Below are positions 1 through 64,000 of a stretch of DNA of 64,000 nucleotides, one piece after another. A program made the position numbers and the translations under genes. The notes under the pieces are model-generated. The model was not told the DNA's origin. It saw nothing but the letters and a program-made list of their open reading frames with translations, and ran no database searches. Source of the stretch: Bacteroidales bacterium (GTDB taxonomy: Bacteria > Bacteroidota > Bacteroidia > Bacteroidales > M50B96); NCBI GenBank assembly GCA_021740905.1, contig JAIOYV010000022.1, forward strand, positions 1 to 64,000, read 5' to 3'. The number at the start of each line of letters is the position of its first letter. The first letter of the stretch is position 1.

Positions 1-83
1 AGGCAGGTGGCCTGTCTTTCTCAACAGCATAAGAAAGATGATTCTCGTACCAGAAGGTGGAGAAACCGTGAAAGGTCAATTGA

Positions 84-2567
84 TTATGAGTAAAGAACTA
101 ACAAGGGCTGCATAATGGTCATATTTTGGGAATGCACCCCACTGTTCTTTAGTAGTATAATATTACCTGCAAGGCTTGAAAGCATATTCGAAACTTCACC
201 CGGATTGTTTCGGAGGTAACCTATTATATTCCACCCCGATGGGCAATAGATGGAAGTGTTTTCGGGCACTGCAATCGTCCCGGAGATTAGCAGTGAATCG
301 CTTTGTGCTAATTTTATCAAATACCCTTTGCCCAGCTGAACTTCACCAATTTGATTCACATTGAACAAGGGCCAATAAACATAACCCAGGTGATTTTTTA
401 CTATTATAATAGAAGACACAATTGGGGAAAAGAAATCTTCGCAAGTTGGATTAGAAGGGTTGATATAGGAAGATATCATACTCCAACCCTGGTTTATTTG
501 AATGGTCTGGGCCGAGATTAATTCGGGTTCATAAATCGTGAAACTAGCATAAGTTTCACAGCCATTTGCTTCGGATATGGTTATTGAATAAGCACCTGCC
601 GGTACATAATAAATTTCAAGTGAGGTGCTCCCATTCGACCATGTACATGTGTAGGGGCTTACCCCACCCGAAACCGACAAGAAAATTGCGCCGTCATTTT
701 CTCCGATGCTACTGACATCGTATTTGGTACTTTGTATTTCAATCCCGGTAGGTTCCAGAATGGTGTAGTTTTCAATAATTGAATCACCATACACATCGCT
801 TATGATGACCGAATAACTACCAGCAGTGAGGTTCGTAGCTTGGGCAGTACTGGCTCCATGGCTCCAGTTAAAGATTAACGGGTAAGCCCCGCCAAAATAA
901 GATGGGATAATTGCACCATTGTTTCCCCCAAAACAGGATACATCAACAACAGTTGCAGCTGTGCCCATTTGAAGTGGTACATAAATAGCAAATAGTGTAA
1001 TGCTGTCGGTACAGGTTTGGAAAGCATTGCTACCAGTAATATAGATTGTTTCAGTAATCTGCGGATAAAGCAGCACGCTTAGGGCTGTATCCCCGGTCGA
1101 CCAGTTAAATTCGGTGGATTCATTAGGGGTATTCAACGTGATTTGTGGATTGATTGTATCACCCGGTATAAAGCTAAATGTGGACTGATTTAGATCGAAA
1201 TCCAGCATATTTACGAAAACACTGTCGATGAATTCGGCTCCGTACGAATCGGCAAGTGTTAGTTTGTAAATTCCCGAGTTACTGACCAGGATGGTTGAAT
1301 CGCTAGAACCTGTGCTCCAAAGATAATGGTCGGCTTTTACACTTATGGTATCATACGAAATGGTAAATTGATAATAGTCTGCATCCTCGAAATAATTCGA
1401 TTTTTTCTTCGATTCGGTAAACAATATAAGGTAATTACCATCCATTTTTTTTGTGTAGATGGGGTATCCATAAAACATGTGAGCATTAGGGAAGGGTCTC
1501 AGAAAACTTGTAAAAAGGGTATAATTTGTAGGCGTGTGGATAATCTCCGATGGCTTGTTCTTATAAAGCCAAACCCGCGATTCGTAAGCGGAATAGGTCG
1601 GACCTGCGTAGTGCCGCCTGTCGGTGGCGATAAACCAGAAGTCGTCATTGGCTTCATCATAAAACGACGAGGGGGCAGGGCAGGGGAAGGGGGCTGCAAT
1701 GTTTGTGAGGGTGGGCTGGGTCCAGGTGTAGCCATAATCTTCCGAAACCATCTGATAAAATGTGTCTCCGTAGCTGCCATTCTGATTTCGGGCAAAGCCG
1801 ATTATCCGGCCATTGCCACAGTAAGTGAATTGGATTTCAGTTAGGAAAAAAGTTTGGCTAACTCTATAGTCCCAACTATATTGGATACTATCCCAGCTTA
1901 GGCCATCGTGTGAAAATCGAAGCTCCACATAATACGATGCGTATATTGCCATCATGTACCCTCTGCCTGGGATTGGGATTACCTGTTGGGAACCGAAACA
2001 GGTGTTGGGGGTAAAATTGAAATATTGCAAGGGCGACCAGGTAAGTCCTCCATCGGGGCTATAAATATAATATAAGCCAATCTCTAAATAGGTATAGGCA
2101 TCATATTTCCTAAAAAACAGAATTATGGTGTCTTGACCCAGCTTTCCTCCATACACGTTTCGGTCATCATACTGAATATCATTATACACTAACTCTGGGG
2201 TAGTCCAGGTAAGTCCGCCATCAATACTGGTCCTTTTTACTATCATAGAGTTATTTCCCGCATGGTTTCCATAATATCCAGGATCTAACCTGAAAAGGTT
2301 GACTAAGGTGCCGGTGCTCAAAGTAACAACAAATCCTGAAGCCGTATGGTCGGGGCCAACTAAGGATTCTGATACCGGGCTAATGTTTGGAATTGCATAC
2401 AAGGTTTCGTGATTGGCCTTTAATTCTACAACGGAGTTATTGCACTTTAGAATAGAATCGGTTGCATTTATCAGGTATGCTTGACTTTGTGAAACAGCCG
2501 AGAGCCTGATAATTAATGAAAGATGCAATACTAGGATAGAAATTTGAAGATATTTTGTCATACTCAT
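84..2567 (-). CDS. Secreted BNR/Asp-box propeller protein with SprB-type repeats
   Basis: An 827-residue protein with an N-terminal signal peptide (about residues 1-27). Residues about 70-400 hold Asp-box style repeats (SIDGGLTWT, SPDGGLTWS, SEDYGYTWT), the signature of sialidase-like six-bladed propellers. Substrate cannot be told. Residues about 540-665 are two SprB-type repeats (xFGGNNGAI...YPLIFNWS; GENDGAI...YTCTWSNG), common in Bacteroidota surface proteins. The C-terminal 110 residues contain a GWSMISSY...GYLIKL module followed by the start of a second copy (GWNIIGYLRN). The second copy breaks off after IILLKNS. In the next frame the same DNA reads WGAFPKYDHYAALVSSLL, closer to the expected continuation, so the true C-terminus is probably altered by a frameshift. 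No complete sorting domain is visible. Probably exported to the surface; function unknown. Confidence 0.75.
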   Translation of the reverse strand: MSMTKYLQISILVLHLSLIIRLSAVSQSQAYLINATDSILKCNNSVVELKANHETLYAIPNISPVSESLVGPDHTASGFVVTLSTGTLVNLFRLDPGYYGNHAGNNSMIVKRTSIDGGLTWTTPELVYNDIQYDDRNVYGGKLGQDTIILFFRKYDAYTYLEIGLYYIYSPDGGLTWSPLQYFNFTPNTCFGSQQVIPIPGRGYMMAIYASYYVELRFSHDGLSWDSIQYSWDYRVSQTFFLTEIQFTYCGNGRIIGFARNQNGSYGDTFYQMVSEDYGYTWTQPTLTNIAAPFPCPAPSSFYDEANDDFWFIATDRRHYAGPTYSAYESRVWLYKNKPSEIIHTPTNYTLFTSFLRPFPNAHMFYGYPIYTKKMDGNYLILFTESKKKSNYFEDADYYQFTISYDTISVKADHYLWSTGSSDSTILVSNSGIYKLTLADSYGAEFIDSVFVNMLDFDLNQSTFSFIPGDTINPQITLNTPNESTEFNWSTGDTALSVLLYPQITETIYITGSNAFQTCTDSITLFAIYVPLQMGTAATVVDVSCFGGNNGAIIPSYFGGAYPLIFNWSHGASTAQATNLTAGSYSVIISDVYGDSIIENYTILEPTGIEIQSTKYDVSSIGENDGAIFLSVSGGVSPYTCTWSNGSTSLEIYYVPAGAYSITISEANGCETYASFTIYEPELISAQTIQINQGWSMISSYINPSNPTCEDFFSPIVSSIIIVKNHLGYVYWPLFNVNQIGEVQLGKGYLIKLAQSDSLLISGTIAVPENTSIYCPSGWNIIGYLRNNPGEVSNMLSSLAGNIILLKNSGVHSQNMTIMQPLLVLYS

Positions 2568-2813
2568 TAAGTTAATTATTGGATATTAAAAGTATTGCTT
2601 AGTAAGACTCAGGACATTAAAACGGCATTAAAAAAGCATTAAAAAATAATGGACTTATGGCAATAACCTTCATTACGGGATGGATCATTTGGGTAAAGCA
2701 TAAGGGCACCTCTAAAAACCCCAATCTCTGCATTACTCAAATTCCTGACACTTATTTATAATGAATGAGAATTTGCAATGCTCAACCCAACACTCCATCA
2801 CTCCAATACTCCA

Positions 2814-2852
2814 TTGCTTCAATCCCCTCAAAATTCCTATCTTTGCTATCGA
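2814..2852 (+). promoter_or_regulatory. Bacteroidetes-type promoter of the AraC gene
   Basis: A perfect TAnnTTTG box (TATCTTTG) lies at 2838-2845 with a TTG at 2814-2816 at the -33 position. The box is only 6 bases from the ATG at 2852, so the transcript would start at or next to the start codon (leaderless or nearly so). Confidence 0.5.
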
Positions 2853-4036
2853 TGGAAATATTGCTTTACATAGGTATTGTGCAATCGCTATTTGCCAGTC
2901 TTTTAATGTTTACCAAAAAAGACAGGCAAATTTCCGACATTGTTTTGGCCATCTGGTTATTCCTTATGGCCCTTCAAATGCTTTCCAGCTTGCTTAGCAT
3001 AAAGTTCGACAGGTTTACTTTCCCCGAACTTATCATGTTAAAACTGATCCCATTTACGTATGGGCCATTTGTTTTTATTTATGCAAAAATGCTCATCCTC
3101 GAAAAGCCTGTTTTTCGCGTCAGGTACTTTTTCCACTTTCTGCCCTTTGTGGTGGCTACCACATTTTTCATGCTATTTGTATCGAAAGAAGCCATTATGA
3201 CCGAAGTACATACCAGCTTTCTGGGCGATAAAATTTCGGGTTATCACATGGTTTATTCAGTACTGATCGTCACCTCCATCTTTTTTTATGTGGTGCAGGT
3301 ACTGTACCTGTTGCGTGTACACGAAAAAAACGTGTATAATTATTATTCCTTCGATTCGCATAAAACCAATCTTCGCTGGTTAAAAACAATTGCACTGATA
3401 TTTGCACTTGCCTATTCCCTTGCGGTGATATCCCGTCTTTTTAATTTTTACCTCAATCTAAAAAACCCAATCCTTCAACCCGATATATTCCCCATAACCG
3501 GTCTTACTTTTTTTGCTTATGCTCTCAGTTTTTTCGGCTTCAACCAGGATACTATTTTTGTGAGCGAGAGTTTCAAACGCCTCCATCGTCGGCAAGACCG
3601 TTTGGCAGCCGCCGACGATGAAGTGATAAAGGCTAATCCAAAGTATCAGCGTTCGGGTTTAAAAGAAGACGTGGCCCTAAAATATATCGACATGGTTCAG
3701 CAATACATGGAATCGGGACAGCCCTATTTGAACGGCGATTTTACCATCGAAAACATGGCCCATACATTAAACATCCCGAAACACTATATTACCCAAGTAC
3801 TAAACGAACGGCTCAACAAGAACTTTTACACCTTTGTCAACGAGTTCAGGGTAGAAGAAGTGAAGCGAAGGATGGCTGATAAAAAGTATGAAAACCTGAC
3901 ATTGCTCGCACTTGCTTACGATTCGGGCTTCAATTCAAAGTCATCATTCAATACTATATTTAAGAAATACACAGGTTTTACTCCTTCGGAATATAAAGTC
4001 AGATTTGTGAAAGAGGATGACAATGATGGAAGTTGA
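2852..4036 (+). CDS. Membrane-anchored AraC-family transcriptional regulator
   Basis: A 394-residue protein: about six or seven hydrophobic segments in the first 240 residues (starting MEILLYIGIVQSL), then a cytoplasmic linker and a C-terminal AraC-type double helix-turn-helix (about residues 305-385, with the typical ALAYDSGFNSKSSFNTIFKK and GFTPSEYK motifs). This architecture is widespread in Bacteroidota and is thought to pass a membrane or envelope signal directly to DNA. I chose the ATG at 2852 because the longer frame adds 29 residues without membrane character and crosses the promoter box. No cognate target is evident; the glycosyltransferase downstream is separated by a tandem-repeat spacer. 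Confidence 0.85.
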   Translation: MEILLYIGIVQSLFASLLMFTKKDRQISDIVLAIWLFLMALQMLSSLLSIKFDRFTFPELIMLKLIPFTYGPFVFIYAKMLILEKPVFRVRYFFHFLPFVVATTFFMLFVSKEAIMTEVHTSFLGDKISGYHMVYSVLIVTSIFFYVVQVLYLLRVHEKNVYNYYSFDSHKTNLRWLKTIALIFALAYSLAVISRLFNFYLNLKNPILQPDIFPITGLTFFAYALSFFGFNQDTIFVSESFKRLHRRQDRLAAADDEVIKANPKYQRSGLKEDVALKYIDMVQQYMESGQPYLNGDFTIENMAHTLNIPKHYITQVLNERLNKNFYTFVNEFRVEEVKRRMADKKYENLTLLALAYDSGFNSKSSFNTIFKKYTGFTPSEYKVRFVKEDDNDGS

Positions 4037-4113
4037 TGGTCATTCGATGGTCATTCAATAGTCATTCAATAGTCAGTCAATGGTCATTCAATAGTCATTC
4101 AATAGTCATTGAT
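4037..4113 (+). repeat. Seven-copy 11-bp tandem repeat after a stop codon
   Basis: Seven consecutive 11-base units with consensus TRGTCATTCAA start at the base after the TGA stop of the AraC gene (4037, 4048, 4059, 4070, 4081, 4092, 4103), with only a few substitutions between copies. There are no spacers, so it is not a CRISPR array. Confidence 0.9.
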
Positions 4114-4162
4114 ACTAAATATTTGATAAATTGCGACCAATTACGAAAAGTAAAAGACAATA

Positions 4163-4257
4163 AATGACAATTGAATGACGGCGAAGCCAATTGACGCAAA
4201 GCGAATGACACGAAGTAAATGACGGCGAAGCCAAATGACGCTAAGTAAATGACGGCG
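4163..4257 (+). repeat. Degenerate AATGAC repeat facing the 11-bp array
   Basis: The motif AATGAC recurs at 4163, 4174, 4204, 4218, 4234 and 4248; the block AAATGACGGCG recurs 30 bases apart (4217 and 4247). AATGAC is the reverse complement of the GTCATT core of the upstream 11-bp array, so the two arrays could pair as an extended imperfect hairpin between the AraC and glycosyltransferase genes. Confidence 0.6.
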
Positions 4258-4275
4258 CAGCCCCTGAAGCAAAGA

Positions 4276-5427
4276 ATGGATATGCAAAAAGTAAAAGAAG
4301 TAAATGTATTCACAACGGGCGATTCGGCTGACATCAGGACATGGTCGAACGTGCCCTATTTTTTTACTGAAACACTTATCTCGAAAGGCATAAAAGTAAA
4401 CAGGATCGATATCTACCCGAAACCGTTCCTCACCAAACTTTACGATAATTCAATCCTTTTTTTATTTAAAAAATTCAATACCAATACAACCTATTTATTG
4501 CATCGCACCCTTTTTCACTTTTTTTACTCCCGTTGGATAATCAGGAGAGCTACCCGGAAATTCAAAAAAGCCGATGCCAATATTTTTTTGAGTTTCAGTT
4601 ACTCATCAGCAGGGTATAAAAATAAACTTTCAGTATTGTTTAGCGACTGGACTTATGAGCACCGTTTTGCCTATTTCGAGGGCCGAAAACCTGGATTTTT
4701 CGAGAAGGGCTGCATAAGACGAGAAAACCGCCAAATTCAAAAATCCGATCTGCTGTTGCCTCTTTTCCCGGGCATTGCCGACTTTATGAAAGAACGCTAT
4801 CCGGACAAAAAGGTTTTCTATCTTGGCAATGTGATCAATTCGGTGTACGAAGCAGATGCTTCTGTCATTATTGAAAAAAAGTGCCAATCGCAAAGCCTGC
4901 TTTTTGTAGGAAGCAAAAAATACATGGATGCTGCTCGAAGCCTCATTGATTCTTTCGGTATGTTGAAACCAGAATACCCTGGACTATCGCTTGATATAAT
5001 TGGGATAGATTCTGCTGATTTTTCTGATTTGCCGGAGGGTGTAATGTGTCATGGCTACCTGGACAAAGGAGATAATGCTGATCGCCAGTTGTATTATGGA
5101 TTGTTGGAGAATGCCCGGATGTTTATCAATACGAGTGCAAAATGGGGCGCTTTTTCCGCTACCATCGAAGCCATGTATTTTTATATCCCGGTGATTGTTG
5201 CCCCTTACAATGAGTTCATAAAAACCTTCGGGAAAGAAATCGGGTTTGGGGCTTTTTGCGAAACGAACACCCCTGATTTGATAACGACAAAAATCAAGGA
5301 AATCTTTAATGCCCCCAATTATGATTCGCTTTGCATGAATTCGCACAATGCCGTGAAACAGTATACCTGGAGTGCTTACATCGATAAAGTAATAGCGAGA
5401 ATCGAAGAAGAACTTGGTGAATGTTGA
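4276..5427 (+). CDS. GT-B fold glycosyltransferase (family 4-like)
   Basis: A protein of about 383 residues resembling a GT4-type glycosyltransferase, with two Rossmann-like halves. The C-terminal half has the donor-site pattern: SLLFVGSKKYMDA, then DIIGIDSADF, a HGYLDKGD loop and a NTSAKWGAFSATIEAMY segment that corresponds to the E-x7-E type nucleotide-sugar binding region, followed by PVIVAPYNEF. No signal peptide, so cytoplasmic or peripheral. It is a lone gene rather than part of a visible polysaccharide cluster, so the sugar and acceptor cannot be inferred. Start: ATG at 4276; ATG at 4282 is equally possible. The longer frame would begin inside the upstream repeat. Confidence 0.7.
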   Translation: MDMQKVKEVNVFTTGDSADIRTWSNVPYFFTETLISKGIKVNRIDIYPKPFLTKLYDNSILFLFKKFNTNTTYLLHRTLFHFFYSRWIIRRATRKFKKADANIFLSFSYSSAGYKNKLSVLFSDWTYEHRFAYFEGRKPGFFEKGCIRRENRQIQKSDLLLPLFPGIADFMKERYPDKKVFYLGNVINSVYEADASVIIEKKCQSQSLLFVGSKKYMDAARSLIDSFGMLKPEYPGLSLDIIGIDSADFSDLPEGVMCHGYLDKGDNADRQLYYGLLENARMFINTSAKWGAFSATIEAMYFYIPVIVAPYNEFIKTFGKEIGFGAFCETNTPDLITTKIKEIFNAPNYDSLCMNSHNAVKQYTWSAYIDKVIARIEEELGEC

Positions 5428-6210
5428 TTGACTAAGGATTATTGATTAATGTTAAAACCAAGAAGACTCACCTACTTGGCACTGAAAATCAGAAAATACT
5501 TAATCTTCGAATTGATCGAATTATTACCTGCCAAAAGCAGGTGAAATTAGATCAATTCCCCGCATAAATGACGGGGCAAGCTGTGTAATTCGATGATAAG
5601 TTTTTGTTGAGGAAGATTTGTTGTACACCCAAAACAAATCCACCGTAATCTATTTAATTATGTATTGATAATCATAGCTTTATATTTGAATAAGTGTGAG
5701 TTTACGATTTCAACATATCAAGTTGACGAATCATGATCGAAAAGTGTGACAAATTCATTTTACGGAACAAAATCTATAAATGCTTGATATTTTAACATCG
5801 GATCAGGAGTTCTGAATATGTTGCGATAATTTGCGATTCGTATTTTGAAAAGTAGGATATTTCGTAAATACTTGACTCATGACAAATCGGATTATGGCTT
5901 CGGATTGGTTACACTTGATAACTTTGAGGCGTTTGTGTTTGATAGATAGGCATAAATAAGCTGGCACCTGGTTACAAGTCGGAGTGCGACTTTTAGTCGC
6001 GCCCCGACTTAGTGAATTGACAAGTGAGTGTTTCGCCCGAGTGAAGTCACCGGAAGAGTTTTTGAATAGAAAGCCAAGAGGTTTGTCCTTTTCGAGTCTT
6101 TTGCATTGCACTCACCAGGTGACTGAAATGAACCTGCAACGGAGACACCGATAGTTTGAACAAAACCCACCCCTCATTGTTGAGTGCTCAAAATAAAATC
6201 AATTGAAATA
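5428..6210. other. Intergenic region with hairpins, no convincing gene
   Basis: About 780 bases without a credible gene. It holds two small hairpins (ACCTGC 5526-5531 with GCAGGT 5537-5542; CCCCG 5558-5562 with CGGGG 5572-5576) and a larger palindromic element at 5965-6121. A minus-strand open frame at 5803-6111 runs through the palindrome and shows no protein-family features, so it is not called. Confidence 0.6.
5965..6121 (+). repeat. REP/MITE-like palindromic element
   Basis: Core hairpin 5976-6010: AAGTCGG pairs with CCGACTT, then one mismatch, then GTGCGACT pairs with AGTCGCGC (one G-U pair) around a TTT loop. The block is bracketed by CACCTGGT (5965-5972) and its exact complement ACCAGGTG (6114-6121). 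Nested inverted repeats in a gene-free region are typical of REP-like sequences or small non-autonomous elements. Confidence 0.5.
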
Positions 6211-7854
6211 ATGAAAGGATTATATCAGGCACCACCGGCTAAAAACGAACCGGTACTTAGCTATGCACCGGAAAGCCCGGAGCGTATCAAATTAAAGAAA
6301 ACCATAGGTCAGTTGCGGATGACCGAGATGGATATCCCCATGATTATTGACGGGAAAGAAGTCCGCACGGATAACAAAATCCGCATCCACCCACCGCACG
6401 AAATAAAGCATACTTTAGGCTATTATCACCGGGGTGATGCCTCGCATGTGGAGATGGCTATTCAAGCTGCCCTTGATGCCAAAGAAAAATGGGCAGCCAT
6501 GTCGTGGAAACACAGGGCCAGTATTTTCTTGCGGGCCGCTTCAATGATTGCCGGGCCATATCGTGCCAGAGTGAATGCTTCCACAATGTTGGGTCAGTCG
6601 AAATCGGCACACCAGGCCGAGATTGATGCAGCTTGTGAGATGGTCGATTTCCTCCGTTTCAATGTGGAATATATGACAGAGATTTTCACCCGTCAGCCCG
6701 AATCGGCACCCCACATCTGGAACCGGATCGAGCAACGGCCGTTGGAGGGTTTTGTCTTTGCTCTCACGCCTTTCAACTTTACATCGATAGCCGGAAACCT
6801 ACCCACAGCCCCTGCCATGATGGGAAATACAGTGGTTTGGAAAGTGTCAAACCAGCAGGTATATTCAGCCCATGTTTTGATGGAAGTATTTCGTGAGGCA
6901 GGCTTGCCCGATGGAGTTATCAACCTGGTTTTCGTTTCTGGTCCGGTAGCAGGAAAAGTGATTTTCTCGCACCCCGATTTCGCCGGGATCCATTTCACCG
7001 GATCAACCGCTGTTTTTCAGAATATATGGAAAACCATCGGCGAAAATATTCATAAATACAAAAGCTACCCTCGCATAGTTGGTGAAACGGGAGGAAAGAA
7101 TTTCGTGTTGATCCACAAAACAGCCAACCCAAGTCAGGTGGCAACGGCCATTACCCGAGGGGCTTTCGAGTACCAGGGGCAAAAATGCTCGGCTGCCTCA
7201 CGGATTTATGTGCCCGATAATTTGTGGCCCGAAATAAAGGAATTGATGCTGGCTCAGGTAAACAGCATCACCATGGGCCCGCCCGAACGCTTTGGGAATT
7301 TCTTCAATGCGGTGATTGACGAAGGTTCCTTCGATAAATTGGCCGGGTTTATCGACCGCGCAAAAACGGATAAGGATGCAGAAATTATATCGGGCGGCGG
7401 CTACGATAAATCGGTGGGCTACTATATCGAACCTACAGTGATCGTGACCACCGACCCACATTACATCACCATGGAAGAAGAGCTTTTTGGACCTATCGTG
7501 ACCATCTATATATACGAAGCCGACAAGTTTGAAGAAGTCATGGAATTGGTCGACACAACCTCTATATACGCTTTAACGGGTTCTATTTTTGCCAAAGATC
7601 GCTATGTTATTGAAAGGGCAAGTGAACGATTGAAAAATGCTGCCGGAAACTTTTACATTAATGATAAACCCACCGGGGCAGTGGTTAGCCAGCAACCATT
7701 TGGCGGGGCACGGGGTTCGGGGACCAACGACAAAGCCGGTTCGGAATTAAACCTTTTACGTTGGGTTTCGCCCAGAACAATAAAGGAATGTTTCCTTCCG
7801 GCAGAAGATTATAAATACCCGTTTTTGGAAAAGCCGGTTTGTAAGAAACACTAA
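6211..7854 (+). CDS. pruA: L-glutamate gamma-semialdehyde (P5C) dehydrogenase
   Basis: A 547-residue aldehyde dehydrogenase that oxidises glutamate-gamma-semialdehyde (from proline via pyrroline-5-carboxylate) to glutamate with NAD, in the cytoplasm. It is the stand-alone P5CDH form, of usual length, beginning MKGLYQAPPAKNEPVLSYAPESP as in that subfamily. Catalytic Cys326 sits in YQGQKCSAASR and general-base Glu292 in VGETGGKNF; the HFTGSTAVF motif belongs to the cofactor site. The C-terminal KPTGAVVSQQPFGGARGSG motif is also typical of the family. I chose the ATG at 6211 because the family starts there; an upstream in-frame ATG adds nine residues. No proline dehydrogenase gene is adjacent, so the first step must be encoded elsewhere. 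Confidence 0.93.
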   Translation: MKGLYQAPPAKNEPVLSYAPESPERIKLKKTIGQLRMTEMDIPMIIDGKEVRTDNKIRIHPPHEIKHTLGYYHRGDASHVEMAIQAALDAKEKWAAMSWKHRASIFLRAASMIAGPYRARVNASTMLGQSKSAHQAEIDAACEMVDFLRFNVEYMTEIFTRQPESAPHIWNRIEQRPLEGFVFALTPFNFTSIAGNLPTAPAMMGNTVVWKVSNQQVYSAHVLMEVFREAGLPDGVINLVFVSGPVAGKVIFSHPDFAGIHFTGSTAVFQNIWKTIGENIHKYKSYPRIVGETGGKNFVLIHKTANPSQVATAITRGAFEYQGQKCSAASRIYVPDNLWPEIKELMLAQVNSITMGPPERFGNFFNAVIDEGSFDKLAGFIDRAKTDKDAEIISGGGYDKSVGYYIEPTVIVTTDPHYITMEEELFGPIVTIYIYEADKFEEVMELVDTTSIYALTGSIFAKDRYVIERASERLKNAAGNFYINDKPTGAVVSQQPFGGARGSGTNDKAGSELNLLRWVSPRTIKECFLPAEDYKYPFLEKPVCKKH

Positions 7855-7895
7855 GTTCAGATTAAGTTTATCACAATAGATTGCGACGTAGCACT

Positions 7896-7969
7896 GTCTC
7901 CCCTTGGGGGAGAATAAGAGGCGGGAGACACAGCAAGAAACTCCACACCCTAACCCCCGCCAGCGGGGG
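7896..7969. repeat. GC-rich hairpins between convergent genes
   Basis: Two GC-rich hairpins lie between the ends of pruA and the deiodinase-like gene: CTCCCC (7898-7903) with GGGGAG (7907-7912), and CCCCCG (7954-7959) with CGGGGG (7964-7969). Neither is followed by a clear T-run. They may be dispersed intergenic repeats that also act as terminators. Confidence 0.45.
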
Positions 7970-8084
7970 AAACTGTCGCTGATCTACCAGTCATTACATT
8001 TGAATACAATTGGTATCGAGTAATGCCTAATTCAAAAAATAAAAGCTATAAATGAATAATTAGTGCATTCGTGGCTTTTATTTT

Positions 8085-9449
8085 TTAGTCTAAAATCAGT
8101 TTTTCAATTACTTTTTCATCATCCTTTTCGTACACAAAATAGTACAAGCCGGAAGGCAGGCCCATTCTGTTAAATAGGAAATTTTTCTGTCCTGAAACAT
8201 TCAATGTGCGAAGCATCTTGCCTTGCGAATCGTAAATTTTCAATTGCTGATTGCCTTTGATTTCAGAAGGAAAAACAATCATGCAATTTTCTGTGCAGGG
8301 GTTCGGGTAAATTTGAATGTGGGTTTTATTCATATCTTTAATCCCAGCCTGAGTGGTTGTAATACACCTGAAGTTTTGAGTGAATTTATTCTGGGCTACG
8401 CTATCGTTAGCGAATTCAATTTTCACCCTGCCCGTATCAGCTACTGAGTTTGTATTAAAATACATGGTAAAAGTACCGGTATCGCCGGGCTGTAAAAAAA
8501 CATGGGCAACATCGGTAAACACATCATAACAATTTTGATGGGTACACAATTGCGAGGTCCAACCCTGGGGCATGTCGTTTACCAGTTTGGTTATGGTCAT
8601 ATATACATTGCCCTGGCTGTTGTTGGCATATTTTGCTTTGGTCGAATGGGTGAGACCAGGTGCTCCAATTACCTGGGGTGATCCATCTAATGTGAAAGTA
8701 AAATTCCCATTTGAACCTGATCCGCCACATCCAGTTGGGTAGCCTAGCAAACTGTCGATGTCGCAAAAAATATCGGCAGGTGTACCATCGGGGTGAAAGT
8801 CGTCGAACTCGCTGTGCATGGAAAATATCACACCTGTTGAATCAAGAAGTACTGCATTATTGGGCCAGTTGGTGTAATACATCCACCATTCGTTGCATGG
8901 GCCATCCAGTAATACAGGAGCATTGACTGTCATGGTTTGAAGCAGGTGGGTCACATTGTATTTTCGTTCGCTGTATGTTTTGGGCTGACTGTAATAAGAA
9001 CCATCAGGGGCCGGGGTTTGCCATACGTTGCCACTGTATGGGCTTGGGTCGGGGCTGGCAGGATGAGCTTCAACAGCATACACAACATAAACCTGGAGGC
9101 GGTCGGGGTAAGCGGCCACAACCTGGTTTTGAATGGGCAGACTGTTCGTAAACTTAGGTCAGGTAAAACTTCCTGAGACAAGGAGGATATGCTTGCCCAC
9201 ATTCAGCAACTGGTCATGTAGGTTTACCGAATCACCATTCAAATCATACAAGGTAAAATCGGCCATTGTATCACCCACATCAGGGACTGTGTGGGGTATT
9301 CCACCATTGCTTGGGTTTACATTGTGAATGTAACAAATCGAATCGGCATCAGAGGGTAGGCTGAATAAACCGATGGACGGCAATAAGGTTATTCCCTGTG
9401 ATGCGCAGAGAAGCGGCAGAAACAGGAACAGAAAACTAAATTTTCGCAT
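8085..9449 (-). CDS. Deiodinase-like thioredoxin-fold protein, in-frame UGA at active site, T9SS cargo
   Basis: Read through the UGA at 9161-9159 (codon 97), this is a 454-residue protein. Residues 1-17 (MRKFSFLFLFLPLLCAS) are a signal peptide. The next part has DFTLYDLNGDSVNLHDQL, a redoxin-type start, then ILLVSGSFT-UGA-PKF. Iodothyronine deiodinase-like proteins carry GSxT followed by Sec or Cys and then P at this place. The reading frame continues past the UGA with VYAVEAHPASPD, matching the deiodinase EAH motif, and later VNAPVLLDGP and AVLLDSTGVIF. The C-terminal 75 residues (IYPNPCTENCMI...GLYYFVYEKDDEKVIEKLILD) form a type A T9SS sorting domain. Both halves lie in the same frame with no other stop. 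Either selenocysteine is inserted, or a Cys codon has mutated. No sel genes lie in this window. The start at 9449 is set by the signal peptide. Confidence 0.7.
9121..9164 (-). promoter_or_regulatory. Candidate bacterial SECIS-like hairpin at the UGA codon
   Basis: On the minus strand the UGA lies at the base of a possible stem: ACCUG (9164-9160) pairs with CAGGU (9125-9121); inside it GUUU (9153-9150) pairs with AAAC (9129-9126) and GAA (9147-9145) pairs with UUC (9133-9131), around an 11-base loop (CAGUCUGCCCA). Bacterial SECIS elements sit just after the UGA with a G near the start of the loop. The loop here begins only 14 bases after the UGA and the stem is interrupted, so this is a weak candidate. 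Confidence 0.3.
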
Positions 9450-9695
9450 ATTGAAATTTTTTGATAAAGATACACATAATTGATTGTGGTTGTCCGGCCA
9501 ATTTCTCAAATCAGAATGGCTGGGAATCTTTCAATTGGAGTAAGGGAATGTAGGTGTATTGGGTGAGAATTTACCCCTTCTTCGCCAATTCACCATCATA
9601 CAAATCCTTTATATAGTAGAATCATTTTCAGAAACCTTTGAAATGTGTCCTATCTGATAAGGCTGCCCTTGCATATATTGATATGTATATATTAT

Positions 9696-9703
9696 TATAT
9701 TTG
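9696..9703 (+). promoter_or_regulatory. TAnnTTTG promoter box
   Basis: TATATTTG matches the Bacteroidetes -7 element and lies 21 bases before the ATG at 9725, giving a short leader. A TTG at 9678-9680 is a poor -33 match because the spacing is short. It supports the 9725 start over the longer frame that begins at 9638. Confidence 0.45.
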
Positions 9704-9724
9704 CCAGGTACTAAAACAAATAAT

Positions 9725-10990
9725 ATGAAAAGCAGATTTTACACATTGATTATTATTGCCGGATTGATAGCGATAGTTGGTTTGACCAGTTCGTTTACCG
9801 GACAACCAAAGGCAACTCAAACCCCAGGTAATATGACATTTACTTTTAAAACAGTGACCAACAACGGAACCTATTCGCCAAAGCATGTATTGGCAGTATG
9901 GATAGAGGACTCGAACGGATTTGTCCGCACCCAGTTGCGGCGGGCCGTGGCAAGGAAACAATACCTTTACACCTGGATCGCTTCCACTGGCCAAAACGAA
10001 GTGGATGCAACCACGGGGGCTACCCTCACATCGCACCAAACCCAAACCATTACCTGGGATTGTAAAGACCTTAGCGGAAACGAAGTACCCGATGGGGATT
10101 ATACAATTAGGGTTGAGTTTACCGACAAACATGCCCAAGGGCCGCTGTATTCCATAACCTTTACAAAAGGGGCCACATATCAGCACCTTACGCCTGCCAA
10201 TGAAACCAACTTTATCAATATTGATCTTGAATTTACCCCTGAAGTAGCTATTGCTGATTTTTCGGTAAATACTCAATCGGTATGTACTGGTGAAGATGTC
10301 GTATTTACCGATAATTCTTCCCTTGCCACCAGCTATGAATGGGATTTTGGCGATGGTGCCAATCCTGCAACAGCCAATACGGTTGGGCCACATACGGTAA
10401 GCTATTCAACTTCGGGGGCAAAAACAGTAAGCCTTACAGTGAATGGTTCGGTTGTTCAATCGTTTACCAATTATATTACTGTTGAAGCTACTCCGGTTGC
10501 TGGATTTACGCAATCCATCGGTAATAACCTGGAAGTGACATTCACAAGTACAGCGACTGATGCCCTTGTGTGGGAATGGAATTTTGGCGATGGAAACTCA
10601 AGTTCTTTGGAGAACCCTGTTCATACGTATGCCACAGAAGGCAATTACGAGGTGCAGTTAACTGCCATTAATGTTGATTGCGAGAATGATTTTTCCCAAA
10701 TGATAAATGTGGTAAACCAAGGGATAGAATCAAATGGGACAACCTTTGGATTTTCAATTTTTCCAAATCCGGGCAACGGCATTTTCAATATCCACATAAA
10801 CGAAAATTCCATCGGCTTTCCCAATGTCAACATTTATGATTATAGTGGAAAGATGGTGCACCATCAAGTAGTTTCCAATTTGATTAACGGTTCTTTTGCG
10901 CTGGATGCCGGTAAACTTGCCCCTGGAATCTATTTTATGAAAATTCAGACGGGAGAAGAAATTAATATTGAAAAGTTAGTGGTTCAGTAG
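9725..10990 (+). CDS. DUF2271/PKD protein with T9SS type A sorting domain
   Basis: A 421-residue exported protein. It has a signal anchor or peptide (about residues 1-25), then a DUF2271-like domain (about 35-165: YSPKHVLAVWIEDSNGFVRT, TGATLTSHQTQTITWDCKDLSGNEVPDGDYTIRVEFTD). DUF2271 is otherwise a small periplasmic protein often found near flavin-linked or PepSY proteins. Two PKD domains follow (about 175-255 and 255-335; YEWDFGDGANP and WEWNFGDGNSS), then a C-terminal sorting domain (SIFPNPGNGIFNIHI...GIYFMKIQTGEEINIEKLVVQ) for export by type IX secretion. Ligand unknown. The start at 9725 gives a proper signal sequence and a promoter box at the right distance. A hairpin terminator follows. 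Confidence 0.8.
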   Translation: MKSRFYTLIIIAGLIAIVGLTSSFTGQPKATQTPGNMTFTFKTVTNNGTYSPKHVLAVWIEDSNGFVRTQLRRAVARKQYLYTWIASTGQNEVDATTGATLTSHQTQTITWDCKDLSGNEVPDGDYTIRVEFTDKHAQGPLYSITFTKGATYQHLTPANETNFINIDLEFTPEVAIADFSVNTQSVCTGEDVVFTDNSSLATSYEWDFGDGANPATANTVGPHTVSYSTSGAKTVSLTVNGSVVQSFTNYITVEATPVAGFTQSIGNNLEVTFTSTATDALVWEWNFGDGNSSSLENPVHTYATEGNYEVQLTAINVDCENDFSQMINVVNQGIESNGTTFGFSIFPNPGNGIFNIHINENSIGFPNVNIYDYSGKMVHHQVVSNLINGSFALDAGKLAPGIYFMKIQTGEEINIEKLVVQ

Positions 10991-11015
10991 ATTGTATTTG
11001 ATCCTCAAAATATTT

Positions 11016-11051
11016 ACGGATGGTTTAATTTCGATTAGGCCATCCGTTTTT
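11016..11051 (+). terminator. Rho-independent terminator
   Basis: ACGGATGG (11016-11023) pairs perfectly with CCATCCGT (11040-11047) and is followed by T residues. It ends the DUF2271/PKD gene and lies between it and the convergent response-regulator gene. Confidence 0.8.
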
Positions 11052-11844
11052 AATTATTTCCTGAACCCAAAATCCTTCGCAAGGCTGCATAAAATTCTTT
11101 GCTATATTTTGGGCTTAGCGGTGCAGTGCATTTTTCGGACAAGTATATGGTTGTGCCGTCCGAATTAAGGATGCTCCCCACATGGTACAGGTTCACTATA
11201 TGCTGCCGCGATACTCTTTGAAATTCATTTCCCGGTAGGTTAAACTCGAAATATTTTAGGCTTTTAGTACTTTCGATTGTCCGCTTGTCAGACAAAAATA
11301 CATGGCAAATATTCGCATCGGAACGGAACATAACAATATTGTCCCACGAAACATATTCGGTACCTCCTCTTATGGGTATTTCAATTTTGTGTTCGAGCTT
11401 TTTGTATTGCAAGGCAGCAAGGGTTTTATTCATATCCTTTAGCGTGTTATTCTCCTCCGACATGTTTTGATTCGCTTTGGCAGCAAATACAGCATTTATT
11501 ACATCGTCGATACCGAGCGGTTTAAGCAGGTACTTCAAAGCTCCATAATCATTTACGGCTTTCAGTATTTTGTCCGACTTTTTTTCGCCGGTCGTAAAAA
11601 TAATAGTGAAATTCTGATTTGGAATGGCATTAAGGATCTCGAAGGCACCATTGTCGGCGGCATCTAATTTTATATCGAGAAACAATAAAGTTGGGTGGCT
11701 TTGCTTGATCAGGCGGATCGCCTCGTCAACGTTTGCTGCCTTGCCAATAACTTCCACGTCGTCGTCGCAATAATTTTGCAAAATCATGGAAAGAGCTTCC
11801 ATGCTCAATTTTTCATCTTCAACAATAATGGTTTTTAGTTTCAT
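11050..11844 (-). CDS. LytTR-family response regulator
   Basis: A 264-residue two-component response regulator. The N-terminal receiver domain has the acidic pair at residues 9-10 (VEDE), the phospho-acceptor Asp57 (LLFLDIKLDA), a TTGEKK switch segment and the conserved Lys in LKPLG. The C-terminal LytTR DNA-binding domain (about 155-260) has IVMFRSDANICHVFL and FQRVSRQHIVNLYHV. It should be phosphorylated by the sensor kinase encoded just upstream on the same strand (12085-15189), which has the kinase type normally paired with LytTR regulators. The 240 bases between the two may hold a separate promoter. Targets unknown. Confidence 0.92.
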   Translation of the reverse strand: MKLKTIIVEDEKLSMEALSMILQNYCDDDVEVIGKAANVDEAIRLIKQSHPTLLFLDIKLDAADNGAFEILNAIPNQNFTIIFTTGEKKSDKILKAVNDYGALKYLLKPLGIDDVINAVFAAKANQNMSEENNTLKDMNKTLAALQYKKLEHKIEIPIRGGTEYVSWDNIVMFRSDANICHVFLSDKRTIESTKSLKYFEFNLPGNEFQRVSRQHIVNLYHVGSILNSDGTTIYLSEKCTAPLSPKYSKEFYAALRRILGSGNN

Positions 11845-12084
11845 CGCCTTTCAGTTTTACAACACATCATCCTGCCCGTTGTTATACTTATATGGAGCAG
11901 CATCGGGAATATCTCGATTGGTTTTCAAGAGTACTAAAAAAAACGTTTATCAATGATTGTTTTTTGACAAAACTACATATTTTATCCATGAGTGGCATGG
12001 ATGTATCCAAACCCAAAATTTAGTCACTAATCCCGTATGTGCAGCAACAATGTTTCACTGTGGTTTCCTTAGTGTTCTAAGTGC

Positions 12085-15000
12085 CTAAGTGGTTTTTTTA
12101 TCTGTTTTTCCAAAGTCCGGCAATTTCAATTCGATCAGCGTACCAGGGAATTCATTGTTTTCGGGCGATGCTTTTCTAATGTCCAATGATATTTCGGTTT
12201 TATATATTTTTTGCAGGATGTTGATACGTTCCCGGATGTTTTTGATGGCCGTCGATTCCCGGTGTCCTTGTCTTGGTTTGGCTTTCACTTCTTTCATACC
12301 AACCCCGTTATCTTTCACCACACAAATCAATGAATTTTCGATTGCCAAAAATTCAACAACGAGCAAACCAGGCACTTTCATTTCTTTAAAAGCATGTTCA
12401 ACCGTGTTTTCGATAAATGGTTGAATCAACATTGGAGGTATTTTCTTTATCAACACTTCGGGTCTGACTTTAAACTCGAATTCAAACTTTTCGGGGAATC
12501 TAAGTTGTTGCAATAAAAGGTATTTTCGGAGTGACGAAATTTCCGATTCAACCGTCACAAATTCGTTTTTCGAACTTTCCAATATCTCGCGCATAAGGGT
12601 CGCAAAAGTAGTCAGGTACTTGTTTGCCGAACGGATGTTGTTCTGGAGGACAAAGCTGTTGATGGCACTCAGGGTATTGAAAATAAAATGGGGGTTCATC
12701 TGGGTTTTCAAGAAATTGAGGGTGGACAGGTTGGCTTCGCGTTCAAGCCGGACTATCCTCATTTCCTTTTTCATGTTGATGTTTTTCAACCTAAGCAACA
12801 AAGCTGCGATGAGCGCAAATAAAAGCGCTGCAATTGTACTTAAAATAAAACCGTCTCTCTGCCAAAATACTTTATTCTCCACTTCAATTGCCATTTTAAG
12901 GTTTTCTCTTGTCCACGAGCAATTTTCATAGGTCGATTCAACAGTAAAAAAATAATGGCCCGGATTGAGATTGTAATACCGTGCAGCCATTTCGTTTCCC
13001 TGAACTTGCACCCAATCCTTGTTGACACCAGAGAGCTTGTAACGGTAAGCCCTGGTGTCTGGAAAACGAAAATCGAGACAGCCAAAGTTTATTTCAACCG
13101 AATTGTCTTCGTTGGCCAAAACTATTTCTTCGCCTCCTGTAAGCGGATAAGAGAATGGTAGTTGACCGTGTTTGGAATGAATACTATGGATAACCAATGG
13201 AGTTTCAGGCTGAGATTGAATAAACGAATCAGGAAGAAAACCAATGACACCCCCTTCGCCACCAAAATAAATTTTCCCGTTATTGGCTTTGCAGAATGCA
13301 CCGGCAGTAAAATCATGAAAGGGTAAGCCATTTGCCCCAGAAAAGTTTAGAATGTTATGATTCTGTAAATTGAACTGTGACACCCCGCTTTGTGTACTGA
13401 GCCATAAATATCCCTGTCCATCATCTACAATGGCATAAACCGAATTGTTTATTAGCCCGGTCGTATCGCAAAAATGATGGATGAATTTTTGTGACTCAAG
13501 ATCGAACCCATACATACCATTGCGGATTGTACCCATCCATAGTGTACCATCATCCGATTCGCACAAACCAAAGATTTGAGGATCAGCTTCGCTTCCAGGT
13601 GGACCAAAAACAACACTTGATGCCGGATTTTTTTCATTGTATCGAACTAAGCCGAATGCAGAGCCAAGCCATATTTGTCCTCTTTTATCCTGAACGACAC
13701 TGCCCACATAATTTCGAAAAGGCAGAAATCCTGAGTGGGGGATCGAATGATAAGAATAACTTCCTGCCCTTTCTTCGGCAATAGTCAATGAGTCGAGATC
13801 GATTATCCACAAACGATTATCCTTGTCCCGAAAAATTGTCCTGGCCCACATCGATACAGGTTTAAACAATTCTGAATTTCCTGTTTTATGATTGTATTTC
13901 ATCAACAGAGTATCGCTACCTAAAAGCAATTCATCCTGGTTTAAGACATAAATGCAGGATACATTATTTGCGCTATGGTCGCTATCCAAAAATGGGAGTT
14001 GGATCGGGATAATTTCATTGGTTTCAATCTTCACTTTTTTCAGCCCGCCTCCTTTCGAGCCAACCCAAAGAGTATTATTTGCTTCGTCAAAATCAAGGGC
14101 AAACACTCTGTTTTGGTCTATTCCTGTTTTATTAGAAAGATTAAAATCCCATGAGTCATATTTTAATAAGGGCAGGCTATACTTATACAAACCGTTCAAA
14201 GTTCCTATCCAAATATTATCTTGCTTATCTCTAAAAGTAGAATAAACGGTCTGTATGCCAATCGTTTCATCAAGCATTTTATTATTGACAAGCGCACCCT
14301 TTGTGAGATTATAAATCTGGATCCCCAAATTATCGCTCGATAGCCAAAGTTGATTGGTGTCGATTTCTTCAATGCAATTTATAGAACCCCAATTGGCAAG
14401 ATTCAAATGATCCCTGTCGCTTAGGATTTCATAACTACCCGATTGGGGATTGATCAACATGATGTCGTTCATATTTAATCGGGTGAGAAGCGACCCATTC
14501 GAAATCCGGAAAAGGTTGGTGAATCCATCTATTTGTTTGCCGGCGTTAAGAGGGATCGATTTAATGGCCATTGATTTGGCTGCAACCTTTTTATTGCAAA
14601 GGGTTTCCTGATCGAACAGATACAAACCTTGTGAAGAAACCAGCCAAACATCTTTATCTTCTTGAAGCATAAAGCCATCTTTGGAATAAATATCAGCAAT
14701 ATCGATAAAAAAGGAATTGCCATTTTCCGGGTTGAAAACATAAAGCTGGTATTTAGTAAGCAACCAAATCCTGTTGCTTTGATCGAAAAAAAACTGCCTG
14801 ATTTGGTTGCCTGGATTTAAAGATTCACTGGGATTGATCTGACCCACCCGTATAAACTTTTCGCTTTGCCTGTCGAATCTCGACAAACCATTCCTTGTAA
14901 GAACCCATAAGCTGCCTTTTTTGTCTTCAAGAATTTTATGAACCTGGTCGCCATGAATGCTCAACGAATCATTGGGGATATGCTTATAACTTGTAAAACT

Positions 15001-15189
15001 ATGCCCGTCGAAACGGCTTAGACCGTCCCATGTACCAATCCAAATATATCCGAAACTATCCTGGTATAAGGTAGAAACATAATTGTGAACCAGTCCATCA
15101 GTAAAAGAATAATGCTCTCTATCTTGCGAAATTGCATCAAAGCAAAATAAACTCAGGACTAAAATAATATACCAGTTGCGAAATTTCAT
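12085..15189 (-). CDS. Two-component-regulator propeller / LytS-type histidine kinase
   Basis: A 1034-residue sensor kinase. It has a signal peptide (MKFRNWYIILVLSLFCFDAISQ), then about fourteen propeller repeats over residues 25-680 (DSFGYIWIGTWDGLSRFDG, DKQDNIWIGTLNGLYKYS, DGQGYLWLSTQSGVSQFN), a Y_Y_Y-type domain (about 690-770, NLNPGHYFFTVES), one membrane segment (ILSTIAALLFALIAALLL), and a cytoplasmic LytS-like kinase core with the phospho-His motif NPHFIFNTLSAI and an ATPase segment with NTVEHAF and DNGVGM. The periplasmic propellers presumably detect an extracellular signal; in gut Bacteroides similar proteins sense glycans, but no polysaccharide locus is next to this one. The downstream LytTR regulator is the likely partner. 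The start at 15189 is fixed by the signal peptide. Confidence 0.92.
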   Translation of the reverse strand: MKFRNWYIILVLSLFCFDAISQDREHYSFTDGLVHNYVSTLYQDSFGYIWIGTWDGLSRFDGHSFTSYKHIPNDSLSIHGDQVHKILEDKKGSLWVLTRNGLSRFDRQSEKFIRVGQINPSESLNPGNQIRQFFFDQSNRIWLLTKYQLYVFNPENGNSFFIDIADIYSKDGFMLQEDKDVWLVSSQGLYLFDQETLCNKKVAAKSMAIKSIPLNAGKQIDGFTNLFRISNGSLLTRLNMNDIMLINPQSGSYEILSDRDHLNLANWGSINCIEEIDTNQLWLSSDNLGIQIYNLTKGALVNNKMLDETIGIQTVYSTFRDKQDNIWIGTLNGLYKYSLPLLKYDSWDFNLSNKTGIDQNRVFALDFDEANNTLWVGSKGGGLKKVKIETNEIIPIQLPFLDSDHSANNVSCIYVLNQDELLLGSDTLLMKYNHKTGNSELFKPVSMWARTIFRDKDNRLWIIDLDSLTIAEERAGSYSYHSIPHSGFLPFRNYVGSVVQDKRGQIWLGSAFGLVRYNEKNPASSVVFGPPGSEADPQIFGLCESDDGTLWMGTIRNGMYGFDLESQKFIHHFCDTTGLINNSVYAIVDDGQGYLWLSTQSGVSQFNLQNHNILNFSGANGLPFHDFTAGAFCKANNGKIYFGGEGGVIGFLPDSFIQSQPETPLVIHSIHSKHGQLPFSYPLTGGEEIVLANEDNSVEINFGCLDFRFPDTRAYRYKLSGVNKDWVQVQGNEMAARYYNLNPGHYFFTVESTYENCSWTRENLKMAIEVENKVFWQRDGFILSTIAALLFALIAALLLRLKNINMKKEMRIVRLEREANLSTLNFLKTQMNPHFIFNTLSAINSFVLQNNIRSANKYLTTFATLMREILESSKNEFVTVESEISSLRKYLLLQQLRFPEKFEFEFKVRPEVLIKKIPPMLIQPFIENTVEHAFKEMKVPGLLVVEFLAIENSLICVVKDNGVGMKEVKAKPRQGHRESTAIKNIRERINILQKIYKTEISLDIRKASPENNEFPGTLIELKLPDFGKTDKKTT

Positions 15190-15368
15190 GTAACAACGTT
15201 TGCGATGATTTGATGGGATAAAAATAAGAATCTTTCTGGGGTAAAAATTAGTTCTTTTCACGAAATAACCCACTTTCATAATCGAATAGGGTGGTTTGGT
15301 CATGCAATGTAAAAATATCGTAATGGGTTTTTATAAATTCGTGACGTAAAAAAACTAAACACGACACA

Positions 15369-16241
15369 ATGAAAAGGACACATCAAATTATCATCTACCT
15401 ATTTGTTCTCAATCTTATTTCGACAAACGTGAGGTCGCAGGAAAAAATCTATTACGATTCGCTTTGGAAAGAGACGAAAATTGAAAATGCCGTCTACTAT
15501 CGGGTTATCGAAACGATTGAGAAAGGGAAGCTTTATCTCGCAAAAGATTATTTTATGAGCGGAGCGTTGCAAATGGAAGGCTGCTACTCAAATATCAAAA
15601 AGGAATTAGGAGAAGGCCCTTTTGTATGGTATTACGAAGACAGCGTTGTTCGTTCAAAAGCAAACTATCAAAATGGAAAGTATGACGGGGTTTTCAAAAG
15701 GTGGCACCCAAATGGCCAGCTCGAAATGGTGGGGAAATATTCAAATGGAATACCAGATAGCTTATGGACATGGTGGTATAAAGATGGCACGCTAATGTCG
15801 AAAGTAAATTATGTGGATGGGAATAGAGATGGTGTTTGGCATATAAATCATCCGAATGGCAAAAAAGCAAAAGAAGTAATTGTAAAGAATGGAGAGTTTG
15901 ATGGATATTTTTCAATCTGGGATACAACAGGGATATTGATAACAAAATACGAATCGGCTGGAGAAGACCCATTCTCCGGGGTTATAACAGATAATTACCC
16001 GGATGGAAAAATACACTACCGGTGCAATTATGTAAAGGGGAAGCTGTCTGGGCCATGGAGTGAGTATTATGGGAATGGCCAGGTTAAAATAACTGGTGAA
16101 TTAAGAAGGAACAAGGCAATTGGGAAATGGAAATATTACGAGGAAGATGGAAAAGAGTATCATGGGAATAATTTCATGAGTGGAAAAAAATTCGATTCAG
16201 ATTTACACACATTTGTCTATGCAAATTTCTTTAACTATTAA
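15369..16241 (+). CDS. YwqK/MORN-repeat secreted protein
   Basis: A 290-residue protein with a signal peptide (about 1-23) and MORN/YwqK-like repeats: GKYDGVFKRWHPNGQLEMVGKY, GIPDSLWTWWYKDGTLMSKVNY, GNRDGVWHINHPNGKKAKEV, GKLSGPWSEYYGNGQVKITGEL. Such proteins are often annotated as YwqK-family antitoxins, but that name comes from one example, and the signal peptide here argues for an envelope role. It heads a same-strand run with the next genes (12 bases to the following gene). Function unknown. Confidence 0.7.
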   Translation: MKRTHQIIIYLFVLNLISTNVRSQEKIYYDSLWKETKIENAVYYRVIETIEKGKLYLAKDYFMSGALQMEGCYSNIKKELGEGPFVWYYEDSVVRSKANYQNGKYDGVFKRWHPNGQLEMVGKYSNGIPDSLWTWWYKDGTLMSKVNYVDGNRDGVWHINHPNGKKAKEVIVKNGEFDGYFSIWDTTGILITKYESAGEDPFSGVITDNYPDGKIHYRCNYVKGKLSGPWSEYYGNGQVKITGELRRNKAIGKWKYYEEDGKEYHGNNFMSGKKFDSDLHTFVYANFFNY

Positions 16242-16253
16242 TCAAAAAAAAAG

Positions 16254-16883
16254 ATGAAACAACTTTTTGCAACAACACTAATTATTCTTCTTTCAATCCC
16301 TGTTATGCTTACAGCACAGGAAAACAAAGAGGCCATCGAGCCTAATCTTATTCTGGAGGTGGATGTAAATGGCAAACATTGGGTAATAAATGAAAAGGAT
16401 ACGATTTCTATTGGTGATAGTCTGGTTACCATAAAAGCCAGCAACTATAAAGTTTTCGACTTTGGCAAAGTCAGTTTTCACTACCCAAAACATTTTTTGT
16501 TTACCTACGAAAAAGCATTCACATCTAAAACCTGGAGCGTATATGGGAACAATATGGCTGTTGTTTACGCCATTCGCGACTATAATGTCGATTTCGACTA
16601 TTTCGTAAAATTATTTATAGGGAAAAGCAAAGCAAAAGATTATTCCATCGAGGATGTTGAAACGAAACTTGGGAAGAAAGCAGTGCAAGGAAAAAGGATA
16701 ATCTACGGAAGAAAATACACAGCGGGTATTTATGATCTTTACCCCGTCGAAGTAAACGACTATTCGAAGCATTACCTGATCCTGAAAAATTACCCAACTG
16801 TTGATGGTTCAAATTCACAGGAAGTGCCGGCTACCATCGAATTATTAAGCAATAGCTTCAAAATAAAAGGAGAGGAACTTTAA
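16254..16883 (+). CDS. Exported protein of unknown function
   Basis: A 209-residue protein with a signal peptide (MKQLFATTLIILLSIPVMLTAQ). The rest looks like a beta-rich soluble domain (KVFDFGKVSFHYPKHFLFTYEKAF...TWSVYGNNMAVVYAIRDYN). I do not recognise the family. It starts 12 bases after the YwqK-like gene and ends 5 bases before the next one, so it should be co-transcribed with both. Confidence 0.65.
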   Translation: MKQLFATTLIILLSIPVMLTAQENKEAIEPNLILEVDVNGKHWVINEKDTISIGDSLVTIKASNYKVFDFGKVSFHYPKHFLFTYEKAFTSKTWSVYGNNMAVVYAIRDYNVDFDYFVKLFIGKSKAKDYSIEDVETKLGKKAVQGKRIIYGRKYTAGIYDLYPVEVNDYSKHYLILKNYPTVDGSNSQEVPATIELLSNSFKIKGEEL

Positions 16884-16888
16884 CGAAA

Positions 16889-17533
16889 ATGTCGAAAGCG
16901 AATGACATATCAGAGTGTACGCCCACAAGAAAGGAGAAGGGTCTTGTGGCAAACTTCTGTAGTCATTGCGCAGGGGTGATTGTAATTGAGGAGTTTGAAA
17001 AAGGACACCGCCCGTTTTGGCAATCGCTTTTTTCAACTCCTAAAACTCAACCACTTCATACTTGCTCAAACTGCGGAAAAGCGTATAGCGAATCGGAGCG
17101 TTGGGCAATTGTAGAAGCCATTGCCGAAAAAGAGGAGCATGAGAGAGAAATCCAAAGACTTTATGCCAGCACACTAACTGCTTGCCTAACGCACATTGCC
17201 ATGATTGAAATAGGATGTTCTATGCATGTTGAAAAACAGATTTGGAAAGTAAAACAAAGCTTTGTGGAGTTTGACAGTGATATAAATGAAGCACTGGCCA
17301 AAGTAAGGGCCTCGACCAACCCCGAAGATATTGTGTATCCGGCCTTGCGCCTTAGCTCACAAAAATTGTCACCCGAAGTAATGATGCATATAATTGGCCA
17401 TTGTGCCAAAGTATTCATGCAGGATTGCAACATGGCCGAAAAAGCGGAAACCCTTATAAAAGAATATTTGCTGGTGTGCGGGATTTCAAAAAACAGGTAC
17501 GAGGAAATAGTGAACTTAAAAATGGAGGGGTGA
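16889..17533 (+). CDS. Zinc-ribbon/TerB-like protein, copy 1
   Basis: A 214-residue protein without signal peptide. The N-terminus has two Cys pairs of a zinc ribbon (CSHC at about 24-27 and CSNC at about 52-55). The C-terminal 130 residues are helical and resemble TerB-like domains (TACLTHIAMIEIGCSMHVEKQIWKVKQSF, MMHIIGHCAKVFMQDCNMAEKAETLIKEYLLVCGI). It is a clear paralogue of the protein at 17928-18554: the C-terminal block IKEYLLVCGISKNRYEEIV is almost shared. The TerB assignment is by resemblance only. Its stop codon overlaps the start of the next gene (TGATG), so the two are translationally coupled. Confidence 0.7.
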   Translation: MSKANDISECTPTRKEKGLVANFCSHCAGVIVIEEFEKGHRPFWQSLFSTPKTQPLHTCSNCGKAYSESERWAIVEAIAEKEEHEREIQRLYASTLTACLTHIAMIEIGCSMHVEKQIWKVKQSFVEFDSDINEALAKVRASTNPEDIVYPALRLSSQKLSPEVMMHIIGHCAKVFMQDCNMAEKAETLIKEYLLVCGISKNRYEEIVNLKMEG

Positions 17534-17751
17534 TGGAAGTTTTTATCGGGGTGGTAATTCTTGCGATAGTAATTGTTGGCCTTTATTTAAGATACAGTAG
17601 TTCTAAGGTATCGGAAGATTATTTCACCTGTAGTAGCTGCGGACACTATGTTCATAAAGATGCAACATATTGTCGGAAATGCAGGAGAGATTTTACCGGT
17701 ACACAAGATTTGCATACGGCAAAGGGAATTACAGAGGTGTATGAGGGGTGA
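17533..17751 (+). CDS. Small single-pass membrane zinc-ribbon protein
   Basis: A 72-residue protein starting with an N-terminal membrane helix (MEVFIGVVILAIVIVGLYLRY) followed by a zinc ribbon with two CxxC pairs (CSSCGHYV, CRKCRRDF). The ATG at 17533 overlaps the preceding stop codon, which supports this start over a longer frame. The zinc-ribbon theme matches both flanking genes and suggests a shared role, perhaps at the membrane. Confidence 0.65.
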   Translation: MEVFIGVVILAIVIVGLYLRYSSSKVSEDYFTCSSCGHYVHKDATYCRKCRRDFTGTQDLHTAKGITEVYEG

Positions 17752-17927
17752 GATTATGAAAAGAACTAAAATCACCTTAGTTGTTTCTGCCGAAATTATG
17801 TCAAATCACGAACAATCAGGCTTTCGTCATGCGATTTGGATAATTGGTACTTTCTCATAAGGATGTTGTTCTTTCATATCCTTAATTTGGATTTTATAAT
17901 GAAAATTTCACTTAATCTTATACAATT

Positions 17928-18554
17928 ATGTTTATAATTTTTGGTGCAAAAGCACGACTGACGAAAAATGGAAATGATGATGAGTTACAAAACGCTTGTC
18001 CCAATTGCAGCAACAATCTACTTCTAAAAGATCTCAAAAAGTGGTTCACCCTATTTTTCATTCCTATCTTTCCGTATTCCCATGTCGATACTTTTTATCA
18101 TTGCGAGGATTGCGATTCGACATACCGCGAATCGGCACGAGAAGCACTCTTACAGGCTACGGGAGATAATAAAAACTACCAGAAGGAAGTGAGTAAGCTC
18201 TATTCTACCACATTAGTGTCGTGTATGACACACATGGCCGGCATTGATGGGCATTATTCTGAAGAAGAAGAAAAAGAAATTGAAAATGTAAAAAAACAAT
18301 TCCCTGATTTTTCCAAAGAAATAAACGAAGCTGTTGCAAAAATGAAAGCAACCTCTAATCCCGAAGACCTGGTATTTGAATCGTTGCGCAAATGCTCGCA
18401 AGTACTGACAACCGAGGCCATTCTTAGCATTATTGGTTTTTGTGCCAGGGTATTGAAAGCCGATGGCCAAATTGATGCCCGCGAAGAAATGCTGATGAAA
18501 GAATACCTTTTGGTTTGTGGTATCCCAAAAAGCAAATACAAGGAGATCGTATAA
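17928..18554 (+). CDS. Zinc-ribbon/TerB-like protein, copy 2
   Basis: A 208-residue paralogue of the protein at 16889-17533. It starts MFIIFGAKARLTKNG, then CPNC (about 25-28) and CEDC (about 57-60) zinc-ribbon pairs around a hydrophobic stretch, then a helical TerB-like domain (SCMTHMAGIDGHYSEEEE...IIGFCARVLKADGQIDAREE, MKEYLLVCGIPKSKYKEIV). The acidic GIDGHYSEEE and KADGQIDARE segments look more like a typical TerB metal-binding pattern than those of copy 1. Separated from the preceding gene by 176 bases, so it may have its own promoter; 14 bases from the DUF4419 gene. Confidence 0.7.
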   Translation: MFIIFGAKARLTKNGNDDELQNACPNCSNNLLLKDLKKWFTLFFIPIFPYSHVDTFYHCEDCDSTYRESAREALLQATGDNKNYQKEVSKLYSTTLVSCMTHMAGIDGHYSEEEEKEIENVKKQFPDFSKEINEAVAKMKATSNPEDLVFESLRKCSQVLTTEAILSIIGFCARVLKADGQIDAREEMLMKEYLLVCGIPKSKYKEIV

Positions 18555-18568
18555 ATAAACTAAAAACT

Positions 18569-19786
18569 ATGAAAAATAAAGAAGAAGCTGTAGTAATTAA
18601 AGGAGCAAATGTTGCCATAAATAAAGAACCATTCAGAACCATTCAAGGCCACGACATATTCCAATTCTTTCCTCACAATAAAATTGAAGCATCCTCAATT
18701 TCGAATGAGTCATTTGTTAGTCAAAATGTTATGGTTGTCGGATCCAATCAGTTTTTAGCTATGCTTGAAATTGCATTCAGCAATCATAAACCTGTTACGA
18801 TTTCACCCGATGCAATATGGCTACTGATATGTCAAAGTTTTGCAGAGCATATCAAGCTCTATCCCGATATAATAAAAAGAGAGTTCAATATCGACAAAAA
18901 ACTATCGATCAATATCGATCGTCCCGATTTTGTAAAAGGTGAGGACAATCCCTGGGAAGAAATCTTCCCTCAATTCACCAAGAGTATCAATGAGGTAATG
19001 GGTGAGGATTTATATTCGAACCTGGTTTTGAATTTTACCACATCTACAAAAAAAGAAATTACGGCCTTCGAAATTGCTTTTTTGGATACAATGTCGAATC
19101 ATTTCACCTACAGCATGACAACCGTATGTGGTATCCCGGAAATTAAGCTTACCGGTACAGGCGAAGATTACAACAAAATACTTATAGCGCTTGAAGCCTT
19201 AAAAAAATATGATCTAGCCTGGTGGGTCGACAACATAATTCCCCATTTGACTAAAATTAAAAAGGCAATAGAAGGAGAAGAAGATAGAAAATTCTGGACC
19301 TCCATATTCAAACGAAATAATATGTCGGGTGACAACTACATAACTGGTTGGATATGCGACTTCTTTCCTTATGTAACGCAATGTCTAAGAGAGAAGGGTG
19401 GAGTTATAAGCTACAACGAAAAAGGTTTCTCGAAAGAAGATGTTGTGAAAACTCTTAATGTCGATTCAAACCATGAAGGGTACAATGAACATGAAGTCAA
19501 GGTGAAAAATCCTCGCTTGTTCAACAACAAAATCCCTAAGTTTGAACTTTCGGATTTTCCTATAGGAAAATCAATCGTGAACTTCAAATGGCAATACTAC
19601 GGGCAGGAATTAGACATGAATTTCGTTGCCGGGTTTATTGGAATAAAAGAAAGTGAAAATGACAATTTTTTATCGGCTGAAATAAATTGGATAATTGAAG
19701 AAAATAATTGCCCGGCAATAAGGAAAAACTTAGGCAATACATTGGTTAGGCATAACCAATACTCATCTATCTTTAAAAATAAATAG
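18569..19786 (+). CDS. DUF4419 domain protein
   Basis: A 405-residue cytoplasmic protein of the DUF4419 family, recognised by the blocks FLAMLEIAFSNHKPVTISPD, IWLLICQSFAEHI, FTTSTKKEITAFEIAFLD and NYITGWICDFFPY. The family also occurs in fungi and other bacteria; its biochemical role is unknown. The ATG at 18569 is chosen because the longer frame overlaps the upstream coding sequence in another frame. Close spacing to the TerB-like gene suggests one transcript. Confidence 0.75.
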   Translation: MKNKEEAVVIKGANVAINKEPFRTIQGHDIFQFFPHNKIEASSISNESFVSQNVMVVGSNQFLAMLEIAFSNHKPVTISPDAIWLLICQSFAEHIKLYPDIIKREFNIDKKLSINIDRPDFVKGEDNPWEEIFPQFTKSINEVMGEDLYSNLVLNFTTSTKKEITAFEIAFLDTMSNHFTYSMTTVCGIPEIKLTGTGEDYNKILIALEALKKYDLAWWVDNIIPHLTKIKKAIEGEEDRKFWTSIFKRNNMSGDNYITGWICDFFPYVTQCLREKGGVISYNEKGFSKEDVVKTLNVDSNHEGYNEHEVKVKNPRLFNNKIPKFELSDFPIGKSIVNFKWQYYGQELDMNFVAGFIGIKESENDNFLSAEINWIIEENNCPAIRKNLGNTLVRHNQYSSIFKNK

Positions 19787-19886
19787 TAATGCCATGAAAA
19801 GGATTTTAAAAAATAGTTCTAAAATGGAATCAAAAATCTGTTAATATATTTTATTTATGCCTCTCAATCACAAAAATTCAAACAAG

Positions 19887-20792
19887 ATGAAAAAAACATT
19901 TATCCTTATCGCAGTACTTTTATCTACCTATCCACTAATTGGTCAGGAGGTTTATCAAGAACTTACCGAGGCTGATATTGAAGCCTATAATCATACGCTG
20001 GATAGTATCGAGAACAGTTTTTCGTACCAGTATGGGGAAGTGAGAATTGGTGAAAATATTGCCAGGCTCAGTGTTCCCTCCGGGTATAAATATCTGGATA
20101 CTAAACAGAGCAAGTATGTTTTAATAGATTTATGGGGTAACCCGCCCGAAGAAACCCTTGGCCTTTTATTTAAAGAGGATGAATCGCCTATATGCGAAAA
20201 TTTCACTTATGTGATTGAAATTCAATATTCCAACGATGGTTTCGTGAGCGATGAAGATTCAGAAGATATTGACTATGAAGAATTGTTGGAAGAAATGCAG
20301 AAAAGTGCAATTGAAGCAAATCCCGAACGTGTAAAAGCGGGTTATCCAAGCATTCAATTAGTAGGTTGGGCAGCACCACCTTATTACGATGCAAAAAACA
20401 AGAAATTGCATTGGGCAAAAGAACTGAATTTTGACGACACACCTATAAACACCCTTAACTACAACATCAGGATATTGGGCAGGCGTGGCTATTTGTTGTT
20501 AAATATCATCGGCGACATGGACGTCTTGCCCGATATAAACCGTGATATTAATAAAATTCAGGCAAGTATTGAATTTACTTTTGGGAATACTTACTCGGAT
20601 TTTGACCCCAAATTCGACCAGGTTTCAGCATACGGTATAGGAGGCCTAATTGCGGGGAAAGTTTTGGCTAAAGTTGGTTTTTTTGCCCTCGTCGCAAAAT
20701 TTTGGAAACTGATTGCCTTGGGTGCTATTGGAGTCTTAGCGGGTCTGCGCAAAAAACTATTTGGACGGAAGAAAGAAGAAGAAATGGCGTAA
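19887..20792 (+). CDS. DUF2167 family membrane-anchored protein
   Basis: A 301-residue protein with a signal peptide (MKKTFILIAVLLSTYPLIGQ), a long periplasmic DUF2167 region and C-terminal hydrophobic segments (AYGIGGLIAGKVLAKVGFFALV; KLIALGAIGVLAGL) ending in a basic tail. Family hallmarks present: GYPSIQLVGWAAPPYYDAKN, LNYNIRILGRRGYLLLNIIG and FDPKFDQVSAYGIG. The function of DUF2167 is unknown. The start at 19887 is set by the signal peptide. It is the last gene of the poorly characterised 15.4-20.8 kb run. Confidence 0.85.
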   Translation: MKKTFILIAVLLSTYPLIGQEVYQELTEADIEAYNHTLDSIENSFSYQYGEVRIGENIARLSVPSGYKYLDTKQSKYVLIDLWGNPPEETLGLLFKEDESPICENFTYVIEIQYSNDGFVSDEDSEDIDYEELLEEMQKSAIEANPERVKAGYPSIQLVGWAAPPYYDAKNKKLHWAKELNFDDTPINTLNYNIRILGRRGYLLLNIIGDMDVLPDINRDINKIQASIEFTFGNTYSDFDPKFDQVSAYGIGGLIAGKVLAKVGFFALVAKFWKLIALGAIGVLAGLRKKLFGRKKEEEMA

Positions 20793-20862
20793 TAAGACTA
20801 AGTGCATAAAATTGATTTTGTGTGCATAAGTAGTACCAGTAATATTACTCCAAATAGGGTCA

Positions 20863-20967
20863 ATGAAAACAATAAGCAAGGAATTAAAAGCCGATTTGCT
20901 TGCCCATCTCAAAGAAATGGGAGATAATGACAAAATTCGTAGATTTAAAAGAAATGTGGTCGAGTAG
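20863..20967 (+). CDS. Possible 34-residue peptide or gene remnant
   Basis: A short frame starting MKTISKELKADLLAHLKEMGDNDKIRRFKRNVVE, charged and helix-prone, in the gap before the PorV-like gene. It has codon use like the neighbours but matches nothing I recognise. It may be a small protein, a remnant, or chance. Confidence 0.2.
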   Translation: MKTISKELKADLLAHLKEMGDNDKIRRFKRNVVE

Positions 20968-21015
20968 AGAAAACTGCCAAAAAACACGGAGTATAAATAA
21001 AAAAAGACATGAATT

Positions 21016-22269
21016 ATGAAAACAATTTTATTTTTCACACAGAACCTTGCTGTATTGATTGGTGCGCTGTTAACAGCCAGTTCCATGTCGGGACAAAATC
21101 AAAACAGTACAGGTCAAAACCCAAATTCAACCCTCAAGCAAAGCTACCTCTTCCACGAGTACACTACAAATGGGAGATACAGCCCACAATTATTCCCTTT
21201 TTTACTCGAAGATGCCAATGCCCGTGTGGCAGGTTTCGGCTCAATTGAGAGTGTGGCCAACCCACTTTATTTATGCGATGGAAACACTTTTAACCCCGCC
21301 TTGCTGTCGCGAAGGGTGAAGACCGCAGGTGCAACTTACACCCAATCGGGCTATAAGGGAAGTTCTATTTTAAAATTCCATAGTGGGGGTTTTCATTATA
21401 GTTTTAACGATAAAAATGTAGTGGCTTTTCATTTGAAGTATTTGCGCTACGACGAAATCACTTTTACAGATATTAATGGGTACGCCATAGGCAGGTTTCG
21501 ACCAAAGTCGTATTCGGCTGGCCTAAGCTATGCCCATCACTTGGATAATGGTTTGTCGCTGGGGAGTGCCATCAATTATATTTCGGTAAGCGACTATCGG
21601 TACGATTTAGGCAAATACGAAAATCATTTTATCGCTTTCGATTTGGGAATAAACTACGATAAGCAAATTCTCAAAACCCAAAAAACAGAATTGTCATACA
21701 GCCTTGGGGCAAGCCTGAACAACCTCGGTCCAAAGGTTTCGGTTGTAGAGAATGTCGACAAAGACTTCCTCCCAGCCCAAATGTCAATTGGAGCCATGCT
21801 TTCGGATGCCATAATATATTCTGAAACCGCAAAGATTTGTTTCGATGTGGCGTATGAAATAGACAAGTACCTGGTGCCAACACCTCCAATATATGGATAC
21901 GATTCTTGGGGGATTGAGCCACAGATCATGTCGGGCAAAGACCCCAATGTTTCTGCCTTTCGCTCCTACTTCCAATCGTTTTACGATGCCCCCGGTGGGT
22001 TTAAGGAGGAAATGCAGGAGTTGATCCATCAGTTGGGGATCGAGGGCAGACTTCATTCCAAAAACCTGATCCTGGCTTTTCGCTTTGGCCTGTTCCGGCA
22101 ACACAAAGAAAAGGGCGACCTGAAATACAACACTCTGGGGGTGGGTGCCGTCTACAGGGGCTTTTACCTGAATTACAGCATTCATTATGACACCGACCGG
22201 GGTTTGTTCAAGGGCAACGAACTTAGATATGTGAAATATTTTCAGGTAGGGTATAATTACAAATTTTAA
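21016..22269 (+). CDS. PorV-like outer membrane protein of type IX secretion
   Basis: A 417-residue beta-barrel protein with a signal peptide (about 1-27). The start of the mature part (SPQLFPFLLEDANARVAGFGSIESVANPLYLCDGNTFNPALLSR) resembles the first strand region of PorV/PorQ proteins, and the end (KYFQVGYNYKF) is a typical barrel C-terminus with terminal Phe. PorV shuttles T9SS cargo to the attachment complex; whether this is the main copy or a paralogue cannot be told. It sits 9 bases before the PorP/SprF-like gene and upstream of a C25 peptidase that carries a T9SS sorting domain. Confidence 0.65.
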   Translation: MKTILFFTQNLAVLIGALLTASSMSGQNQNSTGQNPNSTLKQSYLFHEYTTNGRYSPQLFPFLLEDANARVAGFGSIESVANPLYLCDGNTFNPALLSRRVKTAGATYTQSGYKGSSILKFHSGGFHYSFNDKNVVAFHLKYLRYDEITFTDINGYAIGRFRPKSYSAGLSYAHHLDNGLSLGSAINYISVSDYRYDLGKYENHFIAFDLGINYDKQILKTQKTELSYSLGASLNNLGPKVSVVENVDKDFLPAQMSIGAMLSDAIIYSETAKICFDVAYEIDKYLVPTPPIYGYDSWGIEPQIMSGKDPNVSAFRSYFQSFYDAPGGFKEEMQELIHQLGIEGRLHSKNLILAFRFGLFRQHKEKGDLKYNTLGVGAVYRGFYLNYSIHYDTDRGLFKGNELRYVKYFQVGYNYKF

Positions 22270-22278
22270 ACTGCATTA

Positions 22279-23217
22279 ATGAAAAACCGGCTTTTGTTAT
22301 TATTCTCGTTAATTATTTTGGCGGATACGGGGTATGCCCAGCAATTTTACTCTAAACTTTTCCAGAACGATTTTTCTCTCTACAACCCAGCTTATGTGGG
22401 CATGTATGAAAAGATAAATGCGATATCCTACACGGCATTTTGGTACACTACTGAAAATGCCCCTGATCAAAAAGCAGGCATAAATGGGATTCATAGCCGA
22501 AGCGCTGCAATCATTCCTGTAAAAAAGTATTACTCTGCCTTCGAGGGATATTCTAATTTCAATACACTGAATGATGGGTGGATTGAACAAAAGGCAGACT
22601 ATGGTTTAAATTACAGCTTTAAGTACGACTTCACAAAAAATATAAAGGTTGCACTTGGTAGCGGCCTTGCCTATTATCGAATGAGGTATAGCAACGAATG
22701 GGCTTATTCTCCGGAAACTGGTATTAGCTCTGAAACAACAGATCCTCCGTACACAATACTTAATTTTTTTAGGCTCAACCTTGGTGCTTGGGTAAAATTA
22801 TATGGTTTTCAATTTGGCCTGTCAGGGCAAAATCTTAATAACCCCAAAGATGAGCTGGGTAGTTTCATCTACTCCCTTCAACAAACATATAATGTCATCC
22901 TTAGCCATGAAACAGTTGTGTATGGTGCGAATATATTAAAAAACAGCATCTTGGTGAGCAGATTAAAAAATGCATCGAAAATTGAATATTATAGCCTGGC
23001 AAGCCAAATCGCCTTCCGTGAAAAGTTATTAATTGGGATGTCGTATAATGCTTATAATTATGGCAACTACGATAAACCAAGAGCCTGTATCTCCCCAAAT
23101 ATTGGCTACAACTGGAACGATAAGTTCAATGTCATCCTCTCGTTCGACCTAGCAGAAAAGGATGCCACGCCTTATTCAAATAACAGCCTTGAGCTTCTGG
23201 TAAACTACAAATTTTAA
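22279..23217 (+). CDS. PorP/SprF-family type IX secretion membrane protein
   Basis: A 312-residue outer membrane beta-barrel. It has a signal peptide (about 1-20) followed by the family signature QQFYSKLFQNDFSLYNPAYVGMYEKINAISYTAFWYT, that is, few residues after cleavage an N-P-A-Y motif, and it ends in LLVNYKF. SprF/PorP proteins are often encoded next to a secreted T9SS substrate and help secrete or anchor it. Tightly spaced between the PorV-like gene and the next barrel gene (4 bases), so one operon. Confidence 0.8.
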   Translation: MKNRLLLLFSLIILADTGYAQQFYSKLFQNDFSLYNPAYVGMYEKINAISYTAFWYTTENAPDQKAGINGIHSRSAAIIPVKKYYSAFEGYSNFNTLNDGWIEQKADYGLNYSFKYDFTKNIKVALGSGLAYYRMRYSNEWAYSPETGISSETTDPPYTILNFFRLNLGAWVKLYGFQFGLSGQNLNNPKDELGSFIYSLQQTYNVILSHETVVYGANILKNSILVSRLKNASKIEYYSLASQIAFREKLLIGMSYNAYNYGNYDKPRACISPNIGYNWNDKFNVILSFDLAEKDATPYSNNSLELLVNYKF

Positions 23218-23221
23218 AATT

Positions 23222-23764
23222 ATGAAGACTAAAGCCATTATCATCCTACTCGTTTCGAGTTTCAGCTTGTTTGCACAAATTGAAAATGATAGCATCCCCC
23301 TGGCCGATGAAGTTGTCCGGCTACAGTTCATGCCTATTGGGTTAAGTTATGAAAAACAGGTCAACGAATACAGTTCCCGGGTATTCGAGTTTGGGGCAAG
23401 CATGCAAATGGACTTTTTAATCCTTAATGCCGTGGTTGAATTTCCCGAGATTCTTACGCCAATAGTATCGGCTGAATATAGATTTTACCGGATTAGGAAG
23501 CAGGCTATTTCGAAAAAACCAAAAAAAGATTTCTATTCAGGATTTTATGTTTCTGGAAAAATTAGTGCATTAGTGTTACTTTCGGAGGGACTAGAACCTT
23601 TAGCAATAGCTACGCCAATGATTGGTTATCAACATAAAATTGGAAAAAGGGCATTCTGGAATATGGCTTTAGGTTATGGCCTAACTTATTTCGATTATGA
23701 AATAATAATTACCCCAACCATCGATTTAAATTTTGGTGTGACTTTGCAATCATTTCAACAATAA
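23222..23764 (+). CDS. Small outer-membrane-type protein
   Basis: A 180-residue protein with a signal peptide (MKTKAIIILLVSSFSLFAQ). Alternating hydrophobic strands (VEFPEILTPIVSAEYRFYRI, DFYSGFYVSGKISALVLLS, FWNMALGYGLTYF) suggest an 8-strand barrel or a beta-sandwich. No family recognised. Co-transcribed with the PorP/SprF-like gene. Confidence 0.6.
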   Translation: MKTKAIIILLVSSFSLFAQIENDSIPLADEVVRLQFMPIGLSYEKQVNEYSSRVFEFGASMQMDFLILNAVVEFPEILTPIVSAEYRFYRIRKQAISKKPKKDFYSGFYVSGKISALVLLSEGLEPLAIATPMIGYQHKIGKRAFWNMALGYGLTYFDYEIIITPTIDLNFGVTLQSFQQ

Positions 23765-23807
23765 CAGATATATATCCATAATACAATTACAAAAACAAAT
23801 TCGAATT

Positions 23808-24437
23808 ATGAAAAAGATTTTCGCACTTTTAGTTACCCTAACCAGCTTGCAAAGCTATGGGCAAATAGAAAAAGGACAGGTAATGTTCAATGGGTCAGTG
23901 TATGGTAGCTACCAGTATCAGGAAAATGATTATGAAGGTAATTCTTCGACAGCAAACACCTATTCGTTTGTGTTTCGCCCTCATGTAGGATATTTTGTTC
24001 TTGATAATTTATCGTTGGGGGTGGTGCCACAGTTTGGAATATCAAAGTCGAAAATGAAAAGCAGTATTTCAAACGACCAGGAATCCAAAAGCAAAGGATA
24101 CGGGTTAAGCGTAGCCATTGACAAATATATGGGATCAGGTAAGCTTTTGCCTTTTATAGGGGTTTCATGCGGATTAAACAAGTCAATCAGAGAGTACTAC
24201 ATATATAACATATATATTAATGGGGTTGTATCAGCATCTGAAATAAAGGAAAAATACCTATACTCAAACTTAAGCCTAAAAGGAGGATTAGCGTATTTTG
24301 TAAATGAAAAAGTAAGTATCAATTTGATCCTTGCCTACGATTACCTTATTTATGACTATAAAGTAAATTCTATTGAGTCTTGGAAAGGAAAAACACATCA
24401 TATCTATTTTGGGTCGGGGATATCTGTCTTTTTATAA
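23808..24437 (+). CDS. Outer membrane beta-barrel protein
   Basis: A 209-residue protein with a signal peptide (MKKIFALLVTLTSLQSYG) and a beta-barrel pattern typical of OmpA/OprF-type porins in Bacteroidota (VFRPHVGYFVLDNLSLGVVPQFGIS, LPFIGVSCGLNKS, LKGGLAYFVNEKVSINLILAYDY, HIYFGSGISVFL with terminal hydrophobic strand). Function unknown. It lies 43 bases after the previous gene and 154 bases before the C25 peptidase. Confidence 0.65.
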   Translation: MKKIFALLVTLTSLQSYGQIEKGQVMFNGSVYGSYQYQENDYEGNSSTANTYSFVFRPHVGYFVLDNLSLGVVPQFGISKSKMKSSISNDQESKSKGYGLSVAIDKYMGSGKLLPFIGVSCGLNKSIREYYIYNIYINGVVSASEIKEKYLYSNLSLKGGLAYFVNEKVSINLILAYDYLIYDYKVNSIESWKGKTHHIYFGSGISVFL

Positions 24438-24591
24438 TTTTACAATGTCATAGTGAAACTTTCACCTAGCCAACTCACCCAATATCCATACACATTCTAA
24501 ATAATTTACACACCCATGTTAAAATTAGACCACCCGGTCGCATATCAATATTTTTCAGTAAATTCGGGCAGGGATTTTAAATATATAAACC

Positions 24592-27500
24592 ATGAAGAAA
24601 CTTTTACTCTTTAGCACATTCGTTTTCCTTGTCTCCACTGCATTTTCACAGTACAATCCGGTTGTTGCAAGCTCAGTTCCCAATGCTGAAAAGCAAACCC
24701 ATCTTGAACTTACTGATAATGGAGTTAAGGGATTAGACCTAAACTATTCGTTTGAAAATAGTGTTTTGTCCACCATTAATGAGAAGGGTACGTCATATAC
24801 CATTCCTAACCGCACCGGTTTTTCTTTCACCAAAGACATTGGGAAACCTGCTGTCCCAGCGCATAATGAGATAATTGCAGTGCCATTGGGAGCCACTGCG
24901 AGTATTAAATTCCACAAATTGGTTTTTCATGATGAAGCTGGTTATTTGTGCTATCCGGCCCAACCACCCGCCCCGGATACTTATGGGGCACCTGAGCCGG
25001 AGTTCGTAATCGACGAGGAATTCTATACCCGAGATACCTATTATCCTTCAAATCCGGTCGAAATTGTAGAGCGATTGAAGTGGCGGGGCATGGAATTATT
25101 AGTACTTCAAATCAGGCCTGTACGGTACAATCCTAAAAAGCATAAGTTCAGGATGTATTCAAAACTCGAATTCTCCATCGAATTTGAAGGTGGTTCCGAT
25201 TTTGTCGATGCCAACCAGCATAGCCAGGGTTTCCTGGAACGCTATCCGGCAGCATTGCTCAACAAGGCTTCAATCGAAGAAGAAATCAGCAAAAAAAGAG
25301 AAATGAGCCAACCCAAAGATGGCGATGGGAAGGATTACATTATTATTACGGTGCCGGATTATTATACAGTTGCCGAAAAACTGGCTGCCTGGAAACGTCA
25401 ATTGGGCTATAAAGTGGAAATTGTGGAGCAGGCCAACTGGACTTCACAGGAAGTGAAAACAGCTATCGAAACCCGTTATCAAAATTGGACTCCCAAACCC
25501 GATTATTTTGTCATTATTGGCGACCATCAGGATGTGCCGGGGCAAAATATGGGATCGCACGTAACCGACTTATACTATGCTTGTATGGACGGCAGTGGCG
25601 ATTATTGGCCCGATATGGCAAGGGGCCGCATCAGTGTGGCTTCCGAATCGAATGCAAGTTTGGTTATCGACAAGATCATAAAATATGAAGCGCAACCGGT
25701 AACGAATGCAGCATTTTATTCGAGGTCAACCCATGCGGCCTATTTTCAGGAATCGGCACAAGCTGGTTATGCCGAACGACGCTTTGCCCAAACCGCCGAA
25801 GATATAAGGCAGTATATGACCAACCAGCAAGGGATGAATGTGGACAGGGTGTATTACACCGGATCATCGACTACGCCCACCAATTGGAACAATGGATATT
25901 ATAGCTCTGGCGAGCCATTGCCAAGTTATCTTTTAAAGCCAACATTCCCATGGACCGGCGATGCTACCGACATCAACAACAACATAAATGCGGGAAATTT
26001 ATACGTGCTTCACCGCGACCATGGATGGGAGAATGGATGGGGCGACCCGTATTACGACATCAGCAATATTAACAGTTTGAACAATGGTGATCTCACACCT
26101 ATCGTGTTCAGCATAAATTGCCTTACCGGGAAGTTTAATGAAACAGAGTGTTTCAGCGAACGCTTTTTGCGCAAAACCCCTGGCGGGGCAGTGGGTATTT
26201 TTTGTCATTCTGAAGTAAGCTACAGCGGTTACAACGATGGGTTGGCTATCGGGTTGTTCGATGCAATTTGGGCAAGCCCGGGTTTGGTGCCTAATTTTAC
26301 GGGTAGCGGAGGCATCAATAATCCCAATGTGACCCCCCACGAACCCATTTTAACGATGGGCGATGTAGCCACTCACGGCTTGATTAGGATGTCGGAAACC
26401 TGGGGGACAAACCAATATACCAACGAGCTGTTCCATTATTTTGGCGATCCGGCCATGAAAATCTGGACACAGGTGCCACAACCGATCACAGCCACCTTTT
26501 CCAACACTATTATGTGTGGAACCGATTCGGTTATCCATATTTATAATTCAACAGTTCTTGATGCCACTGCCACTCTTGTGGTCGATGGCATATTAATGGA
26601 TAATATTGTTCTGGTCAATGGCGAAGGCTTTTTGCATTTCACCCCCGTTGTTGGAGTAAATGGATTCATTACCCTTTCGGCAGGTAACCATAAACCTTTG
26701 GTTGCCCCGATTTACATCCTGGGAGGCTGCCCCAAATCTAAATTCGATATCGGGCCAAGTCATTTTTGCCCCTCCGATAGTGTGTGGTTCGAGTCGGTCT
26801 CAACGGGTACAATCACCGATTACGTGTGGAATTTTGGTCCTGGTGCCACTCCACAAACAGCCACCAGTTTAGGCCCTCATTCGGTGTACTATTCAACCCC
26901 AGGACCTAAAACTATTTCGTTGGAAGTAACAGGACCATCGGGCAACGATACTTACGAACGCCAGATCGAGATCGATTCCGATTGTAAATTTTATATGCCT
27001 ACTTCAGGCACTGCCATGTCTTCATTCTGTTATGGAGTGTTGTTCGATGATGGGGGATCCGGAAATTATTCCGACAACATCAATAGCACTTTTGTTATTG
27101 AACCGGATGGATCATCGGGTATCACCTTATACTTTAGTGAATTCGATTTTGAGCAGGATTGGGATACGCTATGGATATACGACGGCGATATTTCCACAGC
27201 AAACCTGATAGGAGGGTTTACAGGAAGCAACTTGCCAATGGGAGGGGTTGTCAGCACAACTTCAGGCAAAGTAACTATTATCCAGCAAACCGACCAGGCT
27301 GTCAACGAATCGGGCTTCGAGGTGGCATGGACTTGCAATTATCCCAATTCGCCACCCCACAGCAACTTTATGTGCATGGATGTAAACCCCTGTTTGGGTG
27401 AGGCTGCATTTTATGATATCTCGACCAACGTGCCCGATACCTGGGAGTGGGATTTTGGCGATGGAAATTTTTCTGCCCAACAAAACCCAATCCATACCTA

Positions 27501-28737
27501 CGAAACAAATGGGGTATTTTCTGTCACCCTGGTGGCATCGAACAGTTTTGGGAGCGATACGGTAACTTACCATTCTTTTCTTGAAATTGATCGCCCCATG
27601 ACTCCTGAAATCCAGGACAGTGTGGCGATATGTGGCCCCGGCACGGTCGATTTATCAGCGATTTCAGCCGGAACAACCCTTTGGTACGAATCTGCCAGCG
27701 ATCCAGTTCCTGTCAATACAGGTGCCCAATTGCAGGTTACGGTCGATTCGAGCCGATTGTATTTTGTCGAGAACAGGCAGCCTGGGCCATCGGAATATGG
27801 AGCCAAATACAATGATGCAGGCGATGGTGCATTTTATTCCTATGCCACGATACATTATCTTGTTTTTGATGTGTATGAGGAATTCATGCTAAAATCGGTC
27901 AAGGTATATGCCGATGGGGATGGTGACCGTACCATCTACTTGAGAGGCTCGAATGGAGCTACCCTTGAAACTGCCACCGTATTTATCCCCGATGGTGAAA
28001 GCCGGGTCGATTTGAACTGGCTTGTTGCGCCGGGCACTGAGTATCAATTGGCGGCACAAGCAGCGCCCTATTTGTTCCGGAATCTGTCCAGCCTTTCGTA
28101 TCCTTATGATATTGCCGGGATGGGAAGTGTGACACATAGTTCGGCGACATCAGACCCAACAGGTTATTATTATTTCTTCTACGATTGGGAAGTTGTCGGC
28201 CCCGATTGTTATAGCCCTCGTATCCCGTATTCGGTATTTGTGATGGATGACGTACCGGAAGCTGCCTTTAGTTTCGATGTATTAAACGATTCGGTGGTAG
28301 CTTTTACCAATTCATCGACCGATGCAATTTCGTATACCTGGTATTTTGGCGATGGGGCTTCATCGCAGAATAAGAATCCGCAACATGTTTTTGCCACCAT
28401 AGGACATTATGATGTGATGCTGGTAGCAACCAATCCATGCGGGGATGATACCATTTCGGCCACCATAGCTGTTGGGATCGAGAATGTTGAAAACCCAGCC
28501 GATGCCATAGCCATGTTCCCCAATCCCACAAACCACGAAGTTACCCTGGTTCTGCCAAATGCATCTTCGGAAGAAATAGACTTATGTCTATATAATATTA
28601 CCGGCCAATGCTTAAATACGTGGAAGTTGGACAAAAGGCAGGTCCGGGTTACCTTATCAATGGATAAGTATAGCCCGGGAATATATTGGCTGCGGATAGG
28701 GGACTCATTAAGCAAAAAGCTGGTTATTCAGAGGTAA
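24592..28737 (+). CDS. Gingipain-like C25 cysteine peptidase with T9SS sorting domain
   Basis: A 1381-residue secreted protease. Order: signal peptide (1-20); propeptide-like beta domain (about 30-215, GKPAVPAHNEIIAVP); a C25 caspase-like peptidase domain (about 240-640) with catalytic His477 in VLHRDHGWENGWGD and Cys510 in FSINCLTGKF; a PKD domain (about 735-795); a CUB-like domain (about 810-925, DWDTLWIYDGD); a PKD domain (about 935-1000); a beta domain (1050-1210); a third PKD (about 1225-1290); and a C-terminal T9SS sorting domain (MFPNPTNHEVTLVLP...GIYWLRIGDSLSKKLVIQR). PorU, the sorting peptidase, is also C25 but lacks a sorting domain of its own, so this looks like an exported protease. 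Cleavage preference cannot be read from the sequence. The upstream PorV/PorP-like operon may help export it. Confidence 0.88.
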   Translation: MKKLLLFSTFVFLVSTAFSQYNPVVASSVPNAEKQTHLELTDNGVKGLDLNYSFENSVLSTINEKGTSYTIPNRTGFSFTKDIGKPAVPAHNEIIAVPLGATASIKFHKLVFHDEAGYLCYPAQPPAPDTYGAPEPEFVIDEEFYTRDTYYPSNPVEIVERLKWRGMELLVLQIRPVRYNPKKHKFRMYSKLEFSIEFEGGSDFVDANQHSQGFLERYPAALLNKASIEEEISKKREMSQPKDGDGKDYIIITVPDYYTVAEKLAAWKRQLGYKVEIVEQANWTSQEVKTAIETRYQNWTPKPDYFVIIGDHQDVPGQNMGSHVTDLYYACMDGSGDYWPDMARGRISVASESNASLVIDKIIKYEAQPVTNAAFYSRSTHAAYFQESAQAGYAERRFAQTAEDIRQYMTNQQGMNVDRVYYTGSSTTPTNWNNGYYSSGEPLPSYLLKPTFPWTGDATDINNNINAGNLYVLHRDHGWENGWGDPYYDISNINSLNNGDLTPIVFSINCLTGKFNETECFSERFLRKTPGGAVGIFCHSEVSYSGYNDGLAIGLFDAIWASPGLVPNFTGSGGINNPNVTPHEPILTMGDVATHGLIRMSETWGTNQYTNELFHYFGDPAMKIWTQVPQPITATFSNTIMCGTDSVIHIYNSTVLDATATLVVDGILMDNIVLVNGEGFLHFTPVVGVNGFITLSAGNHKPLVAPIYILGGCPKSKFDIGPSHFCPSDSVWFESVSTGTITDYVWNFGPGATPQTATSLGPHSVYYSTPGPKTISLEVTGPSGNDTYERQIEIDSDCKFYMPTSGTAMSSFCYGVLFDDGGSGNYSDNINSTFVIEPDGSSGITLYFSEFDFEQDWDTLWIYDGDISTANLIGGFTGSNLPMGGVVSTTSGKVTIIQQTDQAVNESGFEVAWTCNYPNSPPHSNFMCMDVNPCLGEAAFYDISTNVPDTWEWDFGDGNFSAQQNPIHTYETNGVFSVTLVASNSFGSDTVTYHSFLEIDRPMTPEIQDSVAICGPGTVDLSAISAGTTLWYESASDPVPVNTGAQLQVTVDSSRLYFVENRQPGPSEYGAKYNDAGDGAFYSYATIHYLVFDVYEEFMLKSVKVYADGDGDRTIYLRGSNGATLETATVFIPDGESRVDLNWLVAPGTEYQLAAQAAPYLFRNLSSLSYPYDIAGMGSVTHSSATSDPTGYYYFFYDWEVVGPDCYSPRIPYSVFVMDDVPEAAFSFDVLNDSVVAFTNSSTDAISYTWYFGDGASSQNKNPQHVFATIGHYDVMLVATNPCGDDTISATIAVGIENVENPADAIAMFPNPTNHEVTLVLPNASSEEIDLCLYNITGQCLNTWKLDKRQVRVTLSMDKYSPGIYWLRIGDSLSKKLVIQR

Positions 28738-29162
28738 CATGAAATACTCTGTGTTGATACTCACCGGGTGACTCGAAGTCAGACATTTGTCTACTTTGCG
28801 CTAATCTTAATATTGTGTATATAAGCATATTATACAGATAATGAGCTATGACATGTTTTTGTTTGCCCAATAATTCGCCCACACTTTGAAATAATTGTCA
28901 ATATCTTAAACCACAAGTTTTATAATTGAAAATGATCTTGTAATAGTCAAACTAATTTCTCGAAGTGGAAAATTTCAACTACGTGATGTTTGCAATTAAT
29001 TCTTCTTTCATCGTAATTGACTTGATTTTCCGAGTATAAAAGAACCATAAATATTTTGAAATTGCCATTAATGGAAATATTCAGGATATTTTAAATTACT
29101 ATTCCGATGTATATGGAAGTTCTGGTTATGTCTTTCCAATATTCAAGGCAATTATTTTTTAA
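28738..29162. other. AT-rich gap at the left edge of the accessory island
   Basis: No gene is visible in about 425 AT-rich bases. It joins the end of the C25 peptidase gene to a 5'-truncated DUF3987 gene, so it probably contains the boundary where foreign DNA begins. No clear direct repeat or integrase was found. Confidence 0.5.
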
Positions 29163-29999
29163 ACAGAAGCGGATACCTTAGCGGGAACTATAAAACAGGA
29201 TTGGGGTAATTTTAGTGATGTATTGCGAAAAGCTTTTCATCATGAGAGCACCAACATGTACAGGCGAAAAGACAATGAATACATTGAGGTGGACGACCCT
29301 CATTTGGCAATTGCATTATCCGGTACTCCTAAGCAAGTGCATAATATGATGCCGGATGTGGAAAACGGTTTATTCAGTCGATTCCTTTTCTATGCCTTTG
29401 AAGATAACAGCGACTTTAAAAATCCCTTTGTTTCGCATCGTGCAGTAAATTATACCGACTTTTTTGAAAAACAGGGTCATAGAATATTCGACCTGTACCA
29501 AATGCTCAAAAGCCAGGATAGTCCAATCCAGTTTAAATTTACGGATGAACAAGGAGAGAGATTTACCAAGGAATTTAAAGCCCTGTACACCCGTAATAGA
29601 ATGTTATTGGGGAATGACTTTAATGCAAACAGTCGTCGTCTGGGTTTGATTACCTTTCGTATTGTGATGGTGCTATGCAGCCTGCGTATTCTCGAAGATG
29701 GGAGCATTTCAAATCCAATGATTTGTTCAGAAATTGATTTCAATACTGCCATTCGCATTGTGTTTACACTCGAAAAACATGCGATTGCCGTTTTTCAAAA
29801 TTTACCCAATAATAACCTGAAAGGGATTAAGCAAAAGTTCTACGATGCCCTTCCCAATGAATTCAATCGCCAGGGCTACCTTGAAGTTGCCAAGGGAATA
29901 GGACTGAAAGACAAAACTGCTCAGAAATATCTAAAGGAGATTGTCGATAGTAAATTGATCAAACACGAATACGACAATTACACAAAAATACAAATATAG
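29163..29999 (+). pseudogene. 5'-truncated DUF3987 protein of a mobile element
   Basis: The open frame runs from 29163 (just after an in-frame stop) to 29999, about 278 codons, reading TLAGTIKQDWGNFSDVLRKAFHHE, then HLAIALSGTPKQVHNMMPDVENGLFSRFLFYAFED, which is the C-terminal part of DUF3987 proteins. These primase/helicase-associated proteins are encoded on mobilisable elements and normally have several hundred more residues at the N-terminus including the Walker A motif. That part is absent here and no start codon fits the conserved beginning, so the gene is a remnant. A perfect hairpin starts right after the stop. Confidence 0.75.
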
Positions 30000-30003
30000 G
30001 ATA

Positions 30004-30063
30004 TAGGAAGTGTAGGAAGTGTAGGATTTGGCAGGATGATTTACTCACTTCCTACACTTCCTA
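30004..30063. terminator. 18-bp perfect inverted repeat between convergent genes
   Basis: TAGGAAGTGTAGGAAGTG (30004-30021) is exactly complementary to 30046-30063, with a 24-base loop. Each arm is made of 9-base units (CACTTCCTA), with extra degenerate copies to about 30081. It separates the convergent DUF3987 remnant and the zinc-finger gene and could end transcription from both sides, though no clear T-run follows. Confidence 0.6.
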
Positions 30064-30090
30064 CGCTTCCTACGTCCTACATCAAGGAAA

Positions 30091-30393
30091 TTATTCTCCT
30101 TTTCCCATCAACAACCTGATCGTCTGCTTTTCATTTTGTACTGCCTGTTCAAGTGACTTTATTTTCGCATTCTTCACCACAATTGTTTCAATAGCATAAT
30201 TGTATACTTGCAGTAATTGTTTATAACTCTCTTGTGCAGCCACAAGTTTTGTTGTTTCTCCCTGTTGACTTACATATTTGTGGTTTTTCCTTCGATAGCC
30301 AACCATTCTGCAAGCGGGGGAGCAATATTTTGCTTTATTATTCCCGGCGACATAGTTTTTACTGCAAATAACACACGTCTTTCTTAGTTCCAT
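30091..30393 (-). CDS. Small zinc-finger protein with coiled-coil tail
   Basis: A 100-residue protein with an N-terminal zinc finger of the form CxxC (CVICSKNY, residues 8-11) and CSPAC (about 24-28), a basic stretch (RRKNHKY), and a helical C-terminal half predicted to form a coiled coil (KQLLQVYNYAIETIVVKNAKIKSLEQ). Small proteins of this sort are frequent accessory genes of Bacteroidota mobile elements. I do not recognise a named family. Probably DNA- or protein-binding. Confidence 0.6.
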   Translation of the reverse strand: MELRKTCVICSKNYVAGNNKAKYCSPACRMVGYRRKNHKYVSQQGETTKLVAAQESYKQLLQVYNYAIETIVVKNAKIKSLEQAVQNEKQTIRLLMGKGE

Positions 30394-30703
30394 TATACTT
30401 TTTCTTTAGAATTTTAGGGATTAATTTTGAAATCATCACGAAAATTTGACCTTTCAACAAGCAACATCACTTAATCATTTCTGTAAAACCAGATATTGTT
30501 TCCATATCATCACTAATCATTTCGATAACATAACCATCATTTTTATATCGTAACAAATATGAGTGAATAGGCTGGATATGGCAACTATTTTGGATATATT
30601 GCTTTATGATGCTTCAATTTGCAATCCAGTAATTAAATCTGAATATAGAGTGTAAACAAATCAGTACATTTGTTGAAAGATTTTTATTTAAGGCAAGCAC
30701 GAA
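30394..30703. other. Intergenic gap, nothing recognised
   Basis: About 310 AT-rich bases upstream of the restriction-modification gene. No gene, hairpin or recognisable repeat was seen; it presumably holds the promoters of the divergent zinc-finger and restriction-modification genes. Confidence 0.5.
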
Positions 30704-33700
30704 ATGGCATTCTTACAAAACTCGGTTCTCAACAAACATTTAAAGTCACAAAACAAAGAGCTTGTAGTTGCGGCTTACGAAAAGTTCAGGGCGTATTTTC
30801 ACAATCCTGAAATTCAAAGGAATATCCGCGATGCCAAAGAGGAACAATTCCAGGAAGGCTTTTTACGGGAGCTGTTTGTAAATGTGTTGGGTTATATCCT
30901 GAACCCAAAGCCTAATTACAACCTGACAACCGAATTGAAAAATGAAAAGGGAGCCAAGAAGGCTGATGGCGCAATTTTACAGGATGGCAAGGCATTGGGT
31001 GTGATCGAACTGAAAGGAACCGACACCAAAGACCTCGACAAAATTAATGTGCAGGCCTTCAACTATAAAAACAATCAGTCGGGTTGTATTTATGTCATCA
31101 CTTCCAATTTTGAGAAGCTGCGGTTTTTCATTCATCATTCGGTGGAGCATTTGGAGTTCAACCTGTTTACTTTAAGCGAATCGGAATTTCAATTGCTGTG
31201 GCTGTTTTTGGGTGCAGAGAACCTGTTTAACGGAATCCCGCTAAAAGTTAAGGAAGAGTGTTTGCTCGAAGAAGAAAAAGTAACCAAGCAACTTTATTAG
31301 GATTATGCCGCTTTCCGCACGGACTTGTGGCAGAACATGGTGAAAAACAACCCGCAGGAAAATAAACTCCTGTTGTTTAAGAAAACCCAGAAACTGCTCG
31401 ACCGTTTCCTGTTTATCTTTTTTGCTGAAGACAGCGGGTTGTTGCCACCCAATTCCATTTCGCGAATTGTGAACCGGTGGGAAGTATTGAAGGAAGAAGA
31501 TGCCTACAAAACCCTGTACACCATTTTTAAACAGTATTTCGGGTATATCAATACCGGCAGAAAAGGGCAAAAAAGCATTGACGACATTTTTGCTTACAAC
31601 GGGGGATTGTTTCAGACAGATGAAATGCTTGACAATATCCTGATTGATGATGACATCCTGCTTCCCCATGTGATGAAGTTGACCAATTACGATTTTCAGA
31701 GTGAGGTGGATGTAAACATCCTGGGGCATATTTTTGAAAACAGCCTTGGCGAAATTGAAACCATTACCGCAGAACTTGCCGGACAGGAGATTGACAAAAG
31801 CAAAAGCAAGCGAAAAAAAGACGGTGTTTTTTACACGCCCAAGTACATTACAAAATACATAGTTGAGAATACGGTTGGGAAACTTTGCGACGAAAAGAAA
31901 GCCGAATTGGGTATCGACGATGAAGAATATGCCAAAGGCAGGCGAAACCGAAAGAAGGAAATTGTAAGGCAGTTGGACAATAACCTGAAAGCCTACCGGA
32001 ATTGGTTGCTGCAAATCACTATTTGTGATCCTGCCTGTGGCAGTGGGGCATTTCTGAACCAGGCTTTGGAGTTTTTGATAGAGGAACATGCTTACATTGA
32101 CGAATTGCACGCCCAACTCCTGGGAGCCAGCCTGGTGTTTCAGGATGTGAGCAATCATATTTTAGAGAAAAACATTTACGGGGTCGACATTAACGAAGAA
32201 AGTGTGGACATAGCCAAACTCTCGTTGTGGTTGCGCACCGCACAAAGAGGCCGAAAACTCACCACCTTGAACAACAACATCAAGTGTGGCAATTCTTTAA
32301 TCGACGATCCTACTGTAGCCGGGGACAAGGCTTTCAATTGGCAAAAAGAGTTTCCATCGGTTTTTGAGAAGGGTGGTTTTGATGTGGTGATCGGGAATCC
32401 ACCTTATCTGAGAGTGCATGGATTAAGGGAAAATTTTGAAAAGGAATCAAGATTTTATGAAGCAGAGTATAAATCGGCAACCGGAAGATTTGATATTTAT
32501 GTTCTTTTTATTGAAAGAGCTTTTGAGTTGATAAATAAAATAGGAAAGGTGTCTTTTATTCTTCCTCATAAATTTATGGTTAGTGATTTTGGAGAAGGAA
32601 TTAGAAAGTTTTTAATTGAAAATAAAGCAGTTGAAAATATTTTACATTTTGGTTCAAAAATGGTATTTTCTGATGCCTCCACTTATACTTGTATTTTAGG
32701 CTTGTCGAAAAGGAATGAATTCGTTAAATATAAACAGGTTAATCCTTCTGAAGTTTTCATTACATTCCAATTTGAACAAGTTGAATACAAAACTTTGGAT
32801 AGTAGTAAATGGAATTTGCATGGAGGAGTTGCTGGTAAATTATTTGAGAAGTTAAACAGGCAGCCACAAACGGTTAAAAGTGTTTTTGAAAATATCAGTC
32901 AAGGAGTTGTTTCCGTTGGAGATGATGTTTTCTTGATGTTTGGAGAAATTAAAGGAGATAAATTTATAGGTTATTCTAATAAAATTGGTGAGAATATTAC
33001 TATTGAAGCAGAAACGGTTAAGCCTTTGTTAAAAGGAGAAGATGTTAAAAAATATTCACCAGTAAAGAATTCCTATTATTGTTTTTATCCGCATCATGAA
33101 CAAGAAGGTAAAACAGTTCCTTTTGAAGAAGATTTTTTCAAAGAGAAATATCCATTGGCTTACAATTACATTCTTCCTTTTAAAGATGAATTAATTGAAA
33201 AGAAAATTAGGTATAAAACAAACCCAAAAGCTTGGTATAGTTTACATAGGTCAAGAGAAATTCGACTATTTGAACAAGAAAAAATTATTACACCTGAAAC
33301 ATCATTTGGTGGTAATATGACTATTGATTCAAAAGGATTTTATCACAATACTCAAGTTTACACACTTGAGAAAAAATCTTCAATAAAGGAAGATTATAAG
33401 TTTTGGATGGCAATATTAAACTCGTCATTGTTTTGGTTCTTTTTGCAAAGTACAGGAGCTGTTTTGAGAGGTGGTTATTTTCGGTTTAAAACGAAATATT
33501 TAGAACCTTTTCCTTTACCAAAACTTAAAAATATTGAGGAGCAAAATCCTTTCATAGAAAAGGTAAATCAAAGAATGTTAGGAACTGCATTGTTGCAAAA
33601 TGCACAAAATCAATTTATTCAATTACTCCAAAGCAAATTTGAAATTGAAAAGCCCACTATAAAGTTACTAAACTGGCATGGATTGGAGTTTAAGGATTTC

Positions 33701-33898
33701 CTAAAGGAGCTCAAAAAAGCCAAAGTGCAGCTTTCGCTTTCAGAAGAAGCTGAGTGGATGCTATACTTCAACGAGCAAAAGCAAAAGGCCCAAACTTTAA
33801 AAGCTGAAATAACCAGGGTGGATTCAGAAATTGATCAATTGGTTTATGAGCTATATGGGTTGACGGAGGAGGAAATTAGAATAGTGGAACAATCTTAA
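30704..33898 (+). pseudogene. Type IIG restriction-modification protein (Eco57I-like) with in-frame amber stop
   Basis: Two open segments (30704-31300 and from 31301 onward) lie in the same frame, split only by TAG at 31298-31300 (KQLY-stop-DYAAFRTDLWQNM). Together they make about 1064 codons, the normal size of a single-chain type IIG enzyme that both cuts and methylates DNA. The N-terminus has a PD-(D/E)xK-type nuclease core (ADGAILQDG, then GVIELKGT with E-x-K). The middle has the adenine-methyltransferase motifs DPACGSGAFL and GNPPY, and the C-terminal part is a TaqI-like specificity domain, more AT-rich than the rest. The amber codon would separate the nuclease from the methyltransferase. 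Either the gene is inactive, or the downstream piece starts again (for example the ATG at 31337) and acts as a lone methylase. CAG or GAG to TAG is one base change. Confidence 0.8.
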
Positions 33899-33909
33899 AA
33901 TAATAGGGA

Positions 33910-36707
33910 ATGAATGATTCAAGAGGTTCAATATGGAGAAAGTGGGATTTGCATGTACATACTCCTGCCTCTATTGTACATGGATACGGAAATGCAGTTG
34001 ATACTTGGGAAAAGTATATTTCAGATATTGAAGGTTTGCCAGAAGAGTTTAAAGTTTTGGGGATTAATGATTACCTTTTTATTGATGGCTATGAAAAACT
34101 GAAAAAGGAAAAGGAAGAGCATGGAAGATTAAAAAATATTGAATTGCTCCTACCTGTAGTGGAGTTCCGAATTAAAAAATTTGCAGGTGTAGACTTTAGG
34201 AGTACAAAACGAATTAATCTTCATGTCATTTTTTCGGACGAATTATCGGTAAATACTATAAAAAGTCAATTCCTCAATGCTTTGGAGCAATCCTATTCAA
34301 TTGCTCCTGGAATCAATCCAGAATTTTGGGGTGGGAGCATTACAAATGAAAGTCTAAAAGATTTAGGAAGGGCTATCAAAAGTAGCATACCTCTTGAAAG
34401 ACTTTCAGAATATGGATCTGATCTTATAGAAGGATTCAATAACCTAAATTTAGATGAAGAGAAAATATTTGAGGTTCTTAAGAAACCTTACTTCAAGGAT
34501 AAGTATTTGATTGCCATAGGCAAAACAGAATGGGATGCTTTGCAATGGGCTGATGGTTCTATTGCCGAAAAGAAGGATATTATCAATAAAGCACATGTCG
34601 TTTTCACCTCGGCTGAATCTGTTGAGAAGTATATCAATGCTCAAAGAAAATTATCAGAACAAAAAGTAAATAATCTGTTATTAGATTGCAGCGATGCACA
34701 TACATTTTCACAAAATATTGCAGAAAAAGACAGGATTGGCAATTGCTTTAATTGGATTAAAGGTGACAATACTTTTGAAGGTCTCCGTCAAATTGTATTT
34801 GAAAGATTCGAAAGAGTTAGAGTTCAATTAACAAATCCAGAACAAGATTATCCCAAACCTTTTTTTTCAGAAATAAAGATAAGTAATACTAAGGTTTTTG
34901 ATGATAGTGGGGTCAATTTCAAATCTGAACATCTTAAATTGAATCCAAATCTTGTTGCTATTATAGGGGGTCGAGGGACTGGAAAAAGTTTACTTCTTGA
35001 TGCTATTGCAAAGACATTTAATAAAACAAAAAAAATCCACGAGCAGAAAAAGTTGCTATTGCAAGAGACCGTTTTGAAATTACCTATAGGAAGCATGACT
35101 CTACCGAATTAAATTTTCACATTCAAGAAAGTAATAATTTAGATTATTTGCATATCCACCAAGGGGAAGTTAAAGAAATAGCTAATCCAGAAAATCCAGA
35201 GAAATTAGATGGAGAAATAAAAAATTTGCTAAAGCTTCCTGCATCTAGTGAAATTCAATCAGAGTTTTCAGATTCTGTTATTGAAAAGCTTATAAATGAA
35301 ATATTTGATATTAAAGATTGGTTGAGATATAAAGATGAAAATGGAAATTTTCAAAACTCATTAGAATATAATATCGCAAAGAAGAAGAAAAAGGAAGATT
35401 TAATAGGAACTATTACTACTAATGAAAATAAACTCCTTATTCAAAATTATATTCAAAATCTTAACAAAATAAATTCAGTTCAAGAGCATAGGGTTAACTC
35501 TAAAAGTTTGATTGATGAATTATCTGAATATCAAGCGCAAAGAAATATAGAAATAGCAAAGATAAATGAAATAATTGCTGTCGTGACTGATAATATTCCA
35601 TTGGTTGATTTTACTCTTCAAATAAGGGCTTTGCAAAAGTTCCATGAAAGAATGGAAGCTGATATTTCCGATTTTGAAGTAGCAAATAAGAAAATAGAGG
35701 AATCTTTCAAAGAAGCTGGAATTAAAGAAGATATAAGTACCCTTCTTGAACAAATCGAGATATATCAGCAAGACATTAACATACTTGATCGGAATATTAT
35801 AGATATTAAGAAAAAACAACAAGAATTAAATCAAAAGCTCTTTGAGATTGGGGATATAGTTAATGGGATTGAATCGTCTCAGCAAACATATATTGAAAAC
35901 ATAGAAATGAAATGGATTTTGCTGAAACAAGGAAAGGAAAGTTGGAATTCAGAACAAAAAGAGCTAATCATTGAACTTTTGTCAGAAATTGATATTCAAG
36001 CTGAAAAAAAATTTGATAGAGATTCTTTTTTTGACCTTATTTCTTCAAATTGCCTTAACCTTCAAAAATTCAGGGGTACTCAATCTCAGAGTAGAAACGA
36101 AAGGCTTTTTGAAACATTTCATATTGTTGATGAGACTGATTTTATACGATTGTTCAAGGGGGATCAAATTACCACACTAAATGATAGACAGATAGATATA
36201 GCAGAGCTACTTGATTCAGACTTGTTTATTAGGGATGGTGCACGTGAATTTTTAAGAATGTGTTTAATATCAAGATATCGAGAACAGTTCTGGAAGGTCA
36301 TGTCAAGTTCAAAATATAAAGGAAAGGAAATTCATCAGCTTTCTGTCGGACAACGCGGTACTTTTTATGTATGTCTGAAACTTGCTACAGATCCATTTGC
36401 AAAACCTTTTGTGTTTGACCAACCAGAAGATGATTTGGATAATGATTTCATTATGCATCACTTAGTACCTATATTCAAGAAAATAAAAAAGTATCGTCAA
36501 GTAATTATTGTAACACATAATGCAAACTTAGTTGTAAATGCAGATGCAGAACAGGTTATTGTTGCTGCTAATGATGATGAGGCTCTTACTTATAATTCCG
36601 GAGCTATCGAGAACATCGCAATTAGAGATGAAATATGCAATATACTTGAAGGAGGTAAAGATGCATTTACGAAAAGGGAACAGAAATATGGTTTTGTAAG
36701 GATATAG
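33910..36707 (+). pseudogene. TrlF-like PHP/AAA ATPase, frameshifted at an A8 tract
   Basis: Residues at the start (WRKWDLHVHTPAS) are a PHP-type metal-dependent hydrolase motif. At about residue 350 there is a Walker A motif (GGRGTGKSLLLDA). The frame then breaks in an A8 run at 35028-35035 and stops at 35112. The continuation is in the next frame: read with one extra A it goes KTKKNPRAEKVAIARDRFE and runs without a stop to 36707. The second part has a long coiled-coil region and the ABC-type C-terminal half (LSVGQRGTFYVCLKLA, then VFDQPEDDLDND with Walker B, then VIIVTHNANLVV). The whole would be about 930 residues, like TrlF-family ATPases found beside restriction genes. Loss of one A, phase variation, ribosomal slippage or a sequencing error would all explain the break. 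Confidence 0.78.
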
Positions 36708-36713
36708 ATAGAT

Positions 36714-37976
36714 ATGATGAAAAACCAAACCCAAATAAATTGCCCCAAATGTGGGACGGCCATTGATGTTCAGGATATACTGGCTCATCAGCTGGAGGAA
36801 GAGATAGCCAAGAAGCTTCAGGCTCAATTAGCCGAGGAAAAGAAAAAGTTTGAAACGGAGTTTGAAGGTCTGTCCAAAGCCAAAGAAGCGTTTGAGCAAA
36901 AGAAAAAGCAGGAAAACGAGTTGTTCCAGGAACGTCTGGAACAGCAGCTTAAATTGGAAAAGAAATCCATTGAGACTAAGCTGAAATCGAAGTTGCTGGA
37001 AGAGCAATCGGAGCAATTCAATGCCTTGCAAAAGGAACTCAACGAAAAGTCGGAACAGGTAAAAGAACTGAACCGCACCAAAGCCGAAATTGAAAAGCTA
37101 AAGCGTGAAAAATCAGAACTAAAGGAAGCTGCTGAAGCTGAGGCTCAGAAAAAACTGAATGAAACGCTCGTAACCGAAAAAGAGAAAATCAGAAAAACCG
37201 AAGAAGAGCGCACCGAATTGCGTTTCAAAGAGCTTCAGAAGCAACTGGAAGACCAGAAAAGGCTGACTGAAGAGATGAGACGGAAACAAGACCAGGGTTC
37301 TATGCAGTTGCAGGGCGAAGTGCAGGAACTGGCCATTGAAGAATGGCTGGCCGCCCAATTCCCTTTAGATACCATTGATGAAATAAAGAAAGGTGCCAGG
37401 GGCGGCGATTGTATTCAAATTGTCAACACCCGCAGCCGGCAGAATTGCGGCACCATTTATTACGAAAGCAAGCGCACCAAAGATTTCCAAGCCACCTGGA
37501 TCGAGAAATTCAAAGCCGACATACGGGAAAAAGGATCAAGCATCGGTGTGTTGGTTACCGAAGTCATGCCTTCAGACATGGCACGCATGGGTTTAAAAGA
37601 CGGAATCTGGATTTGCAACTACGAAGAGTTTAAAGGGCTTTGTGCCGTTTTGCGTGAATCCATCATCCAACTCAGCATGGCCATCAGTTCGCAGGAAAAC
37701 AAAGGCGACAAAATGCACATGCTGTACGATTATCTAACCAGCACCACCTTCCGAATGCAGGTTGAAGCCATTGTGGAAGGGTTCACCTCAATGAAAATAG
37801 CACTTGACAGTGAAAAACGTGCTATGCAACGCATTTGGAAAGAGCGTGAAAAGCAAATCGAAAAGGTGGTCACAAACACCATTGACATGTATGGCTCCAT
37901 AAAAGGAATTGCCGGGAATGCCATTCAAAGCGTAAAGGCGTTGGAGTTGCCGGTGGACGATGAAGTTGAAACATAA
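36714..37976 (+). CDS. DUF2130 domain protein with long coiled coil
   Basis: A 420-residue cytoplasmic protein. It starts with a zinc-ribbon-like pair (INCPKCGTAIDV), followed by about 170 residues of charged coiled coil (KKLQAQLAEEKKKFETEFEG onward), then a DUF2130 domain (about 205-330) with a nuclease-like core (EEWLAAQFPLDTIDEIKKGARGGDCIQIV, GTIYYESKRTKDFQATWIEKF). DUF2130 resembles RmuC and restriction-fold nucleases; the D-x-n-E-x-K pattern (GGDC...YESKRTK) fits. It starts 6 bases after the TrlF-like gene, so it belongs to the same defence-type operon and is the only one of the three large genes that is intact. Confidence 0.8.
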   Translation: MMKNQTQINCPKCGTAIDVQDILAHQLEEEIAKKLQAQLAEEKKKFETEFEGLSKAKEAFEQKKKQENELFQERLEQQLKLEKKSIETKLKSKLLEEQSEQFNALQKELNEKSEQVKELNRTKAEIEKLKREKSELKEAAEAEAQKKLNETLVTEKEKIRKTEEERTELRFKELQKQLEDQKRLTEEMRRKQDQGSMQLQGEVQELAIEEWLAAQFPLDTIDEIKKGARGGDCIQIVNTRSRQNCGTIYYESKRTKDFQATWIEKFKADIREKGSSIGVLVTEVMPSDMARMGLKDGIWICNYEEFKGLCAVLRESIIQLSMAISSQENKGDKMHMLYDYLTSTTFRMQVEAIVEGFTSMKIALDSEKRAMQRIWKEREKQIEKVVTNTIDMYGSIKGIAGNAIQSVKALELPVDDEVET

Positions 37977-38647
37977 ATCGCGTCTATCTGTCGCGATAAT
38001 CATTACCAAAAACACTAAGAAATGGCTATTGCGACATTTATCACGACATACTGTCGCGATAGGCATATAAGTGGATAAAGATGGTATTTCAAATGGTAAT
38101 GTGTCGAAAGGGGATGGAACAATTCCGAATCAAAGCAAATCGATAATCAAACCTTTTTGGGTTTACAGTGTCTAAGGGCGAAGACAGATAGGAATTAGAT
38201 AGGACTTAGATGAAAGTCAAGATAGAATATACACTTATATTACTGTATTTCTACATATTAGATTAAGATAGAAAAATAAACTTAGATAGATATTAAAATA
38301 GAAGTACTTCTGGCATAATTGAAGATAAAGCATAATAGACCTGGTGCAAATAATGTCAGGCTGTTTATTTTGGTAATGAAAAAAAGTGGGGAGTTGTTTT
38401 AAATACTACTACTGATAGTGTGACAGATAGGAAAATAATTGAAAGAAAAAGTGGGGAGTTCAGTTCAAAAAAGTGGGGAGTTTATGGGGTGCTTGTTTTA
38501 AGCAAAGACAACACAAACAAATATAGAACGTAAGAAAAAGGGTGATACGACAACTAATGAGAAATGAAAACTTATTAGCAAAAAGCTCTTGATAAATAAG
38601 GACATAGTTAATCACGACACAATCAATTTATTGTTTTCAAAAGAAAT
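37977..38647. other. AT-rich gap with hairpin and repeats, right edge of island
   Basis: About 670 bases with no gene. A hairpin at 38039-38061 (TATCACGACA with TGTCGCGATA, one mismatch) could end the DUF2130 transcript; the unit CTGTCGCGATA also occurs as a direct repeat at about 37988. From 38165 to 38310 the sequence is rich in GATAG motifs. Three 15-bp repeats follow at 38381-38482. Confidence 0.55.
38381..38482 (+). repeat. Three copies of a 15-bp repeat, possible transposon-end remnant
   Basis: AAAAAGTGGGGAGTT occurs exactly at 38381-38395, 38446-38460 and 38468-38482. A TGTCAGG sequence lies just before the first (about 38354). Multiple short direct repeats near a TG-starting end are how IS21-type transposon ends are built, so this may be the left-over end of such an element. 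No transposase gene is present. Confidence 0.5.
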
Positions 38648-38998
38648 TCAGCCCAAGGTAAGTGAACCGAGTTTATTAATTTTGGAACACCAATCAATTT
38701 CTGCAAAACTGTTTAGCGATTTCATTAACATCGGTTTATTGTTTCGTAATTCAATAATTATAAAAAACAGGGTATCGGTGTTCTCCTCCTCTACATCTAA
38801 AATGCCATTGAAAAGGATCTTTTCAGCTACTTCATGGACAATCTGTTGGTATAATTTCTCCTTCGACCTAAAATAGTAGAAAGTGGCCGCTTTATTTACA
38901 TTGGCTTCATCAGCGATCCGTTGCATCGATGTGGCATGAAAACCATACACCAGGAAAATTTCCCGGGCCGCATTAAATATTCTCTCTTCTGTTGTCAT
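38648..38998 (-). pseudogene. Truncated TetR-family regulator
   Basis: The first 50 residues are a standard TetR DNA-binding domain (TEERIFNAAREIFLVYGFHATSMQRIADEANVNKAATFYYFRSKEKLY). The protein ends after 116 residues (SKINKLGSLTLG) whereas TetR proteins are usually about 190-210, so most of the ligand/dimerisation domain is missing. The break is next to the repeat block at 38381-38482, in line with damage by an insertion. It sits at the 3' end of the minus-strand operon 45.2-39.0 kb, from which it is separated by a small gap. DNA-binding activity would be doubtful without a dimer domain. Confidence 0.7.
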
Positions 38999-39055
38999 TT
39001 CACAATGATTTTTAAGTTCAATCCATTCAAATAATAAGTAAGCATTGCAGCTAAT

Positions 39056-39475
39056 CTAAATCTTTCTCCATTTCACGGTTTTCCAAATAAAATATTTTGA
39101 ACCTATGGCAACAATCTCGTCCTGGTTGATTTCCGTGATCTTTAAATCGAAATACATCCCTCTTTCGGGACTGTACATGTTGCCATTCACCCACATTTTT
39201 TCTTTGCTGTCAAACTCCAGGTCTTTTATGATTACTTTCCCGATTAAAGGATCCTTGCTTCTGGAATTATCTGGATTATTGACATCAACAGTCTGTCCGT
39301 TTTCAAAATTATGTAAAGCAATAATTTTCCCAAAGTATTTTTCGTTGAGTTCGAAAATCTCAACATCGAGATTATTGGGCAAGTGATATTTGCCGATTAT
39401 CTCATCCCCTTTTTGGGCAAGCGAAACAGAGACAATTAATAAGAGAAGCGATACTGTCAATTTAATTTTGAGCAT
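39056..39475 (-). CDS. DUF2147 family exported protein
   Basis: A 139-residue protein with a signal peptide (MLKIKLTVSLLLLIVSVSLAQ). The DUF2147 pattern is visible: DEIIGKYHLPNNLDVEIFEL, FGKIIALHNFENGQ, DPLIGKVIIKDLEF, WVNGNMYSPERGMYFDLKIT. The family is a small periplasmic beta domain of unknown function. The start at 39475 is chosen for the signal peptide; an upstream ATG would add eight residues. Confidence 0.75.
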   Translation of the reverse strand: MLKIKLTVSLLLLIVSVSLAQKGDEIIGKYHLPNNLDVEIFELNEKYFGKIIALHNFENGQTVDVNNPDNSRSKDPLIGKVIIKDLEFDSKEKMWVNGNMYSPERGMYFDLKITEINQDEIVAIGSKYFIWKTVKWRKI

Positions 39476-39549
39476 TGTAATGAATTTTTGGGTTAACATT
39501 TATTTTTATTTTGAATCTTTTAAAATCGGATAGGCTTTCAATTAGAAGG

Positions 39550-40446
39550 TCAAAACCTTAGTTTTTCGGTCATAATCCCAAACCGGACCATACTGATATT
39601 ATGGTTGAAGTACATGTTGTAATAATCCATGCCTCGATATACCTGGGCAAACAATCCAATATCTTCTAAAAACCAGGGGTGATAATAAACCGTCATACTT
39701 GCCATTAGCCTGTTGATTGACAAAGCATCCCAACCGTTTATATCCCCAAACATCCAGCTTGTTTCGCCTTTAATCGAAATACTTGCATTCCTCTTTTGAT
39801 CCTCCATCCGGGTAGTGGGGATTTTAAAAACAGAAACCATACTGTTCCACCTGTACAAGCTATACGCCCCATGTAACTCATCTGCCGTCAAAGGTTTGGA
39901 ATGAATCTCGACGGATGTACTAAGAAAACGGACTGATTTTGTCCTTGTATTATAATTAGTGTGGATCAATCCCAACTCGCAATAATTGGTAGAAAAATCG
40001 CCGGTTTTAAGATTGACATCCCCATTTTGCAAATAAAAATCGCCATCCTGACCATTGGAATGATGGACCAGTTTTCCGAATGTGCTTACAGTTCTTAGTT
40101 CTGATTGAGGACTAAGCAAGTAGTAAACCGAAATTTGCGGTATGTAACTGGGAGTCCTCACCGGAAACGATTCTTCCTGGTACATCCTGATAATTATTTG
40201 GGGAGTAAAAACACCCATCAAGCGGGAATTTTTGCTTTTTCTGATATAAAAATTGGGTATCAGGTTCCCCTCGAACCAAAGCGGCTCGATGTTCCCGATA
40301 TCTGTTGGAAAGGTGATGTAACTATTGCCTAGACTAATTTGTGCGATGGTAGTAAGTGCGATTTTTGATACCGTATCTTTTTTTTGCTGCCCCATACAAA
40401 GTCCCGGCAATACAACGAAAAAACTGAGGATAAGTAAGTACGTCAT
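39550..40446 (-). CDS. Outer membrane beta-barrel with phospholipase A-like motif
   Basis: A 298-residue protein with a signal peptide (about 1-19) and barrel-type strands, ending in a beta-barrel C-terminus (MVRFGIMTEKLRF). The segment FGKLVHHSNGQDGDF has the H-x-S-N-G pattern that forms the catalytic centre of outer membrane phospholipase A, and FSTNY further on could supply the Asn. Family identity is inferred from this motif only; the activity is uncertain. It is 12 bases from the next upstream gene, thus part of the operon that starts with the TonB receptor. Confidence 0.55.
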   Translation of the reverse strand: MTYLLILSFFVVLPGLCMGQQKKDTVSKIALTTIAQISLGNSYITFPTDIGNIEPLWFEGNLIPNFYIRKSKNSRLMGVFTPQIIIRMYQEESFPVRTPSYIPQISVYYLLSPQSELRTVSTFGKLVHHSNGQDGDFYLQNGDVNLKTGDFSTNYCELGLIHTNYNTRTKSVRFLSTSVEIHSKPLTADELHGAYSLYRWNSMVSVFKIPTTRMEDQKRNASISIKGETSWMFGDINGWDALSINRLMASMTVYYHPWFLEDIGLFAQVYRGMDYYNMYFNHNISMVRFGIMTEKLRF

Positions 40447-40458
40447 TGTATGAAAAAA

Positions 40459-41094
40459 TTATCGATAAATTGCCACACCAAAACCAAGTTCTATTACATC
40501 CCTTATGGGGATGGAGGAATTGCCAAATTTGCTTGACAGGTATAAACCTCGGCTACCAATCCTGGCGTAAATGGCTGTTCCCGAGGCAGGGGTTTTGTTT
40601 CCCAACCATTTTGTTTTTATCTCACCACCGATAAATATTCCGGCATTTCTGCCTGGCGACCACCAATAATAATCTTTCGGGTAATGGTCGGGAAGCTTTA
40701 CCCAGTACTCGTTCCCAAACGTATGATGGGCAAACCAGCCAATGTTTAAAGGCAGAATTTCAATAGTTTCCGACAACCGGTATCTCAACAGCTTGGCGGT
40801 CGATTGCATACTTATGCTGTGCAGGTCATCGGCAGTGACCCATTTTGGCACATAGCCGTAAAAGAATGAAATATCCAGGCGATGATCGAAGAAAGTATAG
40901 CCCAACCCTGTTGATAGAAATCCAATTCCCCCCGCAAATTGGAGTTTCACATAGTCGGGCATATACTTTCGATATTGTAGGGAATCCTTGTCTTCCAAAT
41001 TATTCCCAAAAACACTGTACGAACAAATAGACAGTAAAAAGGTCGTTATCGTAAATACCTTAAAAACTGTGTGTTTCAAATTCAAATTTTCCAT
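40459..41094 (-). CDS. Outer membrane barrel-like protein
   Basis: A 211-residue protein with an N-terminal hydrophobic signal (about 8-30) and alternating strands (VKLQFAGGIGFLSTGLGYTFFDHRLDISFFYGYVP, TAIYARIGSRGLYLSSKFG, VIELGFGVAIYR). It may be a small outer membrane barrel. No named family recognised. The start overlaps the end of the metallophosphoesterase gene by 35 bases, so the two are translationally coupled. Confidence 0.6.
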   Translation of the reverse strand: MENLNLKHTVFKVFTITTFLLSICSYSVFGNNLEDKDSLQYRKYMPDYVKLQFAGGIGFLSTGLGYTFFDHRLDISFFYGYVPKWVTADDLHSISMQSTAKLLRYRLSETIEILPLNIGWFAHHTFGNEYWVKLPDHYPKDYYWWSPGRNAGIFIGGEIKTKWLGNKTPASGTAIYARIGSRGLYLSSKFGNSSIPIRDVIELGFGVAIYR

Positions 41095-41875
41095 TGCTGA
41101 TAGCTATCACATTAAACTTATTGTTTTGCACTCCATACACATTCACATAAGGGATGCTGTCGGGGTAGGGAAAATAGAACTCGTGCCCATGCAAATGCCC
41201 ATGAACGGTAAACATAACATTATTGTATTGGGCAAGGGTCGAACTAAAACTTTCTTCCAGCGAAGCATCGAAATCCCCATCCATCGGGGGCACATGAAAA
41301 AGTACTACGGCATGGGCGAAATCATTGTCGGGCCGTAATTGCGTTTCTAACCAGTCAATATCCGGGACATCCCCATTAAAAATGTATTCGCGGCTGTTTG
41401 TGTTGATAAAAACAAATTTGATATCAGCATAAATAAAGCTGAAATTAAATTCACCGTACATTTCGCTATAAGCCAACCCCCCGTTTCCTACCACATCGTG
41501 ATTTCCAACTACCACAAAATACGGAACATCGAGGTTTAGCAGATATGAATTGCCCCAGAGGTATTGTTGGGGCAATCCAAAATCTGCCATATCCCCCACA
41601 TGCACCACAAAATCGAAAGGTGTATTTTCATTCAGCCTGTTCGCGGCCCTTACAAAATTATCAAACTCATCGTAGAAGCGATGTGTGTCAGCGGTAAAAG
41701 CAATCCTGATGGTATCGTCCGCTTCCTGCCCGGCGATGGACTGAAGACTTGTTTGGTGTACATTTTTATGCTCACCTTTAAAATCTACCACGTAGGTGGA
41801 GTAGTCGAACATATCGCTACAGGCAACATAGCCCAAAAGGCTGATCAGAAGAAATATTTTTACAGTTGTTCTCAT
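41060..41875 (-). CDS. Calcineurin-like metallophosphoesterase lipoprotein
   Basis: A 271-residue protein. The N-terminus (MRTTVKIFLLISLLGYVACSD) is a lipoprotein signal with the lipobox Cys. The catalytic motifs of the metallophosphoesterase fold are all present: D-x-H in FTADTHR, GDMAD, GNHD, FHVP and GHLHGH, so a two-metal site is expected. The substrate (phosphate ester, nucleotide or phospholipid-derived) is unknown; its neighbour with a phospholipase A-like motif hints at phospholipid processing, which is only a guess. Start chosen at 41875 to give the lipoprotein signal; a longer start exists at 41899. Confidence 0.83.
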   Translation of the reverse strand: MRTTVKIFLLISLLGYVACSDMFDYSTYVVDFKGEHKNVHQTSLQSIAGQEADDTIRIAFTADTHRFYDEFDNFVRAANRLNENTPFDFVVHVGDMADFGLPQQYLWGNSYLLNLDVPYFVVVGNHDVVGNGGLAYSEMYGEFNFSFIYADIKFVFINTNSREYIFNGDVPDIDWLETQLRPDNDFAHAVVLFHVPPMDGDFDASLEESFSSTLAQYNNVMFTVHGHLHGHEFYFPYPDSIPYVNVYGVQNNKFNVIAISNGKFEFETHSF

Positions 41876-41895
41876 CTCTTTATGTCTGTGTTGGC

Positions 41896-42711
41896 TCAAA
41901 TGATTATTGTTTTTGATGCAAAACCATACGCATTAAAATAGCCCAATGCCCCATCCGATAAATTTGATGATGGATTTGAAGGTGATGTTGATTGCTCCAT
42001 CGGGCCTCCACCACTTTCATTTATCCGACCAAGGGTCCTAAAATATTCGTACACGCCTTTGTCGATAGTTTGCAGCAAAACAGTTACAGAATCGCCCGGG
42101 TTTAGCTTTACTTTATCCGGCCCTTCAATTAAGCGACGGTTCTTTATTTCACCATCCAGCAATTCGTCATCATCGACATAAGCATTGTAATGCACCTGGC
42201 CATTAATCAGTAAGATAAAGCGGTAGTAATTGCCCCTTCCTTTAGGATCGGTATAGTGAACATTCACGATCGAACTAATCTTATGAGGGCCTACATCGCT
42301 ACTGTATTCTATAGTTAGCGAGTCAATATTTACAGGATTGGGCATAATTGAAACAGCCTTGTAAGTTTTTCCGTTGGATGTAACTTCAAGTGAATAAATT
42401 CTGTCTGGTGTGCCATGTATTGCGCTTGTATTATAAGTGCCGGGGGTAGTTTCCGTTAAAATTTCTGTGTTTCCAGTATTATCACTAATCCTTACTACGG
42501 CAGCTGATACTGGAGGAAAAACATTGCTTTCGTCGAAGTTTACGGTTTGGGAAAGCCATACTGTATATGGCCCGGGCAGGTCAGAAATGTTGCTTTCGAT
42601 AACAATCTTGGCTTCTTTAGAATTGAGATCTATGTCGATTACTTTTTCGCAGGCGGAAAATAGTAAAATAAGAATTATTCCTGTTGATAATTTGAAAATA
42701 GGCTTTATCAT
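41896..42711 (-). CDS. DUF4249 lipoprotein
   Basis: A 271-residue outer membrane lipoprotein (signal MIKPIFKLSTGIILILLFSAC with Cys at the lipobox). DUF4249 hallmarks: CEKVIDIDLNSKEAKIVIE at the start of the mature protein and the beta-rich body. DUF4249 genes almost always follow a TonB-dependent receptor, as here (3 bases after the receptor stop), and probably act as its surface partner. Confidence 0.85.
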   Translation of the reverse strand: MIKPIFKLSTGIILILLFSACEKVIDIDLNSKEAKIVIESNISDLPGPYTVWLSQTVNFDESNVFPPVSAAVVRISDNTGNTEILTETTPGTYNTSAIHGTPDRIYSLEVTSNGKTYKAVSIMPNPVNIDSLTIEYSSDVGPHKISSIVNVHYTDPKGRGNYYRFILLINGQVHYNAYVDDDELLDGEIKNRRLIEGPDKVKLNPGDSVTVLLQTIDKGVYEYFRTLGRINESGGGPMEQSTSPSNPSSNLSDGALGYFNAYGFASKTIII

Positions 42712-42714
42712 TTC

Positions 42715-45033
42715 TCAAAATTTAAAGTTATACGAAATTGATGGTACCCAGCGAAACAGGGTAGTTTGTACGGCCTGTGTTTTTGTGAAATCATCGGGGT
42801 CTTGTTGGAAGGTTATTGAATATGCGTTTTCGCGGCCATAAGCATTGTACAATGAAAAGTTCCAGCTTGATTCAAACTTTTCTGTTTTTTTTAGTTGCCA
42901 GCTTGCCCCTATGTCAAGGCGATGATAAGCAGGCATCCGGTAGCCATTGCGTTCGGTGTAATAATTTACGACCTCCCCGGCCACTTCGTATTTTCCGCTT
43001 GGGAAGGTTACTGCATTTCCAGTATAATATACCCAGGTGGCCGAGAAAGTCCATTTAGGTGAAAATTCATACATGGCCACCGCAGAGAAATCATGTGTCC
43101 TGTCCTGTTTCGATGGGTAATATTCCCCATTATTTATTTCGTCTATTTTCTTTTCGGTGCGTGCCAGGGTGTAGCCAATCCACCCGTTAAGCTTGCCATA
43201 TTTCTTTTTGAGGGAGAATTCTATCCCATAGGCCCGGCCCGACCCATAAAGTAATTGTGATTCTACGTTTTCGTTAAAGCGGAGTTCTGCCCCGTCTTTG
43301 TAGTCGATCTGGTTTTGCAAGAATTTGTAATACACTTCAGAGGAAAATTCATAAGCATTGTCTCTGAAGTTCCGGAAATAACCAAGTGAGACCTGGTCGG
43401 CAATTTCCGGTTTTACGTTGTTGCTGTTTGGTATCCACAAATCGGTGGGGTTCCCGGAAGTAGAATTCGAGATGAGGTGCAGGTTTTGGGTATTTCTGCC
43501 ATACATTGCTTTAACAGAACTTTTCTCATCAATGATGTAATTGATTGCCAGGCGTGGCTCAATATTGAAATTTGTTTTTATAAATTCTCCGGAAGCATAA
43601 GTGGTGGTGTCCACGGTTTCGCCCGATGAATTGTAGGAGTAATAATCGCCCGGGCCCAACGAACTAAATGAAACCAGACGGATACCATACTCAAAACTAA
43701 GCAGGTTGTTCGGTTTATATTCGTGTGAGATGTAGGCCGCATTTTCCCAAGCGTACTTGTGGGGAAGGTTTAACTCGCTGATGGAAGAATCGCTTTCGGT
43801 AGTAATGGCGCCCGGTATTATTGTATGAGAAATAGAGTTTAGCCCCATTTTGAAAATATTTTTCGAATCCTTAAAGTATTGAAAGTCTTGTTTGATGTTG
43901 TAATCTTGTATCCTAGATATAATTTGCCCCTTAGTGCTTCCGAAATCGGAGTGAATGTTGTAATCGTAATTGCTAAATATTATTGAAGTGTTTGAGAATA
44001 TTCTATCATTGACGAGATGGTTCCATCGTACTGTCCCGGTTATATTTCCCCAATCAACGCCAACCTTATCTTTGAAACCAAGCACATCGCGGCCAAAATA
44101 GCCGGATATAAAAATCCTATTCTTGTCGTTTATGCGATAGTTTGCCTTAGCATTTAGGTCGTAAAAATAAAGTTTAGCCTGATTCACTGCGCTATCATTA
44201 GAAAGTTTAAGAAACAAGTCGGCATACGTCCTTCTGCCCGAAACAATGAAAGAACCTTTTTTATTTAGAATAGGGCCTTCGAGGGTCAAGCGCGAAGCAA
44301 TCAAACCAATACCTCCTTCTGCCCCGAATTCTTTATCGTTCCCATCTTTCATTTTAATATCGAGTACGGAAGAAAGGCGGCCCCCATATTCCGCTGGCTG
44401 GCTGCCTTTGTAAAGGGCAACATCTTTTATGGCATCGGAATTGAAAACAGAGAAAAAACCCAACAAATGCGAAGCGTTGTACACAGTTGCTTCATCCAAT
44501 AAGATCAAGTTTTGATCTGCAGCGCCACCCCGCACGTAAAATCCACTATTCCCCTCACCCGCCGATTTCACACCGGGCATCAACTGAATCGTTTTCAGAA
44601 TATCTTTTTCGCCAAAAAGAACCGGAATATTTTTTATTTCCTTAATTCTAAGTTTTTCTATCCCCATCTGTGTTTGTGTGATGTTTACGTCCTTTCTATC
44701 GCCGGCAATAATCACCTCCCCTATTTGGGTGTCCTTTTCGCCAAGAATAAAATTCAACTTTGTATTTTGATTTAATTCTACAATAATAGAATTGGGTTCG
44801 TAGCCAATAAATTGTGCTATTATGGTATAGCTTCCTTCAGGAATGGTAATGGAAAAAAATCCATACGCATTAGAGCTTGTGCCTGTGGCCGATAATTCTT
44901 TGATAAAAATTGTTGCACCGATCAATTCTTCTCCGGTTTTTGCATCTTTTACATAACCGCTTATCGTGTAATTATTCTCCGCATACCCATTTATAAGGCT
45001 GAACAGGAATAGCATATTAAAGGCTGTTCGCAT
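42715..45033 (-). CDS. TonB-dependent receptor with carboxypeptidase-like domain
   Basis: A 772-residue outer membrane receptor. It has a signal peptide (about 1-18), a carboxypeptidase-D regulatory-like domain (about 20-105: YTISGYVKDAKTGEELIGATIFI), a plug domain (about 125-225, with ENIPVLFGEKDILKTIQLMPGVKSAGEGNSGFYVRGG), and a 22-strand barrel ending in RWVPSISYNFKF. It imports a large ligand with energy from TonB. No SusD gene follows; the DUF4249 partner does instead, so it belongs to the DUF4249-type receptors whose ligand is unknown, not to a glycan SusCD pair. It overlaps the preceding small gene by one base (TAATG), a sign of coupled translation. Confidence 0.88.
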   Translation of the reverse strand: MRTAFNMLFLFSLINGYAENNYTISGYVKDAKTGEELIGATIFIKELSATGTSSNAYGFFSITIPEGSYTIIAQFIGYEPNSIIVELNQNTKLNFILGEKDTQIGEVIIAGDRKDVNITQTQMGIEKLRIKEIKNIPVLFGEKDILKTIQLMPGVKSAGEGNSGFYVRGGAADQNLILLDEATVYNASHLLGFFSVFNSDAIKDVALYKGSQPAEYGGRLSSVLDIKMKDGNDKEFGAEGGIGLIASRLTLEGPILNKKGSFIVSGRRTYADLFLKLSNDSAVNQAKLYFYDLNAKANYRINDKNRIFISGYFGRDVLGFKDKVGVDWGNITGTVRWNHLVNDRIFSNTSIIFSNYDYNIHSDFGSTKGQIISRIQDYNIKQDFQYFKDSKNIFKMGLNSISHTIIPGAITTESDSSISELNLPHKYAWENAAYISHEYKPNNLLSFEYGIRLVSFSSLGPGDYYSYNSSGETVDTTTYASGEFIKTNFNIEPRLAINYIIDEKSSVKAMYGRNTQNLHLISNSTSGNPTDLWIPNSNNVKPEIADQVSLGYFRNFRDNAYEFSSEVYYKFLQNQIDYKDGAELRFNENVESQLLYGSGRAYGIEFSLKKKYGKLNGWIGYTLARTEKKIDEINNGEYYPSKQDRTHDFSAVAMYEFSPKWTFSATWVYYTGNAVTFPSGKYEVAGEVVNYYTERNGYRMPAYHRLDIGASWQLKKTEKFESSWNFSLYNAYGRENAYSITFQQDPDDFTKTQAVQTTLFRWVPSISYNFKF

Positions 45034-45239
45034 TATTCAAAAATCAGAAAAAACACTTGCTCGTCTCCTTCTTCAAAAAGGCCCACTTTTCCTTCACGGT
45101 ACAGCCAACCAATGGCCATGTACAATTTAGCATCGGTAAGTTTTAATGCTTTTTTCAGGACTTTTGAATTACTCTCTCCGTTTTCTTCCAGGTATTGCCA
45201 GATCCTTCCGGCATTGGTACCAATTTCATTTTTCAACAT
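45033..45239 (-). CDS. Small winged-helix DNA-binding protein (DUF2582-like)
   Basis: A 68-residue protein of the winged-helix type (MLKNEIGTNAGRIWQYLEENGESNSKVLKKALKLTDAKLYMAIGWLYREGKVGLF), like the small PF10771 proteins. It is the first gene of the receptor operon and its last base overlaps the TonB receptor start codon. It may regulate the operon. I chose the start at 45239; a longer frame begins at 45320 but its extra residues do not resemble the family. Confidence 0.7.
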   Translation of the reverse strand: MLKNEIGTNAGRIWQYLEENGESNSKVLKKALKLTDAKLYMAIGWLYREGKVGLFEEGDEQVFFLIFE

Positions 45240-45305
45240 AATTTTATTTTTTAGTGTCCTATTAATAATATTCGTTCGATATTGAATGAGATTGAAGAAG
45301 ATTGA

Positions 45306-45403
45306 ATCTATTTCCATCAATCTATTATCATCAATCTATTATCATCAATCTATTTCCATCAATCTATTTCCATCAATCTATTTCCACCAATCTAATCCCA
45401 TCA
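45306..45403 (-). repeat. Seven-copy 14-bp tandem repeat after a stop codon
   Basis: On the plus strand the unit ATCTATTTCCATCA repeats at 45306, 45320, 45334, 45348, 45362, 45376 and 45390 with few changes, and a degenerate eighth copy lies inside the coding end of the RND permease. On the minus strand the array begins with the stop codon of that gene (TGA at 45403-45401). No spacers, so not a CRISPR array. Confidence 0.88.
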
Positions 45404-48400
45404 ATCTTTCTTCAACCTTTTTCTTTCCTGTCTTAGTTCAAACCTTTCTTTAATGGTATCCACCACATAATATACCATGGGGACTAAATACACTGTCAAT
45501 ATTAGCGATGACAACAGTCCGCCAATGATTACCCAGGCCAGGCCATTTTTCCACTCGGCGGCTGTACCTTTGGCCAATGCAATGGGCAACATACCAAATG
45601 CCATTGCCAGGGTGGTCATTAAAATTGGCCGCATACGCCCTTTCCCGGCAAGGACCAATGCCTCTTTAAAATGTGTGCCCCGCGCTTTTAGCTGGTTGGT
45701 GAAATCGACAATCAGGATTGCATTTTTGGTCACCAGCCCCATCAACATGATCAATCCCAATTGGGCAAACAGGGTCAAATCGTTCAACGATAGGTTTAAG
45801 GCCAGAAATGCACCAATGCCAGCTACCGGAATGGAGAACAGGGCCACAAAAGGATAAATATAGTTGTCGTACAAAGCCACCATAATTAAATAGATAAGGA
45901 TAAATGAAATCATCAGGACCGAACCCAGTGCCCCAAAACTTTCGTTCTGTGTTTTAATATCAGCGCCCCAAGTAAGTTGAACACCGTCGGGCAATGGCGC
46001 TGTTTCTAAGTAGGCGATTACATCGTCGGCCATGGTGCCCGATGGTCTGCCAAACGATTCGGCGGTTATGGTCACCGAGGGTTGCCTGTCCAAACGTTCG
46101 AGCAACGAGGGCGAATTTTCTTGTCGTACTTCGGCAAACTGCGACACCTCGATGGGCATCCCCATTGGGTTTACGATGGAAAGCCGTTGTACATCTTCAT
46201 AATTCCTCCGGCTAAAATCGTCAAGCCATATCCGAACCGGGTACTCTGTTCCGTTTTCGGTCAAGGTGGCATCGTCGTTTCCCGTAAAAGCTGTTCTCAA
46301 ATTCGATCCAACATAAGCCGTGCTCAGGCCCAAACGCTGCATCTTATCTTTATCAGGAATAACAATAAATTCAGGGCTTCCCTCTTCCACCGACAACTGA
46401 ACGTTATCGGCCCCCGGTATCACCTCGATGGCCGATTTGAGTTCGCTCCCCGTTTTCAAAACCAAATCCAGGTTGCTGCCGCTCAACGTTATTTTAATGG
46501 GTGCCGACTTGGGCAACAAACCCAAAACAGCCATCGAATAGTTGATATTCGGAAATTCGCTTTTCAGTTCTTCGCGCAACAATTTCATGTACGTTTCGGT
46601 GTCCGTGCTGCGTTCCTCCTCAGGTTTTAGCTGAATGGTAAATTCGGTGAGATTGGCCGAACCCACGCCCAAACTTCCTATGCCTGTGCTGGGTCCTGCC
46701 ACATTGCTGAACAGGGTTTCCACTTCGGGTTGCCGGATAATGAAGTCTTCAATTTTTTGCGATACGGCATTGTTCTGGAAAACGGTGGTCGATTTATCAA
46801 ATTCCAGGTTCATCCGAAACTTTCCCTGATCGCCCGTCGACATCATTTCCTTGCCTATGATGCCTTGCTTCATCATCACACCGGTCATCACCAAAAGAAA
46901 AATGACGATAGCGGTAAAGATCAGTTTATGGCCCAGCACCCATTCCAGTTGCTTGCCGTACCACTCGATAAATATCTCCAATTGCTTCTCGAACCAAAGC
47001 AAAAAGCGGTTGATAAAATTGGTGGGCCTGATGTTTTCCTTTTTCCCGATGCGCGAAGCCAACCAGGGTGTCAAAGTAAAACCGACCAGCAAACTGGTAA
47101 GTGTGGAAGTGATGACCACAATGGAGAATTGTTTGAGCATGTCGGCCACGAATACCTGCAAAAACAAGATGGGCAGGAATACCACCACATCGACCAGGGT
47201 AATGGAAATGGCCGAAAAGCCTATCTCCATACGTCCGTCCATAGCAGCGGTACGCTTGTCTTTGCCCATGTCGAGGTGCCGTTGGATGTTTTCGAGCACC
47301 ACGGTGGCATCGTCGACCAGGATCCCAATAATCAACGACATGGCCAACAAGGTCATCAGGTTTAGCGTGAACCCCAACAACCACATCACGGCAAAGGCAG
47401 TGACCAGCGAGGTTGGGATCGCGATCAGTACAATGATGGAATTCCGGTAGCTTCGCAAAAACAAAAGCATGACAAGCGAAACCAAGATCACGGCCAAAAG
47501 CAAATCGAAAACCACCGAGTTGACCGCCGCAATGGTTTTGTCGGTAGAATCATCGGCAATAATGAATTTCACACCTGATGTTTCGTTTTGCAGTTCGATG
47601 CTCTTTAGTTTTTCATGCACCAATTTCGAAACGTCCACCGCATTGGCATCGCCTTGTTTTTTCAATAAAAGACTAATCCCATTTTCTCCATTGAAACGAC
47701 TGACAGAGCTTATCTCCTTAATACCATCGCTTACGGTGGCCACATCTTTTACATACACGGGGCTGCCCGGAACAGACATTGCTACCTGTACGTCTTTGAT
47801 GTCCTGCACCGTTGCGAACTTCCCAATTAAACGGACCGAGTTGTTCACTTTGTCGGTTTGTACTTTCCCGGCAGGGATATCCAAGCCCGAGCGGTTTATC
47901 GCTTCCACCAACTGATAAAGCGAAACCTTATACAGCTTCAATTTATCCTGATTTACTTTTACCTGGATTTCACGTTCTTCGCCGCCCAAAATGGTGATCT
48001 CTGCCACCCCTTTCAATTGTTGGATTTGCGGCAAATAGTCGTCCTTCATTTTCTGATAAAATTCGGTCGGTGGCAAATTGCTTGTCGCGCTAATCGAAAT
48101 AATGGGCAAGTCGTTGGGCGACACTTTGCTCATCACCGGGCTTAAAATATCAGCCGGAAGGTCTTTCCTGATATTGTCGATGTAGCGTTGCGCATCCTGC
48201 ATGGCATTATCGATGTTGGTGCCGTATTTCAGATTGGCAATTATCACAGAGGCATTGGGCATCGACTTGGTTTCCAAATAATCGACACCTTCCAAATTGG
48301 AAAGGGCATCTTCGATTTTTCGCGAAACAGAAGTTTCCACTTCCTGCGGTTCGGCCCCGGGGTACATTGTTTTTATCACCACCACGGGCTGGTTGAAATC

Positions 48401-48514
48401 GGGCAACAGTTCGTAGCTCAGGTTTTTATAGCCGATTATCCCCAACAGGGTAAATACGCTGAAAAGTACGATTATCAGCGAAGGGCGTTTGATTGAAATT
48501 GCTGTGAGGTTCAT
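45401..48514 (-). CDS. RND multidrug efflux permease (AcrB-type)
   Basis: A 1037-residue inner membrane pump of the HAE1/AcrB type with twelve expected membrane helices and two large periplasmic loops. Typical landmarks: N-terminal MNLTAISIKRPSLIIVLFS, the first-loop PNDLPIISISATSNLPP segment, and GILVDDATVVLENIQRH in helix 4 with the acidic pair of the proton relay. It drives drug or toxin export across the envelope with the adaptor and outer membrane factor encoded next to it. Its start overlaps the adaptor stop by 4 bases (ATGA). A tandem-repeat array begins at its own stop codon. Confidence 0.93.
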   Translation of the reverse strand: MNLTAISIKRPSLIIVLFSVFTLLGIIGYKNLSYELLPDFNQPVVVIKTMYPGAEPQEVETSVSRKIEDALSNLEGVDYLETKSMPNASVIIANLKYGTNIDNAMQDAQRYIDNIRKDLPADILSPVMSKVSPNDLPIISISATSNLPPTEFYQKMKDDYLPQIQQLKGVAEITILGGEEREIQVKVNQDKLKLYKVSLYQLVEAINRSGLDIPAGKVQTDKVNNSVRLIGKFATVQDIKDVQVAMSVPGSPVYVKDVATVSDGIKEISSVSRFNGENGISLLLKKQGDANAVDVSKLVHEKLKSIELQNETSGVKFIIADDSTDKTIAAVNSVVFDLLLAVILVSLVMLLFLRSYRNSIIVLIAIPTSLVTAFAVMWLLGFTLNLMTLLAMSLIIGILVDDATVVLENIQRHLDMGKDKRTAAMDGRMEIGFSAISITLVDVVVFLPILFLQVFVADMLKQFSIVVITSTLTSLLVGFTLTPWLASRIGKKENIRPTNFINRFLLWFEKQLEIFIEWYGKQLEWVLGHKLIFTAIVIFLLVMTGVMMKQGIIGKEMMSTGDQGKFRMNLEFDKSTTVFQNNAVSQKIEDFIIRQPEVETLFSNVAGPSTGIGSLGVGSANLTEFTIQLKPEEERSTDTETYMKLLREELKSEFPNINYSMAVLGLLPKSAPIKITLSGSNLDLVLKTGSELKSAIEVIPGADNVQLSVEEGSPEFIVIPDKDKMQRLGLSTAYVGSNLRTAFTGNDDATLTENGTEYPVRIWLDDFSRRNYEDVQRLSIVNPMGMPIEVSQFAEVRQENSPSLLERLDRQPSVTITAESFGRPSGTMADDVIAYLETAPLPDGVQLTWGADIKTQNESFGALGSVLMISFILIYLIMVALYDNYIYPFVALFSIPVAGIGAFLALNLSLNDLTLFAQLGLIMLMGLVTKNAILIVDFTNQLKARGTHFKEALVLAGKGRMRPILMTTLAMAFGMLPIALAKGTAAEWKNGLAWVIIGGLLSSLILTVYLVPMVYYVVDTIKERFELRQERKRLKKD

Positions 48515-49578
48515 AATTCGCTGTTTAAGGTTACATGTACATTTGCGCTATCGAAAAGATTGACAAAGCCGTTGGTAACAAGCACATCGCCCTGGCTCAA
48601 CCCTTTTGATATCACAGCTTTGTTTTCAAATCTTCCCGACAGGGTGATATTTTGCAGAATGGCTTTTCCGTTTCTTACCACATAAACTTGTGGCTGCACC
48701 GTTGTGCCCACTATGGCAGAGGCCGGGATCATAAGGTGGTTTTCCTGGCTCTCGTTTGTTAAAATCACTTTGCCAAACATGCCCGATTTAATTTTTAGGT
48801 CAGGCGTATTGCTGGTCGAAAACTGAACCGGAAAGCTGTTGCCCATATTCGATTTACTGCCAGTCATACTGACCTTTCCCGACAAGATAGTTTCAGGAAA
48901 CGCATCGATTGAAACAGGATATGTTTGGTTTAGCCCGAACCGGTTTAGTTCATTTTCTGGAACCATGATGGTAAACTTCAAAAGAGAAATATCGGTAATT
49001 TGAAGCAAAGGGATGCCCGGTGCCGCAAAAGCCCCCTCGTCGCTTAACTTGGCGGTAACGATTCCGTTAAACGGGGAAACAATGGTGGTTTTGCTGATTT
49101 GTTCTTCCAGGGTAGCCTTTTGCACCTTGGCCGATTTCAATCCTAAAACGGCCTTCTCCAACTGTACCCCTTGTATAGCATCGGCGTTGGCAAGTATGGT
49201 GAACCGTTTTACATCGGCTTCCAACCCTTCAATTTGAATCTCTACGGATTGCAATTGCAGTTTCAGCAATGAATTATCCAATTGAACCAAGGCCTGTCCT
49301 TTTTGTGCAATGCTTCCCACATCGACCCAAACGGCTTTTATTTTACCCTGGATATCGGCACTTATTTTCGACTCTTTGTTCGGCTCAAAACTACCTGTGT
49401 AGGAACTCTCATTCCCCAGGGTTTCAGGTTTCAGGGTTATTGCCTGCACATTCACGGCTTGTTGCTTGTCGTATTGGTAAACCCTCTCCTGGGTAGTTTC
49501 CTTATTGCTTTTCAAGCGAATAACCACTATGGCAATCAACCCCAATGCCACCACTAAATAAATTATCTTTTTCAACAT
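48511..49578 (-). CDS. RND efflux periplasmic adaptor
   Basis: A 355-residue membrane fusion protein with an N-terminal membrane anchor (about 5-21, IIYLVVALGLIAIVVIRL), a lipoyl/hairpin region (KISADIQGKIKAVWVDVGSIAQKGQALVQLD; VSPFNGIVTAKLSDEGAFAAPGIPLLQI) and a beta-barrel domain (FSTSNTPDLKIKSGMFGKVIL). It links the RND permease to the TolC-like protein. Length and domain order are normal for the family. Confidence 0.92.
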   Translation of the reverse strand: MLKKIIYLVVALGLIAIVVIRLKSNKETTQERVYQYDKQQAVNVQAITLKPETLGNESSYTGSFEPNKESKISADIQGKIKAVWVDVGSIAQKGQALVQLDNSLLKLQLQSVEIQIEGLEADVKRFTILANADAIQGVQLEKAVLGLKSAKVQKATLEEQISKTTIVSPFNGIVTAKLSDEGAFAAPGIPLLQITDISLLKFTIMVPENELNRFGLNQTYPVSIDAFPETILSGKVSMTGSKSNMGNSFPVQFSTSNTPDLKIKSGMFGKVILTNESQENHLMIPASAIVGTTVQPQVYVVRNGKAILQNITLSGRFENKAVISKGLSQGDVLVTNGFVNLFDSANVHVTLNSEL

Positions 49579-49590
49579 GCTTGTACCCTT

Positions 49591-50961
49591 TTATTTTTTA
49601 GATGAAATATTTCCTGTCCATTTCTTCAATTCCAAATCGGCTTTGAGATAGTCTATCACCGATGCCAAATAACTTTGCTGTGCCTCGCGAAGCACATTGT
49701 CGGCCAGCAAGACATCGGTTAAACCTGCCACTCCTTCTTTTTGCTGCAATATCATTTGATCATACACAGTGGTTGCCAAATTTATTTGCGATTGATTGTT
49801 TTCGATCGATTGCCGGGCCACCGATAATCGGCCTTTTGCATTCACAACCTGCATGTTGTTCCGGTCGGCTACCAATTTTATTTGCAGGGAGCTGTTGTCG
49901 ATTTCTATCTTTTTTTGGTTGATTTTTCGTTGGGTAACCGTTCCGTTAAATAGCGGATACGAAACCTGTACCCCGGCAAAACTTGACGGGAAAAACGTAA
50001 GAAAATCATTGGGTTTTTTATCGTATCCAAACCCGGTTTGCCCATAGCTCCCGAAAAGCGAAACAGATGGCAAGCGCGATTTTTTGAGAGTGTTCAGTTC
50101 GCTTGCCAAAATTCGGTTTTGTGCGTTTGCCAGTTGCCAATCGAGGGTTGGCCGGCCTTGATATTCGGTGCTTACCCGGTTTTGTATTTCTGGCTCTACC
50201 TGAATTTGTTGACCAATTGGTATCCCCATCAAAAATTTCAACGCATTCAATACCTCCTCCAAAGTGTTTTCTGCCTGTGTGAATTGGGTCGACAATTGCT
50301 CTTTTTGTAATTGTACTTTGCTCACATCCGCCCCCTTCGCCATAGATTGCTCGAATAGCAACTGCATGTTGGCAAGTAACCGTGTCGTATTAACGATGTT
50401 GCTGTCGATAAAAGCCAACTGGTGTTGCAAAATCTGAGCATTGTAATACAAGTTCGAAATGTCGAAAAATACCTCTTCCTCTGTTTTTTTGTATTGTAAA
50501 CCGGATAGCTCAGAAGCAATTTTAGTTGCCCTGATTCCCCCATATATTTGAGGGTTGTACAAGGGCAATGCAACCTGTATGGCGGCACTTATATTATGAG
50601 GCACACCAAATTGAGCCTCTCGAAATTGACCCTCTGGCGCTGTAGGATCAAAAGTAGACATGGGCATGAGCTGATAGGGCAAATCGATGAAATATTTGTA
50701 ATCGCCTACCACATTCACTTTGGGGATTAGGTTGGCTTTCGATTCCTTCTGTTTTTGCTCGCCTTTAGCGATATTGTTCCGGCCTATCTGAAGGTTCATA
50801 TTATGCACTTGTGCCGTGTCGATACACTGTTGCAAAGTCCAAACCTGGGCGTATCCTGGCATTGATATAAGGGCCAATACGAAAAAGGCAAGTAATCCTT
50901 TTAGTTTGTGAACATTCACTAACCGAGAAGGCAAATTTTTTTTTGTTCTCATCTTATTCAT
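49591..50961 (-). CDS. TolC-like outer membrane efflux protein
   Basis: A 456-residue outer membrane factor with two OEP repeats, a signal peptide (about 20-38) and the coiled-coil helices of TolC (residues about 40-250 and 250-450; TLQQCIDTAQVHNMNLQIGRNN, ANAQNRILASELNTLKKSRLPSVSLFGSYGQ). It forms the exit duct of the RND pump. The next gene (adaptor) begins 12 bases downstream. Confidence 0.92.
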   Translation of the reverse strand: MNKMRTKKNLPSRLVNVHKLKGLLAFFVLALISMPGYAQVWTLQQCIDTAQVHNMNLQIGRNNIAKGEQKQKESKANLIPKVNVVGDYKYFIDLPYQLMPMSTFDPTAPEGQFREAQFGVPHNISAAIQVALPLYNPQIYGGIRATKIASELSGLQYKKTEEEVFFDISNLYYNAQILQHQLAFIDSNIVNTTRLLANMQLLFEQSMAKGADVSKVQLQKEQLSTQFTQAENTLEEVLNALKFLMGIPIGQQIQVEPEIQNRVSTEYQGRPTLDWQLANAQNRILASELNTLKKSRLPSVSLFGSYGQTGFGYDKKPNDFLTFFPSSFAGVQVSYPLFNGTVTQRKINQKKIEIDNSSLQIKLVADRNNMQVVNAKGRLSVARQSIENNQSQINLATTVYDQMILQQKEGVAGLTDVLLADNVLREAQQSYLASVIDYLKADLELKKWTGNISSKK

Positions 50962-50967
50962 TTTTTA

Positions 50968-51306
50968 TCAAAGTACTTTCGTGGAGCTTGTTGGCTTAGG
51001 TGCTTTAACAACAAGGATGCGTGCCACCGCAGTTGAATTATTGTAAAGACAATGCACAATGTCTTTAGGGCTTTCCACCAGGCAATCAGCTTCGACCTGA
51101 ATTTTTTCTTCACCCACCAATACCTCCGGAGTACCTTCTAAAATATAGAAGAACACATCAACAGGAGTAATGTGAGGTTTCAATGCCTGCCCTGGCTCCA
51201 GGGTAATGTGCATGGCTTGTGCCGAATCTTTGTCGTATATTTTTCGCGCGTCAACCTTGTGCGGAGTGGCGGCAATTGCTGTTTCTTTAACGTTTAAAAT
51301 TTTCAT
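50968..51306 (-). CDS. Cupin-domain protein
   Basis: A 112-residue single-domain cupin. The first cupin motif is MHITLEPGQALKPHITPVDVFFYILEG (two His-type positions, with Val where a His is often found, so the metal site may be incomplete), the second is CLVESPKDIVHCLYNNSTAVARILVV. It sits between the TetR gene and the efflux genes in the same operon. A small-molecule sensing or detoxifying role is possible. Confidence 0.75.
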   Translation of the reverse strand: MKILNVKETAIAATPHKVDARKIYDKDSAQAMHITLEPGQALKPHITPVDVFFYILEGTPEVLVGEEKIQVEADCLVESPKDIVHCLYNNSTAVARILVVKAPKPTSSTKVL

Positions 51307-51331
51307 GATATTTTCTATTTTATGGTTGTGT

Positions 51332-51910
51332 TTATTTGGCCAAAACCTTTCTAAGCACTTCGATCAATTTATTTCCTTCGGTCCGTAAATCAAAATCGTG
51401 GTTGTTCAAATCCCACTTTTTTACGAGCAAGCGAAACGATCCCATCGCCATCAGAGCAATGCTTTGTTTGTCGATATCGTTGCGCACATTGTTTTCCAAT
51501 TGACCTTTCTCAACAATATCTTCAATTGTTTGCGCATGGATATTTACGATCTCGACTATTTTGGTTTTTAGCACCTCCTCATTCTTAAAAATCTCCTCGG
51601 CAAAAATCACCGATACTATCGAAGGGGTTTCGGTGAACAGGTCGAGCATCTTCTCAAATATAAAACCTATCTTATCGACTGCTTGGTCGGTATTTGTAGC
51701 CAATAGGTTGGAAAGCATTGTGGCCATATCTTTAAAGCCATGCAGGATGCTCAACAGGATGCTGGTTTTGCTATCGAAATGGCGATAGATGGCGGGTTCG
51801 GAAATCCCGATTTTTTTTGAAATGTTTTTAATGGTCACACCCTGAATACCCTTGCTGGCTATTAGCTCAAAGGCAGCTTCGGTGATTTCCATTTGTCGTT
51901 CGGTTTGCAT
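51332..51910 (-). CDS. TetR-family transcriptional regulator of the efflux operon
   Basis: A 192-residue TetR protein with a standard N-terminal DNA-binding domain (EITEAAFELIASKGIQGVTIKNISKKIGISEPAIYRHFDSKTSILLSIL) and a full-length ligand-binding part. It is the first gene of the TetR-cupin-OMF-adaptor-RND run on the same strand, so it most likely represses this pump and is released by a pump substrate. Confidence 0.9.
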   Translation of the reverse strand: MQTERQMEITEAAFELIASKGIQGVTIKNISKKIGISEPAIYRHFDSKTSILLSILHGFKDMATMLSNLLATNTDQAVDKIGFIFEKMLDLFTETPSIVSVIFAEEIFKNEEVLKTKIVEIVNIHAQTIEDIVEKGQLENNVRNDIDKQSIALMAMGSFRLLVKKWDLNNHDFDLRTEGNKLIEVLRKVLAK

Positions 51911-51922
51911 GATAAATTAGGG

Positions 51923-52123
51923 TTATTGATTTTTCTTCAGTTTTCTTTCCAAGAAGAAACTTACCACCGCAGCCAAAACAAAGAGGATCCCAAAACCAAT
52001 ATGGACCGGGCTTATTTTACATTCCTCTGGATTATTCGTCAAAAGGTGGATCAACATGGGCACAGAACTTAAAGCCACCACGACAAAGCTCACAATCTTA
52101 ATAATGTCTACAATCTTTTTCAT
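51923..52123 (-). CDS. Small two-helix membrane protein
   Basis: A 66-residue protein with two membrane helices (IVSFVVVALSSVPMLIHLL; HIGFGILFVLAAVVSFFL) and a basic C-terminus. It lies directly upstream of the TetR gene (12 bases) in the same direction. No family recognised. The start at 52123 puts the Met just before the first helix; a longer frame starts at 52174. Confidence 0.55.
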   Translation of the reverse strand: MKKIVDIIKIVSFVVVALSSVPMLIHLLTNNPEECKISPVHIGFGILFVLAAVVSFFLERKLKKNQ

Positions 52124-52370
52124 ATTAGCTAGTATTATTTGTTTCGGCAATGTTAGTGAGTATTTACTAACCAACCAAATTTATTTTCATATTTTTGAGA
52201 TTTTTAACAAATGGCAAATTCAAGGACGATTATTAGTTATTTCTGATTGGGATGTAATATTTTGGAATTTACTATATAGGTTGAAGTATAATCTGCTTTG
52301 TTAAATAGTAGATTCCTTATTATATGACGCTACCGACATTCTTGTTCTTTAAATTAAAACTGTAAAAACG

Positions 52371-52402
52371 ACGAACTCCGCCAATCCATTGGCAGAGTTC
52401 GT
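52371..52402 (-). terminator. Bidirectional terminator downstream of norB
   Basis: ACGAACTC (52371-52378) pairs with GAGTTCGT (52395-52402), extended after one mismatch by GCCAA/TTGGC around a 4-base loop. It lies 57 bases past the norB stop. On the minus strand it is followed by CGTTTTTAC, a good T-run. Confidence 0.8.
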
Positions 52403-52458
52403 TTATTTGTTAGAATCTGTGAGTTTGTTCTGTAAAGAACAATCCTATCTTCCATTTC

Positions 52459-54699
52459 TCACTTTTTTATCGACCACCCGGTTTTTAAGCCAAATACAAA
52501 CCAGCCCAGGTACAATGCCCCAATGGCAAAAATTGTATCGCCGATTACCCGTAACCAGCGAACGGTTTCTAAGGTTGGACTTTCTAAAAATTCAGCCGAA
52601 CGGGCATACCACAAACCATGTTTCACACTGGCTACCGTTTGTGCCAGCCCAACAGGTAGCACACTTAATAGGACCATCAACAGCAATCCAATATTCAACG
52701 ACCAGAAAGCAATCTTAATGGATTTTTCTTTCCATTCCGATTTCAAATCCATGTCGCGCAAAACGAAAAGCATGAGGCCAATACCCAACATTCCATAAAC
52801 CCCGAATAATGCGGTATGACCATGTACGGGGGTAGTATTAAGCCCTTGCATATAATACAATGCAATGGGTGGATTGATTAAAAATCCAAAAATCCCTGCA
52901 CCCAAAAAGTTCCAAAAAGCGACGGATACAAAAAAGTAGATAGGCCATTTATATGCATTCACCCACTCGCTTGCTTTGCTTAATTTTATATTATGATAAG
53001 CCTCGAAACCCATTAAAACCAAAGGCACTACTTCCAATGCACTGAAGGAGGACCCCAATGCCAGCACTGCGATTGGCGTTCCTGTAAAATATAAGTGGTG
53101 AAAAGTTCCGAGGATTCCTCCCATCAAAAAGATGATGGTCGAAAACAGGACACTGGTTGTGGCAATCGAGGTTCTGATTAATTGCATCCGCACAAATAAA
53201 AACGCAATGGCAACCGTGGCAAATACTTCGAAGAAACCTTCGACCCAAAGGTGTACCACCCACCAGCGCCAATACTCGGCTACCGAAAGATGGGTTTGCC
53301 TCCCCCACATCAGACCTGCCCCGTAAAACACAGCAATAGCAATAGATGCTATTAAAAACAAGATCAACAAATGTCGGTTCTCTTTACCCTCTTTCAAAGC
53401 TGGCCAAATTGCTCGACCCATTAAAAATAGCCAAATAAATAAACCCAGGAAAAGGAATATTTGCCAGAACCGGCCTAAGTCAACATATTCGTAACCCTGA
53501 TGGCCAAACCAGAAGTTTTCGACCAATCCCAATTTTTGCATCACACCCATCCACTGTCCGGCAAGCGAGCCAACTACAATGATCAATAAAGCGATGAAAA
53601 GGAAATTAACACCCAATTTTTGGTATTTAGGTTCCTTGCCCGAAACGGCAGGTGCAATAAACAATCCTGTTGCCAGCCATGAGGTGGCGATCCAGAAAAT
53701 GGCCAATTGGATGTGCCAGGTGCGCGAAATGGAATAGGGCAACATATCGGCCAGGGGCAAACCATAAAATGCAAGGCCTTCCACCCCATAGTGGGCCGTA
53801 ATTACCCCCATTAAAATCTGAACGAGGATCAACGCTGTAACCACCCAGAAATACTTTAAAGTGGCTTTCATCGAAGGGGTAAGTTTTGTGCCAGACAATG
53901 GATTAACAGGAGGAACTTTGAACTCGTCATCTTCCTTTCGGTTGGTGGCATAATACCATCCTAACAAGCCTATACCCGCCAAGAGGATGATCACGCTAAA
54001 GCCAGTCCATAAAAGAAGGGAGCCGGTGGGTTCGTTGGCCACCAGCTTTTCGGGTGGCCAGTTGTTAGTATAGGTAATTTCCTGTCCGGGCCGTTCGGTC
54101 ACGGTCGACCAGGTAGCCCAAAAGAAGAAAGTATTCATTTGAAACATCCGCTCAGCAGTTTTTATGCTGTTGGCAGGGATGGCGTACGATTCGCGCAAAT
54201 GGGCTTTCGAAGGGTCGTCCATAAACAACCCGGCGTAATGTCCACTGATGGCCTCGAAAGCCTCCGCCCTGATAGCCGATATTTTCAAATTCTTGTTTTG
54301 AGGGTCGTAGGTATTGGTCCGCATCTCCTTTTGCAAACGCTTTTGCAGCATGGCTTGTTTTTCCTCATCAAGATTTTCGTAGGGAATGGAAAATTCATCC
54401 ATCGAAAATCTATTCAGGATAAACATAGCCTCACGGTGCAACCAATCAGCCGTCCAGTCAGGGGCTTTATAGGCACCGTGCCCCCAAATTGTCCCAACTT
54501 CCTGACCTCCCATCGACTGCCACACATTTTGGCCATCTTTTATATCTTGAGATGTAAACAATACCTTCCCATCAGGGGCAACTACTTTTTCGGGTATGGG
54601 CGGGGCATCCCGATAAATTTCAAAACCGTAGTAGCCCAGCACCCCAAACGATACTGCCATGACTACAATCAATCCAATCCATAGTTTTCTTGTGTTCAT
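52459..54699 (-). CDS. norB: Quinol-dependent nitric oxide reductase (qNor)
   Basis: A 746-residue inner membrane enzyme that reduces two NO to N2O with electrons from quinol. An N-terminal extension (residues about 1-230, DGQNVWQSMGGQEVGTIWGHGAYKAPDW) distinguishes qNor from the cytochrome c-linked form. Then come about twelve helices with heme and non-heme iron ligands: TWHIQLAIFWIATSW, WWVVHLWVEGFFEVFA, GTFHHLYFTG and TTPVHGHTALFGVYG. Family length is normal. It is divergent from ric, with a palindrome and two promoter boxes between them; a terminator follows. In this organism it probably serves NO detoxification, since no nitrite reductase is visible nearby. Confidence 0.93.
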   Translation of the reverse strand: MNTRKLWIGLIVVMAVSFGVLGYYGFEIYRDAPPIPEKVVAPDGKVLFTSQDIKDGQNVWQSMGGQEVGTIWGHGAYKAPDWTADWLHREAMFILNRFSMDEFSIPYENLDEEKQAMLQKRLQKEMRTNTYDPQNKNLKISAIRAEAFEAISGHYAGLFMDDPSKAHLRESYAIPANSIKTAERMFQMNTFFFWATWSTVTERPGQEITYTNNWPPEKLVANEPTGSLLLWTGFSVIILLAGIGLLGWYYATNRKEDDEFKVPPVNPLSGTKLTPSMKATLKYFWVVTALILVQILMGVITAHYGVEGLAFYGLPLADMLPYSISRTWHIQLAIFWIATSWLATGLFIAPAVSGKEPKYQKLGVNFLFIALLIIVVGSLAGQWMGVMQKLGLVENFWFGHQGYEYVDLGRFWQIFLFLGLFIWLFLMGRAIWPALKEGKENRHLLILFLIASIAIAVFYGAGLMWGRQTHLSVAEYWRWWVVHLWVEGFFEVFATVAIAFLFVRMQLIRTSIATTSVLFSTIIFLMGGILGTFHHLYFTGTPIAVLALGSSFSALEVVPLVLMGFEAYHNIKLSKASEWVNAYKWPIYFFVSVAFWNFLGAGIFGFLINPPIALYYMQGLNTTPVHGHTALFGVYGMLGIGLMLFVLRDMDLKSEWKEKSIKIAFWSLNIGLLLMVLLSVLPVGLAQTVASVKHGLWYARSAEFLESPTLETVRWLRVIGDTIFAIGALYLGWFVFGLKTGWSIKK

Positions 54700-54735
54700 A
54701 TTTTACAAGTATTAATAATTGTTAAAAACTGGCGG

Positions 54736-54794
54736 CAAATATATTAATTATAATAAGACCTTTATGTCTTTATATGTAAATTATATTATCTTTG
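54736..54794. promoter_or_regulatory. Divergent promoter with shared palindrome (norB / ric)
   Basis: The TAnnTTTG box for ric is TATCTTTG at 54787-54794; the one for norB is TATATTTG on the minus strand at 54743-54736. Between them, AAGAC (54755-54759) and GTCTT (54766-54770) form an inverted repeat with a 6-base spacer, centred near 54762.5, about -38 from one expected start and -34 from the other. Neither promoter has a good -33 box, so a bound activator, or a repressor covering both, is plausible. Candidates are the Rrf2 protein (55651) and the FNR-like protein (62977). Confidence 0.6.
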
Positions 54795-54824
54795 TGCCAT
54801 AAAAAATATTAAAGACTTAGAATT

Positions 54825-55559
54825 ATGGATATTAAATCGAATGTAAGTGTAGGGGAAATTGTGAGGTCGAATTTTAAGACCGCTCAATTGTTTGAAAAGA
54901 ACAAAATTGATTTTTGCTGCGGGGGTGGGATTTCACTTTCCGAAGCCTGTGAGAAATCAGACGTTGACATAAACAAACTGATCCCCGAAATTGAAGCCCT
55001 GGTGCAAACAAGCGACCCGGATTCAAAGTACATGGATAGCCTTTCGTTGGATGCCTTATCAGAATACATCGTGAAAAGGCACCATAGTTATGTGAACGAG
55101 AACATCCCTTTCATAAAGCAAAAATTACAGAAACTTTGCGAGGTGCATGGCGACCACCACCCCGAACTGTTTGAAGTAAAAGGGCTATTTGGCGAAATGG
55201 CCGGAAATTTAACCAAACACATGCAAAAAGAGGAAATCGTGCTTTTTCCTTATATCCTTAAAATGGTACGTTTCAAGAATGATGGAATCGGTAATGCCAA
55301 AGAATTTGGAAATGTGATAGAGCCTATCGATCAAATGAACCGGGAACACCAAGCCGAGGGGGAACGGTTGGTGAAAATATTGGGTCTGACAAACAACTAC
55401 ATTACTCCGCCCGATGGCTGCAATACTTACAGAGTGACCATGCAAACCATGCAAGAATTTGAATTGGATTTGCACCGCCACATCCATCTCGAAAGCAATA
55501 TCTTGTTTAAAAAGGCGATTGAATTAGAGAAGGAAATAATTGGGGTATTGGGAAGATAA
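54825..55559 (+). CDS. ric: Ric-type di-iron repair protein (ScdA/YtfE/DnrN)
   Basis: A 244-residue protein that repairs iron-sulfur clusters damaged by NO or oxidants. The N-terminal ScdA domain has DFCCGGGISLSEAC; the C-terminal hemerythrin-like four-helix bundle carries the di-iron His ligands (KRHHSYVNE, VHGDHHPELF, HMQKEE, NREHQAEGE, LHRHIHLESNILF). Length is normal. It starts the plus-strand NO-response run opposite norB. Confidence 0.94.
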   Translation: MDIKSNVSVGEIVRSNFKTAQLFEKNKIDFCCGGGISLSEACEKSDVDINKLIPEIEALVQTSDPDSKYMDSLSLDALSEYIVKRHHSYVNENIPFIKQKLQKLCEVHGDHHPELFEVKGLFGEMAGNLTKHMQKEEIVLFPYILKMVRFKNDGIGNAKEFGNVIEPIDQMNREHQAEGERLVKILGLTNNYITPPDGCNTYRVTMQTMQEFELDLHRHIHLESNILFKKAIELEKEIIGVLGR

Positions 55560-55650
55560 AGCGTTCCTCTCGAGATTTCCCACACCTCAGCGGGGCAAGC
55601 TGCTTCGCCACAACATTCAACAATAGTCAATAATCAATAATCATTTAAAT

Positions 55651-56094
55651 ATGTTAGCGAAAAGTACAGAGTATGCAATACGGGCCTTGGTTTATGTACA
55701 ACTTCAAAACTGGAAGGAACAGCGACCAGGCGTTGTAGAAATAGCTAAAGAAATTGAAGCACCAGAGGCCTATTCAGCAAAAATACTTCAAACACTGGCC
55801 AAGCACCAATTGTTGGAGTCGATGAAAGGTAGGGGCGGAGGTTTCTTCTTTAATAATAACCAATCGAATTTGACTCTATATGATATAATCCATGTGATGG
55901 AGGGGGATGGATGTTTCCATAAATGTGCCTTTGGTTTGAAAAACTGCAACGATGAAAATCCATGCCCCCTGCACTACAGCTACATTAATGTACGCGATGG
56001 ATTTTTTAACATTGCGAAACAAGAAACGATACAATCCCTTTCGATGAAAATTGTGGAAGGAAAGGCTGTTTTGAACCGAATAGAAGCGAAATAA
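55651..56094 (+). CDS. Rrf2-family regulator with four cysteines
   Basis: A 147-residue Rrf2 protein: N-terminal winged helix (LAKSTEYAIRALVYVQLQN...YSAKILQTLAKHQLLESMKGRGGGFF) and a cysteine set C88-C92-C99-C105 (GDGCFHKCAFGLKNCNDENPC), which can hold an Fe-S cluster. NsrR, the NO-sensing repressor, and IscR belong to this family; the spacing here is CX3CX6CX5C, so I cannot say which. The location just after ric and before nadA favours NO or Fe-S sensing. It follows 91 bases after ric and precedes nadA by 33. Confidence 0.85.
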   Translation: MLAKSTEYAIRALVYVQLQNWKEQRPGVVEIAKEIEAPEAYSAKILQTLAKHQLLESMKGRGGGFFFNNNQSNLTLYDIIHVMEGDGCFHKCAFGLKNCNDENPCPLHYSYINVRDGFFNIAKQETIQSLSMKIVEGKAVLNRIEAK

Positions 56095-56127
56095 GAGAAA
56101 CACGAGCATCACTAAATATATTTTGAG

Positions 56128-57060
56128 ATGGACAGTAGGTTTTTATTGATAAGTAAGATACGTGCTTTAAAGGAAAGGAAAAATGCAATTATCCTAGCCC
56201 ATTATTATCAGGAGCCGGAAATTCAGGACATAGCCGATTTTGTTGGTGACAGTCTGGATTTGTCACGAAAATCGGCTGAGACAAAAGCCAATATAATCGT
56301 GTTTGCAGGGGTTCACTTTATGGCGGAAACAGCCAAGATATTGTCGCCCGAGAAAAAAGTTCTTCTACCCGATCTACAGGCGGGATGTTCGTTGGCCGAG
56401 TCGTGCCCGTATGAGGATTTTAAAAATTTCAGGGACCAATTCCCCGATCATGTTGTGGTTGCTTATGTGAACACATCAGCCCAAATAAAAGCCCTTACCG
56501 ACATCTGTTGTACTTCAACCAATGCCGTACAGGTGATTAACAGCATCCCCGAAAAACAGAAAATTATTTTTGCCCCCGACCGCAACCTTGGCAATTACCT
56601 AAACAGCCTGACGGGTCGGAATATGGTTTTATGGGACGGGGCTTGCCATGTGCACGAAGAATTTTCATTGGAAAAGATCTTGGACATAAAAAAAGTGCAT
56701 CCAAAGGCTAAACTAATTGCCCACCCTGAATGTCAAAAACCGATCCTCATAGCCGCTAATTTTATCGGGTCCACCTCGGCCTTGCTAAACTACACACAAA
56801 GGGACGACTCTGTAGAATTTATTGTGGCCACCGAATCGGGGATATTGCACCAGATGAAAAAAAGAAGCCCCGACAAACTATTTATCCCTGCCCCACCCAT
56901 CGACTCTACCTGTGGTTGCAACGATTGTAAATTTATGAAAGTGCATAGCCTGGAAAAAATCTACACCAGCCTCAATGAGGAAGTGCATGAGATCAATTTG
57001 CCCAAAGATATTATGGAGAAGGCAAGAATACCCATTCAAAGAATGTTGGAAATTAATTAA
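56128..57060 (+). CDS. nadA: Quinolinate synthase NadA
   Basis: A 310-residue quinolinate synthase, which condenses iminoaspartate with dihydroxyacetone phosphate in NAD synthesis. It needs a [4Fe-4S] cluster. Hallmarks: AIILAHYYQEPEIQDIADFVGDSL, CSLAESCPYEDF, WDGACHVHEEF, AHPECQKPILI, and the C-terminal CGCNDCKFM. The cluster is sensitive to NO and oxidants, which would explain its place between an Rrf2 regulator and a hemerythrin gene. No nadB or nadC is adjacent. Confidence 0.95.
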   Translation: MDSRFLLISKIRALKERKNAIILAHYYQEPEIQDIADFVGDSLDLSRKSAETKANIIVFAGVHFMAETAKILSPEKKVLLPDLQAGCSLAESCPYEDFKNFRDQFPDHVVVAYVNTSAQIKALTDICCTSTNAVQVINSIPEKQKIIFAPDRNLGNYLNSLTGRNMVLWDGACHVHEEFSLEKILDIKKVHPKAKLIAHPECQKPILIAANFIGSTSALLNYTQRDDSVEFIVATESGILHQMKKRSPDKLFIPAPPIDSTCGCNDCKFMKVHSLEKIYTSLNEEVHEINLPKDIMEKARIPIQRMLEIN

Positions 57061-57087
57061 TAGGATAATAATCAATAATTAAAAAAA

Positions 57088-57609
57088 ATGAAAAACGTAA
57101 CAAATGTACTATCCAATGAGCATCAGACCATATTAAGAGCCATTGATGCCGTTATAATTGCGTGTGAGAAGTCAGAAAAGAGCAACGAGCTTGACAAACC
57201 TTACTTTGAACATGTAATCTATTTCATAAAAAACTACGCCGACAAGTTTCACCATGCCAAAGAAGAAGACATCCTGTTTCGCACCATGCTCGAAGGACAG
57301 GGGGGCATGCACTGCAACCCAATCCCAGTGATGCTTTCGGAACACGATGAAGGGCGTAGATATGTAGCCGGGATGGAAGAAGGCTTGAGTCAAAACGATA
57401 AAGCAAGGATACTTGAAAATGTACGGGGGTATTGTTATTTGCTTCAGAACCATATTTACAAGGAAGACAATATCCTTTACCCCATGGCAGAAAGTGCATT
57501 GGATGACACCCAAAAAGAGGAGATATTAAAACAGTATAAAGAGGTTGAAGCCAAGAGTTTTACTGTCGATGAATTAAAGGAAATGCTTTCGAAAATTTCT
57601 TCTTTTTAA
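57088..57609 (+). CDS. Hemerythrin-domain protein
   Basis: A 173-residue four-helix hemerythrin-like protein with di-iron ligand pattern NEHQTILR, FHHAKEEDILF, LSEHDEGRRYV and NHIYKEDNILYP. Likely binds O2, NO or iron in the cytoplasm. It lies 27 bases after nadA. Length is normal for single-domain members. Confidence 0.88.
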   Translation: MKNVTNVLSNEHQTILRAIDAVIIACEKSEKSNELDKPYFEHVIYFIKNYADKFHHAKEEDILFRTMLEGQGGMHCNPIPVMLSEHDEGRRYVAGMEEGLSQNDKARILENVRGYCYLLQNHIYKEDNILYPMAESALDDTQKEEILKQYKEVEAKSFTVDELKEMLSKISSF

Positions 57610-57695
57610 GAATTAGTACAGTTTAAAAGTCATCAACGGAAGCAAGCTCAAAATTGTTTCCAATTAAATCATCCATCAACCCTTCAGAAATACGT

Positions 57696-59237
57696 ATGAA
57701 ACAAAACTGGAAAATTTATAAGAAGCTACACAAGTGGCCAGGCTTGATCATATCCTTTCTATTGTTGTATTACGGCGTAACAGGGATATTCATGAATCAT
57801 CGCGAAAGCTTTTCAGGGATTGATATAAGTAGGAATATCCTGCCCAATGAGTACCAATACTTGAACTGGAACAACGGGGCATTAAAAGGAAACCTCTTCC
57901 TTAGCAAAGACAGTGTCCTGGTTTTTGGCAATATTGGTATCTGGCTGTGCGATTCAAACTTTACCCATCATTCCTCTTTCAATTCAGGCTTTCCAAAAGG
58001 CATGGATAACCGGAAGATATTTGATGTGCTCCAAACCGAAAATGGCGATTTGTATGCCGCCACCCAGTTTGGCTTGTTCGCCTGGAATAAGGAAGAAGAG
58101 AAATGGAAGAAGTTTAATCTAAATACCAAAATCGACAGGTTTGTTGGGCTTGAGAGTGTGGGCGATACCGTTTATGCCTTAAACCGGTCGTACCTGTTCA
58201 AAGGAAAAACCGAGGGCTACAACACCAAATTTCAGAAAACAGAATTGGCAGAGCCAGATGGATATATTAATAAAGTGGGGGTTTTTCAAACTATTTGGCA
58301 AATCCATTCGGGCGAAATATTTGGCTTGCCTGGTCAACTTTTTGTCGATTTTCTGGGACTGGTCACCATTTTTTTATCCCTTACCGGAATTATCTATTTC
58401 TTTTTCCCTGGCTGGATAAAACGGCGAAAAAGAAAAGCAAAACCTCGAAGGCAGATCGTAAGGATCAATAAATGGTCGTTGAAGTGGCACAATAAAACAG
58501 GGGCATGGTTTTTTGTTTTCCTGAGTATCCTGTTTTTCACGGGCATTTTTCTCCGGCCACCCTTATTGATTGCAATCGCCAATGCCGAAGTCAGCCCCAT
58601 AAAATTTTCCCATCTCGACCAGCCCAACCCCTGGTACGACAAGCTTAGGGATATTCTTTACGATGCAGCAAAAGGAAATTTCCTTCTGTCCACTTCCGAA
58701 GGGATGTTTTATTTGGAAAAGGGTACTAAGAAGCCAATCCCTTTTCGCATACAACCGCCCGTAAGCGTAATGGGGATCAACAGTTTTGAACCCTACCGCG
58801 ACGGGGCATATCTGATCGGCTCCTTTGCCGGCCTGTTTTTGTGGCATCCCAACCACCCCGAAATTTTCAATTTTGCCGACGGGACACTTTACAGACCACA
58901 AACATCGGGAAACCCCATTGGGGATTTCAAAGTCACTGGAGTTTTGAAAGACAAGGCTGGCAATCGCTATTTGGCCGATTACGATCTGGGTATTTTACCG
59001 CTTCGGCACACAATAGCCTTTCCCGATATGCCCAAAGAAATAATCGAAGAATCGAAAATGTCGCTGTGGAACGTATCCCTCGAAATCCATACAGGCCGCA
59101 TATTTAATTTCCTAATTGGCAATTTCTATATCCTCATCGTCCCATTAAGTGGATTGGCCGGGGTGATTGTAGTTATAAGTGGATACATTCTTTGGAGAAG
59201 AAAATATAAAAAGAGAAATGTAGTTGAGATTTCGTAA
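57696..59237 (+). CDS. PepSY-associated membrane protein with propeller-like periplasmic part
   Basis: A 513-residue protein of the PepSY_TM type. N-terminal helix (WPGLIISFLLLYYGVTGIFMNHRESF), a periplasmic stretch, a second pair of helices (DFLGLVTIFLSLTGIIYFFFPGWIKRRKRK; GAWFFVFLSILFFTGIFL), another periplasmic stretch and a C-terminal helix. The periplasmic parts read like propeller blades (GDLYAATQFGLFAWNKEEEKWKKF; AAKGNFLLSTSEGMFYLEKG), unusual for PepSY proteins, which are linked to ferric and flavin reductases. The His in KLHKWPG and in KWHNKTGAW are typical positions. Start at 57696 because the upstream residues are not membrane-like. Confidence 0.8.
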   Translation: MKQNWKIYKKLHKWPGLIISFLLLYYGVTGIFMNHRESFSGIDISRNILPNEYQYLNWNNGALKGNLFLSKDSVLVFGNIGIWLCDSNFTHHSSFNSGFPKGMDNRKIFDVLQTENGDLYAATQFGLFAWNKEEEKWKKFNLNTKIDRFVGLESVGDTVYALNRSYLFKGKTEGYNTKFQKTELAEPDGYINKVGVFQTIWQIHSGEIFGLPGQLFVDFLGLVTIFLSLTGIIYFFFPGWIKRRKRKAKPRRQIVRINKWSLKWHNKTGAWFFVFLSILFFTGIFLRPPLLIAIANAEVSPIKFSHLDQPNPWYDKLRDILYDAAKGNFLLSTSEGMFYLEKGTKKPIPFRIQPPVSVMGINSFEPYRDGAYLIGSFAGLFLWHPNHPEIFNFADGTLYRPQTSGNPIGDFKVTGVLKDKAGNRYLADYDLGILPLRHTIAFPDMPKEIIEESKMSLWNVSLEIHTGRIFNFLIGNFYILIVPLSGLAGVIVVISGYILWRRKYKKRNVVEIS

Positions 59238-59281
59238 TTTGCAAATCATAAAAACTAAACATACATAAAATTAAACATACA

Positions 59282-60529
59282 ATGAGCGAACTAATAAATA
59301 ATTCCAGGTTTCGAAAAGAGAGACTTAGAGAGTTGATATTGAAACTGCACGACGGTGAGTCGGCACAAAAGGTTAGGGAAGAGTTGATCGACACCCTTAA
59401 ACATATCCCTTATGGCGAAGTGGTTGAGGTGGAACAGGAGCTAATAAACGAGGGGCTGCCCGAGTCCGAAGTGCTGAAGCTATGTGATGTACATGGTGAA
59501 GTTTTAGAGGGTCATGTGGATGTAAGCGGAGCAAAGGAAATCCCCGAAGGCCATCCGGTCGATGTATTCAAGGATGAAAACATAGAACTAAAAAAAGAGG
59601 CGGACAAAGCACTTGGATTGATCGGCAATTTGAATGAAATTGACGATGCCTCTTTTAAAAATTATGTGTATGAATTACATGCTTGTTTCAATAACCTAAT
59701 GGATGTTGACAAGCACTACCAACGCAAGGAATATTTGGTTTTTCCTTATTTGGAGAAAAACGAAATTACCGGCCCGCCAAAAGTTATGTGGGGAAAACAT
59801 GATGAAATAAGGGAACAATTAAAAGGATGTATTGAGTTGCTGAAAGAACCCGTTTTGAATAAACAAGACCTCCTGGATTCCCACGATCTTTTGTTTCTAC
59901 CAGCCCTAAAAGCATTGACCGATATGATCAACAAAGAAGAGGAAATACTGTTCCCAATGTGCATGGATGTATTGACCACCGAAGATTGGTGGAATATCCA
60001 CAATCAGACCCTGGAAATTGGCTTTACCCTTTACGACCCACTTGTCGATTGGAAACCCGAAGGTTATTCAGATACTACACAAAATGCACACCCGGCACAA
60101 GCTGATGGAAGCATTCAATTGCCATCCGGTAGTTTTACGGCCAAGGAAATTATGGCCATTCTCAACACCATCCCTGTCGACATGACTTTTGTGGATAAAA
60201 ACGATAAGGTAAAATATTTCACCCAGGGCAAAGAACGCATATTTACCCGTAGCCGGTCTATCATTAACCGGGATGTGCGCTTGTGTCACCCTCCGGGAAG
60301 CACCCATATTGTGGAAAAAATAATAGAGGATTTTAAATCGGGCAAAGCCTCACACACGCCTTTCTGGATTCAAATGAATGGTAAGTTTATATTAATAGAA
60401 TACTATGCCCTGCGCGATGAAGACGGTGAATACCTTGGCACCTTAGAGGTTTCGCAAGATTTGACCAAAAACAGGGCATTGGAAGGCGAAAGACGAATTT
60501 TATCTTACACTGATAACAAGGAAGAATAA
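59282..60529 (+). CDS. DUF438 / hemerythrin / PAS protein
   Basis: A 415-residue multi-domain protein: DUF438 (about 10-80, RLRELILKLHDGESAQKVREEL, EVEQELINEGLPESEVLKLCDVHGEVLEGHV), a hemerythrin-like bundle (about 115-245: KHYQRKEYLVFPYLE, GKHDEIREQLK, INKEEEILFP) and a C-terminal PAS-like domain (about 290-405: AILNTIPVDMTFVDKNDKVKYFTQGKERIFTRSRSIINRDVRLCHPP). No output domain is present, so it may pass redox or NO information to a partner or act as an oxygen/NO reductase-type protein. It starts the cluster of the three related genes; one base separates its stop from the next start. Confidence 0.88.
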   Translation: MSELINNSRFRKERLRELILKLHDGESAQKVREELIDTLKHIPYGEVVEVEQELINEGLPESEVLKLCDVHGEVLEGHVDVSGAKEIPEGHPVDVFKDENIELKKEADKALGLIGNLNEIDDASFKNYVYELHACFNNLMDVDKHYQRKEYLVFPYLEKNEITGPPKVMWGKHDEIREQLKGCIELLKEPVLNKQDLLDSHDLLFLPALKALTDMINKEEEILFPMCMDVLTTEDWWNIHNQTLEIGFTLYDPLVDWKPEGYSDTTQNAHPAQADGSIQLPSGSFTAKEIMAILNTIPVDMTFVDKNDKVKYFTQGKERIFTRSRSIINRDVRLCHPPGSTHIVEKIIEDFKSGKASHTPFWIQMNGKFILIEYYALRDEDGEYLGTLEVSQDLTKNRALEGERRILSYTDNKEE

Positions 60530-60530
60530 T

Positions 60531-61049
60531 ATGGAAAAATTGATCATAACACCCAAAACAAAAATTTACGACCTCCTAGAGGCATATCCTCAATTAGAGG
60601 AAGTGCTGATTGGTTCGGCACCCCAATTTAAAAAGCTGCAAAATCCAATCTTGCGCAAGACTATCACAAAAATCACAAATCTCGGTCAGGCGGCAGTTAT
60701 TGGTGGGTTAAAGGTTGAGGAACTGATAAATAAACTACGCTCGGAAGTTGGACAAACATCCACCGAAACAATGGAAGTTGAAAGTGGCAATTTTATCACC
60801 AACAAACCCGATTGGTTTGACGAATCAAAAGTGTCGGAATCAATCGATATCCGCGACATGCTTAATGCCGGAGAACAACCTGTTCATGAAGTGCTGTCGG
60901 CACTCAAAAAACTGAAAGAGGATCAGATATTGAAAGTGATAGCCCCTTTTATTCCGGTCCCACTTATCGACAAATCGTTAAGCTTGAGTTATCAGCATTG
61001 GCTGGATACAAAAGGAGAAGAGGAGTATTGGATATTTTTCTGCAAATAG
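60531..61049 (+). CDS. DUF1858 / DUF2249-like protein
   Basis: A 172-residue protein joining a DUF1858 domain (about 3-70: IITPKTKIYDLLEAYPQLEEVLIGSAPQFKKLQNPILRKTI) to a DUF2249-like domain (about 105-170: ESIDIRDMLNAGEQPVHEVL, HWLDTKGEEEYWIFF). Both occur with NO-related and hemerythrin genes in other bacteria; their function is not known. It lies between the two PAS/hemerythrin genes, 1 base after one and 7 before the other. Confidence 0.85.
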   Translation: MEKLIITPKTKIYDLLEAYPQLEEVLIGSAPQFKKLQNPILRKTITKITNLGQAAVIGGLKVEELINKLRSEVGQTSTETMEVESGNFITNKPDWFDESKVSESIDIRDMLNAGEQPVHEVLSALKKLKEDQILKVIAPFIPVPLIDKSLSLSYQHWLDTKGEEEYWIFFCK

Positions 61050-61056
61050 TAGTTTT

Positions 61057-62247
61057 ATGTCAGAGTTTACAAATACACAAGAGAAAAGGCTTGCCAAGCT
61101 TCATGAAGTTTCAACACTTCTATTGAAGACTGGCAATGCCCGTTCTTTTATCCTTGAAAATAAAGATTTCATCCCGACAGTAATTCCCGATGATTTTATA
61201 AAACTTTTTGATGTGCTTATCCAGGAAGGGCAAAAAGTTGAAGATTTAAAACCGCTTTCCAACAAGATCCTGAATATATTTCACAATGCCATTGATAGTT
61301 ACCAAAGACCGGAAATCCCGCCCAATTCATTCTTAGCGATTTTAGAGCAAAACAATGCTGCAATGAATGAGGTCTTGAATAAAATCAGGCCAGTTTTTAA
61401 GGCTTTCGTTAAGGATCAAAAGGATGAACAGATTACCTCGGATTTGATTTTACTTTTTGAAGAGCTGAACATGTTTGCCAAGCATTACATCATAAAAGAA
61501 AATGTGCTTTTCCCAATCCTCGAAAAAACATGGCCTGACTATAGATGTATCCAAATCATGTGGTCGTTCCACGACGATATCCGAAGAAATATAAAATCCA
61601 TTTTAGATCAACTTAAAAATGGTGTTGATGATTTTCAACTATTTAGTCGCAAGGTTGGTGATGTTTTCTTTAATATGTTGGCCATTAAGTTCCGCGAAGA
61701 AAAAATCCTGTTTCCTTATATTTTATCTACTGTGAGTGAAGAACATCTCACCAAAATGAACAGAGAGGGGCAAGAAATTGGTTATCCCTTTATTCAGCCC
61801 ACCGAAACGATTGAACATAAGGAACAACCTACCGATGTTACGGACAAGGTAAATCTAAGTACGGGCTTGCTTACCATCGACCAAATTAAACTCATCTTTA
61901 ATCATTTGCCTGTAGATATAACCTATGTAGATGAGCAAGACAAGGTTCGCTACTTTTCATCTCCAAAAAAGCGGATATTCCATCGAACAACAGCCATAAT
62001 TGATCGTGAAGTAAAAAACTGCCACCCTCCTGAAAGCGTTCATGTGGTTGAAAAGATAATAGAATCTTTCAGAAATGGCGAAAAAGACCAGGCCAATTTC
62101 TGGATCAAAATGAAAGGGGAATACATTCTGATACAATATTTTGCAGTTAGAGACGAAAATAGAAATTATAAAGGAGTGATTGAAGTAACCCAGGAAATAT
62201 CCGAAATCAAAGCTATTGAAGGTGAAAAGAGGCTGCTTGATTGGTAG
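61057..62247 (+). CDS. Hemerythrin / PAS protein, paralogue without DUF438
   Basis: A 396-residue paralogue of the 59282 gene. It has a different N-terminal helical region, then a hemerythrin-like bundle (about 95-240: NMFAKHYIIKENVLFPILEK, SFHDDIRRNIKSIL, KFREEKILFPYIL), then the same PAS-like domain (about 280-390: FNHLPVDITYVDEQDKVRYFSSPKKRIFHRTTAIIDREVKNCHPPESVHVVEKIIESF). The PAS parts of the two proteins are close in sequence. The pair likely evolved by duplication and senses related signals. Confidence 0.87.
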   Translation: MSEFTNTQEKRLAKLHEVSTLLLKTGNARSFILENKDFIPTVIPDDFIKLFDVLIQEGQKVEDLKPLSNKILNIFHNAIDSYQRPEIPPNSFLAILEQNNAAMNEVLNKIRPVFKAFVKDQKDEQITSDLILLFEELNMFAKHYIIKENVLFPILEKTWPDYRCIQIMWSFHDDIRRNIKSILDQLKNGVDDFQLFSRKVGDVFFNMLAIKFREEKILFPYILSTVSEEHLTKMNREGQEIGYPFIQPTETIEHKEQPTDVTDKVNLSTGLLTIDQIKLIFNHLPVDITYVDEQDKVRYFSSPKKRIFHRTTAIIDREVKNCHPPESVHVVEKIIESFRNGEKDQANFWIKMKGEYILIQYFAVRDENRNYKGVIEVTQEISEIKAIEGEKRLLDW

Positions 62248-62300
62248 AATCCTTAAAGTTCACAACATTCTACGAAAAATGAAAAAACGAATATAAAGCG

Positions 62301-62308
62301 TATATTTG
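62301..62308 (+). promoter_or_regulatory. TAnnTTTG promoter box
   Basis: TATATTTG lies 36 bases before the ATG at 62345 of the DUF3124 gene and fits the Bacteroidetes -7 element. No good -33 box was found. Confidence 0.4.
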
Positions 62309-62344
62309 AAGGGGATTACCAAAACATTATTAAATTATTTTGAT

Positions 62345-62890
62345 ATGAAACCGAAAGATATATTTCTAAGCACCTTATTGACAATCAGTACATTTTTGTT
62401 GTTTTATTCGTGCAGCAATAACGAGCCTGTGGTAGAGGATAAAAAAACCCACCCCAGTCATAAATATAATTATGTTTCGGTTGATACTTCGTTGTTTACC
62501 TATTTCCAAACAGATTATGCCCCCGTATATTCCGATATTTACCACCGCGATGGCACCAGAAGGTTTAGTTTAACGGTGACACTGAGCATAAGGAATACTT
62601 CTAAGGTCGATTCAGTTTACATTCTTTCAACTACTTATTACGATTCGTACGGCAAACCTATTAAAGAATATGTTAAATCCATGATATTGTTGTCTCCCCT
62701 TGAGTCCATTGAGTTTGTTGTTGATGAAAAGGAAATATCGGGAGGTGCAGGCGCAAACTTTATTGTTGAGTGGGGAGCGATTAATTATACCAACCAATTA
62801 TTGGTACAAACGGTAATGATTGGAACCAATGGGCAACAGGGAATATCTTTTTTGACAGATGCAAAGAAGGTTGAGAGTAGAATAAAATAG
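62345..62890 (+). CDS. DUF3124 lipoprotein
   Basis: A 181-residue protein with a lipoprotein signal (LLTISTFLLFYSCSNNEP, Cys at the lipobox). The DUF3124 body is visible: VPVYSDIYHRDG-like start (APVYSDIYHRDGTRRFSLTVTLSIRN), YILSTTYYDSYGKPIKEYVKS, LLSPLESIEFVVDEKEISGGAGANFIVEWGA. Function unknown; members are small periplasmic or surface proteins. Start at 62345 is chosen because the signal peptide begins there. A promoter box precedes it. Confidence 0.8.
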   Translation: MKPKDIFLSTLLTISTFLLFYSCSNNEPVVEDKKTHPSHKYNYVSVDTSLFTYFQTDYAPVYSDIYHRDGTRRFSLTVTLSIRNTSKVDSVYILSTTYYDSYGKPIKEYVKSMILLSPLESIEFVVDEKEISGGAGANFIVEWGAINYTNQLLVQTVMIGTNGQQGISFLTDAKKVESRIK

Positions 62891-62976
62891 CAAGATGCCC
62901 TTACCATCAATATCCTTTGGGTGTCCGACAAATTTACCAATTTAATTTACCAGACATGCTTCTCTCCAGTTTAGAG

Positions 62977-63711
62977 TTAGTCATTTAATTGATTTCCCCA
63001 AAAATATGCCATATCCACCACACTTATAGATTTCCCATCCAGTTTGATTTGCTTCTTCTTATCCAGTGTGGTCAAAACCCTTATCACAGTTTCGTAGGTT
63101 GTGCCTGCAAGGCTGGCAATGTCCTTACGTGCTATGGTAAACTTCAACCTGTTTCCGTCATTTTCGTCAATTCCAAAAGATTCCATAACATCGCGAAGGG
63201 CATATTCAACCTTTTCCTTTGCAGGAATATTGGTACATGTATTTGCCCTGCGTTCCATTTTCTTTAGTTTGCCTGCAAGCAAATCAATGATGTAAAAAGC
63301 AAGGTCTTTATTGGCTTCGATGGCGAGCCTGAAAATATCCATCGGGAAAAACGTGACCTCACATTCGCTCAGTGCTTTTGCCGAAACCGTGTAGTCCGAG
63401 CCATTGTTGCCAAGCCCGCGATAGCCCAAAATTTCTCCCCCTTTTACAAGGTCCACGATTTTCTCCGACCGCTTATCGAATTCGTATACTTTGATGTAGC
63501 CCGAATACACACAATAAATACCTTCTACCTTATCGCCTTTTGCGAATATCTCTGTGCCAGCCGGGAACAGGTAAGTCAATTTATGTTTAGTAAGAAAAAC
63601 TCTCCATTCGGTCGAGCAAAACCGCCGGACCACACAAGTCTGGCTATTGCACGTGTCGCAATGTCTCTTTTTATGCAAAAGCAAAGTTTCCAATATGGGC
63701 TTCTCAATCAT
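62977..63711 (-). CDS. Crp/Fnr-family regulator with four N-terminal cysteines
   Basis: A 244-residue regulator. The N-terminus has C18, C21, C26 and C32 (HCDTCNSQTCVVRRFCSTEW), a CX2CX4CX5C set like the Fe-S ligands of FNR proteins. A cyclic-nucleotide-type beta-barrel domain follows (about 40-150: FPAGTEIFAKGDKVEGIYCVYSGYIKVYEF) and a winged helix with FTIARKDIASLAGTTYETVIRVLTTLDKKKQI. It probably senses oxygen or NO through a cluster. It lies at the end of the NO-response region in the opposite direction and is a candidate controller of it. Confidence 0.88.
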   Translation of the reverse strand: MIEKPILETLLLHKKRHCDTCNSQTCVVRRFCSTEWRVFLTKHKLTYLFPAGTEIFAKGDKVEGIYCVYSGYIKVYEFDKRSEKIVDLVKGGEILGYRGLGNNGSDYTVSAKALSECEVTFFPMDIFRLAIEANKDLAFYIIDLLAGKLKKMERRANTCTNIPAKEKVEYALRDVMESFGIDENDGNRLKFTIARKDIASLAGTTYETVIRVLTTLDKKKQIKLDGKSISVVDMAYFWGNQLND

Positions 63712-63744
63712 GTAAAGTCGGGTTCATAAAATATTATTCTATTG

Positions 63745-63774
63745 CAAAGATGTGAAATAAATTAGCTTAATCAA
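63745..63774 (-). promoter_or_regulatory. Promoter of the Crp/Fnr gene
   Basis: On the minus strand a TTTG at 63774-63771 (-33) is followed after 18 bases by CATCTTTG (63752-63745), close to the TAnnTTTG box. The start codon is at 63711, so the leader is about 25-30 bases. Confidence 0.45.
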
Positions 63775-64000
63775 ATTAGGATTACAATTATTGTATGATT
63801 GCAAACATACTATCAGTAAATTCTAATATATGACAAAAAACATAGTATTGAGAGGAAAGAAATTTTTTAGCAAATTTCATCATGGCGAACATGCAAGCTC
63901 TAATCTCCTGCACAATAATACTTATAGCCGTTTTTAGTTTGTAGCTGGCGCACATTGTCGAAGTTAGTTTTTATAAAAATATATTATTTATTATGATTCT

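Follow-up and report, generated by a model that had tools for sequence, protein, structure and literature searches.

Selenocysteine or interruption

The window, as we call the whole 64,000-nucleotide stretch of Bacteroidales DNA analyzed here, carries a gene for a deiodinase-like protein whose frame is broken by a single TGA. Is this codon read as selenocysteine (Sec), or has the gene been interrupted? We put the probability that the TGA is the Sec codon of a secreted deiodinase-like protein at roughly 0.87, based on the sequence comparisons set out below.

The frame runs on the minus strand from 9449 to 8085, terminates in TAA and has TGA at codon 97 as its sole internal stop, where the preliminary description had placed an in-frame UGA (9161-9159). 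A further 357 open codons lie 3′ of the TGA, in agreement with the more than 350 described earlier, and the motifs then read from the translation (GSFT-TGA-PKF, EAHP and VLLDGP) are all present. The coding signal goes on downstream of the TGA with the frame unchanged: the codon-usage log-odds past this point are +0.162 per codon in frame, compared to −0.013 and −0.083 for the other two frames. As in bacterial selenoproteins, the UGA thus lies inside an otherwise open, conserved frame. The window holds five places where a TGA separates open segments of similar size; homologues were sought for the place at 9161-9159 only, where they align on both sides of the TGA. The next gene (9638-10990), on the opposite strand, likewise encodes a protein with a T9SS tail, in this case combined with PKD and DUF2271 domains.

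Features of the window gene, with the loci of TGA-containing redoxins found across the order
Feature	Position	Strand	Basis or remark
Whole reading frame, predicted deiodinase-like exported protein	8085..9449	-	454 codons, one of them the TGA proposed to encode Sec
Putative N-terminal signal peptide (MRKFSFLFLFLPLLCASQG)	9393..9449	-	Hydrophobic N-terminus judged by eye from sequence
Deiodinase-like thioredoxin-fold domain, residues 53-208	8826..9293	-	NF038285 and PF00837 (both below cut-off), Foldseek
Proposed selenocysteine, in-frame TGA, residue 97, GSFT-U-PKF	9159..9161	-	Aligned to Cys of homologues and to the Sec site of mouse Dio2/Dio3
Weak candidate SECIS hairpin	9118..9145	-	8-bp stem, 12-nt loop beginning 22 nt past the UGA
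T9SS type A C-terminal sorting domain, residues 380-452	8094..8312	-	PF18962 and TIGR04183, both above cut-off
TGA redoxin loci	L110-L116, L125, L128, L129, L132, L137, L138, L140-L148		22 genes among the matches listed

Domain architecture and predicted fold

The C-terminal sorting domain suspected earlier is matched by two models (PF18962, E = 3.9e-11; TIGR04183, E = 1.7e-11), as in cargo of the type A class of type IX secretion (T9SS). The thioredoxin-fold domain is more divergent. It scores 20.2 bits against PF00837 (T4_deiodinase), under the gathering cut-off of 27 bits, and two homologues score 28.1 bits (L105, which passes) and 26.3 bits (L104); judged from sequence, we regard the sub-cut-off similarity of the window protein as real. 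Against NF038285 (deiodinase family protein) it reaches 57.9 bits (E = 1.1e-15), under the NCBI cut-off of 250 bits, and by this measure the protein is a relative of that equivalog, not a member. A structural model of the window protein matches the ResA/TlpA thioredoxins and deiodinase 3 (Dio3) in Foldseek searches; the model is of low confidence (mean pLDDT of 52), so these matches count as support only.

Position of the TGA among homologues

The proposal that the UGA occupies the Sec or Cys position of deiodinases holds in two sets of alignments. In phmmer comparisons, codon 97 is paired with the Sec residue of mouse deiodinase 2 (E = 0.00046) and of deiodinase 3, a site at which the sequences aligned, being those of crystallized mutants, have a cysteine, and the EAHP histidine is matched as well. 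Judged from these alignments, the correspondence with the deiodinase Sec site is not a chance match. Furthermore, a cysteine is found exactly at the TGA codon in four homologues with T9SS-type tails (L054, L055, L104 and L105), as is expected of relatives of a bacterial selenoprotein, in which the UGA position is taken by Cys or Sec. The closest, L054 and L055, come from Flavobacteriales metagenome-assembled genomes and are 51–52% identical to the window protein over the domain, with the tail of L054 verified by Pfam; L104 and L105 are more distant. All close homologues examined are of the Cys form, with no TGA version among them. A search for tRNA-Sec in five Cys-form genomes (those of L054 and L055, G454, G502 and G542) found none: in G454 the single match is a tRNA-Leu, and the other four gave no match at all.

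Selenium machinery of the source genome

SelB and SelC are the signatures of the Sec-decoding trait (PMC1273633). The source genome is a draft assembly (G000; 6.54 Mb in 160 contigs, 97.06% complete), in which the preliminary description had called for a search for the sel genes. The part of this search concerning selC and selD succeeded. A tRNA-Sec gene is located on contig C83 (13118-13206) with a score of 56.2 bits, above the Rfam cut-off, and is named tRNA-SeC with anticodon TCA (UCA) by ARAGORN; the composition of this contig agrees with that of the window (tetranucleotide r of 0.98). The genome's weaker tRNA-Sec matches prove to be tRNA-Ser, Cys, Tyr or Leu. Two copies of selD are present above cut-off. 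One lies in a single frame of 758 residues (contig C105, L017:253-2529), in which a NifS-like cysteine desulfurase is fused to SelD, and the other (L018) adjoins a YedF-like gene; both NifS and YedF are named from sequence.

The part concerning selA and selB did not succeed: neither gene was found in the draft, even at E ≤ 10 with queries from the same family. The best match to the SelB model is EF-Tu and the second best CysN/C, and the C-terminal region of SelB had no match. Both genes are present in two of three genomes of the same family (G001 and G002), and in G001 selC, selA and selB form a complete, contiguous cluster; downstream of selC in the source genome, a C1-peptidase-like gene stands where G001 has selA. 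On contig C88 of G092 (L090), selD and genes resembling NifS and YedF are clustered with selC-selA-selB. The preliminary description had named the absence of selA, selB or selC from the complete genome as evidence against Sec; as the assembly is a draft at 97.06% completeness, its content does not amount to such an absence. We infer that both missing genes are hidden in a gap of the assembly. Less probably, as they are missing from a draft that is 97% complete, there may have been a recent loss of the trait, an alternative considered below.

A second TGA gene beside selC

Directly adjoining the tRNA-Sec gene is a frame of 620 residues (L053:564-2426, on C83) which also contains one TGA (FVT-U-GSC). 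The encoded protein has a thioredoxin-like domain, PKD domains and a T9SS tail. The TGA is located at the first Cys position of a CxxC site and is followed by 560 open codons, with neither a frameshift nor a second stop. The orthologue in G001 has a TGA at the same column, with 59% identity over the N-terminal domain and 61% identity in the 100 residues after the TGA, and adjoins the selC-selA-selB cluster in divergent orientation. A paralogue with Cys is present on contig C69 of the source genome. This gene likely encodes a second selenoprotein of the source genome, a T9SS-tailed UxxC redoxin. The family to which it belongs is of the AhpC-TSA/Thioredoxin_8/ResA-like type.

TGA-containing redoxins across the order

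An alignment of redoxins of this second type revealed at least 22 genes in which a single TGA takes the place of the first Cys of CxxC, spread over at least 16 of the 295 genomes of the order; both counts are lower bounds from the matches listed. T9SS tails were verified by Pfam in four and are similar by eye in the rest. Among the same matches, SelA is found above cut-off in 13 of the 16 genomes with TGA redoxins, compared to 22 of the 279 others (Fisher p = 4e-11, with genomes counted as independent despite their kinship), and ARAGORN identifies a tRNA-Sec in 14 of the 16. In four genomes (G001, G265, G200 and G159), a TGA redoxin lies within ∼8 kb of selA. The weaker matches to tRNA-Sec in G237 and in further genomes turn out to be tRNA-Ser or tRNA-Leu. 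SelA is missing from 3 of the 16 genomes among the matches listed, compared to ∼1 expected from their summed incompleteness, so that assembly gaps are a fair explanation. One 95% complete draft (G035) has two TGA redoxins (L147 and L150) and neither SelA nor tRNA-Sec was found in it; both are present in its congener G148. Genes of this kind would come out cut or shortened from standard gene calling, in which every TGA ends a frame.

Hairpins downstream of the TGA

A bacterial SECIS element is a hairpin located shortly after the UGA, usually with a G in the first two bases of its loop. The candidate in the window gene, with a predicted energy of −2.8 kcal/mol, does not stand out significantly from synonymous shuffles (p = 0.19), and neither of the first two bases of its loop is a G. 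A simple minimum free energy test of the region was uninformative (z = +1.29). As a group, the TGA genes do have an excess of downstream hairpins over the Cys genes, which supports Sec insertion for the group: the mean z against synonymous shuffles is −1.31 for 23 TGA genes and −0.34 for 19 Cys genes. Two Cys controls taken at the wrong place (L134 and L135) were excluded from the test of the difference between the groups. The p value of this difference (5e-4, from rounded z values) is optimistic, since the sequences are related.

Weighing the explanations

The Sec reading proposed at the outset draws support from selC, selD, the Cys homologues and a second TGA gene conserved in a sister genome. 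Its most serious competitor, which we consider improbable, is that selA and selB were lost recently, leaving selC and the two TGA genes behind as truncated relics in decay. Their failure to appear in the draft at E ≤ 10, and the other gene in the place that selA holds after selC in G001, are what such a loss would leave. However, decay would not be expected to spare both frames for 357 and 560 codons past their TGAs, free of frameshifts and second stops, or to leave selC above its score cut-off, and the missing SelA in 3 of the 16 listed genomes is fairly explained by gaps. A single Cys-to-stop mutation that made a pseudogene of a Cys-type deiodinase-like gene is less probable still. The homologues examined do have a cysteine, one base change from TGA, but the mutation would have had to strike the catalytic codon, in a genome that has a tRNA-Sec and also a second TGA gene of redoxin type, itself conserved in a sister genome. 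Since 40 of the 454 codons of the window gene, besides codon 97, are also one step from TGA, a random nonsense change would land on codon 97 about once in 40 times. The TGA at the catalytic site, the tRNA-Sec with selD, the second TGA gene and the order-wide association with SelA together make a lone nonsense mutation unlikely.

An error of sequencing or assembly at 9159-9161 is very improbable: the gene is known from a single contig of a draft assembly, yet an error would have had to fall exactly on the Sec site of the family in a genome with tRNA-Sec. We give almost no weight to a UGA that is read by a suppressor or under a reassigned code instead of as Sec. The tRNA on C83 does read UGA, but both ARAGORN and Rfam identify it as the Sec tRNA, and TGA is the ordinary stop of 10 of the 47 window genes, so the code is not reassigned.

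A proposed route from selenium to the cell surface

Under the Sec reading, SelD would supply selenophosphate and the tRNA-Sec, with its UCA anticodon, would be charged; SelB would then bring it to UGA 97, cued by a downstream hairpin. The deiodinase-like thioredoxin-fold product would leave the cytoplasm through the Sec pathway and reach the cell surface or the medium through the type IX system. There, its single Sec, a selenol standing alone in the TUPxF site, would act as the nucleophile in a redox reaction. Insertion of Sec, export and redox chemistry are each predicted here from the sequence features described above; that the reaction might be a dehalogenation is guessed from the fold.

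The TGA genes of this order bear a type IX secretion signal wherever checked, which suggests that a group of uncultured Bacteroidota may export a whole set of selenium proteins. It seems somewhat more probable than its converse that a clade of this phylum keeps an extracellular selenoproteome, in which deiodinase-like and UxxC redoxin selenoproteins pass the inner membrane and leave by the type IX system. In this picture, the deiodinase-like protein would work as a selenol enzyme at the cell surface or after secretion, perhaps as a reductive dehalogenase or a peroxide reductase, its substrate being a guess. If so, T9SS serves these bacteria to carry selenols out of the cell, and one may ask how Sec withstands export and oxidation, what reductant serves it outside, and which substrate repays the selenium lost to the medium.

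A survey from 2006 did not find Sec decoding in Bacteroidetes (PMC1794560). Here, SelA is encoded in 35 of the 295 genomes of one order, judged to be Bacteroidota from their T9SS proteins. In the accessible part of a 2016 survey, a single Bacteroidetes genome is named, solely as a carrier of an orphan SelD (PMC5029168). An exported selenoprotein in Bacteroidota had been put forward as an undescribed combination, and none was found in the searchable literature; queries joining selenoproteins with T9SS or type IX secretion returned only unrelated work. The coverage of this literature is partial, and an earlier description may exist elsewhere.

Comparison with known systems

Deiodinase-like bacterial selenoproteins (PF00837), in Sec and Cys forms, are described from marine metagenomes of the Sargasso Sea (PMC1088965) and the GOS (PMC2398784), as seen in the accessible parts of these papers. 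The window protein resembles them in its thioredoxin fold and in belonging to a family with Sec or Cys members, and differs in its sub-cut-off PF00837 score and in the addition of a putative signal peptide and a T9SS tail, an architecture that those parts do not mention. The animal deiodinases Dio2 and Dio3 share the GS-x-T-U-P-x-F motif and the EAHP histidine with the window protein, and its predicted fold, from the low-confidence model, matches Dio3 with 17–18% identity in the fold alignments. In contrast to these enzymes, it is bacterial and predicted to be secreted, and nothing suggests that its substrate would be thyroid hormone.

The second TGA family is of the same type as the prokaryotic UxxC selenoproteins that resemble redoxins and thiol-disulfide isomerases (PF08534, PF13905/cd02966; PMC13188914, PMC9312934), from which it is set apart by the T9SS tail and, in some members, by PKD or GEVED domains. 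The accessible parts of these two papers do not mention Bacteroidota, nor does T9SS occur in that of the one searched for it. With the type A cargo of Bacteroidota (TIGR04183), the window protein has in common a sorting domain that scores above cut-off, and it departs from known cargo of this class in the Sec that we propose it carries.
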